A stretch of 64,000 bases of DNA from Myxococcales bacterium (GTDB lineage Bacteria > Myxococcota_A > Polyangia > Haliangiales > Haliangiaceae): NCBI GenBank assembly GCA_016720595.1, contig JADKKI010000078.1:1-64000 (forward strand), given 5' to 3'. Below, piece by piece: positions 1-64,000 of this stretch (position 1 is the first letter of the stretch; each line of letters opens with the position of its first letter). A model generated the notes under the pieces. The model was not told where the DNA came from. It did not search any database and was given only the letters and a program-made list of their open reading frames with translations. Made by a program: the position numbers and the translations under genes.

Positions 1-261
1 GCACGCTGGATCCTGACCGCGCGAGAGCAGGAGACCCTCGAGGATCGCGGCCGGGGCGCGACGTTGCGGTTCTCGATCAAGGAGGCGATCTACAAGGCGA
101 TCGATCCGTTCGTGCGGCGCTACGTGGCGTTCACCGAGGTCGAGCTGGTGGTCACCGACGGCGTCGCGCATGTGACCAGCGAGTTGCCGCTCGCGATCGA
201 GACCACGTGGCGCGAGCACGGCGGGTTCTGGCTCGCCACCGCGCGCGCCCAGCTCCGCTGA
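1..261 (+). CDS. 4'-phosphopantetheinyl transferase, C-terminal part
   Basis: The reading frame is open from the first base, so the N-terminus lies outside the window; 86 residues and the stop are visible. The segment FSIKEAIYKAIDPFVRRYV matches the F-S-x-K-E-A/S-x-x-K-A core of EntD/Sfp-type phosphopantetheinyl transferases, whose Glu and Lys bind Mg2+ and coenzyme A, followed by a typical beta-rich C-terminus. Such enzymes load the phosphopantetheine arm onto acyl or peptidyl carrier proteins. Whether this copy serves primary fatty acid or secondary metabolism cannot be judged, because its neighbours here are unrelated. The gene converges on the VWA lipoprotein with a 10 bp gap. Confidence 0.75.
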   Translation, partial: ARWILTAREQETLEDRGRGATLRFSIKEAIYKAIDPFVRRYVAFTEVELVVTDGVAHVTSELPLAIETTWREHGGFWLATARAQLR

Positions 262-271
262 CCGCGTCGCC

Positions 272-1330
272 TCACAGCACGGGCGGGGCAGGGCAGCCGA
301 ACACCACGTCGAGATCGGTCACGCTGCGGGCCTGGAGCCGGCTGCAGAACGTGCCGTAGAACCGGAGCTTGGTGGTCGCCGGGTCGTAGTCCCAGCCGGC
401 CACGTGCGCGGGATCGCGGGGGACCAGCTCGGTCTTGTCGTAGAACACGTAGGTGTGGTCGAGGTCCTCCGGCGCGGGGGCCACGGTGTACTCGCAGCTG
501 ACCACCTGGTTGGCGATCGCCTGGAACGCGAGATCGAGCTGCGCCGCGGTGTCCGCCTGGTAGTACTTCGTGGTGCCCGCGAGCGGCGCTCCGCCCACGG
601 CCGCGAGCTTGTTGAGCTCGGTCGCGTTGACCTCGCTGCCGAAGCCGACGACGAACGTCGTGATGCCGCGGGTGGTGTGGAGGTCGGCGATCGCCTGTTC
701 GCTGCCGAGCTTGCCTCCACCGAGATCGCACGACGACTGCGCCCCATCGGTGACGAGCATCAGGTAGCTGTCGCGCGTGTCGTCGGCGAGCGCGGGATCC
801 GTCGCGGCCTGCTGGATCCCGGTGTCGATGTTGGTGACGCACGGGAAGTTCGGGTAGTTCGGATCGGCCAGGTCCATCGCCGCATTCAGCAGCGATGCGA
901 TCGGCGCGGCGTTGTGATCGGCGACCGGCAGCGGGATCGCGCCCTGGGCGCACGCCTCGCCCTTGGTGTCGGGGAACATCGTGAGCCCCCAGCGGACCTT
1001 GTCGGCATAGCTCGACAGCACGTGATCGATCGCGCCCACGGCGGCGGTCCACTTGGTGGTGTTCGTGCCCGCGAGCACCTGCCGCATCGAGCACGATCGG
1101 TCGAGCACGAGCTCGAGGTTGGGCTGGACGTACGTGAGGTCGAGGAGCTGCCCACCGCAGCCGCCGATGCTGCAGGTGTGGCTCGCCGGATCGCACTTCT
1201 TCCCCGGGCTGCACTCGTGATCGGAGGTGCATTCGCCGGCAGGGCCGGCGTCGGTCTCGGCGACCGGAGCCTGGGTGGAGCACGCGGGGAGGGAGAGCAG
1301 GAGGGCGGTGACGACGGACGCTGTGCGCAT
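272..1330 (-). CDS. VWA-domain lipoprotein
   Basis: The 352-residue protein starts with a lipoprotein signal (lipobox LPAC, Cys17). A short cysteine-rich segment follows (about residues 34-58, six Cys, with CDPASHTC). From about residue 70 there is a von Willebrand factor A domain with an intact MIDAS start DRSCS (D-x-S-x-S) and the downstream TDG loop in YLMLVTDGAQSSC. VWA domains bind ligands through a metal ion, and in myxobacteria many such secreted or lipid-anchored proteins have no known partner. Function beyond metal-dependent binding at the cell envelope is not predictable. It is monocistronic by appearance. Confidence 0.8.
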   Translation of the reverse strand: MRTASVVTALLLSLPACSTQAPVAETDAGPAGECTSDHECSPGKKCDPASHTCSIGGCGGQLLDLTYVQPNLELVLDRSCSMRQVLAGTNTTKWTAAVGAIDHVLSSYADKVRWGLTMFPDTKGEACAQGAIPLPVADHNAAPIASLLNAAMDLADPNYPNFPCVTNIDTGIQQAATDPALADDTRDSYLMLVTDGAQSSCDLGGGKLGSEQAIADLHTTRGITTFVVGFGSEVNATELNKLAAVGGAPLAGTTKYYQADTAAQLDLAFQAIANQVVSCEYTVAPAPEDLDHTYVFYDKTELVPRDPAHVAGWDYDPATTKLRFYGTFCSRLQARSVTDLDVVFGCPAPPVL

Positions 1331-1436
1331 GGCAGGACGTAGAGCACGGCGCGTGCCCGCCTAACTCCGCCTAACCCCGCGCGCCGCGTGGGGGCCGCCG
1401 GCCGGGTGTCGGGGACTCCCTACAAGCTGCCGGGGT

Positions 1437-2044
<608 letters not shown>

Positions 2045-2069
2045 GGACGGAGCCTACAGGAGATACGGC

Positions 2070-3260
2070 CTAGCGGCGGCGCCGGCGCAGCAGGGCGAGC
2101 ACCCCGAGCCCGAGCGGCAGCGAGCCGCCGGCGCTGCGACCGCTGTCACAGCAGCCGCCGGAGTCGAAGTCGGTGAGGTCGCAGCTGTCGGCGGGCTCGC
2201 CATCCGTGATCTCGATCGGGATGGTGTACGCGAGCGTGCGGGTAGGATCATTCTTGTCCGTGATCGAGAGGCCGAGCGAATCCTTCGCGACCACACCCGG
2301 GTCCATGCACACGCGCAGGCGCCCGTCATCGCGCACCGCTGCCTTCGCGTACTTCGGCTGCGCCGTGATCGCGTAGGTGTGCTTGGTGCTCTTCGGATCG
2401 TTGGCGTCGATCGTCACGTCGGCCGCGTACCCGCGCACCGCGGTGAGGAGATCGGGGATCGTGGGCTCGGGTCCGCGCGCCACCGCCACGCCGGTGACCT
2501 TCTCGATCCAGCTCGCGATCTTGTCGGGCCGCACGTAGAGGCCGCCCTCGGAGCAATCGAACTGGTTTGCATCGTAGCCGCGCGAGGTGACGCCGGCGAG
2601 GAACGTGCCGTACTCGGTCGGCAGGTACAAAGGGCCGCCGGAGTCGCCGGGGCAGGTGTCGATGCCCATGCCGCCGGCGCCGAGCTCGCCCGCGGGCTGC
2701 GCGGCGGTCTGGCAGTCGACGGGGTGCGTGGTGCACGCGGCATCGGTGATCGTGGTGGTCGCTTCTTTCAGCTCGTTGACATAGGTCATCGCCGTGCGAT
2801 CGATCGCCCCGTAGCCGACGATCGAGACCGCGGCGCCGTTCTTGATGTCCGCGCTCGCCCAGCCGGTGGCGAGCTTGCGTGGCTCGCGCGTCGAGGCCCT
2901 CGCGAGTACGAGCACCGCGACGTCGAACGAGCCCTGCGAGTCGGGATACTCGACGAACGACGCGACGTCGATCACCTCGCCGTCGGCCTTCTTGACCAGC
3001 GAGTTGGTGCCGATCAGGACGTTCTTGAACGGGAACTGCGCGTCCACGCAGTGCCCGGCCGTGATCACCACGGTGGGGGCGATCAGGGTCCCGGTGCACT
3101 CCTGGCTGTTGTCGCTCACGTAGACCGCCGCGACATCCGGCCACTTGCCGAGCGGTGCATCACTGCCACCGATCACGGGCGCGGCGGATGGGCCCGCAGC
3201 GGCGCCTCGGGGGAGGAGCGTGAGGAGCGGGAGAAGCAAGAACCAGGTCGCAGCGCGCAT
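2070..3260 (-). CDS. Secreted trypsin-like serine protease with MYXO-CTERM-like tail
   Basis: I chose the ATG at 3260 because a clean Sec signal peptide (MRAATWFLLLPLLTLL...AAAG) follows; longer forms add a non-signal extension. The chymotrypsin-fold (S1) domain starts at VIGGSDAPLGKWP. The catalytic triad is visible: His in TAGHC, Asp in SFDVAVL and Ser in CPGDSGGPL. About 150 residues of unassigned beta-rich sequence follow. The C-terminus has paired Cys, a hydrophobic stretch GSLPLGLGVLALL and Arg-only end RRRRR, the layout of MYXO-CTERM sorting tails. The protease is therefore probably surface-anchored or released and degrades external protein, fitting a predatory lifestyle. Confidence 0.9.
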   Translation of the reverse strand: MRAATWFLLLPLLTLLPRGAAAGPSAAPVIGGSDAPLGKWPDVAAVYVSDNSQECTGTLIAPTVVITAGHCVDAQFPFKNVLIGTNSLVKKADGEVIDVASFVEYPDSQGSFDVAVLVLARASTREPRKLATGWASADIKNGAAVSIVGYGAIDRTAMTYVNELKEATTTITDAACTTHPVDCQTAAQPAGELGAGGMGIDTCPGDSGGPLYLPTEYGTFLAGVTSRGYDANQFDCSEGGLYVRPDKIASWIEKVTGVAVARGPEPTIPDLLTAVRGYAADVTIDANDPKSTKHTYAITAQPKYAKAAVRDDGRLRVCMDPGVVAKDSLGLSITDKNDPTRTLAYTIPIEITDGEPADSCDLTDFDSGGCCDSGRSAGGSLPLGLGVLALLRRRRR

Positions 3261-3332
3261 CGGGGCGGACCATCGCACAGCTCCACGGCGAGAGTCAGTG
3301 AGGATCTTGGCAGCGGCTGCTAAGCTCGCGCC

Positions 3333-4719
3333 GTGCCACGCCGGTTCGCCCTGCTGTACCTCCTGGCGGCGTGCTCGGGCGCTGCAAAACGCCCGAACAC
3401 CCCCACCAAGCCCGACGCCGATCCCGATGGGCCGCATCGCGCGGCGGTCGCGGCCCAGCTCCAGCCGTTCCTCGATGCCGAGGTCCTGAGCGGCGTGGTG
3501 GTCGGCCTCTACGACGCGGGCAAGCTCGAGATCTACGGCTTCGGCAAGGGCGCCGACGGCAAGCCGCCCGACGGCAAGACCCTCTACGAGATCGGGTCGA
3601 TCACCAAGGTCTACACGTCATTGCTCCTCGCCGACGCGGTCCAGCGCCGCGAGGTCACCCTCGATACCCCGGTCGCCGAGCTGCTCCCGCCCGGGATCAC
3701 GGTGCCGACCAAGGACAAGCTCGCGATCACGCTCAAGCAGCTCGCGCTCCACGCCTCGGGCCTGCCGCGCCTCCCGCCGAGCCTCGTCCAGCAGCAGCGC
3801 CCCGATCCATACGGCGGGTATGGCGAGGAGCAGCTGTATCGCGATCTGCTCGCCACCGAGCTCGAGGTGCCGCCCGGCACGCGGATCGTCTACTCGAACT
3901 ATGGCGCGGGGCTGCTCGGTCACGCGCTCGGTCGCAAGCTCGGCAAGGGGTTCCCCACCGTGCTCCGCGAGCGCGTGCTCGCGCCGCTCGGCTTGACCGA
4001 CACGTTCTTCGGGTTCCCGGCCGGCACCGAGAGCCGCCGCGCGCAGGGGCACCGATGCAGATCTCCAGCCCACCGTGCCGTGGACGTTCGACGCGCTCGC
4101 CGGCGCGGGCGCCCTGGTCTCCGACGCGCGCGATCAGCTCCACCTGATCGACGCCGAGCTCGATGCCTACGCCGGGGGCAAGGCACCGCTGCGCGCGCCG
4201 ATGCGGTTGACGCAGGAAGATCAGCTCGAGAACGAGGGGCCGAACACCGGCCTCGGGTGGCAGATCGACAAGGACGGTCGCTACTGGCACAACGGCGGCA
4301 CCGGCGGCTTCCACAGCTTCGTCGGCTTCGATCCAAAGGCGCGCCGCGGCGTGGTGATCCTGGCCTCGACCTCGACTTCGCTCGCCGATCGTCTCGCGGA
4401 TGCGATGTACCAGGTCCTCGAGGGCACGCCGCCGGTCGCCGCGAAGTTCCCGAGCGTCGCGGAGCTCGTGCCGCTCGCGGGCACCTACGAGCTGACCGGC
4501 ACCAAGCTGGTGGTCACGCTCGAGGGCAAGCGGCTCTACATCGAGGGGCCGGGCGAGCCCAAGCACCGGCTCGCGCCGCTCTCGGACCACGAGTTCTTCA
4601 TCGAGGCGATCCAGGCCGCGGCGATCTTCCAGAAGGACGGCGACAAGGTCGCGCGCCTGGTGTTCGCGGTCGGCGGCACGACCCTCACCGCGATCCGCGT
4701 CGACACCGCGGCGCCCTGA
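3333..4719 (+). CDS. Serine hydrolase, beta-lactamase/class C family lipoprotein, frameshifted
   Basis: From a GTG start a lipobox (LAAC, Cys14) leads into a beta-lactamase-fold serine hydrolase. The S-x-x-K motif is SITK (Ser89, Lys92), the Y-x-N motif is YSN, and a KTG-like HNGGTGG appears near 4290. The reading frame changes at the GGGG run around 4045-4050. Removing one G restores AQGTDADLQPTVPW and the remaining ~220 residues to the stop at 4719, so a single homopolymer error is the likely cause. Family members include class C beta-lactamases, DD-peptidases and esterases, and the substrate here is unknown. The last 35 bp overlap the convergent Uma2 gene. Confidence 0.85.
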
Positions 4720-5386
4720 GCGCGGTCACGCGGCGCGGCGACGAGGCGACGCCGACCGCTCGCTCAGGGATCGGGAACTCGGCGCGCAGCGCCTTGAGGA
4801 AAACGGGGCCACGCGACAACTCGAGCAGTGGGTAGACACGAGCAAGTTCGAGGCCGGGGGCGCACCTGCTGCGCTCCTCCTGCCGGTAGCCCGCATCGGT
4901 CAGGATGTGGAACGTGATCACGTCGTCGATCCAGAACCAGACCTCGGGCACGCCGATGTGTCGATAGACGTCGAGCTTCTCGATCCCGCCGCTGGTCCAC
5001 ACGACCTCGATCGCCAGGTCCGGACGGTGCTTGGATTGATCGCCAAACACGTAGCACTCGTCGGGTTCGAGTGTCGCTTTGTCGTCGCTACTCGACACCG
5101 TCCACGACCCGTAGTTGTTGAACTCGAGCCCGAGGTAAGCGAAGTAGGCGTTGAGGATGTCCCCGAGCGTCCTCCCGATCTGTTCGTGCTGTCTCGACGG
5201 CGACATGAGCTCCAGTGTCCCTTCCAGGTAGGTGACCTTGGGTCGCCGCTTCTCGCCCTTTGATCGCAGGATCGCCTCGAACGTATCCCGCGAGATGTTG
5301 CTCATCACGATCCGCTCATCGGCCGTGGGAACATGCTCACCAGGGGGGACACGGTCGATCGTCGGGCGCTTCATCACGACGGCCAT
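4685..5386 (-). CDS. Uma2-family putative restriction endonuclease-fold protein
   Basis: The 233-residue protein (ATG at 5386; an upstream start at 5425 is possible) has the Uma2/DUF820 core: EGTLELMSPSRQHE, then LEPDECYVFG, RPDLAIEVV and the pattern YRHIGVPEVWFWID. The Asp and Glu-x-Val residues match the PD-(D/E)xK-type active site of this family. Uma2 proteins are abundant in cyanobacteria and myxobacteria, usually as solitary genes; their biological role is not established. The C-terminal ~45 residues are Arg-rich and overlap the end of the serine hydrolase gene, so the natural end may be earlier. Confidence 0.8.
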   Translation of the reverse strand: MAVVMKRPTIDRVPPGEHVPTADERIVMSNISRDTFEAILRSKGEKRRPKVTYLEGTLELMSPSRQHEQIGRTLGDILNAYFAYLGLEFNNYGSWTVSSSDDKATLEPDECYVFGDQSKHRPDLAIEVVWTSGGIEKLDVYRHIGVPEVWFWIDDVITFHILTDAGYRQEERSRCAPGLELARVYPLLELSRGPVFLKALRAEFPIPERAVGVASSPRRVTALRAPRCRRGSR

Positions 5387-5486
5387 GGTACCAGGCGACC
5401 ACTGCACGAGCAGCGCCAACCGCAACCGCGCGTGATCACGCGTCGCGCTTGTCCGTGTCCGCCGGCATGCGGACAGCGCGTCCGCG

Positions 5487-6804
5487 CTACGGACAGGCGC
5501 CGGGCGTGGGCGTGGTGGTGCTGGTCAGCCAGGTCGCTGTGCACGCGGTGGCGTCGTAGCCCGTGACGGTCTTGATCGTGTCGAGCATGTCCGCCATGTG
5601 CGCCGTCTTGCCGGCGTGCGCCATGTAGAACGTGTGGAGCGCCTGGTCGACCTTGTCGGCGCCGACCTTCAGCGCCACCCCGCGATAGAAGAACGCCCCG
5701 CGCATGTACGGCGCGTTGGTGAACAGATCGTCCTTCAAAGATGTCGACGGTGCCGCAGCTCTGTGGCCACACCCTTGTCGGTGCCGGGATGCCAGCGAGC
5801 TCGCTCGCATAGCTCTGCCACACCGCCGCGCCGACCGTCGGCGCGACCACGTCGAGCGCGCGCCCCGCGAGGTAGGTGACGGTGCCCTCGGACAGCACGA
5901 AGTCCTCCCAGCACTCGATCCGGATCCCGTCGCCGAACCAGCCGTGCGCGGCCTCGTGGACGTTGGTCTCCTGGCTATCGAGCGATCCGGCCGAGACGTG
6001 CCACAGCGGGTGGTGCTCCATGCCGCCGTACGCGCCGGGCCCCCACTTCACGGACACCGTGCCGACCTTGTTGCCGAACCGGTACGGGCCGATCGTCGTC
6101 TCGAGCCACTGGAACGCGGCGACCAGGTTCGCAGTGCCGGTCTGCGCGAGCGCGAGCTCGGTGGGCCGGTACCAAACCGAGACCTGCGTGCCCGCGGCGG
6201 TCGTGCCGAGCGGCAGCTCGGTGTACGCGTCGATCGACCACGCGAGCTGGTACGACGGTGCCTCCGCGATCGTCTGCGGGAACACGGCGATCTTGCCGGC
6301 CGGCACGCCGGTCACCGCGAGCGTCATCGCGAGGCCATCGCGCGGCTGGCTGTGGCAGGGGAACAGGTTGCCGCAGTAGTACGGCCACAGGAACGTGTAG
6401 CCCGCCGCCGCCGCGCCCGCGAAGCCGGTGTGGTTCTTGTAGTGGAACGCGATGTCGATCGTGACCGGCGCGTCGCTGGCGTCGAGCGCGAGATCGATGA
6501 CGTTGGTGCCCGGCTTCACGGCGAACGCCAGCGCGGCGCCGCCCTGCTGCACGGTGTCCAGGGTCAGATCGCCGACCTCGAGCGTCGCGCCAGGCGCGGT
6601 GCTCGGCTCGAACGTGATCTGCGCGGTCGCGGCGAACGTCGTGACGTCGAAGCTGAGCTTGGTCTCCGAGATCCCGCGCGCCGGGTTCGGCGTCGGGGTG
6701 ATCGGGGCCACCGGCGCATCGGGCGTCGTGGGAGAGCCGTCATCCCCACACGCCGAGGCGACGGTGACGACAGCGACGACGGTGGCCAGAGCGAGGGTGC
6801 GCAT
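5487..6804 (-). CDS. M1-family zinc metallopeptidase, lipoprotein, frameshifted
   Basis: The start at 6804 gives a lipoprotein signal ending in ASAC. A beta-rich N-terminal domain precedes the gluzincin core: GGMEH (equivalent of the GxMEN exopeptidase motif), then HEAAH and, 18 residues later, the third zinc ligand in LSEG, exactly the HExxH-x18-E layout of aminopeptidase N. The frame breaks at a TTT run near 5745. Dropping one T continues as LKDDLFTNAPYMRGAFFYRG and runs to the stop at 5487, including the usual helical C-terminal segment. It is likely an envelope aminopeptidase used for peptide scavenging. The frameshift is probably a sequencing error. Confidence 0.85.
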
Positions 6805-6847
6805 CTCGGCGCGGACCATGCCGCCCACGGCCCGCCGGATCAAGCAG

Positions 6848-7774
6848 TTAGTAGCGCGGGACGCTCGGATCGACGTCGCGCGACCACGCCTCGATGCCAC
6901 CGGCGAGGTTGTAGACGTGGGTGAACCCTTCCTTCAGGAAGTGCTCGGCGGCGGCGCGGCTGCGCGTACCGTGGTGGCAGTGGAACGCCAGTGGCGTGGA
7001 CTTCGGCAGCGCCTCGATCGCGGCCATCGCCGCATCGTCGAGGAGCTTGGAGCCGGCGATCATGGCGGTCGCGCGCTCCTTCTCGGTGCGCACGTCCCAC
7101 AGCTGGATCTTGCCGTCGGCGAGCAGGGCCTTCATCGCCTTGGGCTCGACCTCGCGCACCGCGGCGGGGCGGTTCGGGTTCTCGATCTTGAAGCCGCCAC
7201 CGTCGGGGCTCTCGAGGAAATCGATGGTCACGCCGGCGGCGCGGCCGGCGCTCGCGCGATCGAGCTGCACGGTGACGCCGTTGGTCTCGATCGTGAGGTG
7301 GCTGCCCTCCTTGGGGCCGAGGTCGAGCTGGTGCTCCCAGCTCGGCGTGATCGTCAGGTGGATCACGTCCCCGGGGCTGCCGTCCTTGAGGGCGGCCGAC
7401 AGCTCGGTCGCCGCGCGGGGCGAGACCGTCAGCGTGGGGGCCTTGGCGGGGGCGACGAGATCTCCGAGCTTCTTCTCGAGCTCGCCGGCCTCGTGCATCT
7501 GGCGAACGATGTCGGCGCCGCCGACGAACTCACCCTTGATGAACAGCTGGGGGAACGTCGGCCAGTCCGAGTACTCCTTCATCCCCGTCCGGATCTCAGC
7601 GTCGCTGAGGATATTGACGGTGGCGAACTTGGGTACCAAGGTGTTGAGGATGTTCACGACGGAGGCGGAGAACCCGCATTGCGGGAAGCTCCTCGTACCC
7701 TTCATGAACAGGACCACGGGGTCCGCCTGGACGATGGTGTCGAGCTTCTTCTTGAGGGCTGGATCGAGCGGCAT
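6848..7774 (-). CDS. Monothiol glutaredoxin / HesB-IscA-like / rhodanese triple fusion
   Basis: Residues 1-105 are a Grx4-type monothiol glutaredoxin with the signature CGFS active site and WPTFPQLFIKGEFVGG (glutathione and Fe-S binding). Residues ~110-195 resemble a HesB/IscA-type beta-sandwich (LTVSPRAATEL, GVTIDFLESPDGGGFKIENP), but the usual C-terminal C-x-C cysteines are absent. Residues ~205-308 are a rhodanese with active-site loop CHHGTRS. Together these suggest Fe-S cluster carriage or sulfur transfer in the cytoplasm. The gene is divergent from the FemAB-like gene with only 11 bp between start codons. The Grx4 and rhodanese assignments are certain; the middle domain is a weaker call. 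Confidence 0.85.
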   Translation of the reverse strand: MPLDPALKKKLDTIVQADPVVLFMKGTRSFPQCGFSASVVNILNTLVPKFATVNILSDAEIRTGMKEYSDWPTFPQLFIKGEFVGGADIVRQMHEAGELEKKLGDLVAPAKAPTLTVSPRAATELSAALKDGSPGDVIHLTITPSWEHQLDLGPKEGSHLTIETNGVTVQLDRASAGRAAGVTIDFLESPDGGGFKIENPNRPAAVREVEPKAMKALLADGKIQLWDVRTEKERATAMIAGSKLLDDAAMAAIEALPKSTPLAFHCHHGTRSRAAAEHFLKEGFTHVYNLAGGIEAWSRDVDPSVPRY

Positions 7775-7785
7775 GACGGTGCTCC

Positions 7786-9001
<1,216 letters not shown>

Positions 9002-9023
9002 TCCCCGATGGTAAGGTCCGCGG

Positions 9024-9666
9024 ATGGCTGACGACTCTCGCGGTGGTGACCGCTACGCGACCAAGGCGATCCTCCACTACGTCAACACCACCCACGTCCC
9101 GCACGACGCCGGCCTGGCACGCGCGTTCGCGGTGCCCGACGGCATCCCGGCGATCCAGGTCGGGCCGAGCGATGGCAAGCTGATCCAGTTGCTGCTGCGG
9201 CTCGCAGGGGCCAGAAGGTCGTCGAGGTCGGCACCCTGGTCAGGTTGCTCGGCGATCCACATGGCGCGCGCTGCTGCTGATGGGCACCTGTGGTCGATCG
9301 AGGTACGAGGAGAAGCACGCGGCTGTCGCGCGCGGCAACCTCGCCGCAGCGGGCGTCGCGGATCGCGTCACCGTGCTGGTCGGCCCGGGCGTCGAGGTGT
9401 TGCCGATCATCGCCGACAAGGGCCCGTTCGATGCGGTGTTCATCGACGCGGACAAGGTCAACTATCACGTCTACGGTGCGTGGGCCGTGAAGCACCTGCG
9501 CCCGGGCGGGCTCGTGCTCGGTGACAACGCGTACCTGTTCGGCGAGCTGATGGAGGATTCGGATCGCGGCCGCGCGATGCGCGCCTTCCACGAGCTGGTC
9601 GCCGCCACCTGCGATTCGGTGTGTGCGCCAACGCCCGACGGCCTCGTCGTCGGGATCAAGCGCTGA
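9024..9666 (+). CDS. SAM-dependent O-methyltransferase (COMT/CCoAOMT-like), frameshifted
   Basis: The start MADDSRGGDRYATKAILHYV and the C-terminal part (NLAAAGVADRVTVLVG, FDAVFIDADKVNYHVY, LRPGGLVLGDNAYLFG) match the catechol/caffeoyl-CoA O-methyltransferase family; the FIDADK motif binds the metal and SAM. The middle is broken: QKVVEVGTL (near 9215), SAIHMARA (near 9255) and DGHLWSIE (near 9280) fall in alternating frames, requiring about three small indels between 9200 and 9310. The gene follows the FemAB-like gene by 22 bp on the same strand, so the two may be cotranscribed. Substrate is unknown. Confidence 0.8.
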
Positions 9667-9678
9667 GCACGACCCGGC

Positions 9679-10184
9679 TCACTTGAACTTCGCGCCGACC
9701 GTCGTCGACGTGTTCGCCGAGAACATGCACGTCGAGGTCTGCCTGCGGTGCAGTTCGGTGTGGTCCAGCGGTCCGAACGCACGTCTCCGTCGGTGGCCAC
9801 CGCGTGGAGCGTCACCGGACCCTTGGGCACCGTGATCATGCAGTCGGAGGGGCCATTGCCGCCGCACGAGCTCGCACCGGTCACATCGACGCGGCCGGTC
9901 CCCATCACCTGGACGTGCAGCACCACCTGCGGCGCGGCGTCGATCCCGGCGTCGAGCGCGCCCTTGCCGCACGAACCGGCGACCCCGCTCGCCGCGCAGA
10001 AGCCATCAGCGCCGCAGACCTGGCCGCCGGCGCAGTCCCCCGGCGCCGAGCACGTCACGGTGCAGTCGCGGAGATCCGGGGTGTAGCAACCGCCGAGGCC
10101 GAGGAGGAGGGCGAGGGCGACGGGGACGGTGAAGACGCTGGCGAGGGCCGTCGCGGTCGCGAATCTGGGGTTCAGAACTGCCAT
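9679..10184 (-). CDS. Hypothetical lipoprotein, frameshifted
   Basis: The start at 10184 gives MAVLNPRFATATALASVF and a lipobox LGLGGC. A Cys-rich segment follows (CTVTCSAPGDCAGGQVCGADGFC) and then a short beta-rich domain (VVLHVQVMGTGRVDVTGAS) of the type found in repeats of myxobacterial surface proteins. A one-base shift near 9745 joins it to TSTCMFSANTSTTVGAKFK and the stop at 9679. It is the last gene of the kinase operon and overlaps the preceding TPR gene by 13 bp. No function can be assigned; I infer an envelope protein working with the kinase/TPR pair. Confidence 0.6.
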
Positions 10185-10982
10185 GCGATGCTCACCTGGG
10201 CCCCGTTGCGTGTGGGCGAGACGGCGACGGGAGTGATCCGGAAGCTCCCCGTCGCACTCCGCTCGGTACGTACGCCGAGGAGATAGAGCGCCACGCCGCC
10301 GGCGATCGCGACGCCCCCACCGATGCCGAACGCCTTCGCGATCGTGGCGCTGGATTCGCCCCGCGCATCGGCGGCCGCGAGATCCTGCCATCGCGCGCCA
10401 CTCGCGTAGCCGCGCTCGACGGTCGCCGTGGCGTCGTGGGCCCGCAGGCCGAAGTACAGGGCCACGGACAGGCCGAGGCCACCCGCGATCGCGAGCCCGA
10501 TCCCGACGGTCTGCTCGCGCTGCCCGCGCACGGCCAAACGAGAGGTCGCGAACAACGAGCCGCTCTCTCGCGAGGTCTCGATCACGATCGGCGGGTGCCC
10601 GTCTCGCGCTGCGGGGCGCTGCGCCTCGTGAGCACAACGGGCAGAGCTCGCGAGGCGCTCCTCCGCGATCGTCCTGCCCTCGACGCTGGGGGGCGGTGGC
10701 GAGGTAGCGGCGGTACATCCGCGTGGCGTCGTCGCAGTTGCCCTGGAGGCGATAGGCCTGTGCCAGGTTGAACAGCAGGCCGGCGCTGGGCGCCATCACG
10801 TACGCCTCCTTGAAGGCGATGATCGCGCTCCCGTAGTCACCGGCATCGTGGAACGCGCGGCCTTGCTGGGCGAGGGCGCGCGCCTTGGCGGGGACCTCCT
10901 CGGGCGGCGGCGGCTCCTCGGCGCGTGCGATCGCGGGAGCGACGGCGAGCGCGGCTGCGAGGGCGAGGGCGCCGATCCTCAT
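10172..10982 (-). CDS. Secreted TPR protein with C-terminal membrane segments, frameshifted
   Basis: A signal peptide (MRIGALALAAALAVAPAIARA) is followed by a short TPR block (GRAFHDAGDYGSAIIAFKEAYVMAP and GLLFNLAQAYRLQGNCDDATRMYRRYLATAP). One base must be removed in the G run near 10690 to continue as VEGRTIAEERLASSARCAHEA. The C-terminal half holds two hydrophobic segments (IGLAIAGGLGLSVALYFGLRA and GGGVAIAGGVALYLLGV). This layout is common beside Hanks-type kinases in myxobacteria. The ATG overlaps the kinase stop as ATGA, which implies translational coupling. The molecular function is unknown. Confidence 0.7.
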
Positions 10983-12406
10983 CGGTAGGCGTCGATCGTG
11001 CCGTTTGGGGCGATCGGCCCCGCGCTGCGGTGAGGAGCGGTCAGCTTGCGAGCCGGGGCGGACCGGTCGCGACCACTGCGCGCTCGGCTGGGGACGACGG
11101 GCGTGATCGACGGCTTGATCGAAGGCGTGATCGACGGCGTGGTCGACGGCGTGACCGAGGGCGTGACCGACGAGCCAGCGGCGCTCGGCGCGCCCAGCAT
11201 GGCCACCGGGGCAGGTGAGGTCGTGCTCGTCGCCGGCTCGGCAGCGACGAGGGGCAAGCCCGACGCGGACGCGGCGTCGGCGATCCCGACGTCCCCGGCG
11301 CGGCTGAGCGCGAACAGCAGCGCGCCGACGAGCAGCGCCGCCACGCCCACGGCCCACTGCCAGCGCCGCGCGCGCCCATAGGAGGGCCACCGGAGCGAGT
11401 CGGACGCGGAGGCGATGGTCGGGGCCAGGCCCGCGGACGGGGGGCGGATGATCGTGTGCCGCGGCGCGAGCGTCACCACGTCGAGCGCCAGCGTGCCGCG
11501 GCGGCGATCGAGCTCGGTGCGGACCTCGTCGAGGTGGCGCGCGACCTCGGTCATCGTCGGTCGATTGCCGGGCTGCTTGGCGAGCATGCGGAGGAGCAGC
11601 TCCTCGAGCTGGGTCGGGATGTCGGGCCACAGGTCGCGCGGGGCGGGCGGCACGGCCTTCAGGTGCATCACCATGATCTCGGCAGAGGTCTCGGCCTCGA
11701 ACGGGAGCTGCTCCAGGAACAGCTCGTAGGCCATCACGCCGAGCGAGTAGACGTCGCTCTGCGCGGACACGGTGGCACCGCGTGCCTGCTCGGGCGAGAG
11801 ATACTGCGGGGTCCCGACGAGCTGGCCTTCGACGGTGTGGCGCACGTCATGGTTGATCACCTTGGCGATGCCCCAGTCGAGGACCTTGACCTTGGGCGAG
11901 CCCGGTGACTCCGCGTTGTCGACGAGGAACACGTTGTCGAGCTTGAGATCGCGGTGAACGATGTTGGCGGCGTGGGCGGCGATCAGCGCATCGCAGATCT
12001 GGAGCAGGATCGCGATCGCCTGGTCGGGGAGGATCTTCTGAGTGTCGGCGCGCACGCTGAGGGGCTGGCCTTCGAGCCGCTCCATCACGATGTACGGTCG
12101 TCCATCGGGCAACGTGCCGGTCTCGAAGATGTCGACGATGTTGGGGTGGCCGACCGCGTTCACGACCTTGGCCTCGAGCAGCACGCGCTCCACGTTGAAC
12201 GCCGGCGTGAGCAGGCTCCGGTGGACGACCTTCAGCGCCGCGCGCTTGCCGATCTCGTCGTGCACCACCGCATACACCGCGCCCATCCCACCTCGCCCCA
12301 GCTCCCGCTCGACCCGCCACGGGCCGGCCATCGAGCCGGGGGGGAGCACATCCGGCAGGGAGTCGAGCGGGAGCGGGCCGCCGGCGGTGGAGAGTGCGGT
12401 CATCAT
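10979..12406 (-). CDS. Transmembrane Hanks-type Ser/Thr protein kinase
   Basis: The kinase domain spans residues ~30-290: Gly-loop GRGGMGAVY, VAIK-equivalent ALKVV, catalytic loop HRDLKLDN, metal loop DWG (Phe of DFG replaced by Trp), and activation segment GTPQYLSPEQA. A single transmembrane helix follows around residue 350 (WQWAVGVAALLVGALLFAL). The extracytoplasmic tail ends in a Thr/Pro/Ser tract made by six 12-bp tandem units. All catalytic Lys, Asp and Asn residues are present, so it should be active. It heads a three-gene operon with the TPR protein and a lipoprotein. The ATG at 12406 is chosen; a GTG at 12418 is possible. Confidence 0.92.
   Translation of the reverse strand: MMTALSTAGGPLPLDSLPDVLPPGSMAGPWRVERELGRGGMGAVYAVVHDEIGKRAALKVVHRSLLTPAFNVERVLLEAKVVNAVGHPNIVDIFETGTLPDGRPYIVMERLEGQPLSVRADTQKILPDQAIAILLQICDALIAAHAANIVHRDLKLDNVFLVDNAESPGSPKVKVLDWGIAKVINHDVRHTVEGQLVGTPQYLSPEQARGATVSAQSDVYSLGVMAYELFLEQLPFEAETSAEIMVMHLKAVPPAPRDLWPDIPTQLEELLLRMLAKQPGNRPTMTEVARHLDEVRTELDRRRGTLALDVVTLAPRHTIIRPPSAGLAPTIASASDSLRWPSYGRARRWQWAVGVAALLVGALLFALSRAGDVGIADAASASGLPLVAAEPATSTTSPAPVAMLGAPSAAGSSVTPSVTPSTTPSITPSIKPSITPVVPSRARSGRDRSAPARKLTAPHRSAGPIAPNGTIDAYR
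11100..11171. repeat. 12-bp tandem repeat, six copies, inside the kinase gene
   Basis: Six consecutive units close to GGCGTGATCGAC lie in frame at the 3' end of the kinase gene. Read on the minus strand they encode a tetrapeptide-type repeat of Pro-Ser-x-Thr. Copy number is likely to vary between strains. Confidence 0.9.
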
Positions 12407-12564
12407 GGCTCGCAGCACCCAGGTGCACCCGATGTGCCGCCGGGATCGTCGTCAGATCCCGAACAACACAGGGACTTCCGTCGTCGGCCCGTGACGGACT
12501 CGCCCGTCGGGCGGGGGCGCCCGGTCGCTTGACGACCACACGGTTGCCGTCCGACGATCGCGGG

Positions 12565-13521
12565 ATGCCGATCGTGACCCGGGAGCAGCTCGAGGCGTCC
12601 CTGTCCGAGTTGTGCACACACACAGCGGATCCGCGCGCCGGCATCCTCGGTCCGGACTCGCTGGCGTGGCGTCTCGGCGGCGACCTCGGCGTGTTCCTGG
12701 GCGGTGGTCGCGCGGCGCTGCTCCAGCTCGCGCATCCGATGGTGGCGCACGCGATCGACCATCACTCGAAGACCCGCACCGACGTCGTCGGCCGGTTCCA
12801 GCGCACGTTCAAGCACGTGTTCGCGATGGTGTTCGGCGAGCTCGACGATGCGGTGATCGCCGCGCGTCGGGTCCACGCGATCCACGCGCGGATCACCGGA
12901 GAGCTCGAGGGAGCGATCGGCGGCTGGCCCGCGGGGACGCGCTACCACGCGAACGATGCGGACGCGCTGCGCTGGGTCCACGCCACGCTCGCCGACACGA
13001 CGATCGTGATCCGCGAGCGGCTCGATGGTCCGCTGCCGGTCGCACTCAAGGATGGCTACATGGTGGAGCTCAACCGGTTCGCCGCGCTGTTCGGGATCCC
13101 GGCGCAGCTCCTCCCCGACAGCTGGGCCGCGCACGCGCGCTACATGGAGCAGATGCTCGCGTCCGATCGGCTGGTCGTGACGCCCAAGGCTCGCGAGCTC
13201 GGGCAGTTCCTGTTCGGCCGCGGGCCCGGCGCGAACCAGCCTGCACTCGGCCGGATCGGCGAGGCGGTCTCCGCGGCGCTGCTCCCTCCGCACCTCGCGC
13301 AGGCGTTCGGTCTCCGCGCCTCGCCGCTACCGGTTCGTGCGGGGCTCGCCGCGTTCCGCGCCGTGTATCGCCAGCTCCCCACGCGCTGGGTCGCGCTCCC
13401 CGCGCGCTCGGAGGCCGAGCGTCGCCTCGTCGGGCAGCCACCGGGCCGGTTCGCGGCGTGGACGGAGCGCCAGCTGTTCGGCCTCGCGCAGCGCGCCACC
13501 GGGCAGGGCGCCCGCTCTTAG
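12565..13521 (+). CDS. Oxygenase, MpaB/latex-clearing-protein family (DUF2236)
   Basis: The 318-residue protein (ATG at 12565) has the hallmark blocks of the MpaB/rubber-oxygenase catalytic domain: ALLQLAHPMVAHAIDHHS, the Arg-rich RFQRTFKHVFAMVFG, and LRWVHATLADT. Known members are heme b proteins that cleave isoprenoid chains or act as other oxygenases, and most bacterial homologues are uncharacterised. No signal peptide is evident, so a cytoplasmic location is likely. It stands alone, divergent from the kinase operon, and its 3' side opens onto a hairpin-containing gap. Confidence 0.85.
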   Translation: MPIVTREQLEASLSELCTHTADPRAGILGPDSLAWRLGGDLGVFLGGGRAALLQLAHPMVAHAIDHHSKTRTDVVGRFQRTFKHVFAMVFGELDDAVIAARRVHAIHARITGELEGAIGGWPAGTRYHANDADALRWVHATLADTTIVIRERLDGPLPVALKDGYMVELNRFAALFGIPAQLLPDSWAAHARYMEQMLASDRLVVTPKARELGQFLFGRGPGANQPALGRIGEAVSAALLPPHLAQAFGLRASPLPVRAGLAAFRAVYRQLPTRWVALPARSEAERRLVGQPPGRFAAWTERQLFGLAQRATGQGARS

Positions 13522-13968
13522 CGGGTTGCCCGGCATCGCCGTACCTCGCGACCTAGCTCGCCGCGAACTGGGCGCGGCGTGCAGCACCGTGATCGGAGTT
13601 CAAACCCAGGAAGCCAGGAAGCAAGGCAGCGGACCTGTGGAGAAAGTTCTCCGACCTGGTTTCCCTGGTTCCTGGCTTTGATCTCCGATGCCGTCGTCGG
13701 CCTCGATCGCGGCGAGCACCAAGCACCGGCTCGCCTCCCTGAAGGGCGACGCCAGAGGTAGTGCGGCCGCGCAGCCAGCCCAGAAGTCATCTGTGCGAAA
13801 GGGAGGCTCAGGACTGGCTGCGCGGAGAGCAACCCGGGCTCTCAGCAAACCCCGTGCTCGCTGCTAGGACCACCAGGTGGCTGATTTCGTTCGCCGCGAT
13901 CCCCAAGATTCGACGTTCGCGACGTCCCATGTCCCGTCGCTGCGACGACGCAGTCAGGACAGCAGCGG
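13522..13968. other. Convergent intergenic region, 447 bp
   Basis: This gap lies between two genes that converge. Apart from the palindromic element at 13594-13687 I see no coding potential, promoter or RNA gene. Confidence 0.7.
13594..13687. repeat. Dispersed palindromic element, copy 1
   Basis: Two ~27-nt arms, one starting CGGAGTTCAAACCCAGG and the other ending CTTTGATCTCCG, pair with about four mismatches. The inner part has a perfect GGAGAA/TTCTCC stem. A near-identical element is at 31636-31729 and a relative at 51078-51238. All three sit tail-to-tail between convergent genes, so a bidirectional terminator or a small non-autonomous mobile repeat fits. Confidence 0.85.
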
Positions 13969-15355
<1,387 letters not shown>

Positions 15356-15418
15356 GTGTACATCCTACAACACGCTCGCGAATCCTCGAATGTCAGACGG
15401 ACTGGTTAGCGTCGACAC

Positions 15419-15929
15419 GTGGGCGATCTTCTCCGCTTCGAGCTTGGACCACGGCGTGGCCTCCGCCGCGGCACCGGTGCGACCGCCTGGTACGCCGAGG
15501 GCTGCGCGCTCGAGGCAACGGATCCGTCCCGGGCCCGGGCCGCGTACGAGCGTGCGATCGCGGGTCGGCCGGATCTCGCGGATGCGTACAACAACCTCGG
15601 CCGGGTGATGCACGATCAGCATGATCGCGGGCAGGCGCCGGGCGTGCTCCCGGCGGTCGAGAGCTGCTACCGGCTCGCGCTGTGTGTGGACGCGGGCATC
15701 GGCCTGTACTGGTTCAACCTCGGCGTCGCCGTCGAGGATCAGGGCCGCGTGAGCGAAGCGATCGCAGCGTACGAGCATGCGATCTCCTGTGATCCGACGC
15801 TCGCCGATGCGCACTGGAACCTCGCGCGCCTGCTCGAAGCTGGTCGGGCGACGCACCGCGGACGAGCTCGTCCTGCGCCGCGCCGTGCGTCACCTCGTGC
15901 GCTATCGCGATCTCGCCCGCGCCGGGTGA
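15419..15929 (+). CDS. TPR-repeat protein, frameshifted near the C-terminus
   Basis: A GTG start gives a ~170-residue cytoplasmic protein with three TPR-like helices: ATDPSRARAAYERAIAGRPDL, DAYNNLGRVMHDQ and GLYWFNLGVAVEDQGRVSEAI. A shift near 15840 joins LADAHWNLARLLE to VGRRTADELVLRRAVRHLV and a stop at 15929; without it the tail turns into atypical Arg/Pro-rich sequence. It is divergent from the FHA-sigma54 activator, 63 bp away, which suggests a protein-interaction partner, but there is no direct evidence. Confidence 0.7.
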
Positions 15930-16050
15930 TCGCCCATCCAAGCCAGGCCGGTCCGGAGCGGACGGGAGTGTTGGTGCTCGTCGCATGCGACACCGTGCGA
16001 CCGCGTTGCGGCGTCGCGGTCTCAGGTCGGGTGGCCGGTCAGTCGGTCGC

Positions 16051-17201
16051 TCAGGCCCGCTTCCGATACCAGCCGATCTTCAGGTAATCGGCCTGCGGAA
16101 ACCCCACCGGATGATCGATCTCGGGGGTGATCACGGTCTCCCGCTCGAACCCGGGACCGAGCGTTTCGGCCACGACCTTGTCGAACTGGGCGCGTTCGAT
16201 CCGGCTCGTGCAGCACGCGGCCACCAGCACGCCACCCGGCCTCACGAGCGGCGCGGCGGCGCGATACAGCTTCTTGTAGCCGGCGAGCACCGCGGGCACC
16301 TGCTGCTTGTTGCTCGTCATCGCCGGCGGATCGACGATCACGAGATCGTACGAGGTGCCCGGCGCATGCGAGGGCAGCCAGGTGAACACGTCCGCGTGAA
16401 CGAGCTCGTGCTTCGCGGGATCTCCGATGTGGTGCGCCTTCGCGAAGGCGAGTGCGCGCTCGCTGCCATCGACCTGCACCACGTACGCGGCGCCCGCGAG
16501 CTCGGCCGCCTTGCCGAGCATCCCGGAGTACGAGAACAGGTTCAGCACGCGGGCGCCGGCGAGCGGCGCGGCGCGCACGGCCCGGCGCAGCCCGCGCAGG
16601 TCGAGGTAGGTGCCGGACTTCTGGCCGCCCGCGAGATCCACCGAGAACGCCATCTCGTCCTCGGTGAACGAGCCGATCGCCGGAGGCGCCCACGCAGTAC
16701 GCGAGGCGCGACCTCGGTGCCCTTGCGGCGGTGTGCTGGGACCCAGAGGACGTTCGGGATCGACAGCTCGCGTGCCAGCACGCAGGCGGAGAACCGGGTC
16801 AGCGCGTCGGCGCCTCGGGCGTAGCTCTGCGCCACCAGCGTGTCGCCGAACCGGTCGACCACCACGGCGGGGAGGCCGTCGCTGTCGCCATGGACGAGAC
16901 GTACGCCGTCGGTGCGCTTGGCGAGGTCCGCGCGCTTGGCGAGGGCCGCGGTCAGCTTCTGCTTGACCCACGCCGCGTTCGGGCGCTCCGGGCCGCGGCG
17001 CAGCACGCGGATCGCGATCGCGCCCTCCGCCTCGTAGAAGCCATGGCCGAGCACCTTGTTCGAGCCGTCCACGAGGCGGAGCCAGTCGCCATCGCGGAAC
17101 ACGACGGCGGCGCTGCTCAGGGTGTCCCGGAAGATCCACGGGTGATCGCGGAGCACGACGCCGGCCGCTTCCTTCTTCAGCTGATAGCGACGCGGGGTCA
17201 T
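16051..17201 (-). CDS. Class I rRNA cytosine methyltransferase, RlmI-like, frameshifted
   Basis: The N-terminal PUA domain (YQLKKEAAGVVLRDHPWIF, GHGFYEAEGAIAIRVL) and central domain (LVHGDSDGLPAVVVDRFGD) match RlmI/YccW proteins that methylate C5 of a 23S rRNA cytosine. A frameshift near 16690-16715 joins it to the catalytic part: TYLDLRGLRRAV, SAM-binding VLNLFSYSGMLG, YDLVIVDPPAM, and the catalytic-cysteine region VAACCTSR. The C-terminus ends DYLKIGWYRKRA, as in family members. The break is probably an assembly error because both halves are complete. Confidence 0.85.
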
Positions 17202-17243
17202 GGAACCCTTGTGACTAGCAGGTTCTACCCTCGTCAGGGTCGA

Positions 17244-17744
17244 TCAACGCGGTCGTTCGCGCAGGCGTGCCATCGTGAAGGTATCGACGAGGGCGCCGGC
17301 GCGCAGGGCATAGCTGCGAAGGGTCCCCTCGATCTCGAAGCCGAACTTCTTGTACAGGCCGAGCGCCGCAGCGTTGTCGGTGTACACGGTGAGCTCGAGC
17401 CGCGCGAGGCCGTACCAGTTGTCCGCGAGCTCGACGATCGCTGCCAGGAGCGCGGTGCCCACGCCCTTGCCCTGCCACGCCGCGGGGACGGCCATGCCCA
17501 GGCTCGCCGCGTGTGCACGACGCGGGCTCCTCAGGTTCGGATGGAGGGCGGCGCTCCCGATCACCTCGTCGCCACTGCAGGCGAGGAGGTGGACGGTGTT
17601 GTCGGTCTGGGCGAGCCGCTCGCGCCAGGTCGAGGGAAGCGGGTAGGGGAGCTGCAACGTCCCCGCGTAGGCGCTCGGATCGTCGTACAGCTGCGCGACC
17701 GCGTCGGTGTCGTCGACGGTGGCGCGCCGGATCGTCCAGCTCAT
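17244..17744 (-). CDS. GNAT N-acetyltransferase (YhhY/RimI-type)
   Basis: The 166-residue single-domain protein has the GNAT acetyl-CoA site A motif as GMAVPAAWQGKGVGTALL (R/Q-x-x-G-x-G/A variant) and the C-terminal ELTVYTDNAAALGLYKKFGF typical of amino-acid or ribosomal-protein acetyltransferases. Its ATG overlaps the stop of the upstream monooxygenase gene (ATGA), which implies translational coupling. The substrate is unknown; the closest functional label would be L-amino-acid N-acetyltransferase. Confidence 0.85.
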   Translation of the reverse strand: MSWTIRRATVDDTDAVAQLYDDPSAYAGTLQLPYPLPSTWRERLAQTDNTVHLLACSGDEVIGSAALHPNLRSPRRAHAASLGMAVPAAWQGKGVGTALLAAIVELADNWYGLARLELTVYTDNAAALGLYKKFGFEIEGTLRSYALRAGALVDTFTMARLRERPR

Positions 17745-19594
17745 GACCCGCGCCGGGTGTGGGCGGGGAGCCGGTCGACGACCACCAGATCGGCCCGGCC
17801 TCCGGCGATCGCCGCATCGAGATCGGGGAGCACGGCATCGGCGCCATCCACGCAGACCGCGACCGATAGCTCGTTGCGCAGCCGATCCGCGAGCGGGGCC
17901 GCGGCGAGGCGAGCGCTGCCATCCCCTGGCGAGCTCACCCACAGAACGTTCGCCCCCGCGCGGACGAGCTGCGCGGCGTGACCGACCACCGCCGCACGCG
18001 CGGCAGGCTTGTCGCGGACCGCGGCACCGAGCCACGATCCCGCTCGCCACTTGGCGCGCGCCGCGGCGAGGTTCGCGGGGAGGGCCTCGAGCTCCTGCGG
18101 ATCATTGCCAGCGTCGAGCACCAGCACGTCGAACCCGGCGAACGTGGCGTGCTCGGCGGTCGTCGCCGCCATCGCCCCGGAGCCGATCCGCAGTGCGATC
18201 TGCGCACCCTTGGCGTGGACGAACTCGACGATCCGGCGCCAGGCGACGATCGCGTCATCGCTGGCGAGGGCCGACGCGGGGAGGGCAGGCGTGACCACCA
18301 GCCCCGCACCTGCGGCGGCGGCGCCACCCAGCGCGACCAGCGCATCGTCGTCGGGCGCCATCCCGCACGGCGGCGCGACCACGATCCGGGATGGGATGCG
18401 CACGCCGCCGACCACCAGGGGCAGCGCCGTGGGCGAAGGCGGCGGATCGCTCGTGACGCCGGCCTTCGCCGCGAGCAGGAGCTCGACCCCGCGTGCGAGG
18501 TGCGGATCGCGCTTCGCGACCGAGGCGTGGCTGACCCGAAGGCTGCGGGTCATCAGCGAGTACGTCAGCTCGACCGGGGTCATGTGGAGGTAGCGCTCCG
18601 TGCCCTCGAACCACTCGAGGCTGGCCTGCGCCGCGGCCTGGAGCGCGAGGACCTCGGGGCGGCGGCGCGCCTCGTAGGCCGCGAGCGCGGCCTCGATCGG
18701 GCGACCGGGCTCGGCCAGGAGCTCGTCGCGTAGCGCGATCGAATCCTCCATCGCGAGCTTGGTCCCAGAGCCGATCGAGAAGTGGGCGGTGTGCGCCGCG
18801 TCCCCCATCAGCACCACGTTGCCGGCGTGCCACTTGCCGCAGCGCACCGTCGGGAAGTTTCGCCAGATCGATCGGTTCTTGATCAGGCGATGGCCGCCGA
18901 GCTCCTCGTGGAAGATGTCCTCGAGGAGCTTGACGGTCGTGTCCTCGCTCGCGTCCGCGAACCCGGCGGCGCGCCAGGTGTCCTCGCGGCACTCCACGAT
19001 GAACGTCGAGCCCTGCTCGTGGAACCGGTAGGCGTGTACGCGGTAGAGGCCGTGGGGCGTGTCCTTGAACAGGAACGTGAAGGCCTGGTACGGCACGGTG
19101 GTGCCGAGCCAGACGAACTTGTTCGGCCGCACATCCACGCGCGGCGCGAGCTCGGCGGCGAGTGCATCGCGCACCCAGCTCGCCACGCCGTCGCACGCGA
19201 CGATCAGGTCCGCCGTGACCTCCGAGAGCGACTTGATCTCGTGCTCGAACTCGATCCGCACTCCGAGTGCGAGCGCGCGGCGCTGGAGGATCTCGAGGAG
19301 CTTCTTCCGCTCGAGCCCGCAGAACCCGTGGCCGGTCGAGCGCAGCACCTCGCCGGCAGCGTGGATCTCGATGTCGTCCCAGCGGGCGAAGTTCGCGGTG
19401 ATCTCGGCGTGCGTCTCCGGATCTGCGGCCGCGAGGTGCCCCAGGGTCGCATCCGAGAACACCACGCCAAACCCGAAGGTGTCGTTCGGCCGGTTGCGCT
19501 CGTAGATCACGACGTCATGCTCGGGCGCGACGCGCTTGACGAGGATCCCGAGGTAGAGCCCGGCGGGGCCTCCGCCGATACAGGCGATCTTCAC
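17741..19594 (-). CDS. FAD monooxygenase fused to a reduced OYE-like barrel (salicylyl-CoA 5-hydroxylase-like)
   Basis: Residues 1-390 form a group A flavoprotein monooxygenase: CIGGGPAGLYLG (FAD), ERNRPNDTFGFGVVFSD, and GDAAHTAHFSIGSGTKLAMED. The pattern closely resembles salicylyl-CoA 5-hydroxylase/kynurenine-type enzymes. Residues ~395-617 resemble an old-yellow-enzyme-like TIM barrel (NRIVV-type SRIVVAPPCGM, then GAGLVVTPALP), as in the bifunctional salicylyl-CoA hydroxylase/oxidoreductases. It is shorter and more divergent than usual (~220 instead of ~370 residues), so it may be catalytically degenerate. The start is GTG at 19594. An aromatic-CoA hydroxylase role is inferred. Confidence 0.8.
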   Translation of the reverse strand: MKIACIGGGPAGLYLGILVKRVAPEHDVVIYERNRPNDTFGFGVVFSDATLGHLAAADPETHAEITANFARWDDIEIHAAGEVLRSTGHGFCGLERKKLLEILQRRALALGVRIEFEHEIKSLSEVTADLIVACDGVASWVRDALAAELAPRVDVRPNKFVWLGTTVPYQAFTFLFKDTPHGLYRVHAYRFHEQGSTFIVECREDTWRAAGFADASEDTTVKLLEDIFHEELGGHRLIKNRSIWRNFPTVRCGKWHAGNVVLMGDAAHTAHFSIGSGTKLAMEDSIALRDELLAEPGRPIEAALAAYEARRRPEVLALQAAAQASLEWFEGTERYLHMTPVELTYSLMTRSLRVSHASVAKRDPHLARGVELLLAAKAGVTSDPPPSPTALPLVVGGVRIPSRIVVAPPCGMAPDDDALVALGGAAAAGAGLVVTPALPASALASDDAIVAWRRIVEFVHAKGAQIALRIGSGAMAATTAEHATFAGFDVLVLDAGNDPQELEALPANLAAARAKWRAGSWLGAAVRDKPAARAAVVGHAAQLVRAGANVLWVSSPGDGSARLAAAPLADRLRNELSVAVCVDGADAVLPDLDAAIAGGRADLVVVDRLPAHTRRGS

Positions 19595-19662
19595 CCCGGG
19601 AACCTATCAGAGCCCGCCCCCGCCACCGTGATGATACGGTCACCTCCGATGGGGGTGGCCCG

Positions 19663-20103
19663 ATGAGCGCGGAGACCGTGTGTCCGCTGTGCGACCGACC
19701 GCGCCCTCGCGGGGCGAACCGGTGCCGGTGCAACTACACCTTCGAGTACGGCCCGCCGATGCGGCTGTCGGCCAGCGGGGGCTCGCTGCGCCCGGATCGC
19801 GCCGGCCTCGGGCAGGCGCCGATCGTCGCCACCGCCGTGATCGCCGCCGCGATCGCGTACTTCTTCGGGACCGGGATCGATCACGCACACCTGGCTCCCG
19901 GCACCCCCATTCCGTGGATCCTCGTCGCGATCGGCCTGTTCACCGTGTGCGGCGCGCTGTTCGATTGGTCGTGGTTCATGGGGAATCGCCGGGCGCGCCT
20001 GTTCGTCGCGCTGTTCGGCCGGGGCGGCGCGCGGGTGGTCTACGGCCTGATCGGCGGCGCGATGCTCGGCTTCGCCGCGGGCCTGTTCGGGCACGTCGCG
20101 TAG
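19663..20103 (+). CDS. Small zinc-ribbon membrane protein of unknown function
   Basis: The 146-residue protein begins with a short Cys ribbon (CPLCDRPRPRGANRCRC), followed by a cytosolic linker and three transmembrane helices (VATAVIAAAIAYFF, PWILVAIGLFTVCGALF and VYGLIGGAMLGFAAGLF). This layout is typical of uncharacterised bacterial membrane proteins with an N-terminal metal-binding or rubredoxin-like knuckle. It sits between the monooxygenase and ligD and ends 2 bp from the end of the convergent ligD gene. Confidence 0.7.
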   Translation: MSAETVCPLCDRPRPRGANRCRCNYTFEYGPPMRLSASGGSLRPDRAGLGQAPIVATAVIAAAIAYFFGTGIDHAHLAPGTPIPWILVAIGLFTVCGALFDWSWFMGNRRARLFVALFGRGGARVVYGLIGGAMLGFAAGLFGHVA

Positions 20104-20105
20104 GC

Positions 20106-22703
20106 TCAGGCGTCCTTCGCCAGCTCGCCGAGCTTGTCGAGCACGGCCTGCAGATCCGGGCGCTCGTCGAGCACCCGCAGGCACGGGTCCCCGGGCCACG
20201 AGGTCACCCGCGCGAGCGCGTTTCCGATCGTGAAGTCCCGCGCGTCGAGCCCCGGCACGACCTCGGGCCAGACCAGCGGCATCGACACCGGGGCCGTCGC
20301 GACGGGGCGCACGCTGTACGGCGCGACCAGCAGCTGACCGTGCGCGTTCTGGCCCCAGTCGAGATACACCCGCCCACCACGCGCGGCCGGGTTGCGCGCC
20401 GTCGTCGCCATGTCCGGGTGCTGCCGCTCGATCAACAGGCCAATCAGGTACGCCAGCGTCCGGGCCTGATCGAACGTGCACTGCTGCGCGAGCGGGATCA
20501 GGATGTGGAGGCCGCTCTGCCCGGAGGTCTTGACGTAGTTCGGTAGCCCCACGGCCTCGCACAGCTCGTGGATCGATCGCGCCAGCGGCACCACGTGAGC
20601 GCGTGGCGCGTTCTTCGGATCGAGATCCACGATCGTCCAGTCGGGGCGCTCGAGCGAGGTGATCCGGCTGGCCCAGCAGTGGATCGGGATCGAGGCGAGG
20701 TTCGCGACGAACGCCAGGCCGTCGGCGTCGTCGATCAGCACGTAGTGGATCTCGCGCTGGCTGTGCTCGGACCACAGGGTCGTGGTGCGGAGCCACGGCG
20801 GGATCCAGTCGGGCATGTCCTTCTGGTAGAAGCGGTCGCCGTCGATGCCGTCGGGGTACCGATCGAGCACCGTGGGCCGGTCTTTCAGATAGGGCAGGAG
20901 CCAGGGCGAGATCGCGCGGTAGTACTCGATCAGCTCGCCCTTCGTGATCCCGTCGGCGGGCCAGAACACCTTGTCGAGCCGGGTCAGCCGCAGCTCGCGG
21001 ACCTGCGAATCGACGACGAGCTCCATCGATTCCCCGGGCCCGGGCTCTCTGGGGGCCTTCGGGGACCTGGGCGCCGCCTCGGCGGTGGTGCGCATCGGCA
21101 TCCCGCAGTCCTTGGCTACCTTGTCGCGCCGCAGCCGCTCGAACACCGGGAACCGTAGCGACGAATCCACCGGCCACTCGCGATAGCGGACCTGCACCAC
21201 CAGCTCGGGCTCGATCCACACGGCGTCGCTGGAGCCTTCGGGGCGCGGGAACGTCGGCTTCCAGCGCGGCTTCGCGGACAGCTCCTTGGTCAGCGAGGCG
21301 AGCAGCTTGTCGTCGAGACCCGAGCCGACCTTGCCGGCCCACATCCAGCGCTCGTCGACCCAGACGCAGAGGTGCAGCGAGCCGAGCCCGGTGCGCGAAC
21401 CTTTGGGCGCCGTGAACCCGCACACCGCGAAGTCCGCCTCGGGATCCGCCTTGAGCTTGAGCCAGTCGGGTGAGCGCTTGCTCTTGTACGGGGAGCTCGC
21501 CCGCTTCGCGACCACGCCTTCGAGCCCGCGGGCGACGACCTGCTGGAGCAGCGCCTCGCCCTGCGCCGCGATGTGATCGCCGAAGCGGAGCGGACCCACG
21601 GTCGGGAGGATCCGCTGGAGGTACGCCTTGCGCACGAGCAGCGGCTGGTTGCGGAGATCGAACCCGCCCGCGCCGAGCAGATCGAACACCACGTAGGTCA
21701 CGGGCGCCGACAGCGCGGCCCGCTGGATCTCGCTCGTGCGATGGAGCTGACCGCGATGGGACAACCGGTGGAAGTCCGGCTTGCCCGCGGCGTCGAGCAC
21801 CACGATCTCCCCGTCGAGCACGAGGTCCGCGATCGGGAGCGCGCGGATCGCCGAGGTCAGCTCGGGGTAGCGATCGGTGGCGTCGAGGCCGGAGCGATAG
21901 CGCAGGTGCGCCTGGCCCACGCCGCCGTGCGCGAGCATGCGGAACCCGTCGTACTTGAGCTCGAACACCCAGTCCGGCGACGAGAACGGCGCATCGGCGG
22001 TCTGGCACAGCATCGGCTCCACCGCGCCGGGCGCGATGACCTTCCTGGGGATCCCGTTCGCCGCGAGGTCCGCGAGCATCTGGGCGTGGCGTGGAGCGCG
22101 CGCGAACAGCTCGTCGATCGTCAGCCCGGAGAGCACGCTCTGGCCCGACAGCGGCGCACCACCGGCGAGGAACTGCTCGGCCGGCTCGTCGCGCTTCTTG
22201 ATCAGCAGCCACTCGTTCGAGCCGCGACCCGATTGTCGCCCGCGCTTGCCCTTGCCGGTGTGGACCAGCGTGAACGCGCCGCGCAGCTTGTAGCCATACA
22301 GCTCGAACTTGATCTCGCCATCCTGCATGCCCTGCGCGGGATCGATCAGCGGACGGAACAGGCCGCGGTCCCACGCGATCATCGGCCCGGCGCCGTAGTT
22401 CCCCTCCGGGATCACCGCCTCGAAGTGGACGTACTCGAGTGGGTGGTTCTCGACCTTCACCGCGAGGCGCTTGTCGTCCGGGTCCATCGACGGCTCCTTG
22501 GGCACCGCCCACGAGCACAGGACGCCATCGATCTCGAGCCGGAGGTCCCAGTGCATCCGGGTGGCATCGTGCTGGTGCACCACGAACATCCGCGGCCCGC
22601 GCCCACTCGCCTGGGGCGGTGTGCTGGCCATCGGTTCAGGTGTGGCGCCCCCGGTCCGCTTGGCGCGGTAGGCCTCCAGTCCCTCGTCTTTAGGATCACT
22701 CAC
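20106..22703 (-). CDS. ligD: Multifunctional NHEJ DNA ligase D (phosphoesterase-ligase-polymerase)
   Basis: Three catalytic modules are in order. The 3'-phosphoesterase (residues ~40-175) has MFVVHQHDATRMHWDLRLE and EGNYGAG. The ATP-dependent ligase (~230-530) has the nucleotidyl Lys in FELKYDGFR and motif V in ASSPYKSKRSPDWLKLK. The primase-like polymerase (~570-865) has LTRLDKVFWP, the catalytic DLDP and SGQSGLHI. The order PE-Lig-Pol is the Deltaproteobacterial type, unlike Pol-PE-Lig of mycobacteria. It fills and seals double-strand breaks with Ku, encoded divergently. The start is likely GTG at 22703; a TTG at 22718 would add five residues. Confidence 0.95.
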   Translation of the reverse strand: MSDPKDEGLEAYRAKRTGGATPEPMASTPPQASGRGPRMFVVHQHDATRMHWDLRLEIDGVLCSWAVPKEPSMDPDDKRLAVKVENHPLEYVHFEAVIPEGNYGAGPMIAWDRGLFRPLIDPAQGMQDGEIKFELYGYKLRGAFTLVHTGKGKRGRQSGRGSNEWLLIKKRDEPAEQFLAGGAPLSGQSVLSGLTIDELFARAPRHAQMLADLAANGIPRKVIAPGAVEPMLCQTADAPFSSPDWVFELKYDGFRMLAHGGVGQAHLRYRSGLDATDRYPELTSAIRALPIADLVLDGEIVVLDAAGKPDFHRLSHRGQLHRTSEIQRAALSAPVTYVVFDLLGAGGFDLRNQPLLVRKAYLQRILPTVGPLRFGDHIAAQGEALLQQVVARGLEGVVAKRASSPYKSKRSPDWLKLKADPEADFAVCGFTAPKGSRTGLGSLHLCVWVDERWMWAGKVGSGLDDKLLASLTKELSAKPRWKPTFPRPEGSSDAVWIEPELVVQVRYREWPVDSSLRFPVFERLRRDKVAKDCGMPMRTTAEAAPRSPKAPREPGPGESMELVVDSQVRELRLTRLDKVFWPADGITKGELIEYYRAISPWLLPYLKDRPTVLDRYPDGIDGDRFYQKDMPDWIPPWLRTTTLWSEHSQREIHYVLIDDADGLAFVANLASIPIHCWASRITSLERPDWTIVDLDPKNAPRAHVVPLARSIHELCEAVGLPNYVKTSGQSGLHILIPLAQQCTFDQARTLAYLIGLLIERQHPDMATTARNPAARGGRVYLDWGQNAHGQLLVAPYSVRPVATAPVSMPLVWPEVVPGLDARDFTIGNALARVTSWPGDPCLRVLDERPDLQAVLDKLGELAKDA

Positions 22704-22726
22704 GTTCGCCCGGTACAATTAACGTT

Positions 22727-23602
22727 ATGCCCGCTCGGTCCATCGGTACGGCCACCATCTCGTTTGGACTCGTCTCGATCCCGACGAAGCTCTACACGAC
22801 GAACGAGTCCTCCGGGGACATCCACTTCAACATGCTGCACGACGCGGACGGTGCCCGTCTCAAGCAGCAGTACATCTGTACCAAGTGCAACGAGGTTGTC
22901 GACCGGGACCATACGGTCAAGGGCTACGAGCACGCCAAGGGCCAGTACGTGGTCCTGTCCGCGGACGAGCTGAAGGCGCTGGACGCGGTGGCCACGCAGA
23001 CCATCGCACTCGAGGAGTTCGTCCCCGCCTCGGCGGTGGATCCGCTGTACGTGGAGAAGAGCTACTACCTGGGTCCCGACAAGGGCGGCGAGCGTGCGTA
23101 CAAGCTGATCCACGATGCGATGCTCGAGACCGGCCTCGTGGGGATCGCGAGCTACTCCGCGCGCGGCAAGCAATACATCGTGGCGCTGCGCCCGTACCAG
23201 AGCGGCCTGATCATCCACCAGCTGCGTTACGCCCAGGAGGTCAAGCCGTGGGCCGAGGTCCCGATCCCCGACCTGCCCGAGATCAAGCCGGCCGAGATCG
23301 GGCTCGCGAAGCAGATCATCCAGCAGATCGCACACGAGACGTTCAGCCCCGAGCGCTACAAGGATGAGGTCTCGGAGCGGATGATGGACCTCATCAACAA
23401 GAAGGTCGAAGGCCAGGAGATCACGCTCGCGCCCGAGGCGCCGGCGGGCAAGGTCATCGATCTGATGGAAGCGCTGAAGGCGAGCCTCGGGATGAGCAAG
23501 ACCGCCGAGGTCGAGCGCAAGCCCGCCCTCGCGGCCGAGTCGGGTGCCGCGGCCGAGTCGGAGGCCGCACCGAAGAAGAAGGCTGCGGCGAAGAAGAAGT
23601 AG
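22727..23602 (+). CDS. ku: Ku protein, bacterial NHEJ DNA-end binder
   Basis: The 291-residue homodimeric Ku core starts SIGTATISFGLVSIPTKLY and contains the Cys pair YICTKCNEVV. The bridge/pillar region includes GLVGIASYSARGKQYIVALRP. The C-terminus is a Lys/Ala-rich tail (KKKAAAKKK), which in other bacteria helps DNA threading and LigD recruitment. The gene is divergent from ligD with about 10-20 bp between starts, so both are likely controlled from one short shared region. ATG at 22727 is well supported. Confidence 0.97.
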   Translation: MPARSIGTATISFGLVSIPTKLYTTNESSGDIHFNMLHDADGARLKQQYICTKCNEVVDRDHTVKGYEHAKGQYVVLSADELKALDAVATQTIALEEFVPASAVDPLYVEKSYYLGPDKGGERAYKLIHDAMLETGLVGIASYSARGKQYIVALRPYQSGLIIHQLRYAQEVKPWAEVPIPDLPEIKPAEIGLAKQIIQQIAHETFSPERYKDEVSERMMDLINKKVEGQEITLAPEAPAGKVIDLMEALKASLGMSKTAEVERKPALAAESGAAAESEAAPKKKAAAKKK

Positions 23603-23614
23603 CCGCGCTCGGCC

Positions 23615-24256
23615 TCAGAACGCCTGCTCGTCGAACCGGAACAGCAGGTAGTGCGGGCTCGCGGTCTCGGGGCCGATCACGATCGCGCCATCGGCGTTCG
23701 GAGCGTTGCGGTGCACGAGGTGCGCACCCGAGGCGTTGGCGCCGCCACTGCTGGTGGCGAACACCGAGATCCGGGTGTCGAGCTCGATCGCATCCGTCAC
23801 GAACGCGACCGTCTCGGCCATCGTGTGGGCCGTGAACGAATCGCTGTGGACGGCGAGGGTCGCCACGTAGTCGAGCGGCGTGCCGGGGTGCCAGCCCTCG
23901 GCCCACGCGCTGCCGGCGAGCGGCGCGTCGAAGGTGCGGGTGTAGACGTTCGGTGGTCCCTGATCCGAGAGGACGTTGGTCACCATGCGGTACGCCTGGC
24001 CGCCCATCATCACCTGGAGCACGAGGTGCGTTCCGTTCGGCATCGGGCACGACCGATCACCGGGCGGCACCACAGCGAGCACGGTGCCGTCGAGCCGGCC
24101 GAACGCGTTGGTCAGCGAGCTACCGAACACGGTGGCGCAGTTGCGGGCCTTGTCGGTCGACGCATCGGGTGCGTCCTCCCGCACGAAGGCGTCGGGCGCG
24201 GCCGGGACGTCCCGGCATCCCGCGAACACGACGATCGCCACGAGCGCGCGCCTCAC
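23615..24256 (-). CDS. Hypothetical lipoprotein
   Basis: From the GTG at 24256 the protein begins [14 protein letters not shown], a classic lipobox. A Ser/Asp/Pro-rich spacer leads into a ~180-residue globular domain with [20 protein letters not shown] and [24 protein letters not shown] beta strands. It has no known motif that I recognise. It lies between ku and the glycosylase gene and is divergent from the latter. An earlier TTG at 24292 would bury the lipobox, so I prefer 24256. Confidence 0.65.
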
Positions 24257-24333
24257 GCTCCGGTTTGACCACGGGCAGCCTGCCGTTCGCAACCCACAAC
24301 ACGAGGGGGGTGGCTCCGCAGTACAGTCGCGGC

Positions 24334-25308
24334 GTGCCCGAGCTCCCCGACGTGGCGATCTATGTCGAGCGCCTCGCCGCGCTGACGGTCGGGAAGCCCC
24401 TGGAGGGGATGCGGATCGCCAGTCCGTTCGTGCTGCGGACGGTCTCGCCCTCGCCGCGCGAGCTCGCCGGCGCCGTGGTCGAGTCGGTGGCGCGGCTCGG
24501 CAAGCGCATCGTGATCGGCGTGACCGGCGAGCGCTTCGTCGTGATCCACCTGATGATCGCGGGACGTCTTCGCTGGAAGGCGCGCGGGGAGAAGGTCCCG
24601 GGCAAGGTCGGGCTCGCGGCGTTCGATTTTCCAGACGGCACGCTGATCTTCACCGAGGCGTCACCGAAGAAGCGCGCGTCGCTCCACCTCGTCGCCGGAC
24701 GCGCCGGGCTCGCCGAGTTCGATCGCGGTGGCCAGGACGTGTTCGCCGCCACGCCCGCCGAGTTCGCCGAGCGGGTGCGCAGCGAGCGCCACACGATCAA
24801 GCGCTCGCTCACCGATCCCACGCTGTTCGATGGCATCGGCAACGCGTACTCGGACGAGATCCTCCACGCGGCGAGGCTCTCGCCGTTCCGGATGACCTCG
24901 TCGCTCACGGATGACGAGATCGAACTGCTCCGCCGCGCCTGCATCGATGTCCTGACCCTGTGGACGCAGCGCACGCGCGCCGAGGTGGGAGACGGCTTCC
25001 CCGACAAGGTCACCGCCTTTCGCCCCGAGATGGCCGTCCACGGCAAGTACGGCCAGGCCTGCCCCGTGTGCGGCACCAAGGTCCAGCGCATCGTCTACGC
25101 CGACAACGAGGCCAACTACTGCCCCACCTGCCAGACGGAAGGGCGCCTGCTCGCCGACCGGTCGCTGTCCCGGCTGCTCAAGGAGGACTGGCCGCGGACG
25201 CTCGAAGAGCTCGAGGATCGCAAGGCCCAGCGGGCAGGGGGCAAGGTCGCACCTGCCGCCAACACCACGCCCAAGGCGCGGCTTGGGAAAAACCGGACCC
25301 CGAAGTAG
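24334..25308 (+). CDS. Fpg/Nei-family DNA glycosylase
   Basis: The start is GTG at 24334, giving PELPD immediately after the initiator, with catalytic Pro2 and Glu3 of the MutM/Nei family. The H2TH region is around [21 protein letters not shown] zinc finger CPVC...CPTC lies at about residues 243-268. A 50-residue Lys/Ala/Pro-rich tail follows, longer than usual. These enzymes excise oxidised bases such as 8-oxoguanine and nick the strand. Its placement next to ligD/ku may reflect a repair neighbourhood, though the genes are separate transcription units. Fpg versus Nei subtype is not resolved. Confidence 0.93.
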
Positions 25309-25377
25309 ACCGCCAGCCACCCCCCGTGCGTTTGCGCCGGAACCAACTCGTTTGTTTCCGTCTTTTTCGGGGGTGTC

Positions 25378-27654
25378 ATGAAGAAGGTCCTCGCCGGTTT
25401 CCTGCTCGCGGCTGCGCTCGCGGGCTGCGGTCCCAAGCACTCGAACTTCGTCAAGGTAGATGACGTCGCGCTCGGTCGCGTCGTGATCTATCGGAACGGA
25501 GTCGCCTACTACGAGCGCCGCGCCACGGTCAAAGGTGGCGCCCTGACGGTGAGCGTCCCGCGCGATCGCGTGGATGACTTCCTCAAGTCGTTGACGGTGG
25601 TCGATGCGATCTCCAAGCAGCCGCTCCCCGTCTCGATCCCGCGCGAGCAGGCGAGCGATGGCGACTACCTGGTGATGAAGCTGCAGCTGCCGAGCAAGGC
25701 GCCGGCCGACGTCGTCCTCACCTACGTCACCGAGTCGCCGGCCTGGAAGCCGAGCTACCGGGTCGTGGTCGGCGACAAGGGCAAGGTCCTGGTCGAAGGC
25801 TGGGCGATCGTCGACAACACCTCGGGCGAGGACTGGAAGGACGTCCTCGTCGGCGTTGGCTCGAGCTCGGCCCTCTCGTTCAAGTACGACCTGTGGAGCG
25901 TGCGTCAGGTCCACCGCGAGACGCTCGCGTCGGAGGAGAAGTTCGCAGTCGCGCCGCCGAGCGGCATCTCGCCCTACGGCGGAGCGGGACCGAACGGCCA
26001 GGGCGGCGAGACCGCGATCGCCGAGCTCGGCGATGACGAGATCCGCCGGCCCCAGGGCCACCCCGAGGACAAGAACGCCGAGCGCGTGGCGATGTCCGAT
26101 CCTGCCCCCGCGCCGCGGATGGACTACGGGGAGGCCTCCGGGTCCTACGATGGCGACGAGGAGTCGGTCTCGGTCACGAGCATGGGCGGCCCATCACGGA
26201 GCGGCAGCATCAGCGGCGGCGGTAAGAAGTCGAAGGGGCGCCAGATCCGACCGGCCAAGAAGGTCGCGATGGCCGAGCCGACCAAGCCCGCGCAGGCGGC
26301 GCCCCCGATGGACGCGCGCGTGTCCCAGGGTGACACCAAGATGCGCAACATCTCGTCGCAGCTGTCGAACAACAACAACACGATCGTGATCGAGGGCTAT
26401 GCGGACGCGAATCGTCCTGATGCCACGCGCCGCGCGAACGACCGCGCGAACATCGTGCGCAACCAGCTGATCGATCAAGGCGTGGCGCCGGCGCGCATCA
26501 AGATCGTCACCAAGATCGAGCCCAACCAGGCCGAGCGCGTGCGCCTCGTCGCGCAGGCCCCCAGCGCCGAGGAGCAGAAGCAGACGCAGGCCGCCGCGCA
26601 GAAGGGCATGGCGATCGATGCGCAGCCCGTCGGCGAGAGCCACTTCGCGAACCCACTGCCGATGAGCGTCGACAAGGGCGCGAGCGCGATGGTCTCGATG
26701 ATGCGCAAGGAGACCGAAGGCGAGGTGGTCTACCTGTACGACGCCGAGAGCGAACGCGGTAACGCGGCGTTCGCGTTCCGGGCGGTCCGGTTCAAGAACC
26801 CCACGGACTCCACGCTCGAGACCGGTCCGGTCACGGTCTATGGCAACGAGCGCTTCATCGGCGAGGGCCTCACCGAGCCCGTGCCGCCCCGTGCCTCGGC
26901 CGTCGTGCCCTACGCGCTCGATCGACAGATCGTGATCGAGCGGAGCGATGGGGAGGACAACCAGCTGTCACGGCTGGTCACGCTCCAGCGCGGCGTCCTC
27001 ACCGCCGAGGTCCAGCACATCCGCCGCCAGAAGCTGGTGGTCACGAACCGCCTGCGCGAGCCGGCCAAGGTCTTCATCCGCCACACCGTCAACAAGGGCT
27101 GGACCCTGCTCGAGGCACCGCCCGCGTTCGAGCGCGTCGGCGAGGCGCACCTGTTCCAGGTCGATCTCAAGCCGGGCGAGGTGCGCACCGTGGAGATCGC
27201 CGAGGCCACGCCGATGGAGCGCACGCTCGACCTCAACGCCGAGGTCACGCTCGACATGATGAAGGTCTACGTCGAGGCGCCCGAGGGTAGTGCGGAGCTC
27301 AAGGATCAGCTGAAGAAGCTGCTCGCGATCCACAAGAGCCTCGTCGACCTCACCGAGGAGCAGGTCAGCCAGCGCCGGCGCCTCGTCGACTTCAAGGAGC
27401 GGATGGACGAGCTCCATGCGCAGATCTTGACGCTCACCGCGGTCAAGACCGGTGGGGACCTGATGAACCACCTCAAGACCAAGATGAAGGACATCTCGGA
27501 GCGCGTGCAGAAGACCACGATCAAGCTCGTCGATCAGGAGGAGAAGATCATGCTCGCGCGCGTGCAGTTCCAGGACGCGCTCGCGGAGCTGACGCTCCCC
27601 GATGCGCTCGGGGGCGGCAAGTCCTCGAACTCGAAGCCCGTCACGAAGAAGTGA
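25378..27654 (+). CDS. DUF4139-like lipoprotein with inserted OmpA-like domain
   Basis: A lipobox (LAGC, Cys18) precedes a DUF4139-type N-terminal half (VVIYRNGVAYYERRATVKGG; WKPSYRVVVGDKGKVLVEGW) and C-terminal half (VRFKNPTDSTLETGPVTVYG, LDRQIVIERSD, then a Lys/Glu-rich coiled coil). Between them, after a Gly/Ser/Lys-rich linker, residues ~330-400 form an OmpA C-terminal-like unit: IVIEGYADANRPDATRRAND...RANIVRNQLIDQGVAPARI, i.e. the peptidoglycan-binding pattern. The protein is thus probably outer-membrane anchored and may contact the cell wall. Its function is unknown. Confidence 0.8.
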   Translation: MKKVLAGFLLAAALAGCGPKHSNFVKVDDVALGRVVIYRNGVAYYERRATVKGGALTVSVPRDRVDDFLKSLTVVDAISKQPLPVSIPREQASDGDYLVMKLQLPSKAPADVVLTYVTESPAWKPSYRVVVGDKGKVLVEGWAIVDNTSGEDWKDVLVGVGSSSALSFKYDLWSVRQVHRETLASEEKFAVAPPSGISPYGGAGPNGQGGETAIAELGDDEIRRPQGHPEDKNAERVAMSDPAPAPRMDYGEASGSYDGDEESVSVTSMGGPSRSGSISGGGKKSKGRQIRPAKKVAMAEPTKPAQAAPPMDARVSQGDTKMRNISSQLSNNNNTIVIEGYADANRPDATRRANDRANIVRNQLIDQGVAPARIKIVTKIEPNQAERVRLVAQAPSAEEQKQTQAAAQKGMAIDAQPVGESHFANPLPMSVDKGASAMVSMMRKETEGEVVYLYDAESERGNAAFAFRAVRFKNPTDSTLETGPVTVYGNERFIGEGLTEPVPPRASAVVPYALDRQIVIERSDGEDNQLSRLVTLQRGVLTAEVQHIRRQKLVVTNRLREPAKVFIRHTVNKGWTLLEAPPAFERVGEAHLFQVDLKPGEVRTVEIAEATPMERTLDLNAEVTLDMMKVYVEAPEGSAELKDQLKKLLAIHKSLVDLTEEQVSQRRRLVDFKERMDELHAQILTLTAVKTGGDLMNHLKTKMKDISERVQKTTIKLVDQEEKIMLARVQFQDALAELTLPDALGGGKSSNSKPVTKK

Positions 27655-27678
27655 GACCTCGCGTGGTAGCGTGCCGGC

Positions 27679-28386
27679 ATGCGCTGCCTCGTGCTTGCGA
27701 CGTCCGTCACACTCGTCCTCGCGGCCTGTAGCGACGACGGGGGCAAGGACGCCTCGGTCGATATCGATAACGGCTCGTGCGGAGACCAGGTCCGGTTCAC
27801 CGGCGAGTACATCGACTGGGACTCGGGCACCGCGTTCTGCGGGATCAAGGACGCCACCCTCGAGGTCGAGGGTGGCGGCGCGATGGACGGCACCGCGCCG
27901 AATGGCCGGTTCGATCTCTGCCTCCCCGGTGCCAACGTCACCACGCGCGTGAACATCACGCAGCCGACCGCTGCATCGGAGTGCACGCAGCCGGCCTCGA
28001 CATATCCGATGCCGACGATCCTCTACGCGAGCAAGGCCGTGATCCGCGGCGGTGGCTTCTTCAGCGCACGCTCGATGACCGTGGCGCGGCAGACCAGCTT
28101 CTTTACCCAGATCGGCCAGCCCTTCGACGCCGCGCGCGGCCAGGTCGTGGTCCACGTCAACGGCGTCACCCCGCGCGCGGTGACGCTGTCAGGGGATCAC
28201 GGGGCGCCGCAGGTCAACAGCGGTAGCGGCTGGGCGGCGGGTGACACCGGCATCGACGTGGTGTTCCCGAACGTCGCCGTCGGCTCGGGGAAGGCGAAGC
28301 TCTCGATCGCGGGCGGAGGGCTCGGCGAGGGCGACATCCCGGTGATCGCCGGGACGATCACGAACGTCGCGCTGATCGCGAACTGA
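27679..28386 (+). CDS. Hypothetical lipoprotein
   Basis: The ATG at 27679 gives MRCLVLATSVTLVLAAC, a lipobox. The mature protein is a beta-rich domain of about 215 residues resembling carboxypeptidase-regulatory-like or Ig-like folds (DATLEVEGGGAMDGTAPNGR, VTTRVNITQPT), with four Cys besides the lipobox. It starts 24 bp after the previous gene and could be cotranscribed with it. No known catalytic motif is seen; a surface or binding role is inferred. Confidence 0.7.
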   Translation: MRCLVLATSVTLVLAACSDDGGKDASVDIDNGSCGDQVRFTGEYIDWDSGTAFCGIKDATLEVEGGGAMDGTAPNGRFDLCLPGANVTTRVNITQPTAASECTQPASTYPMPTILYASKAVIRGGGFFSARSMTVARQTSFFTQIGQPFDAARGQVVVHVNGVTPRAVTLSGDHGAPQVNSGSGWAAGDTGIDVVFPNVAVGSGKAKLSIAGGGLGEGDIPVIAGTITNVALIAN

Positions 28387-28479
28387 TCGCGCGCGCGCAG
28401 GACCTGCGCGGTTGGCAGATCCTGGCGGCGGCGAACGAGGACGCTGGCCAGACCTCCGCGAGCTTGGTAGGTTCCCTGC

Positions 28480-28707
28480 GTGAACCGGACCGCCAAGGCT
28501 CTCGTGCTCGCCCTCGGCCTGTCGGGACTCGTGTCCGCGGCGGGCTGTCATCGCGTGAGTGCCAACCAGCGCGAGACGCTCGCCCGGCCCGACATGGAGC
28601 TCGGCGCGGCGCCGGAGCTGTCGAGCGGTGAGGAGCATGCGCGCGGCTATCGCGAGGGTGCGAGTGGCGGCGGCTCGGGTAAGGCCGGCGGCTGCGGTTG
28701 CAACTGA
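28480..28707 (+). CDS. DUF4266 small lipoprotein
   Basis: This 75-residue protein (GTG start) has a signal peptide with lipobox SAAGC, then the DUF4266 signature: HRVSANQRETLARPDMEL, EHARGYREGASGGG, and a C-terminal GGCGCN. The family is a short envelope lipoprotein that, to my knowledge, repeatedly neighbours DUF3570 proteins and ApbE (FAD:protein FMN transferase) genes. The C-terminal Cys-Gly-Cys could be a redox or metal site. It is the first gene of a three-gene cluster with the two CH-motif proteins; the next start overlaps by a few bases. Confidence 0.9.
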   Translation: MNRTAKALVLALGLSGLVSAAGCHRVSANQRETLARPDMELGAAPELSSGEEHARGYREGASGGGSGKAGGCGCN

Positions 28708-28708
28708 C

Positions 28709-29179
28709 GTGCTGCGCGCGGCCACACGCGTTGGCCTGATCGGGATGCTCGCTGCGATGGCAGCTGGGTGCACCGATCCCAAGGGCGAGCTCGCGATCCC
28801 GGCGGCGGACGCCACCGTGTTCCAGACCACGGTCTATCCGATCCTGCTCCGCGACTGCGGCTTCACCACCTGCCATGGGACCTCCGATCGGTTCTTCTCC
28901 GTGTTTGGTCCCGGGCGCACGCGGCTCGATCCGGAGACGGCGCCATACGATCCGGCGACGCCCTACGAGCTCGCGATCTCGTACACGCGCGCGCGCTCGA
29001 TGATCCTCGGGCCCGCCGGGCCGACCAGCTCGCTGCTCCTGCGCAAGCCGATCCCGCTCGCCAGCGGCGGGGCGGGGCACAAGGGCAACGATCCCTGGGG
29101 CCGCAGCGTCTACGCGAGCATCGATGACGCGCGCTACGTCGCGCTGTACCGCTGGGCCACCGCCTCGAGGACCCCATGA
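28709..29179 (+). CDS. Lipoprotein with cytochrome-like CHG motif
   Basis: From a GTG at 28709 the protein has a lipobox (AAGC in LAAMAAGC). After FQTTVYPILLRDC it carries a C-x4-CHG motif, CGFTTCHGTS, the place where soluble c-type cytochromes of the PSCyt kind have C-x2-CH. Because the spacing is four instead of two, heme attachment is uncertain. Conserved tryptophan/aromatic residues follow. Its stop overlaps the next start (ATGA), so it is translationally coupled with the MYXO-CTERM protein. A role in an envelope redox chain is inferred. Confidence 0.7.
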   Translation: MLRAATRVGLIGMLAAMAAGCTDPKGELAIPAADATVFQTTVYPILLRDCGFTTCHGTSDRFFSVFGPGRTRLDPETAPYDPATPYELAISYTRARSMILGPAGPTSSLLLRKPIPLASGGAGHKGNDPWGRSVYASIDDARYVALYRWATASRTP

Positions 29180-29883
29180 GAGCGGCGGCCTGGCTGGTCG
29201 CGGTCGGCCTCCTCGTGATCGGGGTGCCGGCGCGCGCCTTCGCGTTCTCCGATCCGGCGCTGTTCGGCCAGGGTGTCGACAAGGGCGGGGGCGGCGGTCG
29301 CTACTTCACGGGTTCGCGCGCTGACGGCTATGCCTGCAGCGTGTGTCACCGCGGAGGGCCCACGCCGAAGTTCGTCGTCGAGGGCATTCCCGACGCACCC
29401 GTGGCCGGCACCCGGTACGACCTGGTAGTCCGCTGGGATGATCCGGCCACCCCGCATGCTCTCCAGCTCGAGCTGGTGACGCCGAGCGGCACCCATCCGT
29501 CGGTGACCGTCGCCGCGGCGGCGTCGCTGCCCGCGGCGTCCCGCTGCGAGCAGAAGGCGGATGGCGCGCCCGCGATCTACACGTTCGATGTCGGGGTGCG
29601 CAGGATCGTCGGGGTCGAGGACTGCAACGCCGCGATGGTGACGCTGTCGTTCGTGGCCACCGGCGAGCCGATCGAGCTCGCGATCGGCGCGATCACGAGC
29701 GATGCTTCGGGCACCGTCGAGGGGGATGGCACGTACGAGCTTCGCACCGTGATCGGGGAGCACCTCGCGTCCAGCGGTGGTGGGTGCAGCACCGGTGGAG
29801 ATCCGGGTGGTGCGGGCCTCGTCGGCCTGTGTGGGCTGGCGCTCGTGCGGCTCAGGGCAGCTCGACGCCGACCAGCCCGGTGA
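29176..29883 (+). CDS. Secreted CxxCH protein with MYXO-CTERM-like tail
   Basis: A signal peptide (MRAAAWLVAVGLLVIGVPARA) is followed by a canonical heme c motif CSVCH in YACSVCHRGG. A beta-sandwich region (YDLVVRWDDP, LQLELVTPSG) comes next and then a Gly/Cys-rich C-terminal anchor GGGCSTGGDPGGAGL with hydrophobic and Arg-rich end, as in MYXO-CTERM sorting signals. It is translationally coupled to the CHG lipoprotein. This is the most credible c-type heme candidate of the cluster, though a zinc or disulfide role is possible. Its 3' end overlaps the convergent DUF3570 gene by 32 bp. Confidence 0.75.
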   Translation: MRAAAWLVAVGLLVIGVPARAFAFSDPALFGQGVDKGGGGGRYFTGSRADGYACSVCHRGGPTPKFVVEGIPDAPVAGTRYDLVVRWDDPATPHALQLELVTPSGTHPSVTVAAAASLPAASRCEQKADGAPAIYTFDVGVRRIVGVEDCNAAMVTLSFVATGEPIELAIGAITSDASGTVEGDGTYELRTVIGEHLASSGGGCSTGGDPGGAGLVGLCGLALVRLRAARRRPAR

Positions 29884-30949
29884 GCTCGAGCGCCCACACG
29901 TGGTCGAGGCCGACGTACGCGAGATAGTCCGCGCGTGACAGCGTGGCCCGCAGGCCCCAGATGATCACGCGGTCACCGTCCTCGTTCTCGATGCGCATCA
30001 GGTACTGCGATCCGAGCTCGTTGCCGACGAGGGAGGACAGCTTGCGGTCGCGCGTCACGTAGCCGGACGTCATCGCGAGATCGAAGTATCGCGGGCGATA
30101 GAACGAGGCCTCGCTCTGCGCGGAGTAGCGATAGCGGAGCGAGACGGTGTGTTGCTCGCCGATCCGAAGTGCGACATCGGCCTCCGCGGCGTGCGACTGG
30201 ATGCCCCAGTCGTCGAAGTAGAACCGGTACTCGAGCCCGCCCGACAGCGACCGCCCGAGCGCCCGTCGTGCGCGCGCGGTGAACGCGGTGCGGATCCGCT
30301 GGTTCGGGACCTGCTCGGGGATGCAGTACGGCGCCTTCGACGTGCACGTGCCGAGATCGCCGATCGCGACGAACCGGTACGGGCTCGCCTGGTAGCCGTC
30401 GACGAGCGTGGTCTGCGCGCCGAGCTCGGCGATCGTGCGGCGATCGATCACCTGGGCGAGCGTGAGCCGGCCACCGAGCGTGCGCACGGGGAGCGCGAAG
30501 TCCGGGTCGCCCGAGCGGCCCACCCGATCATCGCTGCCGAGCGCATCGATCGAGACGGTGGTGTTCTTGCCCGCCAGCTCGGAGCGCAGGCCCAGGGTCA
30601 GCCCGTGGGACTGGTAATCGGGCTCGTAGGAGAACCTGTAATTCGCCGACAGCCGTGTGGTCTTGCCCTCGTAGCCCACCGCGGCATCCACCTCGTTGCG
30701 ACGCTCGTGGATCGCCTTGGTCGCGGCGGTCACCACGTCGACCGAGGCCCCGGTCCAGGCATCGACGCTGTACGTACCGTCCACGGTGACGTGGTCGACG
30801 GCGCCGGCGATCTTGACCGTCGGGGCTACGATGGTCGTCGCGTCCGTGTCCGAGCGCACGTAGACGGTGGACGAGGCATCTGTCACTCTGGGGGTGTGAC
30901 CGGCGCAGCTGACCCCCACCAGGATCGCCAGGACCGCGCGGTACGACAT
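29852..30949 (-). CDS. DUF3570 outer-membrane protein
   Basis: The 365-residue protein starts with a secretion signal (MSYRAVLAILVGVSCAG; the Cys may be a lipobox). It contains the DUF3570 blocks VDAWTGASVDVVTAATKAI, HERRNEVDAAVGYEGK and alternating-residue beta strands throughout (RYRYSAQSEASFYRPRYFD). I read it as a beta-barrel, an inference from the strand pattern. It is convergent with the CxxCH protein and its start lies 6 bp from the DUF2271 gene on the other strand. Together with DUF4266 it forms the conserved DUF3570/DUF4266 pairing. Confidence 0.85.
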   Translation of the reverse strand: MSYRAVLAILVGVSCAGHTPRVTDASSTVYVRSDTDATTIVAPTVKIAGAVDHVTVDGTYSVDAWTGASVDVVTAATKAIHERRNEVDAAVGYEGKTTRLSANYRFSYEPDYQSHGLTLGLRSELAGKNTTVSIDALGSDDRVGRSGDPDFALPVRTLGGRLTLAQVIDRRTIAELGAQTTLVDGYQASPYRFVAIGDLGTCTSKAPYCIPEQVPNQRIRTAFTARARRALGRSLSGGLEYRFYFDDWGIQSHAAEADVALRIGEQHTVSLRYRYSAQSEASFYRPRYFDLAMTSGYVTRDRKLSSLVGNELGSQYLMRIENEDGDRVIIWGLRATLSRADYLAYVGLDHVWALELTGLVGVELP

Positions 30950-30955
30950 CGCGGG

Positions 30956-31561
30956 ATGATCTGGCCGCGGGGGGGAGCCGTGTCAACGCTCGGCGCGGTC
31001 ATGATCGTGTTTGGGGCTGGGTGCTTCCCGCCGGACACCGGCGCGGACGTGATCCAGCCCGGTACCGAACCGCCGGGACAGCTGTTCGGCGCCGACGCGG
31101 GCACCACCAACAACCCGTGCGGTGCCCCGGACACCTCGCCGCTGACCAAGCTCCACATCGTGGTGAGGACCACCGCGTTCGGCGGCCGGTACAAGCCGCG
31201 CAACGTCGGGGCGATCTGGATCGAGACGGCCCAGGGCGCGTTCGTCAAGACGGTGGAGAAGTGGGGCAAGACCCGCGCTCGCTACCTGACCAAGTGGAAT
31301 GCAGCCTCGGCCGGGAACATCGTGGATGCGGTCACCGGGGCCACGCTCTCGCAGCACGCCACCCACGATCGCACCTGGAACCTGACCGACAAGAACGCGT
31401 GCAAGGTCCCCGCCGGGGACTACCGGATCGTGATGGAGCACACGGACTACAACGGCGCCGGGGCGTCGATCCAGATCCCGTTCACCAAGGGCGCGGCGCC
31501 GGTCACCGCGATGCCCGCCGAGACCGTGTACTTCCACGATCTCCTCGTCGACCTGCAGTAG
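30956..31561 (+). CDS. DUF2271 lipoprotein
   Basis: The start is ATG at 30956 (or GTG at 30980, which leaves more room for a promoter). A hydrophobic stretch GAVMIVFGAGC is a lipobox. The DUF2271 signature follows: VGAIWIETAQGAFVKTVEKW, ARYLTKWNAASAGNIVDAVTGATL and the DYRIVMEHTDYNG core. DUF2271 proteins are found with flavin transferases and periplasmic redox proteins in other bacteria, as far as I recall. This copy starts back to back with DUF3570 and probably shares a promoter region with it. No ApbE gene is in this window. Confidence 0.85.
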   Translation: MIWPRGGAVSTLGAVMIVFGAGCFPPDTGADVIQPGTEPPGQLFGADAGTTNNPCGAPDTSPLTKLHIVVRTTAFGGRYKPRNVGAIWIETAQGAFVKTVEKWGKTRARYLTKWNAASAGNIVDAVTGATLSQHATHDRTWNLTDKNACKVPAGDYRIVMEHTDYNGAGASIQIPFTKGAAPVTAMPAETVYFHDLLVDLQ

Positions 31562-31635
31562 CGCGCGTCACGCAGCGACCCATTCGGCTGTGCTCCTGAC
31601 CGGGAGCTCGCGTGTGTGACGGTAGCGCGTGTGCT

Positions 31636-31729
31636 CGGAGATCAAAGCCAGGAAGCGAGGAAGCAAGGCAGCGGAGTTCTTGGACCAGTCTCCGACTTGG
31701 TTCGTGGCTTCCTGGGTTTGACATCCCCG
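31636..31729. repeat. Dispersed palindromic element, copy 2
   Basis: It shares the arm CGGAGATCAAAGCCAGG and the core AAGCAAGGCAGCGGA with copy 1. The other arm, read in reverse complement, matches TCAAACCCAGGAAGCCA. It sits tail-to-tail between the DUF2271 and MBL-fold genes. Confidence 0.85.
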
Positions 31730-31765
31730 CCGCCCGTGAACGCATGGGCGGCTCCCGAGTAGGGG

Positions 31766-32584
31766 TCAGACGTAGCGCGCGAACTCGTGCGGATCGTGCG
31801 CGCAGAACAGGTCGATGTCCGCATAGCTGGTCCGCAGCTGGCGGAGCGCGGCGGCCGAGGCGCGGCGCGCGGCCGGATCCATCTGCACGGCGGCCTCGAA
31901 CCCGCGAAACCCCAGGGGGACCTTGCCCGCGCCGTCGATGGCGTGGTGGTGGAAGTACGCGTCGCCGGCATGCACGAGCCAGCGGTCCTTCGCGTGGACC
32001 AGGATCGCGGAGTGGCCGCGCGTGTGGCCGTGCATCGGAAGCAGGCCGATGTCGGCGTCGAGCCCGCGGAGCTTGGTCACCGCAGGGAGGCCGCGCCAGG
32101 TGTCGCCGTCCTCGGTGTAGACCTCCCAGTGCGGGCCGTGGGACCACTGGGCCTTGAGGTAGCGCTCGCGCTCCCTGCGGGCGCTGCGGGCCATCGCCGC
32201 AGCATGCTCGCGGGCATGGACGTGGACCTTCGCCGTGGGGAAGTCGGGCAGGCCTCCAGCGTGATCGAGATCGAGGTGGGTGACCACGAGGTGGCGGACG
32301 TCCTCGGGATCGAAGCCGAGCGCGGTGACCTGTGCGATCGCGGTCTCGCTGTGGTCGAGCGTGGGTCCGGCGAGCCGCTTGAACGCGCGTGACAGCCCGG
32401 TCTGACCTTCGATGTCCCGGGTGCCGAAGCCAGTGTCGATCAGCACCAGGCCATCGCGCTCGGTCTCGACGAGGAGGCAGTGGGCGATCATGCGACCGCG
32501 CCCGAGGCCGCTGCCCCCGAACAGGACAGCGGGGAGCGGACACATCGTGGCGCAGTTCAGGTGATGGACAGCGCGGATCGACAT
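31766..32584 (-). CDS. MBL-fold metallohydrolase (AHL-lactonase-like)
   Basis: The 272-residue protein resembles N-acyl-homoserine lactonases: MIAHCLLVETERDGLVLIDT, THLDLDHAGGLPDFP, HGHTRGHSAI and VHAGDAYFHH. The metal motif reads HLDLDHAG, where the second His of HxHxDH is Asp. This is seen in some MBL subfamilies but alters one metal ligand, so lactonase activity is not assured. No signal peptide is present. It is monocistronic and followed on the same strand by a small membrane protein. Confidence 0.8.
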   Translation of the reverse strand: MSIRAVHHLNCATMCPLPAVLFGGSGLGRGRMIAHCLLVETERDGLVLIDTGFGTRDIEGQTGLSRAFKRLAGPTLDHSETAIAQVTALGFDPEDVRHLVVTHLDLDHAGGLPDFPTAKVHVHAREHAAAMARSARRERERYLKAQWSHGPHWEVYTEDGDTWRGLPAVTKLRGLDADIGLLPMHGHTRGHSAILVHAKDRWLVHAGDAYFHHHAIDGAGKVPLGFRGFEAAVQMDPAARRASAAALRQLRTSYADIDLFCAHDPHEFARYV

Positions 32585-32605
32585 GCGCCGACGGTAGCGC
32601 AGCTC

Positions 32606-32896
32606 TTACTGCTGGACGACCAGCTTGACGTGAAAGCCGTACGTCGGCGCCGGCTCGGTCGACGGGCCATCGTCCATCGTGATCGCTGCGGCGGGGGCGC
32701 GCCGCAGATAATCGACCGCACCGAGCACCGCGAACAGCCCCACGATCGCGACGGCCACGGGCAACGTGCGCGGCAGAAACCAGCTCCAGCGTGCGGCGAG
32801 CCACTGCTGGAGCTCGCCGAGCATGCGCGCGAACACCGAGTGGGGAGCGCGCCGCAACGTGGCGACCGGCAGCTCGCGGCCCTTGTCGAACAGCAT
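32606..32896 (-). CDS. Small single-pass membrane protein of unknown function
   Basis: From the ATG at 32896 the 96-residue protein has one transmembrane helix (TLPVAVAIVGLFAVLGAVDYL) flanked by an N-terminal Arg-rich cytoplasmic part and a C-terminal acidic periplasmic tail (MDDGPSTEPAPTYGFHVKLV). It has no recognisable domain. It lies 22 bp upstream of the MBL-fold gene on the same strand, so cotranscription is possible. Confidence 0.55.
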   Translation of the reverse strand: MLFDKGRELPVATLRRAPHSVFARMLGELQQWLAARWSWFLPRTLPVAVAIVGLFAVLGAVDYLRRAPAAAITMDDGPSTEPAPTYGFHVKLVVQQ

Positions 32897-33027
32897 CCCT
32901 GAATTATCCACGCTCCGGGCGCGGACGCTCGCGGAGGACGGGCGGGGCGTTCGTTTTCCGCGCGTGTAGGGCAGGGTGCGCCGCCTCCCCAGGGGGCGCG
33001 GGCGCGCTGCGATCCAGCCCGGCGAGA

Positions 33028-34521
<1,494 letters not shown>

Positions 34522-34621
34522 CCCGACAGCATAACGCTAAACGGATCCTGAAGCCGGTTCTCGGGGGCGCCGCCCCTGGGGATAGTGACAGGAAGGGAAC
34601 CTGTGAAGTTCAGATCGGATC

Positions 34622-35197
34622 TTACTGGTGCGCGGCGGCGGAACCCGCCGCTGCCGGAGTCGCAGCAGATCCGGCGGCCGAACCCGCGTCAGGCGCCACG
34701 GGTGCCACAGGCGCCACCGGTACCTCGGGCGCCGGTGGCGCCGGCGGAACCACGGGAGCGGCGGGACGGTTCTCGACGTTCATCAACCAGTTGTCGACGG
34801 CCGCGAGGTTCGCGCGGACCGAGACCTGACCGGCTTCGAGCTTCTCGAGCAGCTCGTCCGAGGCGCGGCTGACCTGGTCGCCCTCGTTCGACTTGACCGC
34901 GGTGTCCATCGTGGTGGGCGCCTGGCCGAGCAGGGCGCGCAGCTGATCGAGGCCCGCGCGCGCCTCGCTGAGGAGGCGGCCGGCGTCGGCGATCCCCGGC
35001 GCATCACCGCCGAGGTTGCGGCCGCGGACCATCAGCGCATCGGCGCGCCGCTGAAGGACCTCGACGTCCTTGGCGTGCATCTTCACGAGGCTGAGCGTCT
35101 CCTCCTGCATGCGGCCCAGATCGGCGGACTTCTCACAGCCCGCACCGGAGAGCGCGAGGACCAGGAGGGAGGACAACAGCAGCTTGGGCTTGTTCAC
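34622..35197 (-). CDS. Hypothetical coiled-coil lipoprotein with Ala/Pro-rich tail
   Basis: The GTG at 35197 yields VNKPKLLLSSLLVLALSGAGC, a lipobox. Residues ~25-125 are predicted helical (LGRMQEETLSLVKMHAKDVEV, LLSEARAGLDQLRALLG), and the tail is Pro/Ala/Val-rich (PVAPVAPVAP) ending in Ala/Gly. No family is recognisable. Its start is 35 bp downstream of the helicase gene end on the same strand. Confidence 0.65.
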   Translation of the reverse strand: MNKPKLLLSSLLVLALSGAGCEKSADLGRMQEETLSLVKMHAKDVEVLQRRADALMVRGRNLGGDAPGIADAGRLLSEARAGLDQLRALLGQAPTTMDTAVKSNEGDQVSRASDELLEKLEAGQVSVRANLAAVDNWLMNVENRPAAPVVPPAPPAPEVPVAPVAPVAPDAGSAAGSAATPAAAGSAAAHQ

Positions 35198-35231
35198 GGC
35201 AGGCTGGTTGTCCCAGAAGATCCGCGCCGAC

Positions 35232-37223
35232 TCAAGACAGCGGGGGCGCGTCGTCGCTCCAGGCGCTCCCATGTGCGTCGATCTCGTCCACGTAGGACAA
35301 GAACTTCGCGTAGTAGGGGTGCTCGCCGAGCGTCGCCGAGTCCGCGATCACCAGCAGGAACCGGCGGGCGCGGGTCAGCGCGACGTTCATCCGCCGCGTG
35401 TTGGCCAGAAAGCCGATCTCGCCGTGCTCGTTGGAGCGGACGAGGTCGACGATCACCGCTTCTTTCTCGCGCCCCTGGAACCCGTCGACGGTCCCGATCT
35501 CGAGCCCCGCCTCGCGCTCGACCTTCAGCAGCTCGCGCAGCCGCCGCGCCTGGGCCGAGTACGCGGCGATGATCGCGATGTCGGTCGGGGCGAGCCCGCG
35601 CGAGAGCAGGCGGCGCGCCTCGGCGGCGACGCGCTCGGCGTTCCCGCTGTTGAACGTGCTCGGGTCGAACTGGAACGAGGGCATGTTGTTGAGCGAGCCG
35701 CCCGGATCGAAGTCGGTGCGCTGCTCGAGCCAGTCCTTCCCGGCGGTGTCGATCATCCACAGCGGGCTGGGGCGGAGCGGATCCGGCGCCACGTCGAGGT
35801 CGGCGAGCTCGTGCGCGATGACCTCGGGCGAGGCCCGGAGGCGGCCCTCGTACATCGAACGCGAGGGGAACGTCATGATCTGTTCGTGCATCCGGTGCTG
35901 CTGCTCGAGCATCACCGCGGACGCCGACGCGAGCCGCTCGAACACCGTCGAGCCCAGGGTGGCGTCGACCGAGGGCCCCCCGACCACCACCGGGCCGAGC
36001 TGGTGCGGGTCCCCGGCCAGGACACACACCTTGGCGCGCGCGAGCGCGATCATGAGCAGCGGATCGGGGGCCTGGGCGGCCTCGTCGACGATCACGGCAT
36101 CGAAGATCGTGTCACCGAGCAGGAAGTGGTCGCAGCCGACGCACGTCGCGAGGATGACGTCGGCGCGCTCGACGATCGCGCGCTCGGCGTTGTGGATCTC
36201 CTTGACGGCATCGCGATCGAGCGCCCGTGCCTCCTGCCACAGGTCCTTCGCCTCCTGGCCCCGCCTGCCCGCGGCAGACTTGCGCAGCGCGCGCGCACGG
36301 TCCCTCCACTCGCGCGCGAGCTTGGTCGCGCCGTCGGCCTCGACCTGCGCGTCGAGGGTCAGGGCGGCGAGCGCCGGTGCGACGCGCGCCGGGTGACCGA
36401 GCCGGACGACGCGGACGCCCGCGTGCCCGAGCCGGAGGCCGAGGTTGTCGACGGCGGTGTTCGAGGGTGCGGCGCACAGCACGCGCTCCCCCCGTGCGAC
36501 GCGCTGCCGCACCACCTCGACCAGCGTGCGGGTCTTGCCCGTCCCTGGTGGCCCGTGGATCAGCGCGATGTCTCCCGAGCGCAGCGCGGCGTCCACGGCG
36601 GCGAGCTGCTTGTCATCGAGCTCGAGATCGAGCGGGGTCCAGCTCGCACCTGCGATCGGGCGCGGTGATCTCACCATCGCGGCGACATCACGGACGCGCG
36701 CGAGATCGCTGGTGGCGAGCGCGGCCTTGGCGCGGGCCAGCGCGTGGTCGCCGCGATCGAAGGTGACCTCGGGGACCTCCGGATCGAGGGCGTACTCGCG
36801 ATCGACCTCGTCGACGGGGCGGTCGAGCATCAGCCACAGCGACTGCTCCTCGCGCCGCTCGAGCACGCCGCGCACCGCCCCGGGTTCGTCGGGGTGCTCG
36901 GCCCACAGCCGGATCGGCTCGCCTGGTGAGATCCGGAGGTTGTCGAGATCGACCGCGTCGGGAACCGCCACGCGCACCCGGGCCCGTTCGCCTGGAGCGG
37001 ATTGCTCGTCGACGATCCGGAGGCCCGCGAGCGCGATGCCGAGCGCGACCCGCTCCGGAAGCATGCGTCCGGACCGCTCCATCGCGAGCTTCGCGCGGGC
37101 GGCGAGGCGCTCGGACCGCCAGGCGGCTCCGAGGGCATCTAGCCAGTCACGCGCGTCGACCGTCACCGCCCCGAAGCTACCGCGACTTTCACGCGCGGCG
37201 GGCGAGGAACCGCCGCCCCCCAT
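35232..37223 (-). CDS. UPF1/IGHMBP2-like superfamily 1 helicase
   Basis: The 663-residue protein has an N-terminal beta-barrel-like region and then SF1B motifs: Q-motif area, Walker A GPPGTGKT (near residue 224), Walker B DEAAQ (near 376), motif III GDPHQLGPV, motif IV-V YSAQARRL and motif V-VI VDGFQGREKEAVIVDLVRSN, NVALTRARR. This is the UPF1/IGHMBP2 layout, which unwinds RNA or DNA 5' to 3'. It lacks the fused nuclease seen in some bacterial homologues. Its ATG at 37223 is only 17 bp from the divergent acyl-CoA synthetase start. Confidence 0.9.
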   Translation of the reverse strand: MGGGGSSPAARESRGSFGAVTVDARDWLDALGAAWRSERLAARAKLAMERSGRMLPERVALGIALAGLRIVDEQSAPGERARVRVAVPDAVDLDNLRISPGEPIRLWAEHPDEPGAVRGVLERREEQSLWLMLDRPVDEVDREYALDPEVPEVTFDRGDHALARAKAALATSDLARVRDVAAMVRSPRPIAGASWTPLDLELDDKQLAAVDAALRSGDIALIHGPPGTGKTRTLVEVVRQRVARGERVLCAAPSNTAVDNLGLRLGHAGVRVVRLGHPARVAPALAALTLDAQVEADGATKLAREWRDRARALRKSAAGRRGQEAKDLWQEARALDRDAVKEIHNAERAIVERADVILATCVGCDHFLLGDTIFDAVIVDEAAQAPDPLLMIALARAKVCVLAGDPHQLGPVVVGGPSVDATLGSTVFERLASASAVMLEQQHRMHEQIMTFPSRSMYEGRLRASPEVIAHELADLDVAPDPLRPSPLWMIDTAGKDWLEQRTDFDPGGSLNNMPSFQFDPSTFNSGNAERVAAEARRLLSRGLAPTDIAIIAAYSAQARRLRELLKVEREAGLEIGTVDGFQGREKEAVIVDLVRSNEHGEIGFLANTRRMNVALTRARRFLLVIADSATLGEHPYYAKFLSYVDEIDAHGSAWSDDAPPLS

Positions 37224-37240
37224 GGCATAGTTTCCCGGCC

Positions 37241-39088
37241 ATGCCCGAGTCGACTGCTCCCGAGCGCCTCACCCGCAAGACGACGTCGATCGCCCAGCTG
37301 CTCGTACGTCGCGTCCAGGAGACTCCCGATCGCGAAGCGTATCGCTATCCCGTCGGCGAGGACTGGCGATCGATGACCTGGAAGCAGGCCCACGAGCGGG
37401 TCAAGGCGATCGCCGCCGGCCTGCTCTCGCTCGGCCTCCACCGCGAGGAGCGCGTGGGGCTCCTCGCCAACACCCGCGTCGACTGGCTGCTGTGCGATCT
37501 CGGCATCCTCTCGGCGGGTGGGGCGACGACCACGGTGTACCCGTCGAGCACCTCGGAAGAGTGCTCGTACATCCTCGCGGACTCCGACACCAAGTACGTG
37601 TTCATCGAGGACGCGGGCCAGCTGAAGAAGCTCCTCGCGCACCGCCAGGAGATCCCGAAGGTCCAGAAGCTGATCATGATCGACGGGGCCCCGGACGCGA
37701 AGGACAAGGACTGGGTGATGACCCTGGCCGAGCTCGAGGCCGCGGGTGCGGCGTTCGTGGCCAAGGATCCGCGCGCCGTCGAGGACGTCGTCGAGGGCAT
37801 CAAGGGCGAGCACCTCGCCACGCTGATCTACACCTCGGGCACCACCGGCAAGCCGAAGGGCGTGCGGCTGCTGCACGAGTGCTGGGCGTACACCGCGGAC
37901 TCGATGGAGGCCACGCGGCTGATCGGTCCCGATGACGTGCAGTACCTGTGGCTGCCGATGTCGCACTCGTTCGGCAAGGTCCTGATGGCCGCCCACGTCG
38001 CCTCCGGCTCGGTGTGCGCCGTCGATGGCCGGATCCCGAAGATCGTCGAGAACTGCGCCACCGTGAAGCCCACGATCATGGCCGCCGTCCCGCGGATCTT
38101 CGAGAAGGCGTACAACAAGATCCTCGAGCGCGCGAAGAAGGGCGGGCTCAAGCAGAAGATCTTCGAGTGGGCTGTGGTCGTCGGCAAGGAAGGCAGCAAG
38201 GTCCGTCAGGCCGGCAAGGAGCCGGGCGGCTTGCTCGCGCTCAAGCTCAAGGTCGCCGATCGGCTCGTGTTCCAGGCGGTCAAGGCCACGTTCGGCGGCC
38301 GCGTGCGGTACTTCATCTCCGGCTCGGCGCCGCTGTCGCGCGAGATCGCGGAGTTCTTCCACGCGTGCGGCATCCTGATCCTCGAGGGCTACGGCCTGAC
38401 GGAGACCAGCGCGGCCAGCTTCGTCAACCGGCCGAGCAAGTTCGCGTTCGGCACCGTCGGGATGCCGATGCCCGGGACCGAGATGAAGCTCGCGCCCGCG
38501 GATGGCGAGATCCTGATCAAGTCCCCCGGCGTGATGCAGGGCTATCACAACATGCCCGAGGCCACCGCCGAGGCGCTGACCGACGACCACTGGCTCCGCA
38601 CTGGTGACATCGGCGAGGTCGATGCGAAGGGCTTCCTCCGGATCACCGATCGCAAGAAGGATCTGATCAAGACCTCGGGCGGCAAGTACATCGCGCCGCA
38701 GCACATCGAGGGCAAGCTCAAGGCCGCATGTCCCTACATCAGCCAGGTGATCGTGCACGGCGACAAGCGCAACTTCGTCACCGCGCTGATCACGCTCGAT
38801 GAAGAGGCCGTCACCAAGTGGGCGACTGCCCATGCGTCGAGCGGCAAGAGCTATGCGGATCTCGCGCAGTCCGCCGAGGTCAAGGCGCTGCTCTCGCCGT
38901 TCTTCGACGAGGTCAACAAGACGCTCGCGAAGTACGAGACGGTGAAGCAGTTCGCGATCCTCCCGAAGGATCTCTCGGTCGATGAGGGCGAGCTGACGCC
39001 GAGCCTCAAGGTCAAGCGCAAGGTCGTGGAGAAGAAGTACGCGGGCCTGCTCGACAAGATGTACGAGGGCGCGGTCTCCGCGGAGTGA
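37241..39088 (+). CDS. Long-chain acyl-CoA synthetase (AMP-dependent)
   Basis: The 615-residue enzyme has the AMP-binding core: P-loop YTSGTTGKPKG (about residue 196), EGYGLTETSA, and the C-terminal hinge DRKKDLIKTSGGKYIAPQ including the adenylation Lys. The overall length and N-terminal features match FadD15/AACS-long types. It activates fatty acids for beta-oxidation or lipid synthesis in the cytoplasm. It stands alone, divergent from the helicase gene. ATG at 37241. Confidence 0.93.
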   Translation: MPESTAPERLTRKTTSIAQLLVRRVQETPDREAYRYPVGEDWRSMTWKQAHERVKAIAAGLLSLGLHREERVGLLANTRVDWLLCDLGILSAGGATTTVYPSSTSEECSYILADSDTKYVFIEDAGQLKKLLAHRQEIPKVQKLIMIDGAPDAKDKDWVMTLAELEAAGAAFVAKDPRAVEDVVEGIKGEHLATLIYTSGTTGKPKGVRLLHECWAYTADSMEATRLIGPDDVQYLWLPMSHSFGKVLMAAHVASGSVCAVDGRIPKIVENCATVKPTIMAAVPRIFEKAYNKILERAKKGGLKQKIFEWAVVVGKEGSKVRQAGKEPGGLLALKLKVADRLVFQAVKATFGGRVRYFISGSAPLSREIAEFFHACGILILEGYGLTETSAASFVNRPSKFAFGTVGMPMPGTEMKLAPADGEILIKSPGVMQGYHNMPEATAEALTDDHWLRTGDIGEVDAKGFLRITDRKKDLIKTSGGKYIAPQHIEGKLKAACPYISQVIVHGDKRNFVTALITLDEEAVTKWATAHASSGKSYADLAQSAEVKALLSPFFDEVNKTLAKYETVKQFAILPKDLSVDEGELTPSLKVKRKVVEKKYAGLLDKMYEGAVSAE

Positions 39089-39148
39089 ACTTCACGCGCG
39101 GGACGGCAACTTTGAATGACCTGCCCGCGAAACGCGTTACACAGGGGC

Positions 39149-40372
39149 ATGCTCCGTTCTCGCCCGATCCCCTTGCCGTCGCACATCATCGCGTCGCTCG
39201 TCGCGCTGGGAGCCACGTTCGCCCTGGCGCGCCCCGCCGCCGCGGAGGGCGTGGACTTCATCGCTGATGCGCGGCTCCTGTACCGGGTCGCCGCCTGTGG
39301 CAATGCCGATCAGCCGCTCCCGGAGGTGCTGACCAAGGGCGACCCGAAGCAGACCAAGGAGATCACCAAGATCGTCGATCGTCACTGCAAGCGGATCCTC
39401 GAGTACATGGGGAAGTTCCGCACGCAGTACTTCGACAAGGGGCGGGCCTGGTTCGACGCGGTCGTCCCGAAGACGGTGCCCACCACCGTGGTCTATCCGT
39501 TCGGCGGCGGTGATCTGATCTCGGCGCTGGTCGCGTTCCCCACGGCGACCGAGATCACGACGATCTCGCTCGAGCAATCGGGCGATCCGCGGCGGATCGG
39601 CAAGCTCACGGTGAACCAGCTCGACAACAGCCTGGGCGTGCTGCGCCGTGACATCGGCGGCTTGATCTCCGTCGGCTCGAACACCAGCGAGAACCTGTCG
39701 GCCGGCCAGCGCAGCGATCTGCCCGGTCAGGTCAGCTCGTTCCTGCTGGGCCTGGTCGCCGGCGGCTACGAGCCGGTGTCGATGCGCTACTTCAAGCTCG
39801 ATGACGCCGGCGCGATCCACTACCTGGAGCAGGCCGATCTCGACGCAGCCGACAAGGAGAAGGGCAAGAGCCTCAAGGGCGACTGGCAGGACCCGGCGTT
39901 CTCACCGGCGTTCTCGAACGTCGAGATCCAGTACCGGAAGATCGGCGACACCGTGGTTCACGTCCATCGTCACATCGGCTGGAACCTCGGCGATGCGTAC
40001 CTGACGAAGAACCCGCAGTTGCTGCGCCATCTCGAGAGCAAGGGCCCGGTGACGCTGCTGACCAAGGGCGCGAGCTACCTGCTGTGGCGCGGCGATTTCT
40101 CCCTCGTGCGCACCTACATGCTCGATCACCTCGCATGGATGCTGTCTGACTCGACGGGCATCCCGCCGGCCTACGCACGGCAGGCCAAGATGATCCAGGA
40201 GACCTACGGGTACTACTCGGGCGCGTTCCTCGAGGGCGCACAGGACGGGCGTCACGATCAGGCGTTCATCGAGCTGTGGCGTACCCAGAAGCGGCGGAAG
40301 CTACCGTTCCGCTTCGGGTACGTCGACAAGGACAAGCAAGCGCACCTCGTCGTCACGCGGCCCAAGACCTGA
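39149..40372 (+). CDS. Secreted protein of unknown function
   Basis: From the ATG at 39149 a signal peptide (HIIASLVALGATFALARPAAA) is followed by a ~370-residue globular domain with DADLLYRVAACG-type start (ARLLYRVAACGNAD), VVYPFGGGDLISALVAFPTA and a closing stretch WRTQKRRKLPFRFGYV. I know no named family for it, although homologues in myxobacteria are likely. A start 33 bp earlier would weaken the signal peptide. It follows the acyl-CoA synthetase by 60 bp. Confidence 0.7.
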   Translation: MLRSRPIPLPSHIIASLVALGATFALARPAAAEGVDFIADARLLYRVAACGNADQPLPEVLTKGDPKQTKEITKIVDRHCKRILEYMGKFRTQYFDKGRAWFDAVVPKTVPTTVVYPFGGGDLISALVAFPTATEITTISLEQSGDPRRIGKLTVNQLDNSLGVLRRDIGGLISVGSNTSENLSAGQRSDLPGQVSSFLLGLVAGGYEPVSMRYFKLDDAGAIHYLEQADLDAADKEKGKSLKGDWQDPAFSPAFSNVEIQYRKIGDTVVHVHRHIGWNLGDAYLTKNPQLLRHLESKGPVTLLTKGASYLLWRGDFSLVRTYMLDHLAWMLSDSTGIPPAYARQAKMIQETYGYYSGAFLEGAQDGRHDQAFIELWRTQKRRKLPFRFGYVDKDKQAHLVVTRPKT

Positions 40373-40407
40373 TCTCGTCGTCTACGGTCGGCGCTGGCAC
40401 CGGACTC

Positions 40408-41166
40408 CTACGGGAGGCGCTGGTTCTTCGGGCGTGGCTGCGGGGGAAGCGGAGCTGGGAGCGACATGTGCGGCGCGAGGTCCGAGACCTTGCGGGTGGA
40501 GCCGTCGCTGAGCGTGACCGTGACCTCGAGATCGAAGCCGTGTTGGAGCAGGGACGGCGAGATGTTCGAGGCGCAGTCGAACTGACCGACCCGGATCATC
40601 GGTCGGCTCTCGCTGGCCGGCGTGTAGATCGGCACGTCGGTCTCGAGCCAGAGCGTTGCGTCCGGCTCGGTGCGCACCTTGACGTGGGACATCACCGCGG
40701 GCGTGCCCTCGGGCAGCCGGATCGCGAGGCCGTCGAACCCTTCGCCCCGCTCGCCGGGATGGGCGGGGCCCTGGTAGCGCGCGGCCACGCCCGTGACCTG
40801 CTTGGGCATCGTCATCTCCTTGACCGTCCAGCGCAGCGGCTGCCGCTGGTCGAACGTCACGACCAGGGCACCGGTCCGGGAGCTATCGATCTCGAGCACG
40901 AGCATCTGGAACGGCGTGGCCAGCAGCACCTTCTTCACCACGGGGACCGGCCTGCCATCGATGGTCGCGCTGACCTTCTGCGGGATGCCCAGGTTCTGAT
41001 CGGCGTAGTAGATGATCCGCGCATGCGGCGGCACCACCGAGCTCGCCGCGGGCACGAGGCCCTGGCCCCCGACGCACATCACGAACTCGGCCCGCGCGGG
41101 TGTGGCACCAGCTCCGAACATCGCGAAGGTCCCGAACAGCCCGAACGCGAGGGCAGGGTGCCGCAC
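40408..41166 (-). CDS. Secreted protein of unknown function, sigma-factor operon
   Basis: I take the GTG at 41166, which gives a signal peptide (HPALAFGLFGTFAMFGAGATPARA). The mature part holds six Cys-poor beta-rich regions, e.g. YYADQNLGIPQKVSATIDG and PYTPASESR-like loops. No known domain is visible. It is the third gene after the ECF sigma factor and the small membrane protein and is probably cotranscribed, so it may be a target or sensor of that system. Confidence 0.6.
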   Translation of the reverse strand: MRHPALAFGLFGTFAMFGAGATPARAEFVMCVGGQGLVPAASSVVPPHARIIYYADQNLGIPQKVSATIDGRPVPVVKKVLLATPFQMLVLEIDSSRTGALVVTFDQRQPLRWTVKEMTMPKQVTGVAARYQGPAHPGERGEGFDGLAIRLPEGTPAVMSHVKVRTEPDATLWLETDVPIYTPASESRPMIRVGQFDCASNISPSLLQHGFDLEVTVTLSDGSTRKVSDLAPHMSLPAPLPPQPRPKNQRLP

Positions 41167-41183
41167 CCAGCTACGATGACACG

Positions 41184-41405
41184 TCAGCCGAGCAGCTGCA
41201 GGACCTTGATGATCGCCCACACGAGGTAGCCGCCGACGAGGAGCGTGGCGATCGCCGGCTCGATGAACCGCCGCGGGGAGGGTCCCTTGCCAACATCGTC
41301 TCGCGCGCGCCGCGCGATGCGCTCCGCGCTCGTCGCATCGAGATCGATCGCCGGGAGCTCGCGGCTGAGCTCCGCGAGGCGGCTGACATCATCCTCGGTC
41401 GTCAT
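41184..41405 (-). CDS. Small membrane protein, putative anti-sigma partner
   Basis: The 73-residue protein starts MTTEDDVSRLAELSREL, is charged at the N-terminus and has one transmembrane helix near the C-terminus (AIATLLVGGYLVWAII). Its ATG overlaps the sigma gene stop as ATGA, and such small cotranscribed single-pass proteins commonly bind the sigma factor. It is too short for a classical ZAS domain and has no Cys-His zinc motif, so anti-sigma activity is only inferred from position. Confidence 0.6.
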   Translation of the reverse strand: MTTEDDVSRLAELSRELPAIDLDATSAERIARRARDDVGKGPSPRRFIEPAIATLLVGGYLVWAIIKVLQLLG

Positions 41406-42019
41406 GGCGTCCTCCAGGCTTTCGGGGCGTGCTCGCCGAGGGCCTCGGCGAGCTGGGTTCGTGCACGCGCCAGCCGCTGGCGCACCGCCTCGGGCTTCTG
41501 CCCCAGGATCTCGGCGACCTCGCTCGGCGCGAGGCCTTCCACGCCGACCAGCAGCGCGACCTCGCGGTAGGCCGGCGCGAGCTGTGCGAACGCCTGCTCG
41601 AGCGCGAGCTGTGCCTGCGAGTCCGCGAGCGCCTCGAGAGGCGAGCGACCACCGCCGGCGACCTCGCGCGCCGGGAGATCCCCGGCGAGCTGCGCGCGCA
41701 CCGCCTGTGCGCGCACCCAGCTCACGAACAGGCGGTGCGCCACCGTGAACAGGTACGGACCGAGCCGCGTGTCCTCGGCCAGCCGCTTCGCGTGCTGGGC
41801 GAGCCGGAGAAAGGTCTCCTGGAGGAGATCCTCGGCGGCCTCGCGCCGGCGGGTCATCCGGACCAGGTAGGCGAACACCCTACGGCGGTACGCGGCGAAC
41901 ACCGCGTCGAACGCCGCCGTGTCGCCTCGCCGGAGGCCGTCGACCCAGGCGCGCTCGTCGACCTCCACAGCAGCACAACGCCCGATCGCACCCGGCGTGA
42001 CAACAAAACTACCTGTCAC
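41402..42019 (-). CDS. ECF-family RNA polymerase sigma factor
   Basis: Region 2 is FDAVFAAYRRRVFAYLVRMT with RREAAEDLLQETFLRLAQH, and region 4 is FAQLAPAYREVALLVGVEGL with the HTH PSEVAEILGQKPEAVRQRL. This is the standard ECF sigma-70 layout of about 200 residues. The start could be GTG at 42019 or 41968; the latter removes a non-conserved stretch. The operon sigma, small membrane protein and secreted protein suggest an envelope stress or surface response. Target promoters are unknown. Confidence 0.9.
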   Translation of the reverse strand: MTGSFVVTPGAIGRCAAVEVDERAWVDGLRRGDTAAFDAVFAAYRRRVFAYLVRMTRRREAAEDLLQETFLRLAQHAKRLAEDTRLGPYLFTVAHRLFVSWVRAQAVRAQLAGDLPAREVAGGGRSPLEALADSQAQLALEQAFAQLAPAYREVALLVGVEGLAPSEVAEILGQKPEAVRQRLARARTQLAEALGEHAPKAWRTP

Positions 42020-42048
42020 GCCCGCGAGAGCCGCGCGTTTGCCTGGTC

Positions 42049-42402
42049 ATGGAGTTCATTCGCGCTGGCGGCTTCAACATGTTCATCCTGCTGGCGTTCG
42101 CGGTGGTCATGATCGCGACCGCGATCCGGTTCGCGCGGGATGCCGACCCCCACCGGCTCTCGATCCTCCGCGCCCTGACCTGGGCGCTGGTCGCCTGTAC
42201 CGCGACCGGCTTCGTCTCCGGCCTGGCGGCGACCTGCAAGTACGTGGTCAACGACCCTGAAGCGCTCGCGAACCCGTTGCCGTATCTCCTGCAGGGGTTC
42301 GCGGAGAGCTGCGCGAACGTCATCCTCGGCGGGGCGATCGCGGTGGTCACCTGGATCCTGGTCGCCGTCGGGGTGCGCCGGATGCCTCACGATCTTCGAT
42401 AA
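42049..42402 (+). CDS. Short ExbB/MotA-like membrane protein
   Basis: The 117-residue protein has three predicted transmembrane helices (MFILLAFAVVMIATAI, ALTWALVACTATGFVSG and ANVILGGAIAVVTWILVA). The N-terminal pattern resembles the MotA/TolQ/ExbB proton-channel start (FIRAGGFNMFILLAF), but the family's full length is near 200 or more. No ExbD/TolR gene is adjacent, so the call is weak and partner-less. It is divergent from the sigma operon by about 30 bp. Confidence 0.5.
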   Translation: MEFIRAGGFNMFILLAFAVVMIATAIRFARDADPHRLSILRALTWALVACTATGFVSGLAATCKYVVNDPEALANPLPYLLQGFAESCANVILGGAIAVVTWILVAVGVRRMPHDLR

Positions 42403-42470
42403 GCGCTTCACGAAGCAGCCGGTAAGTTGCTGGTTCGCCGACGCGCGTGCTACCCGCAAGAGACCGGCGC

Positions 42471-44107
42471 ATGAGCGAAGTTCCCGAGGCCGAGCGGCCA
42501 GTTGCCGTGGGCGAGCAGGTCACCATCAAGGCGACCGGCGCGGGGCGTGGCGTCCTCTACATCGCGTTCGCCAAGTTCTACTTCATGTTCGCCGGGCTGG
42601 TGATCCAGTTCCGGCTGCCCAACATCCTGTCGCGGGCCGCCTTCGGCTCGTTCTCGCTGGTCTCGAACGTCGCGTCGCTCGTCAACAACGTCCTCGTGAC
42701 CGGGACGATCCAGGCCGTGTCGCGGTTCTCGGCGCAGGAGCCGGGCAAGGCCAGGCTGGTCCAGCAGGCCGGCCTGCGCATGCACGTGCGTCTCGGCCTC
42801 GTGATCGCGGTCGGCTTCATCGCGGCGGCGCCGCTCGTGGCGTGGCTGCTCCACGACATGTCGAAGACCGCGCCGCTGATGCTCGCCGGCCTGATCGTCG
42901 GTGGCTATTCGTTCTATGCGGTGTTCGTCGGCACGGCGAACGGGCTGCATCAGTTCCACAAGCAGGCCGGGCTCGACGTCACGTTCGCCACCCTGCGCGT
43001 GATCGGCCTCCTCGGGATGGCGATGGCGGGCCTCGGCGTGATCGGCGTGATCGGCGGCTGGGTCGCCGCGGTCGGCATCATCCTGATGGCCGCGATCGTG
43101 TGGGTCGGGATGCCGGGCAAGATCGCGAAGGCAGATCGCCTCCCGGTGAAGCCGCTGATCAGCTTCTTCGCCGGGGTCGCGGTCTATCTGCTCCTGTTCA
43201 ACGGCCTGATGTTCGTCGACAGCCTGCTGATCAAGCGGCTGACCACCGAGTACTACACCGCTCATGCCGGCGAGCTCGCCCAGGCGATCGACCAGGTCGT
43301 GCCGTGGGGCGCGCGGCTCGCCGGGTATCACCCGGATCCGAGCGTGCTCGCCGACGTCCAGAACGGCTACTACGCCGCGGCCCAGAACCTCGGACGCCTG
43401 GCCTATCAGGCGATCATCGCGGCGACCTTCGTCGTGTTCCCGCTGGTCTCGCGCTCGACGTTCACCGAGGACAAGGAGACCACGCGGCGCTACGTCGAGG
43501 TCACCTCGCGCTACTCGCTGATGTTCGCGATGGCGATCGGCGTCGTGATCGCCGCCAATCCCACCGAGATGCTCGGCCTCCTCTACGCCGAGGACTATGC
43601 GCACCAGGGCGGCCCGGCGCTCGCGATGCTCGCGCTCGGCAACGTGGCGTTCAGCGTGTTCGCGATCAACGGGACGATCCTGAACGGCGCCGGCAAGACG
43701 CGACAGGCGATCGTCACGGCCGCGATCACGCTGGTGCTCGCGGGCGTCGGCAACTACATCGCGATCCCGATGGCGGCCGAGAGCGGCAACGTCCTCGTGG
43801 TGGCCGCCACGGTCACCGGCATCGCGATGGTGATCGGTGCCGTGATCTCGGGGATCGCGCTGACCCGCACCCTCGGCGCGTTCCTGCCCTTCTCGTCCCT
43901 GCTCCGCATCGCGATCGCGACGGCGGCAGCCCTCGCGGTCGGTAAGTTCCTCGTGTTGCCCCATGGCAAGCTGATGACCCTGGTCGAGGCCGCGGTCGTC
44001 GGAGTCGTGTTCCTCGTCGTGCTGATCGGGACCCGCGAGCTTGGCGCGCGCGATCTCGCAGCGATCAAGGCAGTCCGCAAGAAGCGGGCGGCCGGTGGAG
44101 GTGACCT

Positions 44108-44111
<4 letters not shown>
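42471..44111 (+). CDS. Polysaccharide/lipid flippase, Wzx/MurJ-like MATE superfamily
   Basis: The 546-residue protein has 12-14 hydrophobic segments in the MATE/MVF arrangement, beginning GVLYIAFAKFYFMFAGLVI and including LVSRSTFTEDKETTRRYVE between bundles. It would translocate lipid-linked sugars or peptidoglycan precursors across the inner membrane; Wzx versus MurJ is not resolved because no glycosyltransferase cluster is adjacent. Its stop overlaps the start of the next gene as ATGA. It starts 68 bp after the small membrane protein. Confidence 0.85.
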
Positions 44112-44807
<696 letters not shown>

Positions 44808-45201
44808 GTGGTCGTGGAGTGGACGGACGGCGGCGTGGACTTCGGCGTTCCCCGAGAAACCACTGCGGTTTCCAGACAGGACATCTGACACCTCTGTGAC
44901 CAGTTGCACCGCCTATGTGCCCGATTCCACCCCCGGGGGGGGGGGAGGGGCGGCGTCGGCGCCGCCGCGGCGGACGTTCCGATTTTCAGAATCGGTTCTT
45001 GGGGTCAACGAGGTCGCCGGGTCCACGACACCGTCGCCGTCAACTCCCGACACGTCAACCTCCACGCACGACTAAGACCACGTCAACTCTCCAGGCCATG
45101 TCGAACATCCCCTGAATGGTTGGCCCGGAAGTCCGCTTCGGAACGGGGATAACCCACCGATTCGCCGACCCCCACATGGGTGGGGTAACATCCCGCCAGA
45201 G
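44808..45201. other. Intergenic region after the G/C tract
   Basis: About 390 bp without convincing coding sequence. It contains two small hairpins, GGCGGCG/CGCCGCC near 44950 and a perfect CCGATT/AATCGG stem at 44979-44995, either of which could help termination. The first ~80 bp may include the true 3' end of the lipoprotein gene. Confidence 0.5.
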
Positions 45202-48200
45202 GTGTCGCAAAGCGACTTCGTCACGCGTGGCCAGACCCTGGTTGCGTCCGGGCAGTTCCAGGAGGCCGTGAAGGTCTGCCGTCTGGGGCTACTGGGGCGC
45301 CCGACCACGGTCGAGGGACGGATCGTGCTCGGGCAGGCTCTGCTCGCGCTCAAGCGTTACGACGAGGTGCTGGCGGAGATGCGGGTCGCGCTCGAGCTCG
45401 ACCACACGTCGCTCTCGGCCCAGGTCCTCAAGGCCGATGCGCTGCTCCGCAAGGGAGATCACCACGCAGCCGGCGAGGTGCTCGCCAAGCTGCGACCCCA
45501 GGCAGCATCCGATCCGAGGATCCAGCAGCTGATCGCAGAGGTCGAGCGCGGAGGTGCGCGGCCTTCGATGACCGCGAGCCACCCGGCGGTCGGCTTCCTC
45601 GGACCCAACGCCGGGGAGAGCCTTACCAAGCACTACCCGAACCACGGCGCCGACGACGAGATCACCGGCAACGACGATGGCGAGGACACCGGCGGTGAGT
45701 TCACCCGGCCGACCTCCCTGGCTGCGCCCACGGCGAAGAAGCGGAGCGGCGGCGTCCAGGCGATGTCGCCGGATCGGACGCCTCCGCCGGCGATCCTCGC
45801 GGTCGGCGATCGATCGGGCACGGTCGAGGTCGACCCGGAGGCCGATGGCATCGAGCTCGGCGACGAGGACGATTTCGGCGAGGTCGCGGCGCCACCGAGC
45901 GCGAGCAAGCAGCGCGCACAGGTCAGCGCACCGCCCGACGATGCCCGTGGCTCGGTCCGGCGCGCGACCAAGAGCCCCAAGCCTCAGCCCGCCGTGCAGC
46001 GCGGCAAGCCCAAGTACGACGTCTCGTCGGTCGAGCTCGACAGCAACGACATGCTCGAGCTCGACGAGAACACCCCGCCGCCCAAGGGTGCGGCGCAGCG
46101 GCGTGGGCCCGGTCCCGGGACCGCGGTCCGCAACGCGGTGAAGATGCCCTCGGGGCCACTCGAGCCACCACCGCAGGCGCTGCCGCCGGCACCGCTTCCA
46201 GCGTCGTATCCAGCGTCGTATCCAGCGTCGTATCCGGCACCGTATCCAGCACCGCACCCGGCGCCGACACCGGCCTCGGTGCGCCCGACCGCGATCGCCC
46301 AGGCGGTGCAACCACCCCTGGCGCAGCAGATCGCGCAGCAGCCGCACTACATGCAGATGCAGCCGCTGCCCCAGCCGCCTCCGCCCCAGCGCGGGCTCAA
46401 CGCGGCCTCGATGCCGACCGCCGCCGCGATGCCGGTGCCCCAGCTCCCTCCGTCGTCGGCGAGCGCCGCGAACGCCGCGCGGCCGACGATGGCGCTCAAC
46501 GCTGCGCAGCAGCAGTCCGCGGCAGCCGTCGATGCGCTGTTCGGCGCCGAGCCGCAGCAACCGGCGTGGGGGAAGGCGACGATGCTCCCCGGCGGGCCGG
46601 GACGCGCCACGGCCGCGGCCAACGAGCCGACGAGCAAGCCTGGGGAGCTCGATCCACGGATCGCGCACGCGTCGCCCGTCCCGGGGAGCGGCGGTTCGAT
46701 TCCGGTGAACATGTTCCCGGAGTCCGCGAGCACGGCGAGCGGCAAGCCGCTGAAGACGGGCGTGCGCAGGGGGCGCTCGCGGCTCGCCGTGGCGATGTGG
46801 ATCCTGATCGGCGCGATCGTGATCGGCGGCGGCGTGTTCGCCGGCTTTCAGATCCGCGCGATGCGGCTGAAGAAGCAGATCGCGGCGGCCCGCGATCAGG
46901 CCGTCGATCTCGCCAAGACCGATACCTGGCTCGGTTGGTCGGGGGCACGCGATCGGCTGGCCGGCATCGCTCAGGCGTCGAACACCGTCGACAACAGGTC
47001 CGCGCTTGCCCGCGCTCGCGCGGTGCTCGCGTTCGAGTTTGGCGATGGTCTCGCCGAGGCGAAGTCCGCGATCGAGAAGCTCGCCGGCCAGACCAACCTC
47101 GACGTCACGCTGGCCCGCGCCTATCTCGCGCTCGCCCAGACGGATCCGGTGGCAGCGAAGGCCGCCGCCGACAAGACGCTCGAGCTCGCGCCCACCGATG
47201 CCGCGGCGCTGTACGTCGCGGGCCAGGCCGCGCTGATCGGAGGGGACTACAAGGCCGCGACGACCAACCTCAAGGCCGCCCAGGAGCGTGAACCGCGCCC
47301 GCTGTACGCCGTGGGGCTCGCGCACGCGATCGGTGCGACCGGTGGCTGGGACGAGGCGCTCGCCGCCGTCGACCGGGCGCTCGGGCAGATGCCCGATCAT
47401 CCCGGTGCGTTGATCGAACGCGCGTTCCTCTCGGTCGCCGGCGGGCGGATCACGCCAGGCAACGTGGTCACCGCGGAGATCCGCGCCTCCCTCGTCAAGC
47501 TCACCGCGGAGGGTGCGAAGGCGCTGGCCGAACAGCCGCGCGGCGTCTCACCGGTCCAGGTCGCGCTCGCGAACCTCGCGCTCGCACAGATCGACTTCGT
47601 GCTCCACGACGCCAACTCGGCGACCAACGATGTCACCGCGGCGCTCGCCGTCCGCGCCGACGAGCAGCGGTTCGGCGAAGAGCTGACCGACACGATGCTG
47701 ATGTTCGGCGATCTCCAGCGCGCGAAGGCCGTCTCGGCGGCGGCACTCGCGAACTGGCCAGGGAGCCGGCGCGCACGGATCTCGCAGGCCCTCGTGTTCG
47801 TCGCTCTCGGAAACCCGAAGGAGGCGCTCGATATCCTCACGCGCAACCCCGAGGCGGCGTCGCTGCCCCGCGGCCTCGCCGCGCGCGGGACCGCGAAGCT
47901 GGCGCTCGGCGACCTGGACGGCGCGAAGGCCGACTTCGATGCCGCGATCAAGAAGCTGCCCAAGCTGGAGCTCGCCCTCATCGGGCGGACCTGGATCGAT
48001 CTCGCGGCCGACGAGCTCGACGATGCGCGCAAGCGGATCGAGCCGGTGTTCAACCCGAACACCGCCAGCATCGCGTTGACCACGGTGTACGCGGCCATCC
48101 TGCGCGCGAGCGGCGATCCCGCCCAGCGCGATCGCGCGCGCGACCTGCTCGTCAAGGTCACCACCAACGGCGCGGTCACCCCCGAGGTGGCGCGCGCGCA

Positions 48201-49173
48201 GCTCGAGCTCGCACGGGTGGCGCGCGACACGGGCGATCTGCGCACGGCGCACGGCGCGTATGCCGAGGCGATCCGCGGTGGCAACACGGACGCGCGGCTC
48301 GAGAACGCCCTGCTGCTGATCCAGGACAAGGAGCCGAGCGGCGGCCGCGACATGATCGAGGCGCTGCTGAAGGACGCAGGGCCCACGCCCTCGGCGAACC
48401 TGCTGCTCGAAGGGGCGCGTGCGCGCATGCTCGCCGGCGACAACGCGGGTGCGATCCAGCTCCTCGACCAGGCCGACAAGGTGCCGAATGTCGTGCGCTG
48501 GCAGTACGATCGCGAGCGCGGCCGGCTCGCGCTTCGGCGCAATGACATCGCGGGCGCGGCACAGGCGCTGATCCGGGCGCTCGACAGCTGCGGCACCGAT
48601 GCGGAGACGTTCCTGCTCGCGGCCGATACCGTCAGCCTGGACGCCAAGCAGACCGCGCTCTTGACCAAGCTCAAGGGCCTGTATCCCAAGCGGCTCGAGG
48701 GCACGCCCGAGGCGCTCGTGATCACCGGCAAGCTCGCGCTCGTCACCGAGAACGAGGCCGAGGCCGAGAAGGCCTACCTGGCGGCGGTCAAGGCGTTCGA
48801 GAAGACCACGCCGCGTCGCGCAGCGCAGGCGCACTTCGGGCTCGCCGCGCTGTTCTTCCTGAAGAATGACTTCCCGAACGCGAAGGCCCAGCTCGAGGTC
48901 GTGATCCCCTCGGATCCGACCCTCTACACCGCATTCCTGTTCTCCGCGGCCGTCGAGGTCGAGCTCGGCGGCGGCCCCGCCGTGACCAAGGGCTTCGCCC
49001 TCGCGAACAAGGCGGTGCAGGCGAACCCGGACTACGTCGATGGCTGGGTCCAGGTCGGGACCTATGCGTCACGCCTCGGCAAGAAGAAGGAGCTCGAGGA
49101 GGCGATCACCCGTGTCGGGGCGCTCGCACCGTCGAGTGATGCACTCAAGGAGCTCCAGGCGCTCAAGAAGTAG
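45202..49173 (+). CDS. Large bitopic TPR-repeat protein
   Basis: This 1,323-residue protein (GTG at 45202) starts with two TPR-like units (ASGQFQEAVKVCRLGLLGRP, LALKRYDEVLAEMRVALEL). A disordered ~400-residue region rich in Pro/Ala/Gln follows, containing a PASY repeat. At ~530-555 is one transmembrane helix (VAMWILIGAIVIGGGVFAGF). The rest is a ~770-residue superhelix of many TPR units, e.g. VALANLALAQIDFVLHDANS and AFLSVAGGRITPG. A cytoplasmic N-terminus and periplasmic TPR scaffold is likely. Function is unknown. It is followed by the histidine kinase on the same strand. Confidence 0.8.
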   Translation: MSQSDFVTRGQTLVASGQFQEAVKVCRLGLLGRPTTVEGRIVLGQALLALKRYDEVLAEMRVALELDHTSLSAQVLKADALLRKGDHHAAGEVLAKLRPQAASDPRIQQLIAEVERGGARPSMTASHPAVGFLGPNAGESLTKHYPNHGADDEITGNDDGEDTGGEFTRPTSLAAPTAKKRSGGVQAMSPDRTPPPAILAVGDRSGTVEVDPEADGIELGDEDDFGEVAAPPSASKQRAQVSAPPDDARGSVRRATKSPKPQPAVQRGKPKYDVSSVELDSNDMLELDENTPPPKGAAQRRGPGPGTAVRNAVKMPSGPLEPPPQALPPAPLPASYPASYPASYPAPYPAPHPAPTPASVRPTAIAQAVQPPLAQQIAQQPHYMQMQPLPQPPPPQRGLNAASMPTAAAMPVPQLPPSSASAANAARPTMALNAAQQQSAAAVDALFGAEPQQPAWGKATMLPGGPGRATAAANEPTSKPGELDPRIAHASPVPGSGGSIPVNMFPESASTASGKPLKTGVRRGRSRLAVAMWILIGAIVIGGGVFAGFQIRAMRLKKQIAAARDQAVDLAKTDTWLGWSGARDRLAGIAQASNTVDNRSALARARAVLAFEFGDGLAEAKSAIEKLAGQTNLDVTLARAYLALAQTDPVAAKAAADKTLELAPTDAAALYVAGQAALIGGDYKAATTNLKAAQEREPRPLYAVGLAHAIGATGGWDEALAAVDRALGQMPDHPGALIERAFLSVAGGRITPGNVVTAEIRASLVKLTAEGAKALAEQPRGVSPVQVALANLALAQIDFVLHDANSATNDVTAALAVRADEQRFGEELTDTMLMFGDLQRAKAVSAAALANWPGSRRARISQALVFVALGNPKEALDILTRNPEAASLPRGLAARGTAKLALGDLDGAKADFDAAIKKLPKLELALIGRTWIDLAADELDDARKRIEPVFNPNTASIALTTVYAAILRASGDPAQRDRARDLLVKVTTNGAVTPEVARAQLELARVARDTGDLRTAHGAYAEAIRGGNTDARLENALLLIQDKEPSGGRDMIEALLKDAGPTPSANLLLEGARARMLAGDNAGAIQLLDQADKVPNVVRWQYDRERGRLALRRNDIAGAAQALIRALDSCGTDAETFLLAADTVSLDAKQTALLTKLKGLYPKRLEGTPEALVITGKLALVTENEAEAEKAYLAAVKAFEKTTPRRAAQAHFGLAALFFLKNDFPNAKAQLEVVIPSDPTLYTAFLFSAAVEVELGGGPAVTKGFALANKAVQANPDYVDGWVQVGTYASRLGKKKELEEAITRVGALAPSSDALKELQALKK
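46198..46269 (+). repeat. 12-bp tandem repeat coding for PASY/PAPY
   Basis: Three perfect copies of CCAGCGTCGTAT are followed by three degenerate copies, in frame with the disordered linker of the TPR protein. The repeat encodes Pro-Ala-Ser-Tyr-type tetrapeptides. Confidence 0.9.
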
Positions 49174-49233
49174 GGGGGCTCGCCGCACGGGCGCACGGAC
49201 GCAGCGCCCACCGGCGGCTGCTATGCTCCGCGC

Positions 49234-50910
49234 GTGAAGGTCGCGACCCGGATCACCGTGGCCACCGCCGTCGTGGTGGCGCTGGCCTCGGCGACCTACG
49301 CGATCTTCGATCTCCGGGCCCGCGTGGCCGAGCGCCGCGGAGCGCTCGAGCGCGAGGGCCGCTCTGTCGCGGGTACCCTCCGCGCATCGCTCGAGGGCCA
49401 GGCCGCCGTCGATTCGCGCGATGCGCGCTATCGCGCCGATCAGCTCCAGCGCGACCTCGAGGCGTTGGACAAGCGCCTCGAGCCTGCGCCCGACAACGTG
49501 CCGCCGATGCCGCAGGCCGAACACCTGGCCCTGGTCAAGCAGCAGCAGGAGCTGCAGACCCGGCTGGCCACGGCGCGGGGCGCCGCCGGCCTCTCGCGTC
49601 CGCTCGAGCAGGCGCTCGCCTACAAGCCGCCCCCAGATGCACTGCTTCGCGACCTGACCCGCGCTTCCGGCGGGTGGCGCGCGGTCGTGATCCCGCGGGC
49701 TCGCGCCACCGAGCCGCCCGGCACGTACTCGGCCGCGCAGCTGCGCCGGCTGACGACCCTGCTCGATCTGCCGCAGCTGACGTTCACCGACATCGAGGAT
49801 GGCGCCTACTACTTCGCCGTCCCGGTGCGCACCACGCCCGCCCACGACGAGGATCAGACCACGGCGGCGATGCTCGAGATCTCCAAGCCCGCGGACTCGA
49901 TCGACACGACGACCGATGATCTGTCGAAGGCCGTGATCCTCGTCGTGCTGATCGTCCTCGTGACCACGGTGATGGTCGGTGCGCTCGCGAGCCGGTTCGT
50001 CAGCCGACCGATCACGAAGCTCCTGCGCGGCATCGACGATGTCGCGAAGGGCGATCTGTCTCACGTCATCCTGTCCGAGCGCGACGACGAGATCGGCGCG
50101 ATCGCCACGCGGTTCAACGAGATGACCTATTCGCTCCGCGAGTCCCGCGCCGAGACCCAGCGCCAGAACGACGAGAAGCTGCACCTCGAGCAGCGCCTCG
50201 GCCAGACCGAGAAGCTCGCCACGATCGGTCAGCTCGCGGCCGAGATCGCCCACGAGGTCGGGACGCCGCTCAACGTGATCGCCGGCCGTGCGCGCTCGAT
50301 CCAGAAGAAGTCGAAGGATCCGGAGGCCGTGGAGAAGAACGCGGAGATCGTCGCGGAGCAGACCGCGCGGATCACCCGCATCATCCAGCGCCTCCTGGAC
50401 TTCACCCGGCGCAAGGTCGGCGCCACCGAGCGCGCGATGGTGAACCTCAACGAGCTGACCACCAAGACCCTCGAGCTGCTGTCGGGCCAGTTCTCGGTGG
50501 CCAAGGTAAAGACGCGGGTCGAGCGCTCCGATGACCTGCCCACCGTCGCGGGGGACTCCGATCGCCTCCAGCAGGTGCTGATCAACCTGCTCCTCAACGC
50601 GGTCCAGGCGATGCCCGAGGGCGGCTCCCTGTCGGTCGAGACCAAGGTCGTCCGGCGCACGCGCCCCGGCCTCGAGACCAACGCGGATCAGGCGTTCGTG
50701 TCGTGCTCGGTGTCAGACACCGGCGTCGGCATCCCTCCGGCGATCAAGGACAAGATCTTCGACCCGTTCTACACGACCAAGGAGGGCTCGGGCGGCACGG
50801 GCCTGGGCCTCGCGGTGTGCTCGGGCATCGTCAAGGAGCACGACGGCTGGATCGAAGTCGACGATCACGCGGGCGGCGGCACCGTGTTCCGCGTGTTCCT
50901 TCCGACGTGA
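49234..50910 (+). CDS. NtrB-like HAMP sensor histidine kinase
   Basis: The protein (GTG at 49234) has an N-terminal transmembrane helix, a periplasmic coiled-coil/sensing region (residues ~25-225) and a second helix (AVILVVLIVLVTTVMVGALA). A HAMP domain follows (SRPITKLLRGIDDVAKGDL). The HisKA box has the phospho-His in AEIAHEVGTPLNVIAGRARS (about His340), and the HATPase_c domain has NLLLNAVQAM, DTGVGIPP and GGTGLGLAV. The pattern is that of NtrB-type kinases that usually pair with a sigma-54 response regulator. No cognate regulator lies next to it, so it is an orphan in this window. Confidence 0.92.
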   Translation: MKVATRITVATAVVVALASATYAIFDLRARVAERRGALEREGRSVAGTLRASLEGQAAVDSRDARYRADQLQRDLEALDKRLEPAPDNVPPMPQAEHLALVKQQQELQTRLATARGAAGLSRPLEQALAYKPPPDALLRDLTRASGGWRAVVIPRARATEPPGTYSAAQLRRLTTLLDLPQLTFTDIEDGAYYFAVPVRTTPAHDEDQTTAAMLEISKPADSIDTTTDDLSKAVILVVLIVLVTTVMVGALASRFVSRPITKLLRGIDDVAKGDLSHVILSERDDEIGAIATRFNEMTYSLRESRAETQRQNDEKLHLEQRLGQTEKLATIGQLAAEIAHEVGTPLNVIAGRARSIQKKSKDPEAVEKNAEIVAEQTARITRIIQRLLDFTRRKVGATERAMVNLNELTTKTLELLSGQFSVAKVKTRVERSDDLPTVAGDSDRLQQVLINLLLNAVQAMPEGGSLSVETKVVRRTRPGLETNADQAFVSCSVSDTGVGIPPAIKDKIFDPFYTTKEGSGGTGLGLAVCSGIVKEHDGWIEVDDHAGGGTVFRVFLPT

Positions 50911-51282
50911 CCCCCGGCGTCGCGCGCCTTGACGTCCCATGCCGTCAAAGGCGACTCGATCGAAAGCCACAGAGCCCCAGAGGTCACCGAGCGGAGACCT
51001 TGATCGAGGCCAGGCCACTCCTCGCTTTGCCCTACCGCGACAAGGCGCGGCAAACACCCGAGCATCGTGCTTCGGATCTCGGAGCCGCCAAGAACCCAAG
51101 TGACCCAAGCAGCGGACCCCCGCTGGCCAGGCCATTCATGTGGGTGCAGCCAAGAGCCTGGCGCGCACACAACTTCCAAGAAACCCGCGAGATGAAATGC
51201 TCTCCGCTTGGCTCTCTTGGGTCCTTGGCGGCTCCGAGGGACATGGACCTTCGCAACGCGTTCGCGTTGCTGCGCGCCGAGC
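50911..51282. other. Convergent intergenic region, 372 bp
   Basis: The gap lies between the histidine kinase and HEAT-repeat genes. The 3' half is the palindromic element at 51078-51238. The first part holds short CCAGAGG/GCGGAGACC-like blocks that may be a decayed copy. No gene or promoter is evident. Confidence 0.7.
51078..51238. repeat. Dispersed palindromic element, divergent copy 3
   Basis: The arms CTCGGAGCCGCCAAG and its partner CTTGGCGGCTCCGAG are an almost perfect 15-nt inverted repeat separated by about 130 bp. The 5' arm continues into ACCCAAGTGACCCAAGCAGCGGA, with the GCAGCGGA block shared with copies 1 and 2. The related context and tail-to-tail position suggest one family, but the arm sequence differs. 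Confidence 0.75.
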
Positions 51283-53619
51283 CTACTCGAGGTACTCGCC
51301 GCGGTACCCGCCGTAGCCATAGCCACCGTACGTGTTCGCTGCGCCGGCGAGCTTGGTGACCTGGGCCTCGGTCGCATCGTCGAGATCCGTGCCGCGGTTG
51401 CGCAGCTGCTGGGCCGCCGCGGACTTCAGGTTCTCCGCGGCGCTCGGGTCGTTGATGATCTGGGTCAGCGCGCCATCGACCTCGGCGCCACCGTTGTACG
51501 AGCTCTGGATCGCGGTGATCGCGACCTGCGGGTCACGGTCGCGCATCAGGCTCGCGAGCTGCTGGCTGGCGCGCGCATCGTCCATGTTCGAGAGGCCGGA
51601 GATCGCGGCGACGCGGTCCTCGGGCTTGCCGTTGCGCGTGGCATCGAGGATCGCCTGCTGTGCGCGGTCGGAGCCGATCTGCCCGAGCGTGGCGAGCGCG
51701 GTCGCGCGCACCGAGGCGTCGCTGTCGCGCGTGAGGCGGAGCAGGGTGTCGGTGGAGCGATCGTCGGGGTTCTGCATCAGCGACGAGATCGCCGCCATCC
51801 GGGTCGACGGATCCTTCGAGTCGATCGCGCGCTCGATCAAGCGGCGGGCCTCCTCGGTGCCCTGGCCCGCGAGGGCCCACACCGCCTGGCTGCCGGCACC
51901 CGGCTCCTTGCTGCCGATCATCTCCTCGGCGAGCCGCATGCCCTCGGGCGCGCCCGCGTTGACGAGCTGCTGCATGACCTGCATCTTCACCGCGGGGTTG
52001 CCCTGCGCGGCGGTCATCAGCGCCGACTTGACCTGATCGGTGAGGCCGACCTGGCCGAGCGCGCCGGCGGCCGCCGCGGCGAGATCCTTGTCCTTGCCGG
52101 AGAGGGCGGCGACCAGCGCCGTCCGGGCCTCCTCGGTACCGATCCGGCCGAGGACGTTGGCGGCATAGTTCGCCTCGTCGCGACGGCCCGAGAACAGCGA
52201 ATCGCTGAGCAGCTGCGCCACGGCCGGATCGCTCGGGCGCGAGGCCGCGAGCAGATCGAGAGCGTTGACGCGGCTGTTGCCGCGGGTCTTGCCGGCGATG
52301 TCGACGAGGGCATCGAACGCCTTGGCCGAACCTGCATCGGCCAGCATCCGCATCGCCTCGTAGCGCTCGTTGCGCGACCCCTTGGCCGCGAGGTCGATCG
52401 CGAGCTGGAGCGCGTCCGGGTTCCCGGTCTTCAGCAGGCGGGGGAGGGCAGCGCGACGGTCCGCGCTCGTGCCCTGCTTGATCACGCTGAGCAGCGCCTG
52501 GTCGACGTCGTCGCCCTCCATCTGTGCGAGCTGCGTGAGGGCACCGGTGATCTGCGCGCGGTCCGAGAGCGCGGCCTCGATCAGGAGCTCGCGCGCCTCG
52601 GGCCCGCCGTTCTGCGCGAGCGCCTGCGCCGCCGCGCTCGCAGACTGCCGCTCGCCCATCTTCATGATCTCGCCGAGCAACTTGGTCGCCTTGTCCCCGC
52701 CGATCTCGCCGATCGCGTTGACCGCCGCCCAGCGCGTGCTGATCGCGCCATGCAGCGCGGCCTCGCGGAGCACCGGCAGGCCATCCTCGCCGGCCTTGCC
52801 GAGCGCGCCGAGGGCAGCGTTGACGAGCTGGGGATCGCCCGACTTCACGATCTCGGTCAGCCGGGCCAGCATGGTGTCGTCGATCGAATCGATCGCACCC
52901 AGGGCCGCCGCGGCGATCCGGGAGTCCGGGCTATCGAGGAGGGCGCGGACCGCTGTGGTCGCGGCCGGGGTCTCGATCGAGCCGAGCGCGGAGACCGCGC
53001 TGCTCGCCGTGGCGTAGTCGCCGGAGTGCGCGATCTGGGTCAGCACGGCGACCGCGCGATCGGTGCCGATCGTGCCGAGGCCGCTGATCGCGGAGCTCTG
53101 CGCCGGGTCGCCGCTATTCTGCGCGATCTGGACGAGGACCTCCTCGGCCTTCGCGCTCTGGGTGGCGCCGAGCGCGCTGATCGCCGCCCCGCGGACGCTG
53201 GGGCGATCATCCTTGGTGAACGCGAGGAGCTCCTCGACAGCGTGCTCGGTCCCGATCTGTCCGTAGATCCCGAGCACGGCCTCGGGCACGCCCCGTCGGG
53301 CATCGCGCAGGAGCGGGCCGATCTGGTCGACCGTGCTGTCGTCCCCCACCATCCCGAGCTTCTCGGCGAGCTGGGAGACCTCCTTGACCGTCCGCGCCGC
53401 CAGCACCCGCTCCACCAGCTCGGACTTCGAGATCCCGGCGGCCTCGGCGGACATCCGCAGGGGCCGCTTGAGGTGGGCGGGGATGCCACCCGTGCGCGGC
53501 GTGGTCACCGAGGCGGCGGGCGTGTTGGTGGGCCCAGCCTTGTGGGCCGACACGGTCGCAAACCCGGCGATCCCAGCGAACAGGGCACAGGCCAGCTTCC
53601 AGCGGGTCAGGGTCGTCAT
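51283..53619 (-). CDS. Exported HEAT-repeat protein
   Basis: A short signal peptide (MTTLTRWKLACALFAGIAGF) precedes a long alpha-solenoid of repeated ~30-residue HEAT units. Examples are DRPSVRGAAISALGATQSA, DSRIAAAALGAIDSIDDTM, SVRATALATLGQIGSDRAQ and DRVAAISGLSNMDDA. The C-terminus is Gly/Tyr-rich (YGGYGYGGYRGEYLE). At 778 residues it should form a superhelix binding other proteins in the periplasm or outside. No catalytic motif is seen. It is monocistronic. Confidence 0.8.
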   Translation of the reverse strand: MTTLTRWKLACALFAGIAGFATVSAHKAGPTNTPAASVTTPRTGGIPAHLKRPLRMSAEAAGISKSELVERVLAARTVKEVSQLAEKLGMVGDDSTVDQIGPLLRDARRGVPEAVLGIYGQIGTEHAVEELLAFTKDDRPSVRGAAISALGATQSAKAEEVLVQIAQNSGDPAQSSAISGLGTIGTDRAVAVLTQIAHSGDYATASSAVSALGSIETPAATTAVRALLDSPDSRIAAAALGAIDSIDDTMLARLTEIVKSGDPQLVNAALGALGKAGEDGLPVLREAALHGAISTRWAAVNAIGEIGGDKATKLLGEIMKMGERQSASAAAQALAQNGGPEARELLIEAALSDRAQITGALTQLAQMEGDDVDQALLSVIKQGTSADRRAALPRLLKTGNPDALQLAIDLAAKGSRNERYEAMRMLADAGSAKAFDALVDIAGKTRGNSRVNALDLLAASRPSDPAVAQLLSDSLFSGRRDEANYAANVLGRIGTEEARTALVAALSGKDKDLAAAAAGALGQVGLTDQVKSALMTAAQGNPAVKMQVMQQLVNAGAPEGMRLAEEMIGSKEPGAGSQAVWALAGQGTEEARRLIERAIDSKDPSTRMAAISSLMQNPDDRSTDTLLRLTRDSDASVRATALATLGQIGSDRAQQAILDATRNGKPEDRVAAISGLSNMDDARASQQLASLMRDRDPQVAITAIQSSYNGGAEVDGALTQIINDPSAAENLKSAAAQQLRNRGTDLDDATEAQVTKLAGAANTYGGYGYGGYRGEYLE

Positions 53620-54052
53620 GCGGCTTCTTCCTCGGGGGGCTCGTGAACGTCTGTGTCAAACGAACGCCGCCAGGTATCGATCCATTCCGCCGGCATGTCA
53701 GGCCGGTGTAAGGCATGGGCGCGAAACCAGGCAGGATTGGGACACTCCGGGGCGTCGCGAGTTTCGGCATTTCGCGGGAAGGTTTTCGGAAACCACAGCC
53801 CGGACGAGGTGTCGGCACGCATGCTCGGATCCGGACGGATCTGGCGCCGCGCAGTCGCACGCGGGACGGCGTGCGGTCGCACGCGGGACGGCGTGCGTCC
53901 GCGGCGGGCGAACCGCGCAGATCATCGCCGAGGCTTGGTCGCGTCGCAAGCGCCACATGCTGCCGGATGGGCGCGGGCGCACGGTCGCAAACGATCGCGT
54001 AAGGGGGCTTCAGTTCCGTTGACGCCACCGACGAGGTTCGTAGACTGAAGCC
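53620..54052. other. Divergent intergenic region, 433 bp
   Basis: The gap lies between the HEAT-repeat gene and the DksA-like gene. It holds a 22-bp direct repeat (53854-53897) and otherwise nothing I recognise. I cannot locate a convincing promoter. Confidence 0.6.
53854..53897 (+). repeat. 22-bp tandem direct repeat, two perfect copies
   Basis: The unit begins GTCGCACGCGGGACGGCG and is repeated exactly twice head to tail. It lies about 150 bp upstream of the DksA-like gene, where a regulator could bind, but there is no direct evidence. Confidence 0.85.
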
Positions 54053-54427
54053 ATGCTGACGCCAGATCAGACCAAAGAGCTGAAGACGATCCTCGAGGCC
54101 GATCTGACCCGCCTGGGAGACTCCGCGCACAAGACGATGGAGTTCACGATGGACCGGGATCGCGACCGGATCGGCCGGGACTCGATGGACGAGGCCACAG
54201 AAGAAGAAGTCTATTCGACCCAGCTCCGGCTCGCCGACCGCGAGAGCTTCCTCGTCACGAAGATCCGCGAGGCCATGCTGCGGCTGGATGCCGGGAAGCT
54301 CGACGAGTGCGAGGAGTGCTCGGAGCCCATCGGGTTCAAGCGGCTCCTTGCCCGGCCGGTGACCACCTTGTGTTTCGAGTGCAAGTCGGCGCGCGAGCAG
54401 GTCGAGGCCGACGACCGCCCCGAATAG
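54053..54427 (+). CDS. DksA/TraR-family zinc-finger regulator
   Basis: The 124-residue protein has the DksA layout: an N-terminal coiled coil (TPDQTKELKTILEADLTRLG, ATEEEVYSTQLRLADRES) and a C-terminal four-Cys zinc finger CEECSEPIGFKRLLARP...LCFECK. DksA-type proteins bind the RNA polymerase secondary channel and act with ppGpp. The coiled-coil tip residues cannot be aligned by eye, so whether this is DksA proper or a paralogue is open. It stands alone, upstream of a kinase gene. Confidence 0.9.
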   Translation: MLTPDQTKELKTILEADLTRLGDSAHKTMEFTMDRDRDRIGRDSMDEATEEEVYSTQLRLADRESFLVTKIREAMLRLDAGKLDECEECSEPIGFKRLLARPVTTLCFECKSAREQVEADDRPE

Positions 54428-54531
54428 GCTTCCAGGGGGGCCCCAGAGGGCCGAGGCAGGGGCCCAGGTGGGGGCGAGGCGACCTCAGGTCCTTAAAGGG
54501 CCACAGATTTTCCAGGTTGGCTGACCTCTGG

Positions 54532-54537
54532 TACTAT
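54532..54537 (+). promoter_or_regulatory. Possible -10 box for the kinase gene
   Basis: TACTAT is a good sigma70 -10 hexamer in otherwise GC-rich sequence. A TTTTCC box 18 bp upstream could be a poor -35. Only a near-leaderless transcript would fit, so this is a weak suggestion. Confidence 0.3.
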
Positions 54538-54551
54538 TTTCCCCGCCGGGG

Positions 54552-55904
54552 ATGCGCGACCGCTACACGATCACCGAGCGACTCGACCACGGAGGCATGG
54601 CCGAGGTATTCCGCGGCGTCGCCGAGTCGATGGAGGGGTTCAAGAAGGCCGTCGCGATCAAGCGCATCCTGCCGAACCTGACCAAGAACCAGAAGTTCGT
54701 CAGCATGTTCCTCGACGAGGCGCGGCTGTCGCTGTTCCTGCAGCACGCCAACATCGTTCAGGTCTTCGACATCTCGAAGACCGCCGACAACGCGTACTTC
54801 CTGGTCATGGAGTTCGTCGACGGCGCCAACCTCAAGGGGCTCATCGAACGCCAGAAGCAGAAGGGCAAGCGGATCGATGTCGGGCACACGATCTATCTGA
54901 TGATCGAGTGCTGCAAGGCGCTCAACTACGCCCACAGCCTCGAGCACCCCGAGACCAACGAGCCGCTCGGCATCGTCCATCGCGACATCTCGCCGCCGAA
55001 CATCCTGCTGTCGAAGAACGGCGAGGTGAAGCTGGTCGACTTCGGGCTCGCCAAGGCCAACAGCCAGATCGAGTCGACCGACCCGGGCGTGGTCAAGGGC
55101 AAGTTCAGCTACCTGTCGCCCGAGGCCGCCAGCGGGCTCGAGGTCGACGCCCGCGCCGACGTGTTCGCGGTCGGCATCATCCTGTGGGAGCTGTTCACCG
55201 GCAAGCGCCTGTTCTACGGCGACACCGACTACCAGACCGTCGAGCTGGTGCGCCAGGCCCGGGTGCCGTCGCTGCAGGCGCTCAACCCCGACATCGAGCC
55301 CGAGCTCGAGGGCGTGGTTCGCAAGGCCCTGGCCCGCGATCCCGACGATCGCTACCACCACGCCGCCGACCTCGGCGACGCGCTGTCGCAGTTCCTGTTC
55401 TCGCGGCGGATGAAGGTCACCGCTCGCGACATCGCGGCCCTCGTGAAAGACACGCAGGTCGAGATGATGCGGAAGCGCTCCGCCGAGCCGAAGGAATCGC
55501 TGATCAACGGCCTGATCCTCGACGAGATGAAGAAGATGACCTCGCTGCTCGATGGCGAGGCCGAATCGACCGGTGGGCCGAACGAGGGCTCGATGTCGCT
55601 CGATCCGAGCACGTTCGTCGACACCTCGAACTGGGCCGGTGATCTGGCGCAGTCGCAGCAGGGCGCGATGCGCACGCCGGTGGCAAAGAAGGCCACGCGT
55701 CCACCGCCGAACAAGACCAAGCCACCGGCGAACACGCAGGGCGGCAGCCACGGTGAGGTCGAGTCTCTCGAGCAGATGCTCGAGCCCGATCGGACCGGCA
55801 TGCACAAGAAGGGCGACAGCAAGCCGCCCTGGGCGCTGATCATCATCGTGATGGTGCTGCTCGCCGCCGGTGCCGCGGTCGCCGTCGTGTTCGCGATGGG
55901 CTGA
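54552..55904 (+). CDS. Membrane-anchored Hanks-type Ser/Thr protein kinase
   Basis: The kinase domain starts immediately at the ATG ([19 protein letters not shown]) with the VAIKRIL Lys, catalytic loop HRDISPPN (a myxobacterial-type form), DFG, and activation loop [11 protein letters not shown]. The spacer is Pro/Lys-rich. A C-terminal helix [21 protein letters not shown] anchors it with a very short outside tail. All catalytic residues are intact. The leader is short: a TACTAT box ends 14 bp upstream of the ATG. The gene is 124 bp after the DksA-like gene. Confidence 0.93.
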
Positions 55905-55970
55905 GCCTCGGCTCCGCTTCAGCGCGGCTCCGCATCTTTCGTGCGTGCTTGCGCGCGCAGCTCTCCGCGT

Positions 55971-56369
55971 CTACGCCTCCCCGCCGGGCGCCATCCAGAC
56001 GTTCGCCGACGGCTGGGACAGCACGCGCGCGCCGAACGCACGGACGCGGTTCGAGATCGCGCGCTGGAGGATGTCGAGCATGCGGCGCGCCTGCGTGGAG
56101 GCATCCGGGTGGCGTGCGCCGGAAGCGGCCTTCGGCAGGCTGTCGAGCATCCGGATGTAGAGCAGGGTTCGCAGGTACGCCCGATCGATGTGCTCGGCGA
56201 CGTGGCGATCATCGGTGTCGATCACGCGATCGAGGGTGGTGAGGGCGGCCTCCATCGCCACCCCGCACGCGATGACCTCGCGCGGCTCGGGCGCGCTCCT
56301 GGCGATCCGTCCGAGCGCCTGGACGACTGCGGTCAGCTCTGCTTCCACGACACGATTCGACTTCGGCAT
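55971..56369 (-). CDS. Hypothetical helical protein
   Basis: I choose the ATG at 56369 (MPKSNRVVEAELTAVVQAL), because the longer upstream extension is not protein-like. The remaining 132 residues are mostly predicted helix (REVIACGVAMEAALTTLDRV, AEHIDRAYLRTLLYIRML). No signal peptide or known motif is seen. It is followed by a 67-bp convergent gap to the kinase gene. Confidence 0.55.
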   Translation of the reverse strand: MPKSNRVVEAELTAVVQALGRIARSAPEPREVIACGVAMEAALTTLDRVIDTDDRHVAEHIDRAYLRTLLYIRMLDSLPKAASGARHPDASTQARRMLDILQRAISNRVRAFGARVLSQPSANVWMAPGGEA

Positions 56370-56550
56370 CCCGGACCGTGGTGCACCGCGCGCGCCAATG
56401 CGAACCCCGCGAAATCCGCTGCGCTCGTGTCCGATGTCCGGCCGAGTTTCGGACGCAGTGTCCGGTCGCCGGACGCCGAGGGTCCACGTCGATGTGTCAG
56501 CGATGTCCTGTCTGGAACCCGACAAGGGTCGACGAGGACGTCCACGGTGG

Positions 56551-56590
56551 CGTTCAGGTTCAGGTTCACGTCGACGTCGACGTCAACGTT
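56551..56590. repeat. Short hexamer-like repeats
   Basis: Two imperfect blocks, GTTCAG repeats followed by GTCGAC repeats (TCGACGTCGACGTCAACG), lie just downstream of the ATP-grasp gene. They give a short low-complexity tract with no obvious gene role. Confidence 0.5.
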
Positions 56591-56597
56591 CCCTGGG

Positions 56598-58940
56598 TCA
56601 GTTCGTGGTCGGGCTGGTGACGGGCGGAACGATCTCCGCCTCGGTCTCGGTGCTCGCACGGCCCGCGACGGCCGGGACCGGCTCGGAGCGCTCGCGCTTG
56701 ACCCGCACGGGAGCCGCGCTGTCGACCGGTACGCCGGCCGCATTGGTGTTCGCCTTGGTGGCCTCGAGCTTGGCCATCCGCTTGGCGGCCTTCTCGGCCT
56801 TCTCCTTCTCGGCCAGCTTGCCCTCGAGGCCCTTGGCCGTGCTCGCCGCCTCGCGCTCGCGCTCGAGCTCCCGCTCCTCGCGCCGCTTCTCGCGCATGCG
56901 GCGCAGCCCGCCGACCATGATCTCGGCGATCAGCTGGTCGTACTCCATGCCGATCGCCTTCGCGATCAGCACGAGGTCCGAGTAGTCCGGGGTGAGGCCC
57001 GGCAGCGGGTTGACCTCGAGCACATAGATCCGGCCCTCCGCATCCATCCGCAGATCGACACGGGCGACATCACGGCAATCGAGCGCCCAGAACGTGGCGC
57101 GTGCGATCTTCTCCATCGCCTTCTGCTCGGCCTCGGTCAGCTTCGCGGGGCACTCGTAGTAGACGTGCTTCTCCCACTCCTGCTTGACGCCGTAGTCGTA
57201 GACCGGCCGCTCGTTGTCCTTCTCCTTGAACTTGATCTCCATCGGCGGCAGCACGCGCGGGCGCTTGTCGCCGAGCAGGCCGACCGTGAACTCGCGGCCG
57301 GCGATGTACTCCTCGACGAGCGCAGGCTGCCGGTACTTCTCGACGCAGATCTTGACCGCGGCGCGGAGCTCTTCCTCGGTGTCGACGACGTTCTTCGAAT
57401 CGATGCCCTTGCTCGAGCCCTCGGCGTTGGGCTTCACGATCAACGGGAACTTCATGTCGCTCGACAGCCGCTCGCGCGCCGACTCCATCAGCTGGAACTT
57501 CGGCGTGAGGATGTCGTGCTGCATCAGCACCTTCTTGCCGAGCGCCTTGTCGAGCGCGATCGCCAGGGTGGCCGAATCCGAGCCGGTGTACGGGATGCCG
57601 AGCAGCTCGCACAGCGCGGGGACCTGGGCCTCGCGGTTCCGGCCTTCGACACCCTCGGCGATGTTGAAGATCAGGTCGACGTCGGCCTCGGCCAGCACCC
57701 GGGGCAGGTCCGGCGTGGCCTCGAGGTGGACGACGATGTGGCCCTGGCGCGCGAGCGCGTTGGCGATCGCGATGATGGTCTCCGGCGGATCCCACTCGGC
57801 CTCGTCATCTCCGGCCTGCGTGCGCTTCACGTTGTACGTGAAGCCGACGCGGATCGGCTGCACGCGGCGCTGGCGGCGCGAATCGAACCCGCCGAGCTGG
57901 CTCGCGGTGGCGAGGCCCGAGCGCAGCGCCGCCGCGTTGAGGATCGCGGCGATCGTGGCGTTGTACGTCAGGCCGACCTGCGCGGTGGCCGCGAACAGCG
58001 ACGAGTGCGAGGCGAGCTGCGGGATGGCGTTCGCCTCGAGGAGGTAGATCCGGCCCTCCGACGTCACGCGATAGTCGAGCCGGCACATGTCGCGCAGGCC
58101 GAGCGCGCGGATCGCCTCGAGCGAGATCGAGCGCAGGCGCGCGGCGACGTCGCGAGGGATGTTCGCCGGGCAGCGGTACTGGACCTTGCCGGGCTCGACG
58201 TTCTTCAGCCGGTAGTCGTAGATGTTGAACGGCCGATCGCCGCTGCTGCCACCTTCGAGGCCCGAGCGGAGATCGACCTCGACCGGCGTGAGCAGGCCAT
58301 CGTCGTGGCCGACGCCCTCGATGAAGCCGAGCGCGATGTCGAGCCCCTCGATGTACTCCTCGACGAGGACGCCATCGGGATACGTGCGCAGCGCGCTCTT
58401 GAGCGCGGCCGTCAGCTCCTTGGGCTCGCGGACCACCGACGAGCCGATCGTCCCGTTGTAGATGCCCTTGCTCGAGCCTTCGTGGTTCGGCTTGACGATC
58501 ACCGGGAACGCGAGCCCGAGGCCGCGCTGGCAGACGTCGTCGAAGTTGCGGACCGTGACCAGCATGCCGCGCGCGCTGTCGATGCCGGCGCGCTGGACGA
58601 TCAGCTTGGTCAGCCACTTGTCGAGCGTGAGCGCGTTCGTGTACGCGTCCGAGCCCGTGTACGGGACGCCGAGCTCCTCGAACAGGGCAGGGTAGAACGC
58701 CTCGCGCATCCTCCCGGACTGACCTTCGGCGGTGTTGAAGATGATGTCCGGATCGATGGCTTCGAGGCGCTCGAGGAGGTTCGAGGCGGGGCCCGAGACC
58801 TCGACCTTCTCGACCTCGTGACCCGCGGCCTCGATGGCCGCCGCGATCGCGCTCACCGTCTCGGCACTGTCGTACTCGGCTTCTTTTTCGGTCTCCCGGA
58901 CATCGGTCAACCGAAGGTTGTGCGTGAACGCGACTTTCAT
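56598..58940 (-). CDS. Tandem D-Ala-D-Ala-ligase-like ATP-grasp fusion protein
   Basis: I choose the ATG at 58940 (MKVAFTHNLRLTDV). Two complete D-alanine-D-alanine-ligase-type ATP-grasp modules follow one another. Module 1 (~1-355) has IFNTAEGQSGRMREA, PVIVKPNHEGSSKGI, VEEYIEGLDIAL and LLEANAIPQLA. Module 2 (~370-675) has IFNIAEGVEGRNREAQ, PLIVKPNAEGSSKGI, VEEYIAGREFTVGLLG and VLEVNPLPGL. A Lys/Glu-rich coiled coil and acidic tail end the protein. Single-module DDL is about 310 residues, so this is a duplication fused in one chain. Cell-wall dipeptide ligation or a related amino-acid ligation is inferred; no Mur gene is adjacent. Confidence 0.85.
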   Translation of the reverse strand: MKVAFTHNLRLTDVRETEKEAEYDSAETVSAIAAAIEAAGHEVEKVEVSGPASNLLERLEAIDPDIIFNTAEGQSGRMREAFYPALFEELGVPYTGSDAYTNALTLDKWLTKLIVQRAGIDSARGMLVTVRNFDDVCQRGLGLAFPVIVKPNHEGSSKGIYNGTIGSSVVREPKELTAALKSALRTYPDGVLVEEYIEGLDIALGFIEGVGHDDGLLTPVEVDLRSGLEGGSSGDRPFNIYDYRLKNVEPGKVQYRCPANIPRDVAARLRSISLEAIRALGLRDMCRLDYRVTSEGRIYLLEANAIPQLASHSSLFAATAQVGLTYNATIAAILNAAALRSGLATASQLGGFDSRRQRRVQPIRVGFTYNVKRTQAGDDEAEWDPPETIIAIANALARQGHIVVHLEATPDLPRVLAEADVDLIFNIAEGVEGRNREAQVPALCELLGIPYTGSDSATLAIALDKALGKKVLMQHDILTPKFQLMESARERLSSDMKFPLIVKPNAEGSSKGIDSKNVVDTEEELRAAVKICVEKYRQPALVEEYIAGREFTVGLLGDKRPRVLPPMEIKFKEKDNERPVYDYGVKQEWEKHVYYECPAKLTEAEQKAMEKIARATFWALDCRDVARVDLRMDAEGRIYVLEVNPLPGLTPDYSDLVLIAKAIGMEYDQLIAEIMVGGLRRMREKRREERELEREREAASTAKGLEGKLAEKEKAEKAAKRMAKLEATKANTNAAGVPVDSAAPVRVKRERSEPVPAVAGRASTETEAEIVPPVTSPTTN

Positions 58941-59045
58941 GAGGTGATCACCACATAGCAAAGCGGTGTGACACGTAAACAGTCAAGCGAAACCGTGAGG
59001 TTGCTAGACCACACCGATCGCGGCTCTCATGCGTCATAACTAGGT

Positions 59046-60233
59046 ATGCGGCGCACTGCTCTCCTCCTGGCGTTCCTCGTCGCATGCGGCGGTCACGGGA
59101 GTCATTCGACGCTCCCGAAGCCGTCCGCCTCCCCGCCGATCAAGCCGGCGAGCGATCTCGCCGATGCGCGGGCCAATGCACCGCGGGCCGATCCCGGCGA
59201 CAAGGGGCTCACGGCGCGCGATCCCCGGGTCATCGACCTCGACATCATCCGGATCCGAGCCAGCGGCAGCGGGATCGGGGGAGATCCCGAGCTGACCTCG
59301 GTGGCGTCCGCAGATCTGTTCAAGCAGGCGAACGCGTCGGCCAAGGCCGGCACCACCAAGGATGCGATCGCGCGCTACCGCCAGCTGATCAGCGAGTTCC
59401 CGGACTCGCAGTACGCACCGGTGTCCCTGTTCAACATCGCCGCGGTCTATGACCACCAGGGGGATCTCCCCAACACCATCACCACCCTGGAGGAGCTGCT
59501 GAAGTCGTACCCGCAGTCCCGGGAGTCGATCGATGGCCACCTTTATATAGCCGCCCTCCAGGCCGACCATCACCTCTGGCCGCAGGCCGTGGCCACGCTG
59601 GACGCCGCGCTCGCCCGCACCAGCCTGACCTACGCCGATCGCGTGGAGGCGTTCGCGCGCAAGGGCTACGTCGAGATGGAGCAGCAGCACTTCGAGCTGG
59701 CCGACACCGCGCTCGAGGCCTCGGTGGCCGAGTGGCGCAAGGCCCCGCGGATCGAGGACCCGTACTACATCGCGATGGCGCACTACTACCGGGGCGAGCT
59801 GATGCACCGGAAGTTCGCCGCCGCCCAGGTCCGGACCGGGGATGACGAGATGGTGGCCGACCTCGAGGCCAAGCGGGTCCTGGCGGTGAAGGCCTACGAC
59901 CGCTGGAAGGAGAGCCTCGGCTTTCGCCACGCCTACTGGGCGACCGCCTCGGGCTACCAGATGTCGCAGATCTTCGTCGAGCTGTGGGAGGCGCACGTCA
60001 AGGCGCCGTACCCCAAGCGGATCGACGCCCAGACCCGCCCCAAGTACGTCGCCGACGTCCACGACCGGGTCCGCGAGCACCTCGAGAAGGCCCTCGAGGG
60101 GCACCGGATGAATGTCGAGCTCGCCCACGCCTTCGGGGTCGATACCCAGTGGAGCAAGGGCTCCGAGCAGCGCGCCGTGCAGATCCTCGAGCTGATCGCG
60201 AAGGAGTCCAAGGGCTCCTACGTGACGCCGTAA
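59046..60233 (+). CDS. TPR-repeat outer-membrane lipoprotein
   Basis: The lipobox is LVAC (Cys14) after MRRTALLLAFLVAC. Several TPR units follow: SAKAGTTKDAIARYRQLISE, PVSLFNIAAVYDHQGDL and ITTLEELLKSYPQSRESIDG, resembling the BamD/YbgF style of envelope TPR lipoproteins. The C-terminal third contains a conserved-looking helical domain (YPKRIDAQTRPKYVADVHD). No operon partners are evident, so a BAM or Tol-Pal role cannot be claimed. It is divergent from the ATP-grasp gene and converges with the next gene through a shared palindrome. Confidence 0.8.
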   Translation: MRRTALLLAFLVACGGHGSHSTLPKPSASPPIKPASDLADARANAPRADPGDKGLTARDPRVIDLDIIRIRASGSGIGGDPELTSVASADLFKQANASAKAGTTKDAIARYRQLISEFPDSQYAPVSLFNIAAVYDHQGDLPNTITTLEELLKSYPQSRESIDGHLYIAALQADHHLWPQAVATLDAALARTSLTYADRVEAFARKGYVEMEQQHFELADTALEASVAEWRKAPRIEDPYYIAMAHYYRGELMHRKFAAAQVRTGDDEMVADLEAKRVLAVKAYDRWKESLGFRHAYWATASGYQMSQIFVELWEAHVKAPYPKRIDAQTRPKYVADVHDRVREHLEKALEGHRMNVELAHAFGVDTQWSKGSEQRAVQILELIAKESKGSYVTP

Positions 60234-60252
60234 AGGGGTCAGACCCCCTTTA
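60231..60252. terminator. Palindrome shared by two stop codons, putative bidirectional terminator
   Basis: The sequence TAAAGGGGTCAGACCCCCTT plus its final TA is an inverted repeat with a TCAGA-type loop, and its ends are the TAA codons of both convergent genes. Such a GC-rich stem flanked by A/T is a plausible bidirectional terminator. Confidence 0.7.
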
Positions 60253-60936
60253 GGCGACGGCTTCGGCGCTGGCGAGGTGCTTGGTCGCGACCTTGTCGAG
60301 CCAGTCGCGGATGAACGCGGCGAACTCCGCCGCCTCCTCCTTGGTGTCCGGGGGCGGGAACAGGGTCACGCCGAGCATCGCGTTCTTGGCGACGACCTTG
60401 TCGAAGGTCGCCTTGACCGCGGCGGCGGTCGCCGGGCCGATGAACCCGTCGACCTCGAGCGGCGCGAAGCCGACGGTCGCCGCCAGCTTGTTGAGATCGC
60501 GCTGGAGCCCGAGGAACTCGTCGTGCACGGCACCGGCGCCGTAGACGATCGCGCCCTTCTCGTTCCAGTCCTTGCCCGCGCCCTTCACGTAGATCCGGAA
60601 TGGAGACACCTTGAGCGCGGTGGCGGCCGTCGAGTGCAGCCAGTCGCGGATCCGCGCCGCGTACTGCGCGACGGCCTCGACGTTGTCCGGAGTCGTGAAC
60701 TCGACCGGGACCAGGAGCGGGTTGCTCGCGAGCACCGCCTTCACGACCTTGTTCGCCGCATCCACCGTCTGCGGGCCGATCACGCCATCGACCGTGACCG
60801 GCTCGAAGTTCGCGGCCTGCGCGTACTGGTTGAGATCGGCCTGGAGCCCGCGGAACTCGGACTTCGCGAGCCCCTTGCCCGAGATCGTCGCGCCCGCCTT
60901 CGTCCAGTCCTTGTCCGCCGTGAATTCGTTCTTCAT
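60250..60936 (-). CDS. Double peptidoglycan-binding-domain protein
   Basis: The ATG at 60936 (MKNEFTADKDWTKAGATISG) is used because the longer ORF has no coding-like start. Two PG-binding-1-like units are clear: GLQADLNQYAQAANFEPV with VDGVIGPQTVDA, and GLQRDLNKLAATVGF with VDGFIGPATAAA. These are L-x-x-L-N...V-D-G-x-I-G-P-x-T repeats. Each is preceded by an alpha/beta segment that begins DKDWTKAG / GKDWNEKG, so the whole protein is two copies of a larger ~110-residue unit. There is no signal peptide, so export by another route, or a cytoplasmic use of the fold, remains open. It ends inside the shared palindrome. Confidence 0.75.
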   Translation of the reverse strand: MKNEFTADKDWTKAGATISGKGLAKSEFRGLQADLNQYAQAANFEPVTVDGVIGPQTVDAANKVVKAVLASNPLLVPVEFTTPDNVEAVAQYAARIRDWLHSTAATALKVSPFRIYVKGAGKDWNEKGAIVYGAGAVHDEFLGLQRDLNKLAATVGFAPLEVDGFIGPATAAAVKATFDKVVAKNAMLGVTLFPPPDTKEEAAEFAAFIRDWLDKVATKHLASAEAVA

Positions 60937-61026
60937 GCCGGGACGGTACCGACCCGGTCCGGGAGTACGAAGGCACTTCCGATCGAATCCACGCGTGCTA
61001 GATCCCTGCAAAACCGCGTTTCACCG

Positions 61027-61055
61027 TTGACGCCTCGGTGGGCGTCATCTATACG
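61027..61055 (+). promoter_or_regulatory. Sigma70-type promoter of the tRNA-tuf operon
   Basis: TTGACG (61027-61032) and TATACG (61050-61055) are separated by 17 bp and lie about 50 bp upstream of the first tRNA. This is a near-consensus promoter followed by a GC-rich discriminator-like stretch, as in stringent stable-RNA promoters. Confidence 0.8.
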
Positions 61056-61104
61056 TCTCCCCTCTATCGGGGGAGACCAGCGGGTAGATAGCTTGAGCGA
61101 TCCT

Positions 61105-61177
61105 GCTGGCGTAGCTCAACCGGTAGAGCACCTGACTTGTAATCAGGAGGTCGCGGGTTCGAGTCCCACCGCCAGCT
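61105..61177 (+). tRNA. tRNA-Thr(TGT)
   Basis: The 7-bp acceptor stem GCTGGCG/CGCCAGC, D-loop AGCTCAAC, anticodon loop CTTGTAA (anticodon TGT) and T-loop GGTTCGAGTCC fold as a canonical cloverleaf of 73 nt. The CCA end is not encoded. It is the first tRNA of the tuf operon. Confidence 0.95.
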
Positions 61178-61202
61178 CTGACAACTTCAAGGCCTTGTTT
61201 CT

Positions 61203-61284
<82 letters not shown>

Positions 61285-61308
61285 CCCCTAGGGTAGACCA
61301 CACGGACC

Positions 61309-61382
<74 letters not shown>

Positions 61383-61419
61383 CCGAATTTCCTGATACAA
61401 CCTCTCCCGTTTCAAATCC

Positions 61420-61491
61420 GCCCTCTTAGCACAGTGGCAGTGCACCTCCTTGGTAAGGAGGGGGTCGACAGTTCAATTCTGTCAGAGGGCT
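61420..61491 (+). tRNA. tRNA-Thr(GGT)
   Basis: Acceptor stem GCCCTCT/AGAGGGC and anticodon loop TTGGTAA (anticodon GGT) identify a second threonine tRNA. CCA is not encoded. It ends 37 bp before the tuf start codon. Confidence 0.95.
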
Positions 61492-61528
61492 CTAACCAAC
61501 CAACCACCACGCAACTCCGAGAGAGCGC

Positions 61529-62724
<1,196 letters not shown>

Positions 62725-63342
62725 ACGCTCGCCGGAAGAAGAACCAGCAGCGAGCCGATCCCAGCGCCACTCGCGCTGCCCGCAGCGGCGCGGGCGGGCG
62801 GTGCCGAGGCGGTCCCGTCGCGACCCCGGCGCGGCCGGCGCCGGGTCGGGCGCGAAGCTCGCGTGGAAGGACTTGGGCGCATAGCCCGCCGCCGTGACCC
62901 GGATGGTCCACGTCCCCGGCGGATCCTGCGGCGAGACGCTCCACCGCTTCTCGATCCAGCCGAGCACGCACTCGGCCGACGCGCGGACCTCGACGGACTT
63001 CTGATCCGGGCTGATCCACATGTCGGGATCACTTCCCCAGTCCCCGGGCGCCGGGAGGTGGAATTCCTCCCGGACCTGGACGAACCCGTCCTTGCACGGA
63101 AGGTAGAGCCGCCAGCCAAACGTGGTCCCGGCCCGCAACGGGACGTCATAGGACAGCTGGAACACGCTGTCGCGATCCCAGATCCCGAACTCGGCGGCCG
63201 CGACCTCGGGGAGGTGAACCTGGGCAGTCGGTGCTGGCGTTGCGCTGGCCGTGATGGGAGGTGGAGGCGTGGTGGTCCAGCAAGCCGCGAGCAAGAAGCA
63301 GGGCAGAACCGTCCTGCAGTTCTTGCGGAACACTCTTGCCAC
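62725..63342 (-). CDS. Hypothetical lipoprotein antisense between tuf and tRNA-Trp
   Basis: A GTG at 63342 gives [20 protein letters not shown] with a lipobox LAAC, then a Pro-rich spacer ([16 protein letters not shown]). A beta-rich domain follows: [32 protein letters not shown] and [20 protein letters not shown]. The C-terminus is undefined because no stop appears in this frame until deep inside tuf, and a further frameshift near 62740-62830 is likely; the start of the feature is therefore a guess. It interrupts the usual tuf-tRNA-Trp-secE order on the opposite strand. No family is recognised. Confidence 0.6.
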
Positions 63343-63429
63343 GTACCGTGAAAAGGGGTACACGTCCGCTTCCTTCGCATCAGCCGAGGAGTATCCGCAG
63401 ATTAGAGCAGCTAAGTATTCGAGTTCTTT

Positions 63430-63501
63430 AGGGGAGTAGCTCAATGGTAGAGCATCCGTCTCCAAAGCGGAGGGCTGCAGGTTCAAGTCCTGTCTCCCCT
63501 G
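63430..63501 (+). tRNA. tRNA-Trp(CCA)
   Basis: Acceptor stem AGGGGAG/CTCCCCT, D-arm GTAGCTCAATGGTAGAGCA and anticodon loop TCTCCAAA (anticodon CCA) identify tRNA-Trp. The bases that follow the discriminator G are CCA, so the 3' end is encoded here, unlike the four upstream tRNAs. It lies directly before secE, as in many bacteria. Confidence 0.95.
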
Positions 63502-63530
63502 CCACCGTATCAGCGTAGCGAGATCAAGTC

Positions 63531-63908
63531 GTGGCCCAGCAAGAGAACGCACCCAACAAGCCCGTTCACCTTATCTACCTCTGCGGTGCGGTGGTCCTGT
63601 TCTACATGCTCCAGTGGAGCATCGACTGGATCTGGGGTTACTTCGGTTCGCCACCCAGCGAATTCAAGATCACGTTGTTCGCAGCCGCAGTCGCGGTGTT
63701 CGCTGGCATCACGATGTATCGCAGCGATCGTATCTACGGCCTCGCCAATGAGGTCGCGTCGGAGCTGAAGAAGGTCACCTGGCCGACGGCGAAGGAAGTT
63801 CGGACGGCCACCCTCGTCGTGATCGTGATGGCGGTCGTGTCGGCGGTGATCCTCGGCATCTTCGACTTTGTTTGGTCGAATCTCACGGAGTTGGTCTATG
63901 GCGGATAG
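63531..63908 (+). CDS. secE: SecE preprotein translocase subunit
   Basis: The GTG at 63531 starts a 125-residue protein. The C-terminal SecE signature is clear: ASELKKVTWPTAKEVRTATLV followed by a transmembrane helix (VIVMAVVSAVILGIFDFVW). Two further hydrophobic segments precede it (LIYLCGAVVLFYML, FAAAVAVFAGITMY), giving the three-helix E. coli-like form. It forms the SecYEG channel with SecY, which is outside the window. It sits after tRNA-Trp and overlaps nusG by 10 bp. Confidence 0.96.
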   Translation: MAQQENAPNKPVHLIYLCGAVVLFYMLQWSIDWIWGYFGSPPSEFKITLFAAAVAVFAGITMYRSDRIYGLANEVASELKKVTWPTAKEVRTATLVVIVMAVVSAVILGIFDFVWSNLTELVYGG

Positions 63909-64000
63909 CACTTTCGCTGGCGAGCCGAATGATTCCGATGCGTCCACCGCACCGGACCGGTCCTCGTCGACCGACTCTGGGGCCCCGGCGCCGGCTGCGC
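63899..64000 (+). CDS. nusG: Transcription antitermination factor NusG, N-terminal fragment
   Basis: The ATG at 63899 overlaps the secE stop. The visible 34 residues (MADSTFAGEPNDSDASTAPD and onward) are an acidic, Ser/Pro/Ala-rich extension not present in E. coli NusG; the NGN domain lies beyond the window. The identification rests on the secE-nusG order and the tight overlap. The extension may be lineage-specific. Confidence 0.75.

Follow-up and report, generated by a model that had tools for sequence, protein, structure and literature searches.

A cluster of five genes (positions 28480-31561) was found in the window, a 64,000-nucleotide stretch of a contig from a Myxococcales bacterium. 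I read it, with a probability of roughly 0.6, as a module for extracytosolic electron transfer, sited at the outer membrane, with flavins on the DUF3570 and DUF2271 proteins and hemes on two proteins given the working names P2 (a C-x4-CHG lipoprotein) and P3 (a CxxCH protein). The DUF4266 lipoprotein gene (28480-28707, plus strand, 75 aa; PF14086, 56.5 bits with a cut-off of 27, E 5.5e-15) is followed by P2 (28709-29179, plus strand, 156 aa, GTG start), which begins 1 bp past the DUF4266 stop. The ATG of P3 (29176-29883, plus strand, 235 aa), a protein with a CxxCH motif, a Reeler-type beta-sandwich and a MYXO-CTERM-like tail, overlaps the P2 stop. Tight packing and a shared direction are limited to this trio. 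The DUF3570 gene (29852-30949, minus strand, 365 aa; PF12094, 139 bits, E 2.2e-40), encoding a predicted outer-membrane beta-barrel, is convergent with P3, with an overlap of 32 bp, and head-to-head with the DUF2271 lipoprotein gene (30956-31561, plus strand; PF10029, 38.2 bits with a cut-off of 27.3, E 1.3e-9). The ATG at 30956 (201 aa) is an alternative, perhaps a better one, to the GTG at 30980 (193 aa) as the DUF2271 start. Every gene of the cluster claimed in the initial annotation was found at its coordinates, and the set recurs in relatives, the nearest named ones being Polyangiales/Myxococcales MAGs. The five genes are adjacent as described, with the correction that DUF3570 lies on the minus strand; the Cys-Gly-Cys said to end DUF4266 is present, but an Asn comes after it (the end reads GGCGCN).

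If DUF2271 begins at ATG 30956, the start codons of DUF3570 and DUF2271 are 6 bp apart (window 30947-30958), and each promoter would have to sit inside the other gene. In the relatives' loci L001 and L002, the matches to the two proteins likewise begin within about 30 bp of each other. Upstream of the cluster are an unknown lipoprotein-like gene (27679-28386) and a MuiA/OmpA-like gene (25378-27654); L001 has similar-looking genes of both kinds in the same order.

I infer the following route. Covalent FMN would be attached to the predicted barrel DUF3570 and the lipoprotein DUF2271 by an ApbE whose gene lies in another part of the genome. Electrons would pass from DsbD through a TlpA-like thioredoxin to DUF4266, whose CxC end would relay them as thiols, then to the flavins on DUF2271 and DUF3570, then to the c-type hemes of P2 (the Cx4CH lipoprotein) and P3 (CxxCH, surface-sorted), and finally to an acceptor at the cell surface. 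The order thiol, flavin, heme is a downhill one. If P2 and P3 are single-heme proteins and one of them is surface-bound, a flavin system would be placed at the outer membrane, with a route from thiol to flavin to heme to the outside.

P2 is probably a c-type cytochrome with its heme on Cx4CH, judging from the sequence. It has no Pfam, NCBIfam or fold match. The family comprises 170 proteins at E<=0.001, and C21, C50, C55, H56, and H124 are invariant in all 86 aligned sequences. The motif CGFTTCH (Cys50-His56; 28856-28876, plus strand) is the candidate heme c attachment site, and His124 (29078-29080, plus strand) is a candidate distal ligand. Cx4CH is retained in tandem copies within a distant protein with P2-like domains. 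At 7785-10847 (minus strand) of locus L114, N-terminal tandem P2-like Cx4CH domains are followed by a PD40 propeller and the HZS_alpha middle domain (30.8 bits, cut-off 26.6); Cytochrome_CBB3 matches below threshold (22.6 bits, cut-off 27). P2-like domains were also seen in many frames of about 1000 aa among 192 genomes of the class, of which the L114 protein alone was scanned. In L008, P2 lies within a longer frame, behind TM-like segments.

In P3, the heme c motif CSVCH (Cys54-His58; 29335-29349, plus strand) and the MYXO-CTERM-type Cys204 (29785-29787, plus strand) are present in 59 of 59 aligned members. The predicted mature residue 1 is Phe24 (29245-29247, plus strand), after A21-F22-A23, and is a candidate alpha-amino heme ligand. 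A23 is found in 59/59 and residue 24 is F in 51 and Y in 8, the cleavage site being predicted. All 59 members thus have Ala at the predicted signal-peptidase site with Phe or Tyr directly after it, versus 1/45 in a crude background, and every member combines an aromatic predicted mature N-terminus with CxxCH. No distal His or Met is conserved among the aligned members. The P3 heme would most likely have the cytochrome f type of ligation, with the CxxCH His as one ligand and, as the other, the alpha-amino group of the N-terminal residue, which is aromatic. The P3 model matches Reeler domains, cytochrome f and some unrelated beta-sandwiches as well, and its alignment begins at cytochrome f residue 1. 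P3 resembles cytochrome f of the b6f complex in the CxxCH near the N-terminus, the aromatic predicted mature N-terminus, the modelled beta-sandwich and the C-terminal TM-like tail. It differs in the MYXO-CTERM-like character of that tail, in having no b6f context that could be seen and in lacking detectable sequence homology: no cytochrome f chain was found at E<=10, and no cytochrome f family was among the Pfam matches. About 30 residues separate the P3 N-terminus from CxxCH, whereas cytochrome f has about 20. P3 has a weak sequence match (E 0.003) to the segment of SoxA that surrounds the CxxCH of SoxA. From the Reeler domain of F-spondin, P3 differs by its heme motif; none is known in F-spondin.

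Compared by model names, P3 is like the MXAN_6652 family (NF041894; 41/59 members at E<=0.1) and choice-of-anchor V (NF041895; 59/59 including the window, best 1e-11), and 25/59 match MYXO-CTERM TIGR03901 at the same threshold. The window P3 alone falls under both the choice_anch_V cut-off (18.2 bits, cut-off 42) and the MYXO-CTERM cut-off (15.3 bits, cut-off 20), yet it retains the invariant C204 and an Arg-rich tail. According to PMC11980579, MYXO-CTERM surface sorting uses a Cys motif, a TM helix and an Arg-rich cytoplasmic tail. P3 may be sorted to the cell surface.

Could P2 and P3 be something other than cytochromes? The flavin part would then be real, while P2, with Cx4CH and His124, and P3, with CxxCH, would bind another metal (copper, zinc) or form disulfides, for example in metal handling or periplasmic thiol repair. 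I consider this unlikely, since it must be set against the CxxCH of an exported P3, the SoxA match, the structural match to cytochrome f, and the P2-like domains that share a protein with HZS_alpha and sub-threshold Cytochrome_CBB3. In addition, PF01578 was found in 27/27 genomes with a strong P2 match (E 3.2e-33 or better).

The outer-membrane module reading also draws on the neighbourhood, for which 48 loci were collected. Scanning genome contigs with the DUF3570 alignment turned up eight loci, with record titles of Kofleriaceae, Myxococcales, 'Proteobacteria', Sandaracinus, and Nannocystis. P2 and P3 lie within about 4 kb of DUF3570 in all eight; DUF2271 was found in seven (not L006) and DUF4266 in seven (not L002, where the contig ends). 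A second set of 20 loci (L082-L101; L091 and L006 are one and the same place) was picked by a strong P2 match alone, and has P3 in 19, DUF4266 in 18, DUF3570 in 17, a TlpA-like thioredoxin in 13, and DUF2271 in 12. The third set, 20 loci picked for P2-like and DUF3570 matches on one contig (L102-L121), has DUF3570 in 20, DUF4266 in 19, P3 in 16, a thioredoxin in 8, and DUF2271 in 3. Contig ends cut some of the stretches in these sets. DUF4266 and DUF2271 do not keep the same strand or position in all loci. Since the gene set recurs in relatives, the grouping in the window is not due to chance, and the expected conservation of the neighbourhood was borne out, apart from the varying order and strand of these two genes. 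A spermidine-synthase-like protein was repeatedly seen near the cluster (L008, L092, L095, L097-L101; the L098 copy alone was scanned).

It was found that the P3 frame continues into DUF4266 without a stop codon in 13 of the 48 loci (L008, L094, L096-L101, L108, L110, L111, L113, L121). It runs on into DUF3570 in L006 (the same place as L091) and into P2 in L105-L107. The window P3 gene has a normal end. At the joint, the MYXO-CTERM helix is followed by an Arg run and then by the next protein's signal peptide. From the P3 cysteine to the DUF4266 lipobox, L100 and L101 have no ATG, GTG, or TTG, and L008 and L096-L099 have a single GTG, inside the hydrophobic stretch. L006 has a GTG two codons past the P3 cysteine, ahead of the first helix; its hydrophobic stretch contains a TTG. 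In L108 and L113, a start codon just ahead of the Arg run would permit separate translation. In relatives, these frames link P3 to DUF4266 and to DUF3570. The run-ons, the N-terminal Ala-Phe/Tyr pattern of P3 without a distal His/Met, and the Reeler/cytochrome f model match are new here.

Two or three independent envelope functions might simply lie side by side. The genes stand on both strands, and DUF2271 and DUF4266 shift place and strand between loci, as such an arrangement would allow. However, P2, P3, DUF3570, and DUF4266 recur together in distant paralogous clusters (P2 and DUF3570 on one contig being the criterion for the third set), and in several loci a single open frame holds P3 along with DUF4266, DUF3570, or P2, so this explanation appears improbable.

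A bolder version of the module, possible but doubtful, makes P3 a cytochrome-f-like surface cytochrome outside photosynthesis, the cluster an outer-membrane flavin-heme conduit with a flavinylated barrel, and P3 part of a polyprotein with DUF4266 or DUF3570 in Nannocystis-type loci and Sandaracinus. The MYXO-CTERM helix, Arg turn and signal peptide would form a hairpin cut by two membrane proteases. If so, ligating a heme by the N-terminal amine outside b6f would be rare chemistry, found here in a group of which some members, such as Nannocystis, are in culture. Making two exported proteins as one hairpin polyprotein would be an uncommon means of fixing their ratio.

DUF3570 and DUF2271 are ApbE flavinylation substrates according to PMC8238504, a point which the initial annotation had missed: these two proteins are themselves the flavin carriers. 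The flavinylation consensus given in PMC12052999 is D-x-x-[S/T]-G-A-[S/T]. The S/T-G-A-S/T search that the initial annotation had suggested found DAWTGAS in DUF3570 (30743-30763, minus strand; predicted site 1, canonical) and DAVTGAT in DUF2271 (31325-31345, plus strand; predicted site). One residue after site 1, DUF3570 has a candidate site 2, DVVTAAT (30719-30739, minus strand), with Gly changed to Ala; the DUF3570 logo shown in PMC8238504 has two [S/T]GA[S/T] sites, and a Gly to Ala change in the motif of another protein lowered flavinylation to about 50% (PMC12052999). The pattern D-x-W-[TS]-G-A-S-x-D-V-x-[TS]-A-A-T is found in 19/19 aligned sequences including the window, and site 1 was partly selected in the eight DUF3570-found loci because one of the two scan patterns was WTGAS[VI]DV. 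In many relatives the motif Gly is Ser, in Nannocystis-type loci in both proteins, and the case for flavinylation is weaker in those relatives. Where the Gly differs, the Asp and the acceptor Ser/Thr are mostly kept. Some frames have no flavinylation motif by the pattern used; for DUF2271 these are in L005, L025, L094, and L096. By a home-made test, alternating hydrophobicity of DUF3570 exceeds that of shuffles (window z 3.5; 18 aligned relatives z 1.7-3.5), which fits a barrel, and the other four cluster proteins have no such alternation. A genome can hold many DUF3570 paralogs (G103 has 9 matches), and several of them carry other motifs, for example DAVTGAT plus DAVSSAT.

The window contains no ApbE, DsbD, or TlpA-like match. 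In 8/8 genomes of relatives behind the DUF3570-found loci, ApbE lies on contigs other than the cluster's, and it is present in 27/27 strong-P2 genomes. In a sample of 192 genomes of the class, DUF3570 was found in 123, P2-like proteins in 93, and ApbE in 155; ApbE occurs in 116/123 genomes with DUF3570 versus 39/69 without (p 4.5e-10), a rough test on draft genomes whose completeness was not established. In the 27 strong-P2 genomes, FMN_bind has no match in 11, NQR2/RnfD none in 12, and both are absent in 10; in those 10, DUF3570/DUF2271 are thus the recognisable ApbE substrates. In a Nannocystis genome (G008), one ApbE has FMN_bind and NQR2 genes no more than a few kb away, and it may serve those instead. 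Near the cluster, ApbE was found in 1/48 loci (L082 of G139, beside thioredoxin, DUF3570, DUF2271, P3, and P2), DsbD in 4/48 (L083, L111, L119, L120; in L083 between DUF4266 and P3), and a TlpA-like thioredoxin in 22/48. DsbD_TM is present in 27/27 strong-P2 genomes and is common anyway. The suspected link with ApbE and thioredoxin is supported, and the notion that heme-type proteins stand in place of ApbE is not. An ApbE-independent relay in which hemes replaced flavins and DUF3570/DUF2271 are mere scaffolds would suit the lack of ApbE in the window and the Gly to Ser changes in Nannocystis-type loci, and some frames are motif-less, but it is highly improbable given ApbE in all 8 and all 27 cluster-bearing genomes and within one cluster, the canonical motifs of the window proteins, and the Asp and acceptor Ser/Thr that mostly stay. 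An extracytosolic electron-transfer role, as first proposed, is supported by gene content, flavinylation motifs, conserved neighbourhood and ApbE co-occurrence, all at the level of sequence.

Mtr-type porin-cytochrome conduits combine a barrel with periplasmic and surface redox proteins. The cluster would do likewise, with the differences that flavins would sit on the barrel protein itself, hemes would be single, and no multiheme cytochrome is among the five genes. Closer is the DsbD-type flavinylation system, which comprises ApbE, DUF3570, a thioredoxin-like protein, DUF4266, and DsbD in the available text of PMC8238504. That no system of this composition was described does not hold for ApbE, DUF3570, thioredoxin-like and DUF4266 (with DsbD), and stands for the CH proteins, which that portion of the source does not mention. 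The cluster resembles the published system, as far as that text describes it, in a DUF3570 with a flavinylation motif and a DUF4266 with a C-terminal CxC: the window protein matches PF14086 and ends CGCN, and GCGC[N/K] ends 94/94 HMM-matched frames (some being the same place fetched twice). Some relatives also have thioredoxin, DsbD, or ApbE adjoining the cluster. It differs from the system of that text in that the window lacks ApbE, thioredoxin and DsbD, that the thioredoxin which recurs is of the TlpA/Redoxin type and not PF13899, and that DUF2271 and two heme-type proteins come in addition. Because relatives' genomes encode ApbE and ApbE, DsbD, or TlpA-like genes lie near some loci, the cluster can be regarded as a variant or relative of the published flavin system with DsbD and thioredoxin, whose supply parts here seem to be encoded away from the cluster. 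It looks like an extension of a known, poorly understood flavin system and not a replacement for it.
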